NCBI RefSeq assembly: GCF_000226095.1
Contig: NC_016474.1
Location: 620,001 to 684,000 of the forward strand
Length of the DNA stretch: 64,000 nt
Source of the DNA: Thermothelomyces thermophilus ATCC 42464
Taxonomy: Eukaryota; Ascomycota; Sordariomycetes; Sordariales; Chaetomiaceae
Direction: 5' to 3'
Part shown: positions 1-64,000 of the stretch, one piece after another
Numbering within the stretch: position 1 is the first letter of the stretch
Layout: every line of letters starts with the position of its first letter
The notes under the pieces: model-generated
Told to the model about the DNA's origin: nothing
What the model saw: the letters and a program-made list of their open reading frames with translations, nothing else
The model's database searches: none
Program-made: the position numbers and the translations under genes

Positions 1-386
1 GCAGTCGCGGGCGGATCTGAGCTTTGGGATTGGAATTGTAGAGGTGCACTGGAACCCGCGCCCTGCCGTCTTTTGGTTCGGCCCTGGTCGTTGGCACCGC
101 CATAGTCCTTACGCTTCTTTGCTCTAGACCTGCGCTGCCTCTGGTTGGCATACACCAGCTTCCAGTACTTCTTGGCGTTCTTGATGCCTTCGCCCGTGAT
201 CTTCCAGTCGTCTGGCTGCGTAGTCGTTCGTGGAGAGGCTGGAGGTGAATGGAGCGAAGGAATCGCACTCAAAATCGGGCTTGGGTATGCCGGAGCTTCA
301 CTTGCGTCTTTGGCCGGGTTATCTTCGTTCGCTTCTATGGATTTAGCAGGTGTGCCGTTTCTCGGATCCCCTGGCGGGTATTCCAT
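1..386 (-). CDS. Partial unknown protein, N-terminal part; runs off the left edge
   Basis: Reading leftward from an ATG at 386-384 (context AAGATGG, purine at -3 and G at +4), the frame stays open for 128 codons to the window edge, so the C-terminus is missing. The product starts Met-Glu-Tyr-Pro-Pro-Gly-Asp. Residues about 1-75 are rich in Pro, Ser, Ala and Thr and look disordered. Residues about 76-115 are strongly basic, with Lys/Arg clusters resembling a nuclear or nucleic-acid-binding segment (inference). No family is recognised. The frame is also open upstream to a TGA at 606-608, but that stretch has no ATG and is pyrimidine-rich, so I read it as 5' leader. A TATA-like box lies about 350 bp upstream. 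An ORF of over 200 codons without a stop is unlikely by chance at this base composition. Confidence 0.6.
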   Translation of the reverse strand, partial: MEYPPGDPRNGTPAKSIEANEDNPAKDASEAPAYPSPILSAIPSLHSPPASPRTTTQPDDWKITGEGIKNAKKYWKLVYANQRQRRSRAKKRKDYGGANDQGRTKRRQGAGSSAPLQFQSQSSDPPAT

Positions 387-605
387 CTTAACTGCTGCGG
401 CAAATGGAAGCCAAGGGCGTTCAGTCAAGCAGACTGCCTCCAGAATGTCAATAGCAGGCAACAAAGGATGAAATGCTGTGTTCGTCGGACCCCGTAAAAC
501 CGAGGAAACGTCGAGAGGGAAAGCGAGTAAGCGAGTAATAGGCCAGAGAGGTTGACCGGTCAAAAAAGTTGACCAGCTTTGCGAGAAATCTAGGTTGCGG
601 TATCC

Positions 606-2405
606 TCAAGTGGCGCTTGTGGATGACTAGTTGCTGTTTATCGGTAAGGGAAAGCGTTTTGGAACTCGGTCTCCCTAAAACGATGCGGATGAGTGATTCC
701 CAGGAGAAGGAGAGGTCAGGAAAGCGGTAACTGTGCTTTTATATGATGAGATGTGCAGTGTTCGGCCGGGGGGGAGGAGTAGGCCAGTGGAAAGGGCACT
801 CGAAGTGAAGGTCCGGGCTCCCGAGGAACGAGCATCAGTAGGTCAGTGGGCAGTTTGACAACGGCACCCAATGCCTCTTGACAAAGAGCAACGTTGTGAC
901 GGGTTAGCGGGACCTATCGGAACCGGATGCCGCTCGGATGTCTTGCACAGTCTCGATAAATATGATGGCCTTGTATCCGGGCCTGTTTCGAGAAGAGGTA
1001 AGAGAAGGAAAGTTGGAAGGGTAGGTATGTGCCGAGAATTGAGCAGAAATGAAGAAATAAGAGATCCTCGTGAAGCCAGAAATGTCAGAAATACCCGAGG
1101 AATGTTTCGGTGTCAAGACCAAGGATTGGCAGGTTTCATGGAGTTGCAGGTCCTCGGGCTTTACAGGTGCTTAACCACCCGGTTCAGGATTATCAAGCAA
1201 CAAATCTGCATTGGATTTGCTGGAGACCTGTTGAGGAAAATCATGCCGAGGGTCAAACGAAGAGAAACGTGTGTGTGGACGTGGGGAGAAAGAAAAGGCA
1301 TTCGAATGGCGCCAGAATATAAGGTGCAATTGCTTAGCCAGCGATTGCGGCGTCGCTTTTGCGGTTCACAGACGGGCAAGTTTGCGCCTAGATACGAGTG
1401 AAGAACGACAGCAGTAACAAGGTCTCAGAACCTTTGGAAACAGCATTGCTGCGTAGACCCGAGACAACTCGGATACCTGTCCTCGACCTGCCGAAGATTT
1501 GTTGAACGCCGCTGGGCTACCAACAAGCCTAGAAATGCCCAAGACCAAAATATCTCAACCATGGTCACGCCCTCCAAGCATGGTAAGTCAACATCACTTC
1601 AGGTCTGGCATCTCCTACCCAATTACAAGGCAAAGTCCCGTTCCTTTCCTCCCTTCTCCCCGGGCATAAACCCATGGGCACCCTACAACGGGAACTGCGA
1701 TGCATGCTTCTCTCGTAGGTGCTTGTTTAGAAGGCATCTTCAAGCAAATGGGGAAGACGCTAGGGAAGGATAGGACGATGCTTCTGCGCTGAGGTATTAT
1801 TGTAGTTATCAGCGAACGCAGACTTGGTATCAGCTAGCGTCATCATATTCGGTAGATGAGTGGGCACCCCTTTCTCGGTTCACTTTGTGCATGCGGGTAT
1901 GTTGTGCTTGTACTTCGGCGGCTATGCTCATTTGTCTTCCATAAAGCTTGTGCTTGCACGCAGAATCGGTGTCCTGACAGTCTGTGTGGCTCCGCGAACT
2001 GTACGTTTGGTGTTAGCTGTTGAAGGTATATATAGATTATGCCGAATCACTTCGTAGGATCGTGGCACATGTCAGCATTCGAGCAGTTGGTCAGCAGGGC
2101 AAGGGGGCACTGGTTTGAAAAATGTGGGGATTGGTTGCAGCCTTACGGACCCACATAATAAACTCTGGACGCTTGTGTTTCAAGATCAATGGCGCCCCTT
2201 CTCCTTGGTACAAAAGTTAAGCTTGATCTCATGCTACTTCACCCTCAGCCCTCCTTTGAACTCGAGGATTGAAGTCGAGGACCTGCAGGCTACGCTCCAC
2301 TGGCGGAGGAAACATTGGCATCTCCAGAGCCACAGAAGGCACGCGTGAAACTCGCGCTTGGCATGAAACGTACCTACCAAGCTACCCCGCCCAAGCTAGC
2401 TCGAA
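606..2405. other. Intergenic region, no gene I can support
   Basis: This holds the shared upstream region of the left-edge gene (minus) and the CorA gene (plus). One plus-strand ORF at 871-1401 (176 codons, Arg-rich) and several shorter ORFs have no recognisable motif, intron structure or family. A well-placed ATG at 1561 (context CAACCATGG) is followed 22 nt into the frame by a GTAAGT donor-like string, which could be a small first exon, but I found no convincing continuation. Composition is ordinary and not RIP-like. Confidence 0.4.
736..743 (-). promoter_or_regulatory. TATA-like box upstream of the left-edge gene
   Basis: The minus strand reads TATAAAAG here, about 350 bases upstream of the ATG at 386. 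It is followed by a pyrimidine-rich leader with CT runs, common in fungal 5' regions. The assignment rests on motif and position only. Confidence 0.35.
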
Positions 2406-4602
2406 ATGTCGGTTAGAGGAGCTGGCGGGCCAGACCCAGCTCCGCCCAACTTCGCGGGCGCATCCAGCCCCTCCACTGCACGGCCTCCGAGCAACGTGCA
2501 TGACTGGCAATCCCGGCGTGGACATACCAGTGGAAGCGACACTCAAGCAAGCTCGCACGTGCATTATGCACCCGGTACCGCACCCTCCAGCCCGGCAGCG
2601 ATCCCGACCGACTTCATTTTGTCCCGCTTCAACACTGAAGCGGCGACGAACCCCGGCGCCCGACGTCGGCTGAGTCGCGTCGGGACCTTCAAGACGGTGG
2701 ATGACTTTGAGGAGTTTTCGGTTAGGCCTGGCTGGCATCGTATGTTTGCAGCAAAAAGTCTCGGTCTCACCGAGGCGAGAGCCCACCCTACTCCCTACTC
2801 CCTACTCGGTCCCCCTTTGCCTCCATGTCCTTTTCAGTTTCTTCTTTTTTTGTTTGCTTGCTTACCGTCTCGCTAACGCCTCAGCCTCCTCTCAGCCGGC
2901 GCCGAACCGGGTGTGGATCCGAGCAAACCGGACGGCGGCCATGCATTCATGCCGACGCTGAGCGCGCCCTGCGCAATCACTGTCGTCGACTTCTCCCAGG
3001 AGAGTCTATCCCTTCAAAGGCTCGACAACGAGACACTGCCGACGTTTCTGAGCAGGCCGCATCCTGACTGGGCCAAATGCCGTTGGATCAACGTAAATGG
3101 CCTGAGCTGGGACGTCATTAAGGCTCTGGGCCGGCATAAAAACCTACACCGGCTGGCAATCGAGGACATTATGAACACTAGGAACAGGACAAAGGCAGAA
3201 TGGTATGTTGTAGCCGCGGCATGCCGGCACCGAACGGGGAGCCCTGGGCTTAGCAAGTCGGCAGGTTTCCCACACACGCCTTTATCGTCCTGACACTTCA
3301 AAAACTCGTCCATCTCTACGAACCAGAGAGCGACGACAGCGACCCCGAATCGGAAGAGGAGTCCAGAAGCCAGAAAAGCGTGTCGAGCAAGCGCGGCACT
3401 AAATCACCTCGCCGGCTGTTCAGACGCTTGAGGAGGGCGCTGCGAGGACGGCCTGCCGATGAGGCAGAGAGACGCCCACGTAAAGAAAAGATGCCAAGTC
3501 TCCGGGACGCGGGGGGCTATCCTTGGTCGCCACCCACCGGCTTCTCCGACTTGCCGGACATCAGCCAGCTGCGCACCCTGCAGCGCTACCATACCTCGCC
3601 AAACGACCCAAGAACGCAGTACATGGAGAAACACTCCGCCTTGTCCACCAGAAACTTGGCAGTAGCCTGCGAACAAGTATCCATATTTCTCACCAACGAC
3701 AATTGTATCATCAGTTTTTTCGAGCAATCAGCGCAGGATATCGAGGGGCCCATAATTCGGCGCCTACAAACCAACGACACCATCATCAGGCAGTGAGTCC
3801 AAAGCTCTCCTTTGTCTCTTGCCCGCGCCGCGAAGCCCTGCTAATGACGCTCTGCCGCCAAAGATCATGCGACGCCTCCATGGTCGGACAGGCCATCATG
3901 GACGGGATTATTGACTTGGCGATTCCGGTCGCTGCCTGCTACGGTGATGTGATCAGCGACCTCGAACTCGATGTCCTGACTCGACCCAACATCGGGCATA
4001 CCAAGAGTCTCTACATTCTCATATCCGAGATCAACAAGATCCTGTCCTTCATCAATCCAATCACGACGCTGATCAATGCGCTGCGTGACCACGAAGCCAA
4101 GTTGGCGCCAGACGTAGTCATGTCACACCTGTTGGACCCAAGCCACGGTGTCATCATCACGCCTATGACCAACACCTACCTGGGGGATGTGCTTGATCAT
4201 TGTCTCCTGATTACCGAGACACTTAACCAGCTAAAGGGCTCGGCCGACGGCATGATCGGGCTCATTTTCAACACGATATCCGCCAATCAGAACGAGTCGA
4301 TGAAGCAGCTCACCATAGCGACCATCATCTTCCTCCCTCTGACCTTCTTGACTGGCTATTTCGGACAGAACTTCGAGCCTTTCAATGTCCTGAAAGAGGA
4401 TATTGGCTACTTGTAAGCACCGGTCCGTCGTTCACTCTCGGCGTCTTGCTGACCGTCAGACAGCTGGAAGATCGCCATCCCTGTGGTCGCCGTGACCACT
4501 ATCGCCTTGCTCTGGGAGGGCATGTACGAGTACTGTAGGGCTTTGCTACAGCGGCACCACATCGTACGCCTGAGGAGGAACCGCCGGAAGAGGCGTAATT
4601 AG
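2406..4602 (+). CDS. CorA-like magnesium/divalent-cation transporter
   Basis: Joining exons 2406-2739, 2896-3202, 3265-3792, 3864-4412 and 4464-4602 gives 618 residues. All four introns (156, 62, 71 and 51 nt) are GT-AG and keep the frame; the first acceptor was chosen because the nearer AG breaks the frame. The long N-terminal part (about 1-530) is cytosolic and includes a basic, low-complexity insert near residues 225-290. Two hydrophobic helices follow at about 535-556 and 575-595, near the C-terminus as in CorA proteins, with a basic tail of Arg/Lys. The signature after helix 1 reads Gly-Tyr-Phe-Gly-Gln-Asn-Phe (GQN at 557-559) where the canonical family has GMN. Family knowledge: homopentameric membrane channels for Mg2+ and related ions. 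The GQN variant may alter ion choice (inference). The start at 2406 is the first in-frame ATG of the exon and is less certain than the rest. Confidence 0.88.
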
Positions 4603-5991
4603 GCCCGGGCATGTATATTAGGGTGAGCCAAGTCCTTGCCACATAATGACAGGAGGTCAGGTTAAGCATGTTGGGGAGCCTCTCCGGTCCAGCCTCCTCT
4701 TTTTGCATCTAGCCGAGGCCACAGGGAAAGCGTCGTTACCCGTGGATTAACCCCGAGAGGCCGGTCTGTCTGAAGCCAGCTCCTCAATTCTCGGTTGCCG
4801 AGCAGAAGCAACCGTAGGGGTGATGGGACTTGCAATTGCAAGTCCGGCGGGCCAAGATGGTAGGCGGAACCGCACCACCTCTTGAGAGAGCGAGCCTGAG
4901 TCTTCGTGTACATGCATGAGCAATACATGATGTACGGCCATCTTTGAGCAGGAGATGGCGGCGCCAAGATTGCTGATGTTCATCGGGGGGCGGTTCACTA
5001 ACGGCGACCAAAGACGCCACCGCTTTCGGTCTCGGTCGGCTCGCTGTTCAAGATCGCGGGGGCCCATCCTCGATTGCTTGGTCAGGCGGTGGACTCCTCC
5101 GGTTGGTGCGGGTCTTGGAATACCAAGCACTAAACAAGAAGAAGCCCCCGGACCCGGTCGGGGGCTTGTTAACCCGGTTCGATGGCCCCGCAGTAAGCCG
5201 GGCTGACCCGTCCAGGGCTTGCCGTTTACGAAGTTGAATACGAGCTGCTTAATCAGTTAGCCGCCGTCGATCACTTGTGCTGCCCCGCACGCAGCAACAG
5301 TTTTTCATTGTCAGTCTCGTACCATAGAGTATCCTACTCACGATTCACCCAGAGAGGATGGGAGGACCTCGTGAGTCTTGCTTGAGGCGGTGTGCTGGAG
5401 AAGAGGAATGTACGTGGAGTGTCCGAGAAAGGGTGGCCGCTGCCTTGGGTAGATGTGGCTGAAGCTCGTGCTTATGTATGTATACGCTACGGACGGGAGC
5501 CGATGCGGTCGACATGGACAGCGTGTTCCGCACACTGGATTGCTGGTTGAGGCGCTGGGTCTGAACCGACTGCTGTTTGCAAGACAATGCCTAGGGACCT
5601 TCTGCACCTCGCCAGCTGTTTGTCATGTCCCCGATGGGACAGCTGTCTGCGCTACACGACCAGTCACGGGCCTGGTTTGCCGATATCCATCTCCCAACGC
5701 CACGAGACAAGAATACGAGCTTCTGCTACGATCTAGTCCCTGCAGCTGCCGCCTTCCCTGGCTGGTCCAAAATACTACCACGTCATGCTTGACCCGAGTG
5801 GCTAGTTCCTTGGGCGTGCCATAAACATGCGAATGGTACCTTGCTATTGTCTATAAGTTCGCCTCAAACCCAACTCCGATTCTTCCAGTGTTTGTCGGCA
5901 CTCGCCAAGCTGTTCTTCATATTTGTGCTGCTCGGTGCCGCGCTTCAACTACTACCACTGATTCAGCTCACCGGGGCGCACAACACTCAGC
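4603..5991. other. Intergenic region between the transporter and the secreted-protein gene
   Basis: Overlapping ORFs on both strands (for example 4747-5130 minus, 4955-5206 plus, 5453-5824 plus) lack recognisable domains and do not join through convincing introns. I take the first part as the 3' region of the transporter and the last few hundred bases as promoter and leader of the gene at 5992. A strong GC-rich hairpin at 5142-5167 is listed separately. Confidence 0.45.
5142..5167. repeat. Perfect 9-bp inverted repeat with 8-nt loop
   Basis: AAGCCCCCG at 5142-5150 pairs exactly with CGGGGGCTT at 5159-5167 around the loop GACCCGGT. It is isolated in intergenic DNA about 540 bp beyond the transporter stop codon. 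It could be a structured 3' RNA element or a chance palindrome; fungi do not use this kind of hairpin as a terminator. Confidence 0.5.
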
Positions 5992-6812
5992 ATGCATCGT
6001 TTCTCGTTGGTTGCTACCGCCTTGCTTGGACTGACCAAGGGGGTCTTGGGTGACACAGAGACCTGTGGTCAGGTACCGTATGACCCCTCGAAGGTATGTT
6101 CTTGATGGCCACTCCCTCCCCCAGAACAGCAGTGCGAGACGCAGTGCTTACCAAGTTGTGTCGTCCGTAGTACGTCTGCTGGGACAATGAGTTCCTCTGC
6201 CCTATCACGGCGGGTGAACCGCTGTCCTACTGCGCCGGTGCATGCTACAGCAAGTTCATGTACACGTGCACAAACAACGTCCTGACTCTCCTCCCGCCTG
6301 TCGAGACCCCGTTTACGCTCACGGCCGACAACCCGAACCTTCCCATCCACGGCAAGCCTGTTACCGCTGCCAACCAGCACTGGGTAGTAAACGGCGAAAC
6401 CGCTAGCTACTGCCCCGACCAAGTCGGCGACGCCTGCCCGCCCGGCAACGAGACCGTCATCGTTTCCGGGGGCGGGACTGTTTCCATGAGCGTCATGGTT
6501 CCCGGCGGGCAGCAGGCCTACCTTGACCCGTACTGGAACATGGGCTATACCCAGGCTCACTCGGCCTACATCCCCCCCGGAAGCATTACGACGGGCTTTG
6601 GCGCTTACCAGGGTGGTGGCTTCGTCAACCTCAACGGCAACGGCTGGGGCTGGGCTGCCTGCCCCCCAAGGGCTTCCGGCGGCGGCGGTCCGGCCTGGAA
6701 CCTGGTCGCGAGAAATGATACGAATGCAGAGCGATACAAGGATTGCTCGCCCATCAACCTCAAGATTCACTCCCTACCGAGCGGCACCGTGGGCGCCTGG
6801 CAGTATACATAA
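5992..6812 (+). CDS. Secreted protein with CBM52-like cysteine-rich N-terminal domain
   Basis: Exons 5992-6093 and 6171-6812 join across a 77-nt GT-AG intron at a codon boundary to give 247 residues. Residues 1-20 form a typical signal peptide ending Val-Leu-Gly before Asp-Thr-Glu-Thr-Cys. Six cysteines at 25, 37, 44, 55, 59 and 67, with the pattern YDPSKYVC and LCP, resemble the carbohydrate-binding module family 52 found in fungal endo-1,3-beta-glucanases. The C-terminal part (about 78-247) carries Gly-rich stretches, the string TQAHSAYIPPGS and four more cysteines (115, 123, 198, 226). It resembles a widespread family of small secreted fungal proteins often labelled IgE-binding or cell-wall proteins (from memory, moderate confidence). 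No catalytic residues are evident. Likely extracellular or wall-bound. It converges with the FAD synthase gene. Confidence 0.8.
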
Positions 6813-7490
6813 GAGTTAATGAGTAATGCTCATCATGCCAAGCCCTGCGGGCGTTGGGTTTTGGGAGATAAAACTTTACACTCTGTAGATATTCGAGTAG
6901 GATGCAATACACGTAAGCAGGCTACAGGAGCGTGCTTCTCGGAGAACGCCGGATCATGTCGAGGACACCATCGTTGAACCGACTAAGTATCCTACAGAAG
7001 AAGACTTGCGGGCCTGATGTAACAGGCATGGTACGACGGTTTCCGGGGAGATGATTTCTCTAGGGGCTAATGATAACTACCGAAAAGTTGGCATCCGCCA
7101 GCTGGCTGAAGAACACCCCGCCGCTTTTCGGAAACAATATATCCAATGGCTCCCCGAAACAATGGGTGTTTATGATGGGCTGTCCTCCTTCCGGAGGCCT
7201 CGTTTAGGCAACCACAATCAAGATTGTACTGCCGGGATGTAGCAGAGCGTGAGCTCAATCGGGGAAGGACGCTCATGCAGCCACGCAATGCCGTCTATAA
7301 TGCCCCTCTATATCGTCTATAACGCGCAGTGCTGCAAGGTCAGCCCAAGTTTTCACCCCACACTCGACCACGAGGTCAAGTCCGTTTTATCGAAGCTGCT
7401 CTGCAGAGCGTAAAGAAATCTTTCAACTGGCAAGCGATTGCTATGCAGTTTCGGACTGTGGGTCAAATAGAGTTTTCGGGATGGCCGCTG
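6813..7490. other. Convergent 3' intergenic region
   Basis: This separates the 3' ends of the secreted-protein gene (plus) and FAD synthase (minus), so it should hold both 3' untranslated regions. A 63-codon plus-strand ORF at 7051-7242 and an 81-codon one at 7329-7574 show no recognisable feature. I see no other gene or repeat. Confidence 0.5.
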
Positions 7491-8571
7491 TCAATCGCGA
7501 CCAAGACGCTCCTCGTCGTCATCCCTGAGCTCATATGCTGGTCTGAAGACCGATGGACTTCCGCTGACTGCTAACGCTGGGTTCGGGCGGGTATTAGTGA
7601 CACCACCTAGAGATGTGAAGCCTCGGTTGTACAGTTCGCAAAACGGGATGTGGAGGTGCCGGATAAACTGTTTGAGCGTCAGCTTTGCTCTATGCACCAC
7701 CACACGGCCTGGTCATATTATTGAAGGAGTTGGGAGATAAAAGATGGCTCACCGCCCATATCTCGACATAGTGCCAGTCAATGACGGGGTGCACACGCAT
7801 GAACTGCGGCCAGCCTTCGTCTGTAGGGTCGAAGTGTGTCAGAAACTCGCCATGCGGGTCTGTCCTCCTTGTTCCCAAAAATATCGCTCTTATGGCGGGC
7901 CTGTCCTTCAAATACGCCTCCAGGGCCGGTCGCATCGGCAACGTGTAGCGTTTGAGGTCGAGATGGTATCGCTTCTCCGACGCCTCCACGAAATCCTCAA
8001 CCTCCGCAAAGGGATCAGGAGCAACTATGTATATTGCCTGCAAGCGGCTGGGAGGAGCGACCGGTGAAGTCGCGGCATGTCCAGGAAGCGGATCCGCTAT
8101 TGTCTCGGTCGTGTCGGGATCGTCGGCGGCAGGGCCCGAGGTTGAGGCATATGCAGGCAGACAGGCCATAATCAAGACTAGGAGGACAAGGCAGTCTTTA
8201 CCGCCATTGTATGAAAGCGAAAGATGGGCGGGCCTGCATGTTGTCAATCGTGTCAGTCAATGTCTCGATATGTCCAGGTTATCTCCTGTCGGCCCGCCCT
8301 CACCTCGGCCATTATCACACATCACCTACCCATACCGGCGCAGCGCCTCCTGGATCACACCCATCGACACCCTGACCTGACTTTGGACATTGCGTAAAAC
8401 ACGGTCATCGGTCTGCTCGGCGAGAAACGCATCGATTTTGGCCTGGAGCTCGAAGCAAATATCGGGTAGAGCACGCGGCATCACACCGCGTGGATCAGGT
8501 AGGCTGTCAGTCTTGGTGACGCCATTGACCCGCGCAACATCTTGATGTTGAAACGCTGAGTTGGCTGTCAT
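7491..8571 (-). CDS. FAD1: FAD synthase (FMN adenylyltransferase)
   Basis: Reading leftward, exons 8571-8330, 8233-7753 and 7667-7491 join across introns of 96 and 85 nt (GT-AG, frame kept) to give 299 residues. This is the PAPS-reductase/PP-loop type enzyme that transfers AMP from ATP to FMN to make FAD, as in yeast Fad1. The PP-loop reads SYNGGKDC at residues 88-95. A second conserved block, IFLGTRRTDPHG, spans about 198-209, followed by HPVIDWHYVEIWA, and the C-terminal block holds RGFTSLGG and TRPNP before ending in DDDEERLGRD, which is normal for the family. Introns were placed so that RRYG-PAHLSLSY and EIWA-FIRHL are continuous. I chose the ATG at 8571; further in-frame Met codons exist upstream (8709) and downstream (residue 31). 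The gene is expected to be essential. Its start is close to the RIP-mutated block. Confidence 0.9.
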
Positions 8572-8840
8572 TTCTCCCGTTTCCAGAAATGGCCTTTGCG
8601 GGATCAAGAAGGGTGAGAGGCCAGATACAAGAAGCTGGGCGTTCGTGGCCAGGTGGAACTTCGCATGGAAAGTTAGGTGGGGCTGAGGCACAATGCGGGG
8701 GCGGGACACATGGGCCTCGCGTAACCGAAAGTTTTAGAACCACCGAAAGGGTGTGACCGTATTTCAGTTTACGAAGGATGGAAAACTACAGATGTCGCTA
8801 CCAAAAGAACTGGCTCACCGCCAAATTTGACCGGCAGAAT
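8572..8840. other. Upstream region of FAD synthase and edge of the repeat block
   Basis: About 270 bases of normal composition separate the FAD synthase start from the AT-rich block. The change occurs between about 8820 and 8870: to the left CpG, CpA and TpG are common, to the right they nearly vanish. The promoter of FAD synthase must lie within this short strip unless it reaches into mutated DNA. Confidence 0.6.
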
Positions 8841-9318
8841 GAAGCCATTAAAAGCAATATAAAGTACAGTCACATCTAAAAAGTAATTAGCTACATTAGG
8901 ATTAGCAGGTCTTTTATATATGACCCTACTATCTTCTAAGACATATAGCAATAATAACACTAGGCATTTAAATATAGAAATAGGTCTCCTAATTCCTTAG
9001 AAAGTATAGAAAGAGCTTAGATATATAGGGAATTTAGTAATATATAGCTCCTCCCTTATTATAAATATATTCCTTATACCTAGTTATAAATAATAGGACT
9101 ATCCTCTCCTAATCCTAGGGCACTAGTCTGTTCTACTCTTTATATAAGACCTCTTCTATATACCTAAGGTTATAAATTCTATAGTACCACTAGCTAATCT
9201 AAATCTTTATAATATACTAGAGGTTCTTAATAAGGTTTAAATCTAGGCTCTAAGCTAACTACTCTAGAGTAACTATTTATAATATAGCCTTATAGTTTTA
9301 AGTATCTTTTAAAGTATA
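8841..9318. other. RIP-mutated AT-rich sequence of unknown origin
   Basis: Very AT-rich with many TA and CTA words and no readable coding frame. It precedes the LINE fragment L1 and continues after it at 10260-10424, since the 13-bp target duplication of L1 joins the two pieces. I recognise no transposon family in it. The minus ORF at 8769-8960 straddles the composition boundary and looks accidental. Confidence 0.5.
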
Positions 9319-10259
9319 TTATTATTATTAATCCTATATTACTATGCTAATAAGTATACTAGAGCCTCTCTAGTTATATATAAAGGAAACTATACCTAAT
9401 AGGCTAGGTAAAAACCTCTATCCCGCCTTTAACGCCTAATCTAGAATACTAATACACTACAAAGAAAAAGAGAAGTAGCCAGAATAGCCCTATAGAAGCC
9501 TCGCCTCCTAGTCTAGCCTCCTTATAAGGCAGTATTCTAGGAGCCTCCCTAGGTCTATTAGCTACTATAGAACCTTCCTTACTAAACGATAGTTATAGGC
9601 CCCTATACCTTATAATATAAGGTCTAGGTCCCTTTATAACTATATTTCCCAGGATTTCTATATTTGGCTTCTTAGTAGGTTTAGGTACCAAATAACTAGG
9701 TGCTTAATAGTCTCCTTTCCCTAGCTATAGGTATAGTAAGGAGTATTAACCCCTAGGACTTAAATCCTAAATAGGAAGTTATAAAGGCTAATAGCCCCTA
9801 TATAGGCCTATACTAGTAGGGAGCTCTAGGCCTTTATTAGGCCCTAGTGCCTTTATAGGCCTTCCCTTATAAAAATTAGGTATAGGGGATCCTTGTCTAA
9901 CACGTGCTATATCCTCTTACTAGCTTAATTAGCCTTCTAACGGTTGCTCTAGCTAGCCATTACGGCTAGTTCTATAGCCTATAACCTTCTTTATAAGGTC
10001 TATAGGGGAGGTTAACCCCCTCTATAGCCTTCCTAAACCTACTACTAGACTGTCGACCTTGCTACCTCTAGAGCTATAGGCTTCGGCTCCTAGCCCCTTG
10101 CCCTAGCCCTTCTCTTCTGGAACCTCTGGCTTAGCCTGTTATAGGCCTGTTGGATAAGAGCCCTCGTAGGGACCTGGGAGGCCCCCGGACCTGCCTTGGT
10201 CTGTAGGAGTGGCTAGTCGAGTTTGGCTTTGAAGTTAGCTAGCCTCTTGTTAAGATGGT
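9319..10259 (-). mobile_element. L1: 3' fragment of a Tad1-like LINE
   Basis: This is the reverse complement of the 3' end of the full-length LINE at 37497-42943, including its short TAA tail (ATT repeats from 9319) and the C-terminal coding end. It is truncated at the 5' end, which is usual for LINEs. Flanks show a 13-bp target duplication: CTTTTAAAGTATA at 9306-9318 and CCTTTAAAGTATA at 10260-10272, one transition apart. RIP has filled the frames with stops. Confidence 0.85.
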
Positions 10260-10424
10260 CCTTTAAAGTATAGTAAGTAGCCTTATCTTCTTATTAAACT
10301 ACCTAGCCTTAAGCTTTAAAGACCTCTTTATAAAATAGATAAGTATATTTATTAAAAATAAGCTAGATATATTAGCTAGAGTTTATCTAAGTCCCTTTAG
10401 ATAAGATAACTAACTATTATAGGC

Positions 10425-10750
10425 CTAGGCTATACCTAGGCTAGATAATGCCTAGGCTTTACCTAAGCATTAGAATAGACCTACCTTACCTTACTTACCT
10501 ATACCTTATAGGCCTATAGAGCATTTGTTACTTGTTTATAACTTATCTAGTAAATATATAGCCAAGGCTTAATTAGGGCCTAACCTAAGGCCTAACTAGA
10601 CCCTACCTAGGTTATATATATATATATATTAGGTAAAAGGTACTCTTCTATATAACTCTTATATTCTTTTTCTTTTTCCTCCTTAAGATAATTAAATAAG
10701 ATATTATAGGCTTATCTATAGATACTATAAGGCTAGTATATTATATTTCG
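10425..10750 (+). repeat. Gyp-A copy 1 5' LTR
   Basis: It matches the LTRs at 35631-35970 (plus), 33881-34213 (minus) and 45565-45896 (minus). It starts TATTATAGGCCTAGGC where the least mutated copy starts TGTCACAGGCCTAGGC, so the terminal TG has become TA, as RIP would do. The right end is approximate, taken from where copy 4 stops matching. Confidence 0.7.
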
Positions 10751-10830
10751 ACTACCTTCCTATTAATAATAACTCCTTTAGGGAGTTATTAATAATATAG
10801 TTATAATAGATTTAAGAATATATAGGTCTT

Positions 10831-11050
10831 TGATAGAAGATAGTAGTTCCAATAGATAGAAGAAAGTTAGTAAGTTCAAAATAGTTCAAAAGTGCAATGC
10901 TTCTTCCTACATTTACTAGCCCTATAGCTTTATATAAGTAGAGGATAAGAACAAAGAACACTCCATTTGCTAGCCCGTTTACCAGATCTATAGGGCTTAT
11001 CTTATCTAACCTTATATAATAGACACGTCTATAGACAATGTACTATATCA
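10831..11050 (-). repeat. Gyp-B 3' LTR
   Basis: On the minus strand it begins TGATATAGTAC and ends CTTCTATCA, with the TG...CA ends normal for LTRs and a TATATAA box inside. It aligns end to end with the copy at 18459-18674; the differences are mostly C/T and G/A transitions plus a short indel. Confidence 0.9.
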
Positions 11051-11062
11051 AGTCCCCTGCCT
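11051..11062 (-). other. Gyp-B polypurine tract
   Basis: The minus strand reads GGCAGGGGACT directly before the 3' LTR, the expected place of the plus-strand primer in a gypsy element. It is interrupted by C and T, so the exact limits are uncertain. Confidence 0.6.
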
Positions 11063-14000
11063 AGAAGGACAAACGTAGTACCTACATTATAGCTCTAAAT
11101 TGCTCTTAAACATACCTCCTTTCTATAGCAATATTATAATAGAAAGTAGTAGCATTATCCTACTATTATAGTATCATATATGTCTTTCTCTTGATTACCT
11201 ATAGCCCTACTTTGGCATCTTCTATTTATAGCTCCCTCTAGTAGAGTCTTTGATACCTTGGTATAAGGGCATCTATATAGGCATTTGCCCTACGTTACTT
11301 AAGCCGCTATAGGTTGACCTCCCTAGCGTACCTAGTATTTGTTAACTATCTTACACATATAGTGTAGCTAGAAGTTAGTCTTCTAGATATTATATTCGTG
11401 GCTAAGTCCTTTCTATTTGATTAGATACTTATACTTACTATATATAAGCTTGTGATTCTAGATACGCTTAAGTTTATACTTGTCTCTAGATTCTAAATTG
11501 TTATTAGTATAGCTATCTTTAATAAGGTTAGGAGGGAGTATAGTATAGTCATATAGGTCGGTACCTAAAGGTATAGGCAATAGGTATATATTACTAATAT
11601 TATTAGATATATATCTATATTTGGTGGTAGCTAAAGACGATATACTAGGTAGCTAATGCGTTTGATGACTTTAAAAGGTCTAGTATACTATTAGGATAAC
11701 TTATATAACGGTCGACCAGGTAGATAGTAGCTATAGTATGGGTATAGATAAACTTAGTTACCTAGTTTAAACTTGATATTATAGTAGGTAGCATTATACC
11801 TACGTTTAGCTCTAGCTGCTATAAAATCTATTACTATTTAGGTATCTTAGTATAGATATTTATATAGCACTAGGATATCTTATACTACTTTTGTCAGTAG
11901 CGCTATTAGTACTTCTAGTAGTCTAGCTAGTTTGAAACCAAATAGTAGCTTATATAGAGATATACTAATATAGGCAGTATACGCGCTATTCAAATGCTAC
12001 TAAAGCTATAGGAGTATAGTAGTCTAATTATTATCTGGTTTCTTATAGATAAAGAAGCGTAAAGCGATTTCTACTATCTAGTTCTTTCGCTCTATAAGAC
12101 TACTCCCTATAGGTAGTACGTAATAGTCATGAATAGCTTTATACCTAACGCCTTCTATATACTACTCTATAATTCGGATGTAAATTTACGGTTACAGTTA
12201 GATATAACGGCGGTTAGCACTCTCTAGTTAGATAGGAGTAGTTATTATATTAGTATATAGCCTTAGTCTATAGCGGTATAGTTAGAGTGACCTGGTATAA
12301 GGAGTGTTAGTTTAGATAATTTATAAGATATAGTTAATATTAACTTGAATTTGTCGTACCTATTTAAATACTAAGGAGTTCCTACCAAAGGAACTAACCG
12401 TAATGCTATTATAAAATCGATAGCAATTACCTATATAGGTAGTATATCTAATGGACAGATTAGCTAGTAATTGCCTATAGGAAGGTTACAATTAGTAGCG
12501 TTAACATAATAGATATGGTAGTACTTTATATAGTCCTATATATACCTAGTTTTTGTATTGATTAGGATGTCTCGTAAGTTATATATTGTCCTATTAGTTC
12601 CGAAGTAGTACTTCTCATTATAGGCTAAGCTTAGGATATATTATATAAGGCTCGATAGAATGTATAGTATATACGTACTATCTAAGCAAATATAGTAGAG
12701 GAGCTTATTAATTAGGACAAACAGTAGCCTATAGTACAAAAAAATAGCGATGCCCTTATCAAAAACAAGCGTATAGATAGGATTGTTTTTGATAAGATCC
12801 TTAATAATAAGGATATACTTCGCATTAGCCTTATAGCCGTTAACGAACTTTACCTTAAGATCGGGATCTATCTGTGCCTTAGTAAAAGCGAACCAAACAT
12901 CGTCAAGTATAGCTAGTCTATCAAGGCATTTAGATAGTTTAGGGTCCCCTAATATACTTAATCTACTTAACGTATCTAGTATAAAGTTAAGTCTTCTAGG
13001 AAGATAGTAGACTTTAAGGTCGTATTACGATAGGTAGATAGATATATTGATTAGGTAGCAGTTAGTATAGTTAGTTAAACTTATATCTAGGTTAGTTTAT
13101 TCTATAATACTATATATAGTAGTATAGTTAGTCAGAACGATAACTAGTATATACGCTAAATAAACTATTATATATAGTTTATAAATTGCCTAGACTAGAT
13201 AGGCGACTTCTTATTTAGAGGGTCTATATTATATTAAGCTTAGCCTTCGTTAATAGGTAGCTTAGGAATATAACTAGTAGTACTTAGTTAGCTAGGATAG
13301 GGTTACCTAGGCGCTAGTTATATCTATTATAAGTATAGAAAACTATAATGCCGAAGCCGTATTCTAAATAGCTATTAAGTTAAATATATAGCTACTTATT
13401 AGGATTAAAGCAGTAGAGGATAGTTAGGTTTTTGTGATAGATAGCCTCTTATAGGGCGGCAAAGGATGCTTTTTCTTAGTTAGCTCGAAGGAAGCATAAC
13501 TATAGTAGCCTATCCTCCGGGGACAGTTACTAACTTCTAGTTCGCCAGACCTATAGCCCTATACTAGTAATTTAGTCTTTTACTTCTATAGTAGCTTAGA
13601 AAGCTTTATATAATATAGAATTAAGTGTCGTAGGGAACTAGTAATGCCTAAGTACTATTCTAATGCCTTTAATGCACGTAGAAAGGATAACTACTTAAAT
13701 GCTTTAATATATTAATCTGTATTAGTAAGGTTAAAACTATCTATATGAAAGCCAAGTAGTTCTATATTTAGGTAGCTAATATATAATTTGGTAGGTAAGA
13801 TAGCGATATTCTTCTTCTAGAATGGGCTAAAGATCATCTTTAAGTGCTATATCTAATCTTCGGCTATATCTAAGAAAATGACAATGTCGTTAATAAACAT
13901 ATAACAATAGGAGGAATACAGTCGTAATAGCTAATCTATAAACCATTATATATATATAGGCGAATTATAGTATCCTATAAGCGCTATAGTTAGCTATTCT

Positions 14001-17000
14001 AGACTACAGGGTTAATTAGTATAAAGCTATCTTAATATAGAGGATATATACTAAATTAATAGAAAAATGACATTATATCGATAGCTATAATAAACTTCTT
14101 TCTATATAGAGCGGCGATAATCTCTAACTATAGTAGTAGTAGGTAGTTGTTAGGGATAGTAACCTTGTTTAGACTATATAGATTGATAACGAGGTAGCCC
14201 TTAGTAACTCCCTTGATAGTATACTGGATAACAAAAATAGGATAGGCAAAAGGAGTAGCGTCTTTCGTAAACCGTAGTTTGCCTTGTTAATAGAGGGCGT
14301 TAAAGGTCTTGTCTAGGACTTTTCTATCCTTCTAGCTTAACAGGTATATATAGGAGCATACTTTCTAGTGTTACTAGCCTTCTACAAGTAGCACTTTTAT
14401 CTATTTGCTCTATAGTATATTGATTAGACTAGCGTCATTCTAGAGTTATAAGAAGCTGTTAACCAAGTTAGCGAACTTCTATACTAGTACTAGGTTGCCT
14501 ATATAGATATAGATACTATTATTAGTAACGATCTTAGGTAGGGAGCTAGGTATCTTTAATCCTAGTATAGAATGCTTCTCAGGTATATATAGCTTATGTT
14601 CTGCTTTGCTAAGAATATTATTAGCTCCTAGGATTGCTTCTAGCGAAATATCCTATAGTAGAAAAGGTTAAGATTGCTAGGTAAGTTAGAAGACAAAGTT
14701 ACTAATAGGTATATCTAAATTAGCATTGTTAATAATATTTACATTACTAGTAGTTATAAATAAGACTATAGCTATAGGTAGCTTTGTAGGGATATAACTA
14801 TCTTTAAAGATTATACCTATATAGCTATTTAAATCAAAGGAAGCATTGACTAGTATAATGTTATATTGATTAGCGACTACTAATATAGGGTTAACGTCGT
14901 TTGCTACGGCAGGTATAGCTATCGTTAAAGTAGCGGTTATAATCGTTACTATATAGAAAGCAGTATTTTACGAACAGGCAAAGTAGCTATCTTTCATTTC
15001 TTTAATCCTTCCGATAGGGTGCCTCTTTAGTATATATAGCATTCTAGATATAGTATTTTCGACAGGTATAACCTTTAGGGTCTTTATATCTATAACGAAG
15101 TTATAGATAGCTATATAAGCCAAGTTAGAATATAAAGGCACGACCTATTAGGAGAGGCTTATACTTGGTAGGTACTATTGCCTATTGGCTAGGCAGGAGA
15201 GTAATTTCGCAAGTAGTTTTAACATTCTATATATAAGGTATAGAGTATATATATATATAAAAAGGAAAACAGAAGTTAAATAGCTATAATTTGACTTCCT
15301 TATATTAGTAGTTAATATTTATATTATATAACTCTAAGAACTTATTACCTATTAGAAGATTCGGTGCTAAAGAGTCAATAACCTACATTATATAGGTAAA
15401 CTTAGCTAGGGTAGGAGTACTATTTTCTATACCTAGTAAGTAGATATCGAAAGACGCCTATTTATTAAGGCTTAATATAGCGTTTCCTATACCTTTAACT
15501 CTGCCCTTACATCGTTCGATTTAGTAGTTTAATCGCTATAGGAACGTATAGTTAATAAGGGAGTAGCTAGCGCTAGGATCTAGGCACACTTCTACGGCTT
15601 CACGATCTATAGGTTTGTAGTATACCCTAATATATAGGTAGGTATATCCTAGCAGTAAACTATAGCATTTAGGTGTACGCCTAGGAGGTATATCCCTGAC
15701 CTAGTACGCTTTTGCTATAGTATCCGCTAGTAATATAGTTAGCGCGTCTATAGCTTGGTATATGTTTTCTAGTGGCAAAGCAGGCAGGTCTAACTAATTG
15801 TTCAAAGTAGAGAGATCTACTAGGTAGCGAACGTTACTAGATTTTATATCCTTATAAGATTTCAAGTACTAAAAGAAGGCATTTCGTGATTCTGGAGTAG
15901 TATTATAGAAACCATAGGTATAGCAAGCTAAGTCTGTAAGATTGGCTTTATAGTTATAGATAGAAGGAAGAGGACTAGTTCTATAGTATTGCTTAGCATA
16001 AGTACGTAGTTCGATATACAAGCTAAAGGACTTATAGCACTTATAGTAGGTAAGCTACAAGTCTAAGACGATACATATAATACTAGAGTTGCTATCCGAA
16101 GATTTAGATCTAGATATAGGGGCACTTTTAGCTAAGTACATATTAGATTAATCTAGCTCGGAGCCATTACTAGCTTCTTTAGCAAAGTGTATACGGTTAC
16201 GATATCCCTTCTACTAGCAGTCATCTTTATAGAACTTGTCATTATAGTAGTTATTCTACTGATAGTTATAATTGCCCTGATCGTAGCAATCCTAGTCGCG
16301 GTATTCCCGGTTATAGTGATCCTAGTCACGATTATAATCAAATCTGTAATTACGTTTAAACCTACAGTTATACTAGTTATATCTTAGAGACTTGTTATAT
16401 CTATATCCAAATTGTTATAGTCGATTAGTATTATAGTATATAGGCTTATAAAGACGGTCTTTAGCCTTAGGAAATTCTAGCTTGTTACCTATAGATATTT
16501 TCTTCTATAGATATAGGTAGTAGTCAAAAGCGGCCACCAGAACGATAGATCAAGACTACTTAATATACTATATATAGGTTCTAAGTAAGGAGTATTACTA
16601 GGGAGGATCTAAATACTATTTAATATATAAGTCTATAGCTAACTAGACTTAAACTATTACTCTTTACTAGTTATTACTACATTCGTTAAATATATATATT
16701 AAGTATACCTAATGAAGCATCTTCTAAACGAAGAAACTAAGCGCTTGCTTGTCCTTTGCAATATTCTTTAGACATAGGCTAGCTTCGTTAAATTTACAGG
16801 TAATAGTTATAGCATTGGGTATAAAGTGTTCCTATAGTCAATCTATAATAGCTCGAAGATATAGTTCGTATAATTATCTATATATAGTACTATTTAACTC
16901 GTTAGTCTATTAAATAATAGCGAGACTACTAAGAAGAGTTTAGAAGAAGGATAGAATCTATATCTTAATACTACCATTAGGGTCGATTTCTAGGAAGGTT

Positions 17001-18441
17001 TCGATATGGTTAGTAAAGTGGTAGACGTTAGTAAATACTAGATTCTTTCTATTGTTAACGATGCCTAGGGAATATAGGTTAGGAAAAGAAAGATTAAACT
17101 AGCTAATATCGTCCCTTTCAATCTTAAAAGTCTAAGCGGCTCTATATATTTATAGTAGTATTATACGTTAACTTATATTTATAACGTCTATTATTATTAT
17201 TATTATTACTATTACTACTATTACCATTGCCTAGGTATAGAGCGCTATAATGGTGTCCTAGATTCTAGTCTCCTAAAGGTTAGTAATAGTTAGATAGGGC
17301 GTCGTTATTACTAGATTCCGAGGGATTAGGATCTCTGCCTCTACTACTACTAGTTACAAAGTATAGGACCTTATATAAAGATTATATATATTTAAGGTAG
17401 CTAAGATTATAATAATAGCTAATACTAATGCCCTTAGGAGGTATAGGGAAAGTATTACTATTATATTATATATCTTCTATAAGATTACTAACTTATTATA
17501 CTTCTTCTATAATAGTATTAAATCTAGTAAGGTCAAAGGAAGATTACTAACAATTAGACAATTAATTATTAATCTTACTATCTATACTATATATTATATT
17601 AACTAATTCCTTTATTTAAGTTATTACTTAAGTAAGTATATTACTATAGTAATTTATATAGATTTCTAGCCCTTTGATATAATTAGCTAATAGTGCTATT
17701 ATCTCTTCTATATATTTCTCTAGGCACTAGGAAATTCGATCTTTAGCTTCTTATAGGTAGTTTACAAAGTTATAGTCTATCCTAATAAGACTCTTTTTAA
17801 GTATCTAAGACAGCTTATAAATAGCTCCTTTAGTCTTATTAGAAATACTATTAATTCGTTCCTTTAGCTAGTTAAACTAAAGATCTATCTTACCATTTAA
17901 CCAAGCTAACGTTTCCTTATTTATACTAAACTTGTCAGGTTTAGCTTAATATAGCTTATAGTCATTAGCAAATTTAAGTAGTAACTCTAGCTCCTATTAA
18001 GGATCTTCTTATAGTTAGTCGTTAGGATTATATTCTAATGCTTATATCTACGGTATATAGGGCATCTTGTTACGCCTCCTTAAAATGCTCGTGGTATAGT
18101 TAGACAGGTCCCTAATATTTAGTTTTTTAGCAGGGGTATTTAAAGGATAGGAAGATCAAGGAGGGTCTTCTATAGGGAAGGATCCTAGTATTAATATAAG
18201 ATTCGCCTAGCCACCGGTTACTAAGTCGCCAGGGTCAAACAAAGATAGGGTTAATAGATAAGAGGAGGATTGTCCTAGTTACCAAGTCACTAGGAACAGA
18301 GATTTTATAGTGGTTATAATAGAATTGCCTAGTTTGGTTACCAAGTCGCCGAAACTAAGCATAACTATCGCGAAAGTGGTACCAAATTAATCGTCGAAGC
18401 GATACGAATTCAGTTCTAATAGTTTAAAGATGGTTAGAGCA

Positions 18442-18456
18442 GAGTTTCCGCTACCA
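18442..18456 (-). other. Gyp-B primer-binding-like site
   Basis: The minus strand reads TGGTAGCGGAAACTC two bases inside the 5' LTR. The leading TGG fits pairing with the CCA end of a tRNA. I cannot name the tRNA from sequence alone. Confidence 0.6.
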
Positions 18457-18458
18457 TT

Positions 18459-18674
18459 CGATAGAAGATGGTAGTTCCAATAGATAGAAGAAAGTTGGTA
18501 AGTTCAAAATAGTTCAAAAGATGCTTCTTCCTACGTTTGCTAGCCCTGTAGCTCTATATAAGTAGAGGATAGGAACAAAGAACACTCCGTTTGCCAGCCT
18601 GTTTGCCAGATCTACAGGGCTTATCTTATCTAACCTTATATAATAGACGTGTCTATAGATAACGTACTATATTA
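18459..18674 (-). repeat. Gyp-B 5' LTR
   Basis: The upstream LTR of Gyp-B, less mutated than its partner: for example it keeps GTAGATCTGGCAAACAGG where the other has transitions. Its outer end joins the GTCTT target duplication at 18675. Confidence 0.9.
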
Positions 18675-19859
18675 GTCTTTAAGCTTAGTAGAATTATAGG
18701 AACTTGGTTACTCCTTCTAAGTAGTAGTAGTATAGTAGAATACTATAATTAATACCCTTTAGGTATCCTAAACCTAACCTATCCTAACCCCTAAGTTAGC
18801 TAGAGTGCCCCTTAAAGCTTAGTAGCGATAATAGAAGTGCTTCCTAACCAGATAACCTTTTAATAATAAAAAGGAACTCTTTATAGTATAGAAGAGTATA
18901 ATAGAATATATCTTTATAGCTAATAAGGATTTTATTACCTCTAATTATAACTAATAGGTCTTTATCAAAGGAAACTATATATATTAGGTATAGACCTAGG
19001 TTATAGCCTATTATAAATCTATAGCCCTAGTAGTTAGATATAACCTAACCTAGTTCTTCTAATATCTTAAGAGCGTCTTCTCTGACCCCTATAAGAAGAT
19101 AATAGCCCTATTAGAACTAGAGTTCTTATAATAGAGGGAAAATAAACCGTTCTCTACCTTTGTTATTTAGTTTAAGGCTAAGCTATTAAAGGTAGGTAGC
19201 CTCCTTTAGAATGATAAGATATACCTAATTAAATTATAATAATACCTCTTTCTAAAACTTAAATATATAATAGTTAGATAAGGAATTCCTTAGGATAACT
19301 ATATAATAGCTATCGAGAAATATTATAAGGTTATTATAGATCTTAAGGCTCTTTAGCTTAATAATAAATATCAATAGATATAAGGGTAATAGGTAATATT
19401 TAAACTATAGAGAGATAAGAATATAGAAAGAGATATACTAATAACTAGAATTAACTTAGCCTATATTAACCTATAGAAGAAGGGACCTAATAAGGATAAG
19501 ATAAAAAGGTATAAAGATAATACCTTATAGGTAAAATAGATTAGCTAGCAAGTATACTTAATATAATAGGTAGCTAGAGTATATATCTATAAAGGTTAGC
19601 CTAGAAAGTCTATCCCCTAAGGCATGCCAAGCCTGGGCTGCTAATAACATACAAAGTATATATACAATCTTGTTTATACTATAATTTCTATTGCAAATTG
19701 ATCTCTACCCATATATCTAGGTTTTTCCCTACCTAGCCTTGATACCAGAGCCTACAAATCTCCTAGATTTAGTAGCCGTAATAATTCTAGAGCGTTTTGG
19801 TAAGCTATCTTTCCAAGGTTAATAGACCTACTCTAACTAGCCTAGAACTAACAGAGCCT

Positions 19860-21187
19860 ACTATGCCTAGAGAGTCTGAAGTGCCCGTAATACCCGAAAT
19901 GCCTATAGTCCCCGAAGTACCTGTAGTCCCTAAAGTGCCCGCTAGACAGGGCAAATATACTACTATTATCTAATAAATATAGGCATTAACCCTTTATAGT
20001 ATAGGAGTTAAAATGTCTAAAATTAAAGATAAAACTAAGGTTAAAAAAGATATACTAAAGGCTCTTATTTATAAGGCTAAGATATAGGGATATATACTAG
20101 GTAGCCTTATTAAGGACAAATATATTACTAATATACTAAAGTCTAGGAGGCTAAAGATTATAATTAAATCCATTTCCGAAGTTATTAAATAGGTAGTAAC
20201 TAAAAATAGTACTACTAGATAATACTTCTATTAGTAGATTGCTAATATAGTTATTAATTAGCTTAATAGAATAGGGTTAGGCTAGGAGACTATTTGGCAA
20301 TAGTTAAAATAAACTAGCTTTAGGAATATCAAGTTAATAACTAAACTAGGATTAAACAAGGCTTAGAAAATAGCTTAGCTTAAATTTATAATACAGGTAA
20401 AATATTAGACCTTAGAGGATTAGAAGAAAGTAGTCTAGAGTAATAAAACCTTTATTATAATAGGTGCTATTTATAGAAAATAGTATATCTAATATCAAAC
20501 CTAGGAGATAAATAGCCTATATTATATAAGAGGCATTAGAGAGGGTAGATAGCCTGTATATTCTAGGGTTATTTTATATAATTAGAGATTAGTCCTTATT
20601 ACTATTAGCTAAAAGAGTTAATAAAAATAATAATATAATATTAAGAACTAATAGATAAATATAACTAGGTTTATAAGGAGGAAGATTGGTAGCTCTAGGA
20701 GATAGAGATAAAGATAAAGAAGCTAATACTAGTAAGAAAAGGAGGTTATAAGCTATTATAGAAATATACTATAAAAACTAGTAAGTAGGTCTATTAGGGG
20801 AAAGGAGGGATTAACTAGATATATTACTAATAAAAAGTCTTACTTCCCCTATTTCTTCCTTTTATAGAGAAACTCTAAAGGAAGTATAGCCCGGTTTATA
20901 TTATATAAGAAGATAACGCTAATACTCATATGTCTTGATAGAACCATTAGCTTTAGGAAGAAGTAAAGTTTAAGGTCCTTAAATAGCCAATAAACTTACC
21001 TAACCTTAATATAATTAAGCCTATATAGGCAAGGATAAAACAGTTATATAGAAAACAGAAGCTTTCAAACTCTTAGATTTAGCTAGAGAAAGATTAGTCA
21101 AAGTAATAAAGGGAGCTTCTCATCAAATAGTTATAATAGTATATTAAAAGAGTCTAAAGAAATATCAAGTAAATAATAAAACTAGCT
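19860..21187 (+). pseudogene. Tc1/mariner-like transposase, RIP-inactivated, interrupted by LINE L2
   Basis: Reading through TAA/TAG stops as mutated Gln or Trp codons, the frame resembles DDE transposases of the fungal Tc1/mariner group. There is a block like W-x-(D)E-(T)-x-x-x-x-GA near 20430-20470, then KGGIN near 20805-20820, then a Pro-Gly-(Leu) segment near 20890. The region at 19870-19960 encodes a Val-Pro-x repeat (about seven Pro codons spaced every three residues), probably an N-terminal linker. Catalytic residues are not reliably visible because Asp codons are RIP targets. The frame resumes after L2 at 23626. Confidence 0.6.
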
Positions 21188-23612
21188 ATTATTATTATTA
21201 TTACTATCATTAATCCTATACTACTATATTAATAAGTATACTAGAGCCTCTCTAGTTATATATAACGGAAACTATACCTAATAGGCGAGATAAAAACCTC
21301 TACCCTACCTTTAACACCTAATCTAAAACACTAATATACTATAAAGAAAAGGAGAAATAGCTAAAATAGCCCTATAGAGTCCTTACCCCCTAGTCTAGCC
21401 TCCTTATAAGGTAATATTCTAGAAGCCTCCCTAGGTTTATTAGCTACTATAGAACCCTCCTTACTAAATGATAGTAACAGGCCCCTATACCCTATAAAAT
21501 AAGGTCTAGGTCCCTTTATAATTATATTTCCTAGGATTCCTATATTTCGCTTCTTAATAGGTTTAAATACTAAATAACCAGGTATAGTAGGGTTAGAAAA
21601 GTGTTTGCCTACTTCAACCCTAGTAATCCACTTCCAAATCAGCTTAACTAACTACCCCTCCTTAACTTTAACGACAGCTATACCGACTTTTCCATCTTTA
21701 ACCTCCTCTTCAATACTATAAGATTGCTTCTAAACCAAACACTATTTACTAGGAATTTATAGAAGCCTAGATATCTCTAGTTTACGGCCTCTATTTGGCT
21801 AGATTAAAAGGAGGTACAATTGCAGCCTATACCGGCTTATCGAAACAGACTATTAACTATACTATGTCAAAAGTCAAATATAACCTTACTAATAGAGCTG
21901 ACAAGCTATTCTAATCAAAGCCTAGATCTAGAAGACATTGTAAGGTAGAGACTAAGCTACTTAGCAGCTTCTATAGCATATAATAACTACCTAAATAGAT
22001 ACCGTTAAATTACTTATACTACCCTACCCTAGGGTACCTAGTAAAACTAACTTAAATATACTAACTAGATCTTTATATTATACTTCGTTCCTTTCATCAG
22101 GTTAATATATAGCTCTAGGGTACAATTATAAGAAGATAGGGTAACATATTACCATAGGGGGTTTGTTTAACTATTAAGGAGGGCTGCCGAGGTTCGTCGA
22201 CTTTCGGCTACTCTAGTGGCTACTATAGAGCCTAGACCTTAGTCTAATTAAAAATATCTAGTACTAGATAAAGATAAGAATCTCTAAAAGGTAGCATTAG
22301 ATTAAGATAGTAGCTTAGATAGCTATAATATTATAAGACGTCTAGAGCCAAATACCTATTAAAATCCTAGTTAACTTGACTATAGGTATAGGGAAAAGGA
22401 TAGATCCTTTGGCTTAATCATAAGGTAGCCTAATCAAGTACTAAAATAGCTATAGTTATAATATCAATTTGGTGGCAGTTTAGCCTTATTTTATATGTTC
22501 TATATATCTTTAAAGTTAGAGGGTAGAAAAAGTAGGTAGGTAAACACTTTTCTAACCCTACTATACTTTATACTCTCCCTCTCCTAGCTATAGGTATAGT
22601 ATAGGGTATTAACCCCTAGGACCTAAACCCTAAATAGGAAGTCCTAGAGGCAAATAGCCCCTATATAGGCCTTTACTAGTAGGGAGCTCTAGGCCTTTAT
22701 TAGGCCCTAATACCTTTATAGGCCTTCCCTTATAAAAACTAGGTATAGAGGGTCCTTATCTAATATATATTATATCCTCCTATTAGCTAAGTTAGCCCTC
22801 TAATAGCCACTCTAACTAGCTACCATAGCTAGTTCTATAGTCTATAGCCTCTTTTATAAGGCCTATAGGGGGGGTAGACCCCTTCTATAGCCCTTTTAAA
22901 CCTATTATAAGACTATTATTCCTATTACTTCTAAGGCTATAGGCTTTAGCTCCTAGCCCCTTGCCCTAGCCCTTCTCCTCTAGAACCTCTAGATTAACCT
23001 GTTATAGGCCTACTAGATAAGAGCCTTTATAGGGACTTAGGTAGCCCCTAGGCCTACCCTAAGTTATAGAAGTAGCTAGTCAAGTTTAGCTTTAAAGTTA
23101 GCTAGCCTCTTATTAAGATAGAGGTTAAGAGGCAGTATCTAGGCTTTTACTTTAAGGTACTAGATAAGGGTAGCTATATAAGCCCTAGTAACTACTTAAA
23201 GGGCCTTATATTAGGCCTTTAATAGCTCCCTAGCAGGGCCTTCTAGCTTATCCCCTGACTTAGTAGGCTTATGAAAGTTTAAGGCCCTATAGGCTAAGGT
23301 ACTATAGATATACTTGGTATAGACCTTGTAGGCCTATAAGAGGCTAGGGCCCTAGGTCTTTATAGTAAGCCTAGTTAGGGCAAACTCCTAGGTTTCTAGC
23401 TTCTTAGCTACCTTTATATAGTAAGGGCCCTACTATAGCCTCTAGTCTAGCTAGACCATAGGGAATCTAGCTACTTTCGAAGGGGCTATAGTAGTAGTAC
23501 CCCCCTAGGCTGTAAGAGTTCTAGCGGTTGTGACTACTACTTCCGGCCCCTGTTAAAGTAGATAAGTTTGCACTTTTCTAGGGCAAAAGCTATACCTTAG
23601 GTCTTTGCCTAA
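21188..23612 (-). mobile_element. L2: 5'-truncated Tad1-like LINE inserted in the Tc1-like element
   Basis: The TAA-type tail (ATT repeats) is at 21188, and the LINE sequence runs leftward on the minus strand. A perfect 13-bp target duplication AATAAAACTAGCT lies at 21175-21187 and 23613-23625. It is 5' truncated within the reverse-transcriptase region. It carries its own nested 979-bp TIR element at 21585-22563. The LINE part alone is about 1.45 kb and corresponds to the last third of L6. Confidence 0.9.
21585..22563. mobile_element. 979-bp non-autonomous TIR element nested in LINE L2
   Basis: The ends are near-perfect 28-bp inverted repeats beginning TAGTAGGGTTAGAAAAGTGT, with one difference between the arms (TTTGCC/TTTACC). 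A TA duplication is at 21583-21584 and 22564-22565. The uninterrupted LINE sequence is seen at L1 (around 9690-9710). No transposase frame is readable on either strand, so it was probably moved by a Tc1/mariner-type enzyme supplied elsewhere. It holds more CpG and CpA than its host LINE, which suggests younger age or lower copy number. Confidence 0.85.
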
Positions 23613-24316
23613 AATAAAACTAGCTAGAGGAAACGAATATAAGGAGGGTAGTATTCCTAACCCTCTACTACTAGAAGAAAAGGAGCTAGGCTTTCGGATA
23701 TAGCATGAATAGTATTATAAATTAAGTGCTAAAAAGGAATCTAAGTTAGAAGCTAATATCTAGAGACAGACCGAGGAAGATAGACTTCGTTAGGGAGAGC
23801 TAGGGTATCTAATATATAAAAGACGTTAGTAATAGACTTAGAAGTAGTTAGGCTAGAGAAAAGTAATATAACTACTAGTAAATTGACCTCCTTTGATTAT
23901 ATATAAAATAGCGAATTAAATGCTATTTTAAATGCTTAAAATAAGCCTAGTTTTAAAGTACTAGATAAGTCTAGACGTCAAGTTAGTGAAAAAGTATATA
24001 AGTGTCCATTATAGTGTTAGCTAATTATACTATATACCAAGACATTAGTATCCTAGGATAGGGGATAGACTTTTTAGGCTAACCTCTATAGTATAGATAG
24101 AAGGGTTACTTTATTACGAAGTATAACTTTACCCTTATTATAAGACTAATATAGTAAAACTAGTTAAGAACAGATATTAATACCTTAGAGGATAAGGAAT
24201 AGAAGGAAGACAATAATATATCTAATAAAGAAGATAAAGAATAGGGAAAAGAGTAGCCCTTAAGCAAAGTCTTACAAGGGGGCTAGAAGACTATAACTAC
24301 CTAGAGGACAAGTTTA

Positions 24317-26183
24317 ACGTCAATTATACCTATGTCGGTTACATACCAAATTCGGCCACCAAATCTCTACCAAATTCAGGGATAATATATAGCTTACAAC
24401 ACTAACAAGGACATAGTCAATTAAAGCTATTCGTAAGCCAACACTCCTAGAGTTAGTCAAATATAGAGTAGTCTATAGGCATCTCCTTCTATACTAGCTT
24501 TATAAAGCCTACCTTCCCTTGTAATGCTATACGCTATACCTTTTGCCACTATTCTTCCTCCTCCTTTATAGCTCTCTTATCTATCTTTTCCTAGATAGCT
24601 ATAATAGTAAATATATATGCCTTGCCAAAGTGCTTCTTGGTAGTCTTTTTCTGACTATTAGTCCTCCTCTTAATAAGCTCCTAGTTTAGAAGATTTAGTA
24701 TGAGATTATTTGCTTATAAGGTTAGAAAGTCTTATTTTAGATAGGTAATTACCTTCTTTAATAGGCTATTATAAACTCTAGATAGTTCCTCTATAAGGTT
24801 ATCAAATTAAAAGAGTGTCTCTTTACTATTAGAATAGAAAGATACCTCCTTTTCTAGTATATCTATATTAGACTTAGAGAGGTTAAGAACCTTTACTAGG
24901 TCGAATAGAATTAGCCTAGCCCTTCTTTATATACTAGTTATATTCTTTAGTATCGTTTTATATACCTAGGAATAGATATTAAGGAACTAGTAATTATTAA
25001 TTTAAATTATACTAAAGAGAGTAGTTTCTATAATAAGTTAGTAATATTACTATACTAGAGGGCCGAAGACACTAATATCTAGAGGTTATAGTATATAGGT
25101 TAAATATAATAGTAAGTAAAGGGGGATAATATTATAGGAGATATAGAATTTAACAAACTATAGTAATATATAACTTATATAGCTATCTAGAAGAAGAAGA
25201 TAGTTCTAACTAAGTATTTAAGGTATTATATATTATTTAAAGTACCTAATCTATTCTACTATAATATTATAATTAATCTAGCCGTTTAGACTAACTTAAA
25301 TAATAATATATACGTCAAAGTCTTAAGGAATCTATAATTCCTAAATTCGATTACCTTTAAAGATCATAAATAGAGGTAAAATATAATTATCAATATTAAT
25401 ATACTTAATAATTAAGACCTATTTCTAGTTATTAGGCTAAATAGAGGTTAGCTTCTATACCTTTATACAAGGTATAATAACTATCAGAGTATCCCTAATA
25501 CCCTTTATATAGCCCTTCTTATCTATATTATAGATATTATTATTAGCAATATTATATATAAGCCAGATAGTCTAGAAGAGTTTAAACTACCACTCTAAAG
25601 TCTAGTGATCAAGGGCATCTTTCCGGGACTAATCTAGTATATAAGAGCGTCGTATTCGAACCTCTAGATAGCGTATAAGGAAGTTAGAATACCAGCACTT
25701 TCTAAGAGGTTTTATATCCTTCTTCGTAAAGTAGAGTTAGCTAGCCAGATTCTTGATAGCCGAGATAGATATTAGCTAGCCCTAGGCATTAAGTTAGTAG
25801 ATAGCTCGAATAAGGGAAGCTTCTTCTACGTTCGACAGGCGTTATTATGGCTCTCTAGAAGCTCGAATACTCTTATACCGACTAGAAAGACGGTCTATAA
25901 GTGTTGATCAGGGGACTCTAAAGAGGATAGCGGCTTGTCGAATACTAGGGATATCTTTCTATTCGAGCGCTAGGATTACGGCTTAGATACGGCCTTCCTG
26001 ATCAAGATTTGAGTTAGCTATCGTCAAAATGGTAGAGTAGACTTCGAATACTGTAAGAAAAGAGGAATTCGTGGTAAACTGGCTTGCGATGTTGGTATCT
26101 TGGTGGTGTACGTTCAGGGGCTTAAATTGGTGGAGATTTGGTGGCCGAATTTGGTATGTGACCGATATAGGTATGATTGACGT
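24317..26183 (-). mobile_element. Fot1/pogo-like DNA transposon
   Basis: 1,867 bp with inverted ends of about 58 bp, beginning ACGTCAATYATACCTATRTC and containing ATTCGGCCACC. A TA duplication is at 24315-24316 and 26184-26185. It lies in the late gag region of Gyp-A copy 1, and copy 3 keeps the empty site near 37184-37190. The coding strand is minus. The half from about 25600 to 26183 keeps many CpG and CpA and is far less mutated than the neighbouring DNA. Confidence 0.9.
24480..26060 (-). pseudogene. Fot1/pogo-type transposase, RIP-inactivated
   Basis: Read leftward from about 26045, the frame shows a psq/CENP-B type DNA-binding N-terminus (a block like RQAAILFRVP-STL near 25935-25900). 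It continues with a second helix-turn-helix block (EEASLIRAI near 25815, then ...KPLRK-W-NFLIRYLEVRIRRS near 25720-25650, LD-SRKDAL). In-frame stops are TAG/TAA at positions expected for Gln or Trp. The DDE part further left (25560-24480) is heavily mutated and the catalytic residues cannot be assigned. Family assignment rests on these blocks plus the TA duplication and ACGT ends. Confidence 0.75.
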
Positions 26184-27576
26184 TATAGAGATTTGTAAAA
26201 GAATTAGATAGACCTCCTTTTCTTATTCTAATCTTCCTTAACTCTACTAGCTTTATAAATATTTGAGCAGATTATAGATATTCTAGCTATAATAATATTA
26301 GTAAGAGAATATACTATAAACTTATAATTAAATAGATTAGTTTACCTACTATATACACTTTTAGCATTATAACTAGGCTATAACTTAACTAGAAGATTAC
26401 TTAAATAACCTATATTATAATAGATATTAATAGCTAGGAGAGCTAGGCTATGTTTTATATAATCTTAGGACTTATATATAACATTATATCATAGCTCCCA
26501 TAGATGAAATACTAGGAAATTATATTATATATATATATATATATATATAAGTATTCTCAAAATCGGAATATAACTAGGACTATCTATCTATAAGATTTCT
26601 TTATAGTTAAAAAGGATAAGAATCTCCTAAATTATAGGTATAATTTTTATAGATATAGTATAGAGGATATAGAAATAGTATAGGAAATAAGGGTACCTAA
26701 TTAGAGCCTAGTATAGAGTTAGAGGTTACCTTACTAGATAAACTTTATAACTTTACTAATCTCTTTAATAAGGAGAAAGCTAATGGACTTCCCTTATATT
26801 ATAATATAACTAATCATTATATTAAACTAAAGGAAGGCCTAGATAGAAAGATTCCTAAGCTCCCTTAGGGGCCTCTCTAGAATATATTATAAGATCATTC
26901 ATTAGAAGTCTAAAGGTAAGTTATTAACTTATTAGGTAAAGGATAGATCTAAGCTAGTTCCTCCTTAGCTACTATCCTTATCTTCTTACTAAAAAACGTA
27001 GATAGAGGATAGAAGTTTTATATTAGCTATTATGCGTTAAATAAGATTATAAAGTAAGATTAGTACCCCCTTTTACTTATTAAGGAGATACTTTACTCTT
27101 TAGCTAGAGCTAAATACTTTATAAAGTTAGATATCTAGATAGCCTTTTACTATATCTAAATTATAAAGGGCTATAAGTATTTAATAGTATTTTAGACCTA
27201 GTTTAGCCTTTTTAAATAGCTTATCTATCCCTTTAGACTAATAGATATACCTATAACCTTCTAATAATATATTAATAATTCCTTTAGCCTAATAGTTAAA
27301 GACTTTGTAATAATATATCTTAATAATATCTTAATATATATTATAGGTAATAGGAAGGATTACTTAAAATAGGTAAAGGATATCCTCTAAAGGTTATAAA
27401 TAGTATAGCTTATATTATATCTTAAGAAGTATATATTTACTATAAAATAAGTTAAATACCTTGGTAATATTATTAAGGTAAAGGCATAGATTTGCCCTAA
27501 CCTTAAAAAGCTAGCTACTATCTATAAGTAAAAGGTACTAATATAATCTATACCTTACTTATATAGCTACCCTACT

Positions 27577-28019
27577 TACGTAGCTAAACCTCTACCTAAA
27601 CCGCTACCTAATTTACCCCTAAACAGGAGAAATATCTAAATAATAATAGTAATTCTAATAGCCAAATAGCTAAATAGTATAGGTTAATTTAATCTAATAA
27701 AACTTTCCTTAGTATTATATCTATCTACTTAAACAAGTCCTAATTACTTTAAACAAGCTCTTATCTATCTTATATTCCTTCTAAACCAACTTAACAAAGC
27801 CTATAACTCTATAAAGTGCTATATACTATTCCTTTTCCCTCTATTTAATGTCTTCCTTTTCCTCCCTTTCCTACTTCTATTCCTAAATCTCCTATATAGT
27901 TAGTACCCTAGCCTAGCTAAAGTGCTTCTTAGTCTTCTTCGTCTATCTATCTTTACTTTTGTTAATGAGCTCCTAGTTAAGTATAGCTAGGGTGATATTC
28001 TTAGTATATAAGGCTAGGA
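27577..28019 (-). mobile_element. Fragment of a Fot1/pogo-like element
   Basis: A TIR-like start (ACGTAGCTAAACC...) lies near 27577. The stretch 27690-28019 is similar in order to 24490-24720 of the complete Fot1-like element (for example AAAGTGCTTCTTAGTCTTCTT against AAGTGCTTCTTGGTAGTC). It is cut at the right by LINE L3. The other end is missing. Confidence 0.6.
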
Positions 28020-31000
28020 AAGAGCTTCTCTTACATCTTTGCAAATACCCTACCAAAACATAGAAACTACCACCACTGGAAAGCTCTCGAGAAATGCTAT
28101 CTAATGGTACCAATTTTAACCGCGCACGAGCCGTTATAGGTATACAACAGGCATCGCAGGTGTAGGAGCCGGACCTGACTGTAATCTGACTATACCTTAC
28201 ACGCCCGTTAAAATTTTCACTATATAGACTACCTAGTGCCCCTAAACGTAATATTAATTTAAAGCTTACTACTAAGCTGCTAAATAGGGAGGCCTATAGC
28301 TTTAAACTAATTAAAGGGGGGCCCTTTATAGGCCTATCTTACCTTAGATATTAAGGAACTAAGGGGTCTTATTATATAATTAGTTAATCATATATTAAGC
28401 TTTAAATAAGGTAGGATATAGGACCTTACTAATAGGCTCTTATAGGGCCTTATAATTACTATTATAGGCTTGGTTCTAAACCTATAAGAACTTATAGCCA
28501 AGGAAGTTAAAAAGGGGCTTAAAGAAGCCCTTAAGGCTACCCTCTACCCTACCTAGGTATAGATTACTATAGGGCTATAATAAAGGGTAATAGGCCCCTA
28601 AGGAGGCTTATTATCGGCTAAGGCTATACTATTATAGGCCTTATAGGAGGTTATAAAATAGAATATAAGCCTATAGGAGGACCTTAAAGCCTAAACCCTA
28701 GTTAAGATAGTCTAATTAGTTAATAGGGCTTCTAGCTACTAGGGAGCTATTATAACTAGGAAGCTCCTAAGTAAAGATATTATAATAGTCTTTGAGGATA
28801 AAGCTATTAAGGATTAGTACTTAGCTAATAAGCAATAGGTAGCTTTAGCCTTTAGAGAGAAGGCTAGGGAGGTTAATAAGGCCTATATAGTCCTAGCTAA
28901 AGGAGTCTATAGGAAGGAGCTATAAAGGGTTAGTAAATAAGACTTTAAGGGGGCTATAGGCCTATAATTAATTGAAATAGTCAAGTTCTAGCTATTAAAG
29001 AGCTTATAAAGGAAGTAAGCTATAGTATTCCTAGGCTTATAGGATCTCGAAGAGGCCTAGAAAGCCTATAATAAGGGTGTAGTCTAGGATGCCTAGGTAC
29101 TAGATTATAAGCCTTACTAGGATACCTTAGAGCTAAGGTAATACTATAGGTATTAGAGCTTTAGCTATACCTAATAATACTATTAATAGCTAACCTATCA
29201 TAGCTATTATAGTATAAAGGCCTATAGAGAGGAGGGGAAGACTAGGGAGGCCTAATACCTTACCTACTCTAACTAACTCCCTTATAGGTATATAGCCTAT
29301 AAAGGCCTTTATATAACCTAGTATAAGGGCTACCTAAAGAAAGTCAAGGCCTAAAAAAGGGCTAGGGAGGCTGACTAATATAGACCTTAAACCTTCTAAC
29401 TACTAGAGTAACTATATTAGAAGGTAGCTTTCAAGTTTAGTATCTAGCCAAAAGATAATAACTACTATTAAACTAGGGTTAAATACCTCTATAGAAGGCT
29501 TACCCTAGCCTAATAGGTAGCTAGAAGTACCTCATATAATATCTAATAGACCTATATCTCCTTCTTATAGCCTAGAGCCTCTTCCCTTTTATAACTAGCC
29601 AAGGGGGTAATAGCTATAGAGCCTATTACTATATTCTTAGCCTTTACTTTAGCTACCTTAAATATAAATTAAGATCCTTTAATAAAATACCTAAGGTAAT
29701 AAATAGGCCTTTAAGGTCTTACTAGAAGAGGTTAAATATAACCTATTAACTATCTAGAAGCTATAGATTAACTAATTTATAAGGTTAATATGTTACCTTA
29801 GGGCTTTAAACTACTATCTAGTTCATACGCCTGAAGGTAGGATAGCTATTCTAATAGCTAAGCAATTCCTAGTTAGCTAGTAGGACTATTTAGTGGAGGA
29901 TAATTAGTATAAGGTAATCTTTCTAGCCCTAGGAAAGAGAGGGTTTATATTCTAGTTAGTCTATAATAATAAGGGAAAGTAGGCCTTCCTATAGAATTTA
30001 TTAGCCTTACCCTAGCTATCCTACCCCCTAGTTCTTATAGGTAACTTTAACCTCTATTACCTAGTCTAAGACCTATTTAATAGGCTTAGCCTAGGGGCTA
30101 AGGACCTCTTTAGCCTTATAGATTAGTAAGACCTTAACCTATATATATTATATAGCTAGGTTATTAGGGCCCCCTAGGGGGACTAATATAGCTAGCCTTC
30201 CATAATAGACTTATTCTAGGCCTTAGCTAGACTAGAAGTAACCTATAAGGATATTATAAAATAAGGGAAGTCTAACTACTACCTATAGGCCCTATATATC
30301 TCCCTTTAGAGGACTAATAGACCTATACTAGCTAGTAAAGAGTAGGACTAGAAGAGCCTAGATAGGGAGATCGTATAGGCCAAGGTAGCCTATCTCTTAC
30401 TCTAGTTTAGTAGGTAGGTATTAGCCCTAGCTAGGCCTGTCTTCTAAGGCCTAGAGGAGTTTCTATAGGTCTTTAATAGGTTTATAGAGGCCCTTAAGGA
30501 GATAGCTATAGTTTTAACTCTAGTAAAGAAGGCTAATATAGGTAATAAACGAGCTTAGTAATAGATAAAGGAGGTTTTAAAGGCCTATAAGAGGACTAAG
30601 GAGGTAGAGAGGGCCTATAAGGGTACCCTAAACCCCTATATATAGGAAGTACTCTAGTAGGCCCTATAGGACTAGGCTAAGACTATTATAGCTATAAAGA
30701 CTAAGAGCTAAAGAGCTATATTATAGAAGGTAACTAACTAGCTAGACCTACTATAGAGGCTAGAGTAGTAAGTAAGGCTATAAAGCTACCTACTAGTTAG
30801 CCCTCTAAAGCTCATAACCTTTAAGGGTAAGCTTATAACCTATTAATAAAAGGTTAGGGCACTAGCTAATAAGTTCTTTCTAAACCTGAAAGTAGATCTA
30901 TTAGATATTAATAACCTAGATCTAAATGACTATTAAGAGCTAAAGTTCGAAATAAGCTAGGAGGTTATAATATGTAAAGTTAGGGTAATATTAGCTAGGA

Positions 31001-33615
31001 CGGCTCTATAGAAAGCTTTAGGGGAGGACCTCCTCCCTATAGGTCTATTAAAGGCCTATAGGTAGCCGCTTTATTACATATTAGCTATATTAGCCTTAGA
31101 GAGCCTATAGCCTAGTTTAAAAGGGCTAAGATAGTAGTCCTTTATAAGCCTAATAAACCCTTATAAGCCTACTTTACCCTAGGTATCTATAGGCCTATAA
31201 TACTCCTACTAAAGGTAGATAAGGTACTAGAAGCTATAGTTACCTAGAAGGTAATAGCTATTATAGAGGCCTATAGGCTTCTCCTAGCCAAGTAGATAAG
31301 TAATTAGGAATATAGGTCTATAGAACTAGCTATTTGGCTTATTATAGCTTAGGTCTAGGAGGCTTAGAGGTATAAGGTAGCTACCTCCCTCTTATAGCTT
31401 AATATCTTAAAGGCTTTTAATACTATTAACTATACCTAGCTAGTAACTACTTTATAGAGCTAGGGCTTTCTAAAGTAGGTAGTAGTCTAGGTTAGGGAGT
31501 AGCTATAGGATAGGGTAGCTATCCTTTACTTCGATAGCTAGGAAATAGAGGATATAATAATAAAGGCTAGGGTCTTATAAAGGTTACCCCTCTCCCCTAT
31601 ATTATTTATCTTCTATATAGCCTCTCTTTATTAGGCCATTTACTAGGCCTACCTTATAGTTAGTTTAATAGGCTTTACTAATAATACTAACCTTCTAGCC
31701 TTTAAGAGGGCTAAGGAAGCCTATAATAGTTAGCTATAGAGGGCTTAAAAGGCCTACCTATAGTAGGTAAGGACCTAGGATATAGAGCCGTTATAGAGGC
31801 CTATAGGCTACTCCCAGCTAAATAAATAGGTAACTAGGAGCATAGGTCTATAGAACTAGCCATTTAGCTTATTATAGTATAGGTCTAGGAGGCTTAGAGG
31901 TATAAAGTAGCTACCTCCTTCCTAGAGCTTAATATCTTAAGGGCTTTTAATACTATTAACTATACTTAGCTACTAGCTACTTTATAGAGCTAGGGCTTCC
32001 TAAAGTAGGTAATAATCTAGGTTAAGAAGTAGCTATAGAATAGGGTAGCTATCGTTTACTTTGATAGCTAGGAAATAAAGGATATAATAGTAAAGGCTAA
32101 GGTCTTATAGGGGTTGCCCCTCTCCCTTATACTATTTATCCTCTATATAGCCTCTCTCTACTAGGCCATTTGCTAGGCTAGCCATATAGTTAGTTTAATA
32201 GGCTTTACTGACAATACTAACCTTTTAGCCTTTAGAAAGGCTAAGAAAGCCTATAATAGTTAGCTATAAAAAGCCTAAAAGGCCTACCTATAGTAGGCTA
32301 GGACCTAGGGTATAGCCTTTACCCTAGAAAAATATAAACTTATCTACTTTAACAGGGGCTAGAAATAGTAGTTATAATTACTAGAGCTCCTATAGCTAGG
32401 AAGGGGTATTACTACTATAGCCCCTTTAAAGTTAGCTAGATTCCTAGGGGTCTAGCTAGACTAGAGGCTATAATAAGGCCCTTATTATATAAAGGTAGCT
32501 AAGAAGCTAGAAACCTAGGAATTTGCCTTAACTAAGCTTACTATAAAGACCTAGGGCCCTAGCCTTCTATAGGTCTATAAGGTCTATACTAAGTATATCT
32601 ATAGCGCCCTTACCGATAAGGCCTCGAACTTCTATAAGCCTACTAAGCTAGGGGGCAAGCTAGAAGGCCCTACTAGGGAATTATTAAAGGCCTAATATAG
32701 GGCCCTTTAAGTAGTTACTAGGGCCTATAAGGCTACCCCTATCTAATGCCTCGAAATAAAAGCCTAGGTACCGCCCCTCGACCTCTATCTTAATAAGAGA
32801 CTAGCTAACTTCGAAGCTAAGCTTGACTAGCTACTCCTATAGACTAAGGCAGGCCTAGGGGCTTCCTAGGTCCCTATAAAGGCTCTTATCTAACAGGCCT
32901 ATAATAGGCTAAGCTAGAGGTTCTAGAAGAGTAAGGCTAGGGCAAGGGGCTAGGAGCTAAAGCTTATAGCCCTAGAGGTAGTAAGGTTAATAGTCTAATA
33001 GTAGGTTTAAGAGAGCTATAGAAGGGGTCTACCCCCCCTATAGCCCTATAAAAGAGGTTATAAGGTATAGAACTAGTTATAGTAGCTAGCTAGAGTAATT
33101 ATTAGATAACTAATTAAGCTAATAGGAGGATATAGTGTATATCGGACAAGGACCCCCTATGCTTAGTTTTTATAGGGGAAGGCCTATAAAGGTACTAGAG
33201 CCTAATAAAGGCCTAGAGCTCCCTACTAGTATAGGCCTATATAGGGGCTATTAGCCTTTATAACTTCCTTTTTAGGGTTTAAGTCTTAGGGGTTAATACC
33301 TCTTACTATACCTATAGCTAGGGGAGGGAGACTATTAAGTACCTACTTATATAGTGCCTAAACCTATTAAAAAGCCGAACGTGAGAATCCTAGGAAATAT
33401 GGTCGTAAAGGGACCTAGACCTCGTTTTACAGGGTATAGGGGTCTATAACTATCGTTTAGCAAGGAGGGTTCTATAGTAGCTAATAGACCTAGGGAGGCT
33501 TCTAGAATACTGCCTTATAAGGAGGCTAGACTAGGAGGTAAAACCTCTATAGGGCTATTCTAGTATACTTATTAGTATAGTAGCATAAGACTAATAATAA
33601 TAATAATAATAATGA
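28020..33615 (+). mobile_element. L3: near full-length Tad1-like LINE with an internal duplication
   Basis: It follows L6 along nearly its whole length: 5' end (CTTCTCTTACATCTTTGC), ORF1 region, endonuclease region, reverse transcriptase and short TAA tail (33591-33615). All frames are destroyed by RIP stops. The RT core reads Phe-Thr-Asn-Asn near 31672 and Phe-Thr-Asp-Asn near 32211, because a 525-bp segment containing it is duplicated. About 125 bp of the 3' untranslated region present in L6 are missing, apparently by deletion between two CTAG words. It has no clear target duplication: the left flank is a pogo-like fragment and the right flank is Gyp-A copy 2. Confidence 0.85.
31261..32315 (+). 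repeat. Tandem duplication of 525 bp inside LINE L3
   Basis: Unit 1 is 31261-31785 and unit 2 is 31791-32315, separated by AGCCG (period 530 bp). Both start TTATAGAGGCCTATAGGCT and end in GGTATAG-type sequence. They cover the reverse-transcriptase core. L6 has a single copy of this segment (about 40806-41330). The units differ by scattered transitions, as expected if both were mutated by RIP after duplication. Confidence 0.85.
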
Positions 33616-34213
33616 TATTAAAGGTTATATAGTTAGGAGGTACCTCTATTATAGCTATTAAGCTTTAGAAGGTACTCTAGCTAAGTTAAAGATTAAAATG
33701 GGTTAAGTTTAGGATACTTAAAGAGTATTAATCATAATATTGTATTATTATATTACTATTTAAAAGGAGTAGATAAGCTCTTATAATTCTATTTAACTTA
33801 AGGACCTATATATTCTTAGATCCATTATAAGTATATTATTAATAACTCTCTTAAGGAGTTACTACCAATAGGAAGGTAGTTAAAATATAATATACTAGCC
33901 TTATAATATCTATAGATAAGTATATAATATTTTATTTAACTACCTTAAGGAAGAAGAAGAGCAAGAATAGAACAATTATATAGAGGAGTAGCTTTTACCT
34001 AATATATATATATATAATCTAGGTAGGGCCTAGTTAGGCCCTAGGTTAGGCCCTGACTAGGCCTTGGCTATATATCTACTAGATATGTCATAAATAAGTA
34101 ATAAATGCTCTATAGGCTAGTAGGGTATAGTTAGGTAGGGTATAGTAGGTCTGTTCTATTGCCTAGGTAAAGCCTGGCATTATCTAGCCTAGGTATAGCC
34201 TAGGCCTATAATA
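33616..34213 (-). mobile_element. Gyp-A copy 2: 5' LTR, leader and start of gag
   Basis: The LTR is 33881-34213 (outer end 34213, TATTATAGG on the minus strand). The leader with the palindromic AACTC...GAGTT site follows at 33840-33870, and then the first gag codons run to 33616. It is cut off by the tail of LINE L3. The outer flank at 34214 is LINE fragment L4. Confidence 0.8.
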
Positions 34214-34862
34214 GTAGGCTTATAAAAGTTTAAGGCTTTATAAGATAAGGTATTATAGATATATTTAAGATATACCTTCTAGGCCTATAAGAAACTAAGG
34301 CCCTAAGGCTTTATAATAAGCCTAGTTAGGGTAAACTCTTTAATCTTTAACCTTTTAGCTTCTTTCCTAGAGTAAGGGCCTTATTATAGCTATTTATCTA
34401 GCTAGACCCCTAAGAATCTAACTAACTTTATAAGGGCTATAGTAATAGTCCCTTCTTTAGGCTATAAAAGCTCTAATAGCTATAATTACTATATTTAACC
34501 CTTATTATGGTATTTAAGCTTACTTTTCTCTAATATAAAAGCTATAACTTAGGTCTTAATTTATTATATATAAGCTTCCTATACCCTTTATAGCTAGCTT
34601 TTATAGCCTTCTTTAGCCCTCTTAAAGGCTAGTAGGTTAATATTATCTATAAAGCCTGCTAAACTAACTATAGAATAGGCCTATTAAATGGCCTAATAGG
34701 GAGGGATTATATAGAAGATAAATAGTATAACGGAGCGGGGTAACCTCTATAAGACCTTAGCCCTTATTAATATATCTTCTATTTCTTAGCTATTAAAGTA
34801 AAGGATAGCTACCTTATCCTATAGCTATTTCTAACCTAGACTATTATCTACCTTAGTATAGA
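34214..34862 (-). mobile_element. L4: internal LINE fragment
   Basis: The reverse complement of the reverse-transcriptase part of the LINE, matching 23266-23590 of L2 and the RC of about 40990-41640 of L6. It has neither a tail nor a 5' end, so it is a rearranged remnant. Confidence 0.75.
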
Positions 34863-35265
34863 GCAAAATAGAAATTGAGCCTATATCTTTAAGTAGCCAT
34901 TTATAGCCTTATAGCTATAGGGTATCTTAAATAGTCTCTAGTAACCCTATTTAGCATTTCAAGATACGCTATCTGTAGTATAATCAAATACTACAATTCT
35001 TACTATGCTTTCAATTCTAAACCTCAAAGTAGCCGTCCTAAGGTTCTTACACCTACTAAGAAATGATATATCCTTTTAATAGTTAAAAAGGACTAATATA
35101 TAGTAAGGAAGGCATTTATTAATATAATTAAGAAGAAAGTATTACCTTTAACCATTTTATAATTCCCTTAAGCTTACTACTCATATAAATAGCAGGTAAA
35201 AAAAAGAAGATTCCTTTGATATAAGAGCTAGTAAATAATAGATATAAGTTTATATATAATGATAC
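34863..35265. other. About 400 bp of unassigned AT-rich DNA between two opposed LINE fragments
   Basis: It matches none of the repeat families I can trace in the window and has no readable frame. It lies between L4 (minus) and L5 (plus). It keeps more CA and TG than its neighbours, so it may be unique or low-copy DNA caught in a rearrangement. Confidence 0.4.
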
Positions 35266-35630
35266 CCGACTATTAGCTACTTTATAGGGCTAGGGCTTCC
35301 TAAAGGAGGTAGTAATCTAGGTTAGGGAGTAGCTATGGGATACACTAGCTATCCTTTACTTTAATAGCCAGGAAATAGAGGATATAATAGTAAGGGCTAG
35401 GGTCCTATAGGGGTTACCCCTCTCCGTTATACTATTTATCTTCTATATAGCCTCCCTTTAGTAGGCTATTTAATAGGCCTACCCTATAGTTAGTTTAGTA
35501 GGCTTAAGTAATAATACTAACCTTCTAGCCTTTAGAAAGACCAAAGAGGCCTATAATAGCTAGCTATAAAGGGCCTAAAAGGCCTATTTATAGTAGGTAA
35601 GGACCTAAGGTATAGCTTTTGCCTTAGAAA
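35266..35630 (+). mobile_element. L5: LINE reverse-transcriptase fragment
   Basis: It corresponds to about 40980-41345 of L6, with the mutated catalytic core near 35504 reading Ser-Asn-Asn. It ends exactly where the Gyp-A copy 3 LTR begins (after GCCTTAGAAA), so Gyp-A was inserted into this LINE. Confidence 0.8.
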
Positions 35631-35970
35631 TGTCACAGGCCTAGGCTCTACCTAGGCTAAATAATACTAGGCTTTACCTAGTAAGGGACTAGACCTACCT
35701 AGCAACAAACCGGACCTACTCGACCTACCTAAGTATATATAATTAGCCTATAAGACGTTTATAGGTCGTTTATAGGGCATATGGCCAAGGCCTAGTTAGG
35801 GCCCGACCTAGAGCCTAACTAGGCCCTACCTAGGTTATATACATATATATTAGTTAAAAGGCACTCCTCTATATAACTCTTATATTCTTCCTCTTTTTAC
35901 TCCCTAAGGTAGTTAAATAGAATATTATATACTTATCTATAGATACTATAAGGCTAATATATTCTATTTT
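35631..35970 (+). repeat. Gyp-A copy 3 5' LTR
   Basis: Starts TGTCACAGGCCTAGGC, the least mutated LTR start of the family. The right end is approximate. Just beyond it, near 35987-36012, is a perfect palindrome ATAACTCCCT-A-AGGGAGTTAT within the leader, kept in altered form in copies 1 and 2. Confidence 0.75.
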
Positions 35971-37496
35971 AACTACCTTCTTACCAGTAATAACTCCCTA
36001 AGGGAGTTATTAGTAATATAGTCATAGTAGATTTAAGAGTATATAGGCCTTTAGGCCTAGTAGAATTATAGGAGCTTATCTACTCCCTTTAAGTAGTAAT
36101 AGAATAGTAGAATACTACGATTAATACCCTCTAGGCATCTTAAACCTAACCTATCCTAACCCCTAAGTTAGCTAGGGTACCCCTTGAAGTTTAGTAGCCG
36201 TAACGGAAGTACCTCCTAACCGGATAACCTTTTAATAGCAAAAAGGAACTCTTTATAGTATAGAAGAGTATAATAGAATATATCCTTATAGCTAATAGAG
36301 ATTTTATCGGCTCTAATCATAACTAATAGGTCTTTATCTAGGGAAACCTTATATATTAGGTATAGATCTAAGTTATAGCCTACTATAAATCTATAGGCCT
36401 AGTAGTTAGATATAACCTAACTTGGTTCCTCTAACACCTCGAGAGTATCTTCTTTAACCCCTATAAGAAGACTATAGCCTTATTAAAATTAGACTTCTTA
36501 TAATAAAGGGATAATAAACTATTCCTTACCTTTATTATTTAGTTTAAAGCTAAGCTATTAATAGTAGGTAGCCTCCTTTAGAACGATAAGATATATATTA
36601 TTAAATTATAATAATATCTCTCTCTAAAACTTAAATATATAATAATTAGATAAGGAATTCCCTAAGATAATTATATAATAGCTAGTAAGATATATTATAA
36701 GATTATTATAGATCTTAAGGCTCTCTAGCTTAGTAATAAATATTAATAGATATAAAGGTAATAGATAGTATCTAAACTATAAAGAGAAAAGGATATAAAA
36801 GAAGATATATTAATAATTAGAATTAACTTATCTTATATTAATCTATAGAGAAAGGGACTTAATAAGAATAGAGTAAGAAGGTATAAGGCTAATACCCCCT
36901 AGGTAAAATAGGTTAGCTAGGAAGTATAATTAGCCTAATAGATAGCTAGAGTATATATCTAGTATAGATAGAAGGGATACTTTATTACTAAATGTAACTT
37001 TACCTTAATTATAACGCTAGTATAATAGAACTTATTAAGAACTAATATTAATACCTTATAGGCTAAGGAATAGGAGGAAAGTAATAACCTACCTAATAAA
37101 GAAGATAAGGAGTAGGGAAAAGAATAGCCCTTAAGTAAAGTCTTATAAGGGGGTTAGAAGACTATAACTATCTAGAAGATAAGTTTATAAAGATTAGTAA
37201 AAGAATAGATAGATCTCCTTTTCTTATCCTAATCTTCCTTAACTTTACCGGCTTTATAAATACTTAAGTAGATAATAGATATTCTAATTATAATACTATT
37301 AGTAAGAAAATATATTAGAAGCTTAAAATTAAATAGATTAGTTTACTTAATATATATACCTTTAAGAGTATAACTAGGTTATAATTAGATTAGAAGATTA
37401 CTTAAATAGCCTATATTATAATAGATACTAATAATTAGGAGAGCTAGGCTATATTCTATATAATTCTAGGACTTATATATAATATTATATTAAGCT

Positions 37497-42943
<5,447 letters not shown>

Positions 42944-43895
42944 ATTATATTAAGCTTCTTATAGGTAAAATACTAGGAAGTTATATTAGATATATATATA
43001 AGTATTCTTAGAATTTAAATAGAATTAAGATTACTTATTTATAAGATCTCTTTATAGCTAAGATAAATATAAATCTCCTAAATTATAAGTATAGTCTTTA
43101 TAGATATAGTATAGAGGGTATAGAAAAAGAAGACTTCTAATACTTTCCTGGTTACTAATATCTAAGAAATAATAATTATCTTAGAATTAAGATATTAATT
43201 TAATGGAGAAGGTATAGGAAATAGGAGTACCTAACCTAAGCCTAATATAAAATTAGAGGTTACCTTATTAAATAAACTTTATAATTTCATTAACCTCTTA
43301 AATAATAAAAAACCTAATAGACTTCCTTCATATTATAATATAGCTAATTATTATATGAAATTAAAAGAAGGCCTATATAGAAAGATTCCTAAGCTCCTAT
43401 AAGGGCCTCTTTATAATATATTATAAGATTATTTATTAGAAGTCCGAAAGTAAGTTATTAACTTATTAGATAAGGGATAGATCTAAGCTAGCTCCTCCTT
43501 AGCTATTACCCTTATCTTCTTAATAAAGAAGATAGATAAAGGATAAAGGTTCTATATTAATTATTAGGTACCAAATAAAATTATAAAATAAGATTAATAC
43601 CCCTTTTTACTTATTAAGAAGATACTTTACTCTTTAGCTAAAGCTAAATAGTTTATAAAGCTAGATATCTAGATAGCCTTCTATTATATCTAGATTATAG
43701 AAGGCTATAAGTATTTAATAGTATTCTAGACCTAGTTTAGCCTTTTTAAATAGCTTATCTATCCCTTTAGACTAATAGATATACCTATAACCTTCTAATA
43801 ATATATAAATAATACTTTTATCCTAATATTTAGAGATTTTATGATAATATACCTTAATAATATCTTAATCTATATATTAGGTAATGAAAAAGTAT

Positions 43896-45564
43896 AATAC
43901 TTTCGCTATAAGGCTTCTCTTATATCTCTATAAATACCCTACCAAAACATACGAAACTACTATGGCTAGAAGGCTCTCGAAAAACGCTATCTAATAGTAC
44001 CAGTTTTAACTATATATAAGCTATTATAGGTATACGACAGGCATCACGAGCGTAGAAGCCGGACCTGACTATAATCCGACCGTACCTTGTACGATCGTCA
44101 AAATTTTCACTATATAGATTACTTAATGCCCTTAAATATAACGTCGATTTAAAGCCTATTACTAAGCTACTAAGTAAGGAGGCCTATAGCTTTGAACTAA
44201 TTAAAGGGGGGCCTATTATAGGCCTACCTTACCCTAGATATTAAAGAACTAAGGGGTCTTATTATATAACTAGTTAACCTTATATTAAGCCTTAAATAGG
44301 GTAAGGTATAATACCTTATTAATAGGCTTTTATAGGGCCTTATAACTATTATTATAGGCTTAGTTCTAAACCTATAGGAACTTATAGCTAAGGAAGTTAA
44401 AAACGGGCTTAAAGAAGCCTTTAAAGCTACCCCTTGCCTTACTTAGGTATAGGTAGCTATAGGCTTATAATAGGGGGGAATAGGCCTTTAAGGAGGCCTA
44501 TCATTAGCTAAGGTAGTATTATTATAGGCCTTATAAGAGGTTATAATATAGAATATAAGCCTATAGGAAGACCTTAAAGCCCGAACCCTAGCTAAGATAA
44601 TCTAAATAGTTAATAGGGCTTCTAGCTACTAAGGAGCTATTATAGCTAAGAAGCTCCTAAGCAGGGATATAATAGTAATCTTTAAGGATAAGGCTATTAA
44701 GGATTAGTATTTGGCTAATAAGCGATAGGTGGTTATAGCCTTTAGAGAGGAGGCTAGGGAGGTTGGTAGGGCCTATATAGTCCTAGTTAAAGGAGTCCGG
44801 AAGGAGGAGCTATAAGGGTAACGTTAGTAAATAAGACTTTAAAGGGGCTATAGGCTTATACTCGATCGAAACGGTCAAGTTCTAGCTACTAAATAGCCTA
44901 TAAAGGAAGTAGGCTATGGTACTTCTAGGCTTATAGGACCTTGAAAAGGCCTAGAAGGCCTATAATAAGGGTATAGTCTAGGATACCTAGGTACTAAATT
45001 ATAAGCCTTATTAGGATGCTCTAAAGCTAAGGTAATACTATAGGTATTAGAGCTTTGGCTATACCTAATAGTACTACTAGTAGCCGGCTTACTATAGCTA
45101 CTATAGTATAAAGGCCTATAGGGAGAGGGGGAAAGCTAAGGAGGCCTAGTACCTTACCTACTTTAACTAACTCCCTTATAAGTATATAGCCTATAGGGGC
45201 CCCTATATAGCCTAGTATAGGGGCTACCTAAAGAAAGTCGAAACCTAGGAGAGGGCTAGGGAGGCCTACTAGGATAGACCCTAAACCTTCTAACTACTAG
45301 AGTAATTATACTAGAAGGTAGCCTTTAAGTTTAGCAGCTAGCTAGAAGACGACGACTACTATTAAACTAGGGCTAAATACCCTTATAGGAGGCCTACCCT
45401 AGCCTAATAGGCGGCTAGGAGTGCCTTATTTAATGCCTAATAGACCTATATCTCCTTTCTATAGCTTAGAACCCCTTCCTTCTTATAACTAGCTAAGGGG
45501 GTAATAGCTATAGAGCCTATTACTATACCTTTATCCTCTACTCTAGCTACCTTAAATATAAATT
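43896..45564 (+). mobile_element. L7: 5' part of a LINE
   Basis: It starts at the common 5' end (CTTCTCTTATATC...) and runs through ORF1 to the start of the endonuclease region, matching 37555-39200 of L6. It stops where the outer end of the Gyp-A copy 4 LTR begins. The left junction lies in the pol region of Gyp-A copy 3. Confidence 0.8.
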
Positions 45565-45896
45565 AAATATAATATATTAGCCTTATAGTATCTATAGATA
45601 AGCGTATAATATTCTATTTAACTACCTTAGAGAGTAAAAAGAGGAAGAATATAAAAGTTATATAAAGGAGTACCTTTTAACTAATATATATATATATAAC
45701 CTAGGTAAGGCCTAATTAGGCTCTAGGTTAGGCCCTAACCAGGCCTTAGCCATATATCTACTAGACAAGTTACAAATAAGTAACAAATGCTCTATAGACC
45801 TATAGGGCAAGGTAGGTAAGGTAGGGTAGGTCTGTTCTATACCTAGGTAAAGCCTAGGCATTATCTAGCCTAGGTATATAGCCTAGGCCTATAATA
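45565..45896 (-). repeat. Gyp-A copy 4 3' LTR
   Basis: 332 bp; the inner end at 45896 reads TATTATAGGCC on the minus strand and follows directly on the polypurine tract. The outer end meets LINE L7. Confidence 0.8.
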
Positions 45897-45914
45897 TCCC
45901 CCCCCTCTTTTTTC
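45897..45914 (-). other. Gyp-A polypurine tract
   Basis: The minus strand reads AAAAAAGAGGGGGGGGAT-like purines immediately before the LTR start. This is the expected plus-strand priming site and fixes the 3' end of the element. Confidence 0.85.
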
Positions 45915-46190
45915 GCGGTTGCCAGGCTAACCTGCCTTATGATATATTATATATATTAGGTATATAAGTAGGTTCTATACCTTCCTCTCTTTATTACTAT
46001 AACAATATAACCTATATATATAATAGTATATTATATATAAATAGGTAGCTATTCGAGTTTAGATAAAACCTATACCTCCTTCCCTTTATTATTAGAATAA
46101 CACGACCTACGTATATAGTAGTAAGTTATATATATAATAAGTAATTTGCCTAGGTCCTATATACTTCCCTACTACCCTCTTCCTAACGCC

Positions 46191-46198
46191 TATAAATA
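46191..46198 (+). promoter_or_regulatory. TATA-like box of the antisense gene in Gyp-A
   Basis: TATAAATA lies 46 bases before the ATG at 46237, followed by a pyrimidine-rich stretch (CCCCCTCTACTTCCCTCCC). The spacing suits a short fungal leader. The AT-rich surroundings make a chance match possible. Confidence 0.4.
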
Positions 46199-46236
46199 CC
46201 CCCTCTACTTCCCTCCCTCTCCTAATTCTCTCTCCT

Positions 46237-47413
46237 ATGACTAATTCTCCTCCTCTTTTATACCTTCTAACTACCTTTGCCTCCTATAACTATACTTATT
46301 ACCTATACCCTTATTATACCTTTAAGTTTCTTTTTTTAAATTAGTATCTATCTAATATATCGATAACTATTAGTTTACTTAGTAATAATAATAATAATTA
46401 TTACCCTAATAATGATAAAAATAAAGATTATTATATAAGTTTTCCCTTACCTATATTGATTTTTAGCTATTATATATATATATATATAAGGTATAAACTA
46501 ACTCTTCATTTTACAGTATAAGAATGTTAACCTCTCCCTTAGTAGGTATACTATTAAAGGTAACTCCTTTAATAAGGAGTTTAAACTATAGCCTAAGAAG
46601 TAGTAATATTACCTACTATATATTAACTAACTTCTAAGAGGTAATAAGGTTAAGTATATCTAGGGTTAGGGCGCTTCTTATATAATGTATTTTAAGAGCT
46701 ATAAAAGCTACGTTTAGGATCTATAGCTCTAGGTTAATAACCATTATATATATATAGGTATTAAGAAAATTATAAGTTATTATAATACTAGTATTACCTT
46801 TGCCTCCCTTACCTTCTATAAGACTACTAACTAAGGTACCTATTATACTATCCTAATACCTAAGTTCCTTACGCTAGTATATTCGTTTTCTATACTCTTT
46901 AAGGCTACCTAGTCTAACTGTTTGCCTAGATAGGCTACCTTTGCCCCTACTTAGGCTATAAATTCTTATCGCTCTAGTAATAACTTTGCCCTAGTTACTA
47001 CTGCCCTTGCCCCTAATACCTCTACCTATTATAGTAATATTATCTAGCCTACTACCACCCCTGACCCTACTTTATAAGCTACTAGGTACCTTATATACTA
47101 TGCTATAACGTAGAACGATAGTATACTATACTAGATATAGTATATAAATAAGAATATATTGACTTTAGTTAACACTAATACTACCTTTATTACCTATATC
47201 CTAGGTACTCTGTTGCCTACTTCCTATACCTGCTCCTATACCTCTATACGCCCTATACCTATATTAATTAACTTCGGCCGTTCCTATACCTACTACTCTT
47301 CCTTGCCTACTAAGTATATAATATGCCTAGTCTGTAACTATAATAACCTTACCCTTGACGCTATAACTATTATTTTAGAGGGGGAGGATGAAGGGGAGGA
47401 GGTTATAAAGTAA
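46237..47413 (+). pseudogene. Antisense, intron-containing unknown gene inside chromovirus Gyp-A
   Basis: ATG at 46237 opens a 66-codon first exon (to 46434) with an Asn run near its end. A predicted 82-nt intron (46435-46516) has branch site CTAAC at 46498-46502 and acceptor TTTTACAG. Its donor now reads ATAAGT where GTAAGT is expected, a change that RIP would make (TG to TA). The second exon (46517-47413) continues in phase 0 for 298 codons to a TAG. In total about 364 residues, with roughly twenty in-frame stops, all TAA or TAG, that fit mutated Gln/Trp codons. The last 84 codons are stop-free. The C-terminus holds a Tyr/Ser-rich stretch, a Cys-x-x-Cys (CLVC) and an acidic tail (EGEDEGEE). 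The protein family is not recognised. It lies opposite to gag-pol. Alternatives: a captured host gene or an accessory retrotransposon ORF. Confidence 0.65.
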
Positions 47414-47639
47414 GCGTATTATATACTAGTTAGTATATTTATTTTATTTTTATAATTAGACTATCTCTATAGATACTATCTATAATATAGTTATAACGTA
47501 TCTATAACGTGACCACGATATACCTACCGCTTATTTGCCCTAGGTTTGCCTACCTGTATAAAAATTTTATATCGTTTGCTTTTATACTTTCCCCTACCTC
47601 CTGTTTATAATTGGTCTATCATTATAATATACATCTCCT

Positions 47640-50304
47640 TACTCCTATTTAAATATATTAAATGCCTTAGTGTTTTCTAGATTTTCTAATGGTTCCTGAG
47701 TTAGGGTGTTATATCCCTTCTATTTTACTAGTATATCGTATTGATTTCCTCTTCCCCTTATATTCCTAGTTATAAGGATCGCTTCTACTTTGTATTCTTC
47801 CTATAGTAGTCCCTCTTAGGAGAGTTCTAATACTAGGTCTAGTTAGAAATCTAATATACGTTATAAAGGTAGTAGGTCGGATATAGTATACTTGACAAGG
47901 TTAATATAAAAGGTAGGGTAAAGGCTATAAGGAATATTTAGAGTTACTATTAGTAGTATTGATACTATAATTACTTTATACTTAGCGTTAACCTAGTTAA
48001 GTTTATAGCTAGGGTAGTTAGTCTTAATATTATATAAGGATAGCTATACTTTATCCCTTACTTTGAATCTCTTAGCTAGGTATTAAGAACGATTAGCGTT
48101 TTCTTACTAATATTATTATATATATATAACAGTAGCCTAGGTCTATTTTATACCTTTTCTAAAGTAATATAAGAAATTAGTAGCTCTTCCTTATAGGGTT
48201 AAGGTAGGAGCGTCTAGTTGGTTAGTAAACTATATTAGGCTTATATTATAACTATAAAGGAGGTAGCTTATACTTGTCCTAGTTACTATCAAGTTATAGC
48301 TATTAATTATAAACTAGTATATAGGTAGATATTTAGGCTAGTTATACTAGGTAAAGGAAACTATAATCTATAGGATAGTCTATACCTCCTAATTTATATA
48401 TTCTATACCTCTATCTATCCACGGATAATAGGCTATTAATAATAGCTATTCGATTCTAATAGTCTTATAGAGAGTAGTCTAAAACTAGCTAAGCTAGTCT
48501 AAACCGCGATTAGTAATAATTTATATTAGAAATCCGTAAAACCGCTACTATACGTCCTAGAACCGGAGTATATATATCTCGGCTCCTATTAAGGATATAG
48601 CTTTAAGCTAGACGTACTTCGACAGCCGGTTGGTAATTACTATAAGGTACTAGGGTAAATTCTTATCTCGTATAGAGAGATCGATTATAAAATTAATAAA
48701 AATCTATTTCTAGAAGTAGTTAGCGATAGGTAGGGGCTAAAGGAGACCTTATTATAGTTAATGTAAAACCTTGGCCCTTCGACACGTATAATAGTTCCTT
48801 ATAAATCTCTTTACGTCTAGGGATATAAAGTCCTAATAGTAGTCCTATTAGAGTATTTTAAATAATTCGTTCCTCCCTAGGTAGCCTAATATAGGGGAGT
48901 TATAGATATATTAAAGAATGATAGTTATAAGTAGTTCTTATATAAGAAGCTAAAGTCTACCTTAGAACTAGAGGGTACCTTATATATTAAGGGAGTAATC
49001 CATAATCTAGGTCTATACTATATTTACTTCCTTCGGAAATTTCTAGGCTCTATCTTAGATAGCCTAGAGCTAATATATATAATGTTTATCTTTAATAACT
49101 CCCTTATCTTATAAGGCTATAAGCTATCTATCTATAAAAATAATACTCCCCTTTAGTAAATAGGATACCTTAGATAATATTAAGGTACCTATTATATCTA
49201 TCTAGATGGTAGGAAGGAGTTATATTATATACTATATATCCTTAGGATAATCTCATTTATAGTAAGATAGGGTGTCTAGATAGGAAGCTTATAATCCTAG
49301 TTAGTAATAAAGTTTAAAGTTAAAGAAGGAAAGTACTTTGGCCTATTAAGCTTATTATTTATTAATTAAATAAGGCTAAGAGAAGTACCTAAGGTTTTTA
49401 TAGTTAGTTAGGATCTAAACGGGGGTAATAATATTATAATGCTCGGCTAACTAGGCCTTTAGGTGTAAGATAATTATAAATAGTTCCTTATTATAGATCG
49501 TATAGTTCTATTTAGCTAGGGATAGTTTTATAGAATAGTAGGCTATAGGATATAAGACCTTATCTTCTCCCTATTAGGATAAGTACCTTTCTAATACTAT
49601 CTTAGAGTAATCTACCTTAAGTACTATCTTCTATTAAAGATCCTATTATACTAGGATAGGTTCCGATATAAAAGCTATCTTAAGAGCTTTAAAGGCCTCT
49701 TATTCCTTAGTTCCCTATTAAAATAGGGTATTTTTATAAGTTAACTATATTAAGGGTATAATTAACTTAGAGAAGTTAAGGATAAAGTCTTAGTAGAAGT
49801 TTATAAACCTTAGGAAACTCTATATTCCTTAAACCTTATATAGTACCTCCTACTTATAGATAGTAGCTAGCTTTTTAGGGTCTAGGTAAATCTAAGCCTC
49901 TACCTCTATAATAAGATATTTAACTTCTTTTATAGTAAATATATACTTCTTAAGATCTAATATAAGTCCTACCTTCTATAGCCTTTAGAGTATATCCCTT
50001 ACCTACCTTATATAATCTTTCTTATTACCTAAAGTATAGATTAAGATATTATTAAGGTATATTATTATAAAGTCTCTAAGTATTAGGCTAAGAGTATTAT
50101 TAATATATTATTAAAAAGTTATAGGTATACCTATAAGTCTAAAAGGGTAGATAATTAAAGAGGTTAAACTAGGTCTAGAATATTATCAAATACTTATAGC
50201 CCTCTATAATCTAAATATAGTAGAAGGCTACCTAGATATTAAGCTTTATAAACCACTTAGCTCTAGCTAAAGAGTAAGGTATCTCCTTAATAAGTAAAAG
50301 GGGG
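47640..50304 (-). pseudogene. Gyp-A pol remnant: RT, RNase H, integrase and chromodomain
   Basis: Read leftward through RIP stops, the RT core is at 50041-50066. An RNase H-like stretch follows at about 49750-49350 and an integrase-like region at 49000-47830. The chromodomain at about 47800-47660 has a block like GRGNQYDILVKWKGYN followed by TQEPLENL. A C-terminal chromodomain defines the chromovirus branch of Ty3/gypsy, whose members tend to target heterochromatin. The corresponding block in Gyp-A copy 5 is at 54160-54305. Confidence 0.75.
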
Positions 50305-53295
50305 TACTTAAGCTCATTTACCACCTATACTAGCCTTCTTTACTAGGGCCGAGACTATAGCTATCTCCTTAAAGGCGTCTATAAACCTATCGTAGGCCTA
50401 TAGAAGCTCCTTTAGGCCCTAGAAGATAGGCCTAGCCGGGGCCGATACCTACCTACTAAGCCGGAGTAGGAGGTAGGCCGCCTTAGCCCGCGTAATCTCC
50501 TTGTCTAGGCTCTTCTAGTCCTACTCTTTACTAGCTAGTATAGGCCTATTAGTCCCCTAGAGGGAGACGTTTAGAGCTTATAGGTAGTAGTCAGATTTCC
50601 TACGTTCTATAATGTCCTTATAAGCCACTTCTAGCCTAGCTAAGGCCTAAAATAGATCTATTGTAAAAGGCCGGCTATATTAGTCCCCTTAGAGGGCCCT
50701 AGTGACCTAGCTATATAGTATATATAGGTTAAGGTCTTACTAGTCTATAAGGCTAAGGAGGTCCCTAGCTCCTAGGCTAAGCCTATTAAATAGGTCCTAG
50801 ACTAGGTAGTAAAGGTTACAGTTACCTATAAGAACTAGGAGGTAGGTTAGCTAAGGTAGGGCTAATCGGTCCTATAAGAGGGCCTATTTGCCTTTATTAT
50901 TATAGACTAACTAGAGTTTAAACCCCCTTTTTCCTAGGGCCAGAAAGGTTACCTTATACTAGCTCTCTTCTACTAAATAGTCCTACTAGCTAACTAGAAA
51001 CTATTTAGCTATAAGAATGGCTGCTTTACCCTTAGGCTTATAGACTAGGTAGTATTTCAAGGCCTAGGGGTAGTATATTAACCTTATAAACTAGTTAATC
51101 TACGGTTCCTAGATAGCTAGTAGGTCGTATTTAGCCTCCTCTGATAGGACCTCGAAGGCCTATTTGTTACCTTAGGTATTTTACTAAAGGATCTTAATTT
51201 ACATTTAAGGTAGCTAGAATAAAGGACAAGGGTATAGTAATAGTAGGCTCTATAGCTATTACCCCCTTAACTAATTGCAAGAGGGAGGGGGCTATAGGCT
51301 ATAGAAAGGAGATCTAGGTCTGTTAGGTATCGAATAGGGCACTCCTAGCTGCCTATTAGGCTAGGGTTAGCCTCCTATAGGGGCGTTTAGCCCTAGTTTA
51401 GTAGTAGTTATCGTCTTCTAGCTAGCTACTAAACTCGAAGGCTACCTTCTAATATAGTTACTCTAATAATTAGAAGGTCTAGAGTCTATACTAGTAGGCC
51501 TCCCTAGCCCTCTCCTAGGCTTTGACTTTCTTTAGGTAACCCTTATACTAGGCTATATAAAGGCCCCTATAGGCTATATACCTATAAGGGAGTTAGTTAG
51601 AGTAGGTAGGGTATAAGGCCTCCTTAGTCTTCCCCCCCTCCCTATAAGCCTTTATACTATAATAGCTATAATAGGCCGGCTATTAGTAGTACCATTAGGT
51701 ATAGCTAATACTCTAGTACCTATAATATTACCTTAGCTCTAGAATATCCTAATAAGGCTTATAATCTAATACCTAGGCATCCTAGACTATGCCTTTGTTA
51801 TAGGCCTTCTAGGCCTCTTTGTCACGGATAAGCACATAGACGGCCTGGCAGGCTACAGCCAGGACGTGGGACATTCCGACAGCTAATCACTTGACGGACT
51901 AATCAAAAGATTATCACCGCCAAGACTAAGGTCTTCACTAGTAATAATAACATATCACCATCAATAACGCGGAATCACGGGGTAAAAGGAAAAATAGTAC
52001 TAGTAATAACTATTAAAGAAGGACAGATAATTATATATATATATAGCTAGCTAGTTACTCGTTAGGTAGACTCTAAGAGTTTACTAGTGGTAACAATCAC
52101 AATCACAGTACTTATACTAAGCATTACTAATTACTATAAGAGACAACTCTAGTGTTATTATAAACCCTTTGGCTTTACCAAATCCCTTAGACGACCTGCC
52201 CGCTTGTCCCGCTCAATCTACCTTCGTCTGAACCCTTTTAGAAGAAGTCTGAGCCGGGTTCGTCACACTCTTTAAGGTCTTATAAGCCTAGGAGTACTAT
52301 AGCCTACTTCCTCTATAGGCTCTTTAGCAGCCGAAACTTAACCATTTCGATTAAGTATAGGCCTATAGCCTCTTTAAAGTCCTATTTACTAACCCCCTAT
52401 AGTTCCTCCTTCCGGACTCCTTTAGCTAGGACTATATAGGCCTTACTAACCTCCCTAGCCTCCTCTCTAAAGGCTATAGCCACCTATCGCTTATTAGCCA
52501 AATACTAGTCCTTAGTAGCCTTGTCTTTAAAGACTACTATTATATCCCTACTTAAGAGCTTCCTAGCTATAATGGCTCCCTAGCGGCTAGAGGCCCTATT
52601 AATTGCTTAGACTATCTCGGCCAGGGTTCGGGCTTTAAGGTCCTCTTATAGGCTTATATTCTGTATTATAACCTCTTACAAGGCCTATAATGGTACTGCC
52701 TTAGCTAATAGTAGGCCCCCTTAGGGGCCTATTACCCCTTATTACGGCCCTATAGCTACCTATACCTAGGTTAGGTAGGGGGTAGCCTTAAAGGCTTCTT
52801 TAAGCCCCTTTTTAACTTCCTTAGCTATAAGTTCCTATAGGTTTAGAACTAGGCCTATAATAATAGTTATAAGGCCCTATAAGAGCCTATTAGCAAGGTC
52901 CTATACCTTACCCTATTTAGGGCTTAATACAAGGTTAACTAGTTACATAATAAGACCCCTTAGTTCCTTAATATCTAGGGTAAGGTAGGCCTATAATAGG
53001 CCCCCCTCTAATTAGTTTAAAGCTATAGGCCTCCCTACTTAGTAGTTTGGCGGTAGGCTTTAAATTAACGTTACGTTCAGGGGCACTAGGTGGTCTGTGC
53101 GATGAAAATTTTAACAGGCGTGCGAGGTGCGGTTGGATTGCGGTCGGGTCTGGTTCTTATGCCTGTGATGCCTGTTATACACCTGTAACGGCTCGCGCGC
53201 GGTTGAAAGCGGTACCGTTAGATAGCGTTTTTCGAGAGCTTTCTAGCGATGGTAGTTTCGCATATTTTGGTAGGGTATTCGCGAAGATGTAGGAG
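50305..53295 (-). mobile_element. L8: LINE 5' part, interrupted by a solo LTR
   Basis: It starts at 53295 with the common LINE 5' end (CTTCTCCTACATCTTCGCG on the minus strand) and runs leftward through ORF1 and endonuclease, to about 40,080 in L6 coordinates. It stops abruptly at 50305 without tail or reverse transcriptase, against the RT region of Gyp-A copy 4. The first 250 bases (53040-53295) are CpG- and CpA-rich and barely mutated, which is why an 81-codon antisense ORF at 53047-53292 remains open. A 448-bp solo LTR sits at 51820-52267. Confidence 0.8.
51820..52267. repeat. Solo LTR of an otherwise unseen retrotransposon, little affected by RIP
   Basis: 448 bp beginning TGTCACGGATAAGCAC and ending GGGTTCGTCACA, with a perfect 5-bp target duplication CTCTT (51815-51819 and 52268-52272). 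The uninterrupted LINE sequence is visible in other copies (for example 38575-38590). It keeps many CpG, CpA and TpG, in sharp contrast to the LINE around it. No internal region of this family occurs in the window. Solo LTRs arise by recombination between the two LTRs of a full element. Confidence 0.85.
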
Positions 53296-54336
53296 AAGCT
53301 TTCTTTTTTAATTATTAGAGTAGGTTGGTTAAGTATATCTAATTTGAGGTTATATCCTTAATAGGAGCTAAGGTATATATATTCTTATTCTAGGATATAT
53401 AATAGTAGTTTTATAGATTTCTACTATAAATAATTACTAATTATAGTTTATTTTAGCTTAGTTTTAGATTACTCTTTATAAGATTATTAGAATTAAATAG
53501 CTACTATTAATAGCCTATTACCTATAGATAGATAGAGGTATAGAATATATAAATTAGGAAATATAGACTATCCTATAGATTATAATTTCCTTTACTTTAT
53601 ATAACTAGCCTAAATACCTATTAATATATTAGCTTATAATTAATAACCATAATTTAGTAACTAGGATAAGTATAAGCTACCTTCTCTATAACTATAATAT
53701 AAGCTTTATATAATTTGTTAACCTATTAAATACTCTCTTACTTTGACCTTATAAGGAAGAGTTACTAGGTTCCTATACTATCTAAGAGAAGGTATAGAAT
53801 AGACCTAGGCTATTATTATATATATATAGTAATATTAGTAAGCAACTGCTAATTATTCTTAATACCTAGTTAAGAAGTTTAAAGTTCTTAAGAGATAAAA
53901 TATAATTATCCTTATATAATATTAAGACTAACTATCCTAGTTATAAACTTAACTAGGTTAATATAAAGTATAAAGTAATTATAATATTAATATTACTAAT
54001 AAAAAGTCTAGATATTCTTTATAGCCTTTACCTTATAATTTATATTAACCTTATTAAGTCTACTATATCTAACCTACTACCTTTATAATATATATTAGAT
54101 TCCTAACTAGATCTAGTACTAGTTAGAACTCTACTAAGAGAGACTACTATTAGAAGAATATAAAGTAAAAGCAATACTTATACCTAGGAATATAAGGGGG
54201 GGAGGAAATCGATATAATATACTAGTAAAATAGAGGAGATATAATATACTAACCTAGGAGCTATTAGAAACTCTAGAGAATACTAGGGCGCTTAACACTT
54301 TTAAGTAAGATTAGGGAGATATATATTATAATAATA

Positions 54337-55195
54337 CCTAGGGGCTTCCTAGGTCCCTGCAAGGGCTCTTATCTAATAGGCCTATAATAGGCTAAGCCAG
54401 AGGTTCTAGAAACGAAAGGCCAGGGCAAGGGGCTAGGAGCCGAAGCCTATAGCCCTAGAGGTAGCAAGGTCGACAGTCCGGCAGTAGGTTTAGGAGAGCT
54501 ATAGAAGGGGTCTACCCCCTCCATAGACCTTATAAAGGAGGCTATAGGCTATAGAACTAGCTATAGTAGCTAGCTAGAGCAATCATTAGAGGGCTGACCA
54601 AGCCGGCAGGAGGATATAGCACGTATTAGACAAGGACCCCCTGTGTCTAGTTTTTACAGGGGAAGGCCTATAAAGGTACTAGGGCCTAATGAAGGCCTAG
54701 AGCTCCCTACTAATATAGGCCTATATAGGGGCTATTAGCCTCTATAACTTCCTTTTTAAGGTTTAAGTCCTAGGGGTTAGTACCCCTTACTATATCTATA
54801 GTTAGGGGAAGGAGACTATAGAGCACCTAGTTATATAGTATTTAAACTTACTAAGAAGCTAAACGTAGGAATCCTAGGAAATACGGTCGTAAAGGGACCT
54901 AGACCTTATTTTATAGGGTATAGGGGCCTATAACTATTGTTTAGCAAGGAGGGTTCTATAGTGGCTAATAGACCTAAGGAGGCTTCCGGAATACTGCCTT
55001 ATAAGGAGGCTAGACTAGGAGGTAAGGCCTCTATAGGGCTATTCTAGCTACTTCTCCTTTTCTTTATAGTATATTAGTATTCTAGATTAGGTGTTAAAGG
55101 TAGGATAGAGGTTTTTATCTGACCTATTAGGTATAGTTTCCTTTATATATAACTAGAGAGGCTCTAGTATATTTATTAGTATAATAGTATAGGAC

Positions 55196-55230
<35 letters not shown>

Positions 55231-55242
55231 TAATAATAGACT
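54337..55242 (+). mobile_element. L9: LINE 3' fragment with TAA tail
   Basis: 5'-truncated copy matching the last 0.9 kb of L6, ending in a TAA tail at about 55196-55240. Flanking ATAATA-type sequence may be the target duplication but cannot be separated from the tail. It inserted between the chromodomain and the antisense gene of Gyp-A copy 5. Confidence 0.8.
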
Positions 55243-55398
55243 AGTTATAAGTAGGATATAGGGAAGGAATTATAAGTAAACAATTTAAAATTTTTATATA
55301 GATAGGTAAACCTAGGGTAAATAAGTAATAGCTATATTATAGATATACTAATAAACTAATTACAATAATGAAAATATAATAACTAGGATATTATATAC

Positions 55399-55620
55399 TT
55401 ACTTTATAAGCTCCTCCTTATACTCTTCCTCTTCCTCTTCCTCTTTCTCTAAAACGTTAATTAGGGCTAGGAGGGCAAGCTCCTTATACTTATATACTAG
55501 GTATATTATATACTTAGTAGGCAAGGAAGAGTAGCAAGTACAAGAACAGCTAAAGTTAATTTGTATAAGTATAGGATATATAGAGGTATATAAATAGGCC
55601 TAGGAAGTAGATAAGGGCAT
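55399..55620 (-). pseudogene. Antisense gene of Gyp-A, second copy, C-terminal part only
   Basis: On the minus strand the last ~75 codons align with the end of the frame at 46237-47413: both share the string SSLPTKYII, and both end with an acidic tail, here longer (EKEEEEEEE) and closing with ELIK before a TAA stop at 55399-55401. The frame is open for most of its length. Conservation of protein ending and stop position in two separately mutated copies supports real coding origin. It is cut upstream by the Fot1-like element at 55633. Confidence 0.65.
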
Positions 55621-55632
55621 CCCTAAGATATA

Positions 55633-56100
55633 ACGTATCTTATACCCTTTTTGGCTACATACCTAATTCGGCCACTCAATTCGTAAGTAAAAACACGACA
55701 AACAATAGTATAATAACTTGACTAATTCTAGCTCTAGAAGTACCAAATCTATTACATTCGAACCAGAATAATCCAGAGATACTAATTATTACATTTATTA
55801 CCCTCCCTTTATCCTATATCACCCTAAAAGACTACCTCCTCCTTAAGCCCCTATAATATAGCGCTTATATCTAGTAAAATATAGAAGGTTTCGAGGTCTC
55901 GATATTGGTCTTTGTCCTAGTAGTATAATGATGGCTCGGGGGGATTCTTCTTATTGGTAATTGTAATTCTAATGTCGAAAGGAGTTGAAGAGTAGTATTT
56001 AGAAGAAAATTAAGAAAGTTAGGTTGCTCTAGTAGATGTTCTAATTTAATGAAATTTGCTAGAAATAAGCCTAGCCGATAGCAATATAAGATTAATAACA
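55633..56100 (-). mobile_element. Fot1/pogo-like fragment
   Basis: The TIR-like end at 55633 (ACGTATCTTATACCC) is followed by GGCTACATACC and ATTCGGCCACTCAATTCG, related to but distinct from the complete element at 24317-26183. It inserted at a TA in Gyp-A copy 5. The right part is cut by the tail of LINE L10. A 76-codon minus ORF at 55871-56101 may be a transposase remnant but shows no readable motif. Confidence 0.6.
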
Positions 56101-57325
56101 ATAATAATAATAATAATAATAATAATCTTATATATAGGAGTTTAAAGTACCCTTATAAGCCTTCTCTACCTCTTTAGCCTTCTTCTAGGCCTTTTAAACC
56201 TCCTTTATTTACTATTAACCCCTTTTACCTTATATAATCACCCTTTTCTTTAGGGCTAAGGTTATAGTTACTTTATTAAGGGCTTTTATAAGTTTGTTAG
56301 AGGCCTATAGAAGCTCCTTAATTAGGCCTTAGAAGATATGACTAGGTAGAGCTATAACTTACTATTTAAGCTAGAGGGGAAGGTAGGCTATTTTAGCCTA
56401 TATTACCTTCTATTTAGCCTTTTCTAATCCTATCCTCTACTAGCTAATACTAGTTTACTAGTTCCCTAGACGGAGACCTATAATGCCTATAGGTAGTAAT
56501 CTAATCTTCCCCTCTCTATAATATCTCTATAGGTTACTTCTAATTTAGCTAAGGCTTATAATAGGTCTATTATAAAGGGTTAGCTATATTACGCTCCTTA
56601 GGGAGCCTTAGTAACCTAGCTATATAGTATTAGTATAAGTAGGTTAAAGTCCTATAGATTTATAAGGCTCAAGAGGTCACTAGCCCCCTAATCTAATCTG
56701 CTAAACAGGTCCTAAGCTAGGTAATAAAGGTTAAAGTCATTTATAAAAACTAGGGAGTAGGCTAGCTAAAGGAAGGCTAGCAGGTCTTATAAGAAGGCCT
56801 ATCCCCCCTATTATCATAAATTAACTAGAGCTTAAATTTCCTCTCCCCTAAGGCTAGAATAGTTACTTAGTACTAGTTCTCCTCTATTATATAGTTAATA
56901 TAGTACATTATATATAGATATATCCATTATATAAGGTTAGATTAGATAAGCCCCTATAGGTCCTAGTTTAGTAAGGCAGAGCCTTTTTTGTTCTACTCTC
57001 TATTTATATTAGACCTAGTATATAAGATCAAATAGAAGAAGAGACATTTAACTTTTAAACTATCTTAATTTTACTACCATTTTTCTATTAATAGTCTTGC
57101 TAGCTAACTAGGAATCATTTAGCTACTAAGATAGCTACCTAGCCCCTAGACTTATAAATTAGGTAGTAGTTTAAGGCATAGGGGTAATATATTAACCCTA
57201 TTAATAGGTAAATCTATAGCTCTTAAATAACTAATAAGTTATATATAGCTTACATTATTAGGGTCTTAAGGGCCTATTTATTATCTTAGGTATTCTACTA
57301 AAGGATCTTAATTTATATTTAAGGC
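56101..57325 (-). mobile_element. L10: LINE with internal deletion
   Basis: A TAA-type tail (56101-56130) is followed almost at once by sequence from the middle of the LINE (the endonuclease side of the RT, matching the reverse complement of about 39200-40150 in L6). About 2.7 kb that should lie between are missing. A solo Gyp-B LTR is inserted at 56896-57090. Confidence 0.7.
56896..57090 (+). repeat. Solo LTR of Gyp-B inside LINE L10
   Basis: 195 bp starting TAATATAGTACATTATATAT and ending TTCTATTA, the Gyp-B LTR with terminal TG and CA both converted to TA. It is in the opposite orientation to the full Gyp-B. Target duplication ATAGT at 56891-56895 and 57091-57095. The same uninterrupted LINE site is seen in L8 near 50990. 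Confidence 0.8.
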
Positions 57326-60300
57326 TATAAGCATTATAGTATTTGACTATCTATAGGTCAGATCTGACTAACCCACTAACAGGGATGATAAGCCAGGGTG
57401 TTGATATATATTTAGATAGCATCTCTAAGTGCCTCTAGCACTTAGAATAATTAACGCTTTTATCACCTACTTCTACAGACCGTAATAGTTAGTCTAGGAG
57501 TACTACCTATAGTACAAATACTACTATAGTGTCGTACCTATTTATAGCCTTCTAAGGCTATACTGATTTATAGCTACCAAGCTATAGCAAGTAGTACCTA
57601 CTACCGGTTCGAATCTACGATCTCGTTACCAATCGCGAGCGTTCGAACGCCGTAGGAGACTATTTGCCTAGGCAAGCGATTATATCCCTCTACTTAAGTA
57701 GACGCCTAAACGGTTAGATACGATGGCAATAGTAACTCTATTAAGATCCGATGAACGAGCCTGAACTATGACAAGCATGTTAGGTCTACCGCTTTGTTCT
57801 TAGAAACGCCTACTGGCGTTAGGTTTAGAGGCTTACTCTAATAGAACTTCGAATCCTCGAGCTAGTAGTATCCCTCGAAGAGGCTAACTAGTATTTACCT
57901 TATATATAAGACTTTAATAACTACTCGATTGACGAAGATTACCTAGAGTCATAGAATCTTAATAAGTATATATTAAAAGGACTTATAAACCGCTTTATTA
58001 AGCGCTTTCCTTAGCTTTTAGACTAGGTACTTATTTTATTACTATTACTAAGAATAAGAATTACGCTAGGAGTATAAATTTAGGAGGGATCCTAATATAG
58101 GGGACCTTTAAAGACTTTAAAAATGCTAAGTCCTAATAGCCTAGTTTAATAATTTACTATACCACTAGAAATAGCCTTATAAAGGATAACTCTATTTATT
58201 AGCTTATTAGATCTATTAGAGATATTAAGGCCTAAATTAAACCTAATAGGTCTAAATTAATAAGGTAATTAGGTACTAAATAGACCTATTAGAATTGCCT
58301 AAACTATAATTATAATTAATATACTAAGGGAATTTCTAGAAAGGGAAGAACCTTAATAGGGGTCTTTTTAAAACCTTTAGCTAATAATGGCCTATCTAAT
58401 AGAAGGATCGCTAATAGTAACGTTAACACTAGTAGGAGATACCTTAACTAGGGGGTATATACCCCTCTTACTATTAGATTTAACTAAGGAAACAATTATA
58501 AGACTGCTCTAATAGGCTATAGTTAGACTCTTACGGAATACTATAACCAAACCGACAGGTATTAGTTCCCCTTAGCTATAGCTAGTATATATATTGCTAT
58601 AACCGGCTACTAACTGGATATAGAAGATTACTAATATTAGCTTACTCTAGCTAGATACCGATTAAAAGATTACTAATAGCTAGCCTATCTTTTACTATAA
58701 GAAGATCTATTACTATATAGATACTAACCTCTAGATTAAATATATCTATAATATAGAGGAAACGTCTCTAAGGAACTCATTCTATAGAATGACCTATAGG
58801 TATTATTCCATAGGTTAGCTCTATACTATTACGAATAGTAACTATTACCCATTAAAAAGGAGACTCTTTATTTAAGTATAGAGATATAGCTCTAAAGGAT
58901 TAAGGAACGCTTTGGTATCTAGTTTAATTAGGTAGGCTAATAGCTAGTTTAGAATAATTATACTAAGGAGGATCTTATTATAGGTAAATCTATCCGTGAA
59001 TTTGTAATAAACCTCTTTTATTATATCTAAGTCTAGGGAGATAAGATAAACTATTAGCTTTTAATTAGACTTTGGTTAGTAATAACCCTAGTACTTTATA
59101 AGCTCTATTCTAAGCTATAGGAAATAGATATACTTAACTAGTACCTCTTTTAGGTCATTAAAAAACAGGAGGTACTATCTAAGGAGCTTAAAGCCGAAAA
59201 GAAGGGTATAGAAAGCCGTTATATTTAACGTTAAAGATACCTCTAATAGACTAAGTAATAGTAATAACGATAGTAGCTCTAAAGCCTAAGTTAACTAGTT
59301 ATATACTAAGCTAAGATAAGGTAATTAAGGCTAATAGTACCGGTCTAACCGCTATAGGCAAAGAGAGGAATACAAATGTAGGTATCTTCTATAAGGAGAG
59401 TAATACTAAGGCTATAAGTAGGAGCCTTGCCTAAAAGACTATAATAACTAAGGCAGGGGTAACCGTCCCTAGGGCATTAGACCCTAGGAGAAGGGTAGAT
59501 ATAGTAAACGGAATCCCTGCTTCTAACGGTTCCATTGCTATAGCTAGAAATATATTAATAAGGATAGTACCTACTACTACTATAATATAATAGTAGTATC
59601 TAGCGAGGATAAGAAAGCCGAAGCTAAATATAAGAAGCTTAAAGCTACTAGCTATCTCCTAATTAGTAACTATAAATCTAAGACTAATAGAGATAATAGC
59701 AATAGAGAGGTATATATCTTTAGTACCGCTAAGGAAGACCATATCTAGGAAGATAGCAATATCTATAGGCTCTATAAACAATTATTCGCGAGCCAAGGAG
59801 CATTATACTACTACCTATATTAGGATTATAGAAAGAAACTACGCCTACCTAAACTACCAAAGGAGGACCTTCCCTAGGTAGAATAGGACTTTGTAAAAGG
59901 AACGGCTATATCGTTAGAATTAACTAAGGAATGGTAATAGGAAACTATACTCCTCTCTTTTAAGCCTAGCTAAGTAGTAGAAGCTAACCTAAGCATAGAA
60001 ATACCCTTTTACTAGCTAAGGAAAACGTCTTACCTATATATTCTGGTTTAAGCTAACCTAGGAGACTAGACTACGGATATCTGTTTCGATATAGGTAGTT
60101 TAACTAACCTAGTTAACTAGATATAGATTTCCTAATAGGTAAAGAATCCCTAATAGATTAAAGGTAAACCCTATACCTTTAAGGGAGTTAATTCGAAGAC
60201 TAGGATTAGTAAGTAGGTCGAATTTAACTTCTATATCCTAGGGGAGGCTAGGAACATACCTATTAATAGATATATCTACATTACAGCCGATGTTATTAAT

Positions 60301-63300
60301 AAACTTACTTTAAAAATGCTCTTAGGTACTAACTTTATAACGGCTTATAATATTAAGATTGACTTTATTAAGGGTATCTATACCTTTAGATTACTAGTAA
60401 ATATAAAGGTATATAGGGATATTATAAAGAAGAACCCTAAGCCTATCTCTTAGAAGGTTACTACTATCTAGTATACTATTATTCTTATATACTCTACCTA
60501 GTTAGTCGAGACTTACTTTATCTTACTACTTAATAATATCCTAGAGAATAAGTGTTTCTACTTTACTATTAGCCAAGATAGAGTCTAAGATGTTATAGTT
60601 AACTAGTATATACTTTAGGTAGCTATCATTAGAAATAATACTAATATCTCTATAGTTATCTAGAAAGGGGATAAGATTAGCTACCTCTCGGAATATTATA
60701 AGGAGGATACTATTACCTAAGTCAATATAAGTAATATAAAGGATATATAGATTAAGATCTAAAATAGAATTACTAAGTAAGAGCTAAAAGAAAGGCTAGA
60801 GGAAGCCTAGTAAGTATACTACTAAGAAGATACTAGCGATAACGGCTAGGACCTTTAGCTACCAAATAGAGTTAGCTTTTATACCTTATCCTATAGTATT
60901 AAGAAACCTGATAACATCCTAGCCATTAAAAGTAAGGATGGTGTTAGGATTACTAATATAAATCCTAAATTTACGCTTAAGATAAAGGAACTTCTAGATA
61001 AATATAACCTTTACCGTAATAGGGGGATTATACTAATACTAGAAAACTAGGAGATATAGATTAACCTAGTTAACGGTTAGCAAAAGCAAGTCTATATAGT
61101 TAGACCGTACCTAATAGGGCTTAAAGACAATAAGGCTCTAGATAAGCATTATAACTAGCTCTAAGTATCCGGTAGATTTACCTTTATAGATAAACTAACC
61201 CTTATTATATACCTAGCATTTATTATATAGAGGAAGGTTTCTAAGAAGCTAGGAGTAGAGATTAAGAAGAGCCGAAGTATAATCGACCTACAACCGCTAA
61301 ATATAATTACGGTTCTAGATATTTACCCCTTACCTAACTAAGACGATATTATAACCACTATAGTTAGTAACAAATTTCTTTATAGCCCTAGATACCTTAG
61401 GACTCTTCTATTAGCTACTAGTTACTAAGGAGTATAATAACTATATAGTAGTTATAAGCTACTATAGTTTAGAAAAATCTAATATAGTGCTTATAGGTTT
61501 CAAAAATATACCTATATTTATATAACGCTATATAGATAGACTTTTCCTTAAATACTACCATTTTATTAGGGTATATATTAATGATATTATTATCTTTAGT
61601 AAAATAGAGGAAGAATACCTAGAATATCTATATACTATTTATAAAATTCTTAATAAGGCCTATATCCATATTAGTATAACTAAATCCTTTATAGGTTACC
61701 TAGCTATAAGACTCCTTAGGTATATCGTAAATGGTAAAGGTATTACTAAAACCGACGACCGTATTACCGCCTTTAAGAAGCTAAAGTTTCTAGACATTCT
61801 TAATAGCTTAGAGCATTACCTTAGAATAGCTAGATAGCTTAGGAAAGGCATTCTATAGTTTGATACCAAAGTAAGGCTACTCTAAGCCTAGAAGACGGCT
61901 CTAATGGTGACTACCTAGAAGGAAGGAAAATTGAACCCTAGGAAGGCTAAACGTACCTAGAAAGCGGTTATATCTACTATTAAATTTATCCTTACTAAGG
62001 AAGAGCTTAAGTCTTTCTAACTATTATAAGAGTACTTATATAATTAGGAATTCCTCTATTACTATTACCTAGAAAAGCTACTATTTCTTGAGCTAGATAT
62101 ATACTATAATGGCTATAGTGTTATTACTTTTTAACTTAAGGGTAATTAGGATAGAGAGAAGATTCCTAGTAGGGATATTCTTATAACTAAAGTATAACCT
62201 ATCTTATTTATATTAAGGGTAACTACTAACGTAGAAAAATATTATAGATCTACTAAGGTAGAGATTATTATACTTGTCTAGATAATTAAAAAGCTTAAGA
62301 AGATAATCTAATCAAATAGGTATCTAGTTAATATCCTTATTAATTATATTCCTACGAAAGGGATTATAGAGTATATATCTCTAATCATAATAGATCTAGC
62401 TAAGGCTAATCTTAAGCTAGCTAATACCGCTAATTACCTATCCAGATTTAATCTTAACATCTTCTATATCTTAGGAACCTTGAATATCATACCTAATATA
62501 CTATTAAGACTACCTATATAGGAATAGGAGGATCTAAAGGTTAAGGACAGTCCGGCTAACGAACTTAGAGATATCTAGAGCAAGTAGTAAGACAAGGATA
62601 TCTTTATAGTAGATATAATTATTATAGAACTAGTACTTAGTGACAAGTTTAGGGCTAGGATCATTATTAGCTATCCTAAAGACTATAAGTATAGACCTAT
62701 TTACTATATACTCCGTAAGAGCGAGAAGCATCTAGTTAAAAATGTCCGGAATATAGTTAAGAAGTATAAACGGCTAAAACTACCTATAGGACCGTTCGAA
62801 TTGACAAACAGGCTACTTTTTTATATTGACTTCGATAGTACTAGGAGACTTTGCCTATCTAAAAGCTATATTAACCTAATCCTTTAAATTATTTATAATA
62901 ATATATACTATTTCGGTAAAAACAAGATAATAAACGAGCTTATAGCTATCTATTTCCGTAAGAAGGCTTAGAAAGTTTTAAAATTCGTATAATATTATAA
63001 GGTATACTAGGTAAACTCGACCGACCAGAACCTACTACTAGGGGAACTCTAGCTAATTCGGACCTAGCTAATACTATACTATATAGTAGCTATAGACTTT
63101 ATTACTAACTTGCTACTAGTACTAACCATTAGAACCCTCTAGTCACTCGAAGGCTATATACTAGTAGATATACTTTATACTATAATATATAAGTTTGATA
63201 AGAAGAAGCTACTAGTAATAGGCTAATAGATATATATAGCTAAACAACAGGTAACTATTCTTCTAAGGACCTAGATATTTACTAATTAAGGTATACCTAC

Positions 63301-63863
63301 TTAGATTATTAGCAATTATAACCCTAAGTTTATATCTGACCTATAGAAGGAAATATTCTTACTATTAGGAACTAAGCTATTATTTTTGTATAGCCTACTA
63401 CCTATAGACTGATAGCTAGTCCGAACGAATGAACAAGACATTAGAAATCGCACTTAGAATAAACTTTATAGTCAATTCTAACTACTTATAGGTCGAAATA
63501 CTCCCTACCCTATAGTATTACCTTAATAATATATTAGTTACTAGCATTAGAAGGTTACTAAATAAGCTAGTATACAAGTTTAAGCTATACTTAGTCCTAG
63601 ATATCCTAAGTAAAAGGATTACTAAATCTAGTAGATAAGAAGCTTTAGAAATCCTATGTAAGTAATACCAAGCCAAAGCTAGTAAAATAATCGACTAAGC
63701 TATAGCGTTAGCCAAGTTATAATATAACTAGAGATATATACCTACTAAATTTAAGGTTAGAGATACTATTTAGCTATATCTATATAAAGGCTACTACCTA
63801 CCTAGCAAACCTAATAGGAAGTAGTTAGCCTAAAGGGTAGGACCATTTAAAATCAAATAAAGG

Positions 63864-63865
<2 letters not shown>
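57326..63865 (+). mobile_element. Gyp-C: Ty3/gypsy element, 3' end cut by a LINE
   Basis: The 5' end (57326 to about 57870) holds an LTR/leader-like stretch, probably starting near TGTTGATATATA at 57399; the second LTR is outside the window or lost, so the limits are not fixed. Gag-like sequence spans about 57880-59500, a protease/linker region reaches about 60900, reverse transcriptase spans about 61180-61700, RNase H 61800-62500 and integrase 62640-63840. LINE L11 interrupts the end of pol. RIP is milder in the leader, which keeps CpG-rich stretches (57600-57800). Confidence 0.75.
59990..63850 (+). pseudogene. Gyp-C pol remnant
   Basis: Reading through TAA/TAG stops and at least one frameshift, RT blocks appear near 61200-61330 (ending in DIYPLPNQDDI), then the core at about 61573-61600 (Val-Tyr-Ile-Asn-Asp-Ile-Ile-Ile-Phe-Ser, with Asn for the first catalytic Asp). 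FIGYLA follows near 61690. The integrase shows the run GIPTQIISNYNPKF at about 63290-63330 and ERTNE-type sequence near 63420-63440, typical of the catalytic core, and ends near RVGPFKIK at 63840. It resembles Gyp-B pol in the form of its RT core. Confidence 0.7.
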
Positions 63866-63896
<31 letters not shown>

Positions 63897-64000
63897 GTCC
63901 TATACTACTATGCTAATAAGTATACTAAAGCCTCTCTAGTTATATACAAAGGAAACCATACCTAATAGGCCAGATAAAAACCTCTGTCCCTCCTTTAACG
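63866..64000 (-). mobile_element. L11: LINE 3' end, runs off the right edge
   Basis: ATT repeats (63866-63896, the tail in reverse) are followed by the LINE 3' untranslated region, matching the reverse complement of about 42590-42720 in L6. It inserted into the end of Gyp-C pol; the rest lies beyond the window. Confidence 0.85.

Follow-up and report, generated by a model that had tools for sequence, protein, structure and literature searches.

The antisense gene of HTLV, HBZ, is spliced and encodes a bZIP product. An antisense promoter in the 3' LTR of HTLV is described in the accessible text of PMC7264820. Antisense accessory genes are also known from LTR elements of plants and of Botrytis, with no function established for them in the accessible parts of the sources (PMC7264820, PMC4227169, PMC8365987, PMC11963269). 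In plants, such frames are carried by Grande (gene23), RIRE2, Retand (with TRP28) and PvRetro13 (PMC7264820, PMC11963269), and gene23 of Grande is reported to have its own promoter and a nuclear product (PMC7264820). A fungal case is brtn, an additional antisense gene of the Boty-like elements of Botrytis cinerea, reported in 2011 by Zhao et al. (PMC7264820, PMC4227169, PMC8365987). The gag-pol of Boty carries a chromodomain (PMC4227169), and Boty appears in a list of elements whose antisense frames lie between pol and the 3' LTR (PMC7264820); the last Botrytis annotation used by PMC8365987 does not contain brtn. The word 'intron' is absent from PMC7264820 and PMC11963269, and in their accessible parts splicing is mentioned only for sense env-like genes.

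In this study we describe an antisense frame in the genome of Thermothelomyces thermophilus ATCC 42464 (38.74 Mb in seven contigs). The window, i.e. the whole stretch of 64,000 nucleotides that was analysed, lies on contig 3. The frame belongs to an LTR chromovirus, where it sits between pol and the polypurine tract on the strand opposite to gag-pol. With a probability of roughly 0.7 we take it to be an accessory, protein-coding antisense gene of this element, with its own TATA promoter, an 82-nt intron and a fast-evolving regulator of about 325 residues as its product; we infer its transcription, splicing, start and function. A sequence-only reading of the window had named no described fungal case with an intron. 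Given brtn, this fails as far as it concerns antisense genes as such, by the accessible accounts of brtn; in the literature searched, which lay mostly outside subscription journals, we recognised no description of an intron in such a fungal antisense gene.

The host element and its families

By its sequence the host is an LTR chromovirus of the Ty3/gypsy type. Its length of about 7.25 kb is taken from L061, the sole copy read end to end. There a 329-bp LTR pair is flanked by GGGAT, a 5-bp target duplication (checked in this one copy), and the two LTRs are set apart by 33 transitions and no transversion, so that repeat-induced point mutation (RIP) alone seems to account for their change since insertion. 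In the window the 3' LTR occupies 45568-45896 on the minus strand (the homology of the copies mostly begins at 45554-45570), and the adjoining polypurine tract was read in the sequence at 45898-45913, likewise on the minus strand. Pol runs on this strand as well, with RNase H (49358-49708; PF17919 at E 5.9e-15, PF17917 at E 8.4e-10) followed by a putative integrase zinc-binding domain (48770-48928; PF17921 at E 0.0032, a match below the curated cut-off). At the C-terminus of pol stands a chromodomain (47651-47800, minus strand; limits set by eye from the motif), which the Pfam profile Chromo (PF00385) matched in 3 of 17 copies with a best E of 0.0023. In pol, the reverse transcriptase itself was not matched. 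At about 50308 the element is broken by a LINE-like repeat, a label that rests on an RVT_1 match (E 1.9e-14) in a sister copy at 40401-41900. The composition around the locus of the antisense frame is AT-rich.

Related pieces are found elsewhere in the window. A second element of the same kind lies at 53331-55632; its pol runs on the plus strand and is 82% identical over 47617-48619. A LINE-like repeat at 54337-55229 interrupts this element directly behind pol, at almost the position seen in the copy L070, and the C-terminal part of its antisense frame, together with the pol end, is found at 55230-55632 on the minus strand (69% identity to 47195-47625). On the plus strand, 35637-37490 and 42938-43896 match the 5' half of the element and apparently belong to a further copy, divided by a LINE-like repeat at 37554-42739. 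The long (TAA)n array that ends such a repeat at 42719-42950 is open in several frames by repetition only.

The position between the chromodomain and the polypurine tract and 3' LTR, claimed from the window, is borne out by the genome. Judged by coordinates, the C-terminus of the antisense frame lies on the other strand beside at least 84 of 91 pol 3' ends, and among the matches listed the distance between the two at these 84 ends is 132-531 bp (median 151). Two further pol ends have the frame by DNA, L064 up to about 47308 and without its last ~105 bases, L059 with the whole of exon 2, which brings the count to at least 86 of 91. The 91 ends were chosen by hand from 115 pol matches; of the 24 short or second pieces left out, some adjoin antisense matches too. 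Counted among the antisense matches listed, the figure of 84 is a lower bound. At L070 and L072 a LINE-like insertion directly after pol cuts the element; L071 is broken at about 47324 and L073 ends at about 47395. At L074 (L074:225-345; C6:806400-808200) pol joins the LTR directly, with no antisense gene and no polypurine tract visible at the junction inspected, which we read as a deletion. By eye, the LTR of L074 appears less RIP-mutated than other LTRs. The pol match C1:4557966 was considered as a divergent family free of the frame and was rejected; it belongs to the same family and carries a LINE-like insertion. A search of this genome for relatives lacking the frame found no intact lineage of that kind among the 91 pol ends. 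Judged by these copies, a ~7.25-kb LTR chromovirus family of T. thermophilus carries the antisense frame as a constant component.

All 30 copies tested look RIP-mutated, with TpA/ApT values of 1.74-2.09 in their cores. RIP yields transitions only and leaves differences between purines and pyrimidines unaffected. Because every copy tested is mutated in this way, we tested coding by purine/pyrimidine differences per codon position. For exon 2 we compared four families: A (the window type, 28 copies), B (7), C (2) and D (1); L062-L069, candidates for extra families, proved to be of A or B type, or A-like and older. The antisense frame stands at the same place in all four families and varies together with the LTR. 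Between A and B, pol at 47601-48913 shows 0 purine/pyrimidine differences in 1,309 positions, exon 2 shows 65 in 880, and 45568-46190 shows 40 in 463; the last A-B difference before pol is at 47570. Since the same 3' part of pol is joined to a diverged antisense-plus-LTR part in A and B, the cassette looks exchanged as a unit, which indicates that these families are chimeric elements. Most simply, the exchange would have come about by recombination or template switching near the end of pol.

Putative promoter, start and intron

The TATA-like box noted in the sequence-only reading is present as TATAAATA at 46191-46198 on the plus strand and is followed by a CT-rich tract. It is kept in 28 of 30 A copies and in the 6 of 6 B copies shown, and both C copies have near forms. 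The start that the same reading had placed at ATG 46237 had to be given up. The window does have an ATG there, but only 1 of 30 copies shares it (28 read ATA), and the stretch 46237-46345 has indels of 1-4, 9 and 11 nt in A, B and C, with indels of 1-3 nt even within A. As the ATG is rare and the indels break the frame, we place the likely start at 46357 and regard the stretch before it (46199-46356, plus strand) as a probable leader, to which the ATG at 46237 probably belongs. Of 36 copies, one of B and one of C read ATG at 46357 and the other 34 read ATA; this position is the likelier of the two candidate starts.

From this start, the likely coding part of exon 1 comprises 26 codons (46357-46434, plus strand). 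The stretch 46346-46434 is free of indels in 12 of 14 copies compared (L054 and L058 have one each), and 46380-46434 shows 0 purine/pyrimidine differences in 54 positions between A and B and 1 in 54 between A and C. Two open runs of 67 and 58 codons in the exon-1 frame together reach upstream of 46237 and through the intron; exceeding the exon on both sides, they reflect the pyrimidine-rich composition as much as coding, and we dropped them as coding evidence.

The claim of an in-phase 82-nt intron stands in part. The window has it at 46435-46516 on the plus strand, in phase 0, with a branch-like ACTAAC at 46497-46502 and the acceptor ACAG at 46513-46516. A GT donor, however, is absent in all 30 copies, where the first donor base is A throughout, and ACAG is almost confined to the window copy: C at 46514 occurs in 1 of 30 copies, the final G in 20 of 30. 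RIP could explain both the non-GT donor and the altered acceptors, which is not proof. Column counts give at least 20 of 30 A copies with ACTAAC intact; of the B copies 2 of 6 show CTAAC, and the C copies do not. Between A and B, and likewise between A and C, no purine/pyrimidine difference falls in the first six bases of the intron (0 of 6 each). The middle of the intron, with 5 differences in 46 (A-B) and 7 in 46 (A-C), is only slightly more diverged than exon 2 past its first 60 bases (60 in 820 and 113 in 823), and these first 60 bases (5 in 60 and 6 in 60) are no better kept than the remaining exon. The segment from branch to acceptor, with 4 in 23 and 8 in 24, is among the most diverged parts. 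Hence the intron is set apart mainly by this divergence and by its indels, which are of 1, 2 and 4 nt between families.

That the intron persists in the element, as had been proposed, agrees with the alignment, in which none of the 30 A copies has a gap in the donor columns. The annotated gene model MYCTH_93007 maps onto copy L066 with the strand, frame and acceptor of the antisense frame; it also steps over RIP stops as introns and is hence a prediction only, not evidence of splicing. Splicing of the 82-nt intron on the antisense strand is predicted. In the mechanism that we propose, the TATA promoter just inside the 3' LTR would drive a transcript antisense to gag-pol, this transcript would lose its one intron, and a fast-evolving protein of about 325 residues would be made. 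Splicing would be confined to the antisense transcript, so that the genomic RNA would retain the intron through every copying cycle.

Coding tests of exon 2

Exon 2 (46517-47413, plus strand) comprises 298 codons and a stop, and 28 of 30 copies have exactly 894 nt. The acidic C-terminus pointed out in the sequence-only reading is read in the window, where the frame ends with the stop at 47411-47413. Stop-free stretches of at least 110 codons occur in 3 of 30 loci (119, 130 and 115 codons), and that of 130 codons, in L027, overlaps the exon-1 region. Per-frame stop counts in single copies did not single out the antisense frame, and columns with stops in at least 95% of the copies numbered 12, versus 8 in two other frames; with RIP saturated, such counts do not set the frame apart, and both gave way to purine/pyrimidine differences. 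Four stop columns of exon 2 are fixed in 43 of 43 aligned copies. Of the pyrimidine-purine columns, 35% are fixed as TA in 46517-47000 and 10% in 47000-47413, the range being 10-35% across the LTR, exon-2 and pol stretches tested. The fixed stop columns may come from local RIP saturation; an ancestral stop is compatible with them as well.

At codon positions 1, 2 and 3 of exon 2, the purine/pyrimidine differences, which RIP leaves untouched, number 32, 26 and 53 between A and C (p 0.0005), 19, 19 and 39 between B and C (p 0.0008) and 36, 26 and 45 between C and D (p 0.04). The corresponding counts for A-B (17, 16 and 22; p 0.3), A-D (18, 14 and 20; p 0.45) and B-D (28, 19 and 28; p 0.45) are not significant. 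A third-position excess is found in three of the six comparisons, all three of which involve C and hence are not independent; a separate signal comes from within family A, where variable sites number 12, 16 and 33. Position 2 is lowest, or at most 0.1 percentage point from position 1, in 6 of 6 comparisons. Where it is seen, in the pairs that include family C and inside A, this excess supports coding. The positive control, pol, gives 5, 4 and 30 by phase between A and C, with the excess at pol's own third position, and the LTR with spacer (45568-46190) gives 32, 27 and 23. Taken by sequence comparison, protein-level constraint on the antisense frame is present but much weaker than on pol.

The lengths of the indels point in the same direction. 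Between families, those in exon 2 are of 9, 15, 12 and 3 nt in B and of 9 and 9 nt in C, all multiples of three; downstream of the exon they are of 1, 2, 4, 6, 23 and 33 nt. Exceptions are L041 and L069, with exon-2 indels of 1, 2 or 4 nt; a 17-nt difference at the end of L067 is a product of the slice taken and not an indel. Among all six frames over 45568-48904 (28 copies), the longest nearly stop-free run is the last 90 codons of exon 2, and the longest such run outside the exon frames of the antisense strand has 46 codons. These last 90 codons, or the part of them present, are open in 39 of 43 copies. It is exon 2 that carries the coding case, and by these comparisons the antisense frame is very likely protein-coding.

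Alternative explanations and comparison with known systems

An accessory protein from the antisense strand is the best-supported reading of the sequence data, and within the searches made this protein is an orphan. Six annotated T. thermophilus proteins match the frame (MYCTH_93007, 96070, 96005, 94694, 2121898 and 2127585), and the sole match from elsewhere in the protein searches is an 84-residue protein on a 1,043-bp contig; these searches gave no named relative outside T. thermophilus and no Botrytis protein. Viral contigs and plasmids held no relative. Pfam lent no support (one match at E 0.15 in 1 of 28 copies), and the best PDB match, to fimbrial chains at E 0.031, was rejected as being without support. 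With E values up to 10 allowed, none of 28 copies matched Transposase 28 (PF04195) or SMC, and bZIP gave no match either, in searches whose sensitivity is lowered by RIP (the chromodomain itself was matched in 3 of 17 copies). The predicted fold of the open C-terminal segment is not confident (mean pLDDT 45.9). By analogy with plant antisense genes such as Grande gene23 and with retroviral antisense genes, the likeliest role of the protein would be that of a regulator of the element, possibly nuclear or RNA-bound and acting on the element's own expression or integration; taken by itself this role is a tentative assignment, with the odds somewhat against it. More speculative, and in our view rather doubtful, is the idea that a self-contained cassette of promoter, intron and orphan fast-evolving protein is traded with the 3' LTR among fungal chromoviruses because the protein counters host silencing or limits competing copies. 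If this were true, the frame would correspond, on the fungal side, to the regulators that retroviruses encode in spliced antisense genes.

The antisense unit might work as RNA only, a TATA-driven transcript tuning or silencing the sense genomic RNA with no protein involved. The conserved TATA box would fit such a role, as would the lack of a domain and of a confident fold in our searches, and noncoding antisense transcripts are described for other retroelements (PMC7264820, section 8, in its accessible text). However, indels that keep the frame in exon 2, a third-position excess and a shared stop are not what one would expect of a noncoding RNA, and we consider this explanation unlikely.

The sequence-only reading had also thought of a captured host gene, and for this we obtained no support. 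The protein matches are T. thermophilus gene models and the one 84-residue protein on its 1,043-bp contig, with no host or other-fungus relative in the protein searches, and among the genome matches listed 84 pol ends have an antisense match beside them. Capture of a host gene in antisense orientation would account for the gene-like anatomy, with promoter and intron as in a captured genomic segment, and it could be too old to see; even so, we regard it as quite improbable.

Little credence can be given to a chance opening of the frame, be it from composition plus RIP or from selection on a sense-strand frame. The 90-codon run of exon 2 exceeds that of every other frame, and the third-position excess falls in the phase of the antisense frame; in each of the six comparisons, position 2 has the lowest value or one no more than 0.1 percentage point from that of position 1. 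Stop-majority columns number 31 in the minus frame of this phase and 18 in the antisense frame. In favour of a chance opening, the plus strand is pyrimidine-rich at the locus, the exon-1 frame is open even outside the exon, and in single copies another plus frame is as poor in stops. As a last alternative, the frame would be a transposon of its own that landed by chance at one site before the family was amplified. The many LINE-like insertions in this region, of which three lie directly behind pol, would be in keeping with that. We regard it as highly improbable: none of the 25 longest of 47 inverted-repeat pairs links the two outer edges of the frame, and in four families the frame occupies one and the same position and diverges along with the LTR.

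If the antisense frame is an accessory protein-coding gene, its intron, surviving reverse transcription on the opposite strand, makes a clean test case with the prediction that antisense transcripts are spliced and genomic RNA is not. Counting purine/pyrimidine differences by codon position moreover allows mutated genes to be tested in a genome subject to RIP, with no need to reconstruct them.

The layout of the frame is comparable to that of the antisense genes of some retroviruses and of Grande gene23. Like the antisense gene of HTLV, which is spliced, it lies near the 3' LTR; in T. thermophilus, in contrast, the promoter would stand within the element at a distance of about 300 bp from the LTR. 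Neither bZIP nor any other domain was matched, in copies where RIP lowers the sensitivity of such searches. Crapaud of Podospora anserina resembles the T. thermophilus element in being an LTR element of a RIP-affected ascomycete whose pol ends in a chromodomain; it is drawn with gag and pol frames only, and the word 'antisense' is absent from the accessible text of PMC10787394. The plant frames, as far as the accessible accounts describe them, likewise run antisense between pol and the 3' LTR and are present in most copies. The domain that goes with TRP28 of Retand is Transposase 28; the T. thermophilus frame gave no Transposase 28 or SMC match, again at a sensitivity lowered by RIP. Closest is brtn of Boty, according to its accessible descriptions also an antisense gene in a fungal element with a chromodomain gag-pol. 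Compared by description only, the T. thermophilus case differs from brtn in that its copies (30 tested) are RIP-mutated and its cassettes occur in four families. In conclusion, antisense genes in fungal chromoviruses are already known from the accessible accounts of Boty brtn, and the T. thermophilus frame adds a variant from a strongly RIP-affected fungal lineage, in which a conserved promoter, a putative intron and an apparent exchange of modules can be read from one genome.
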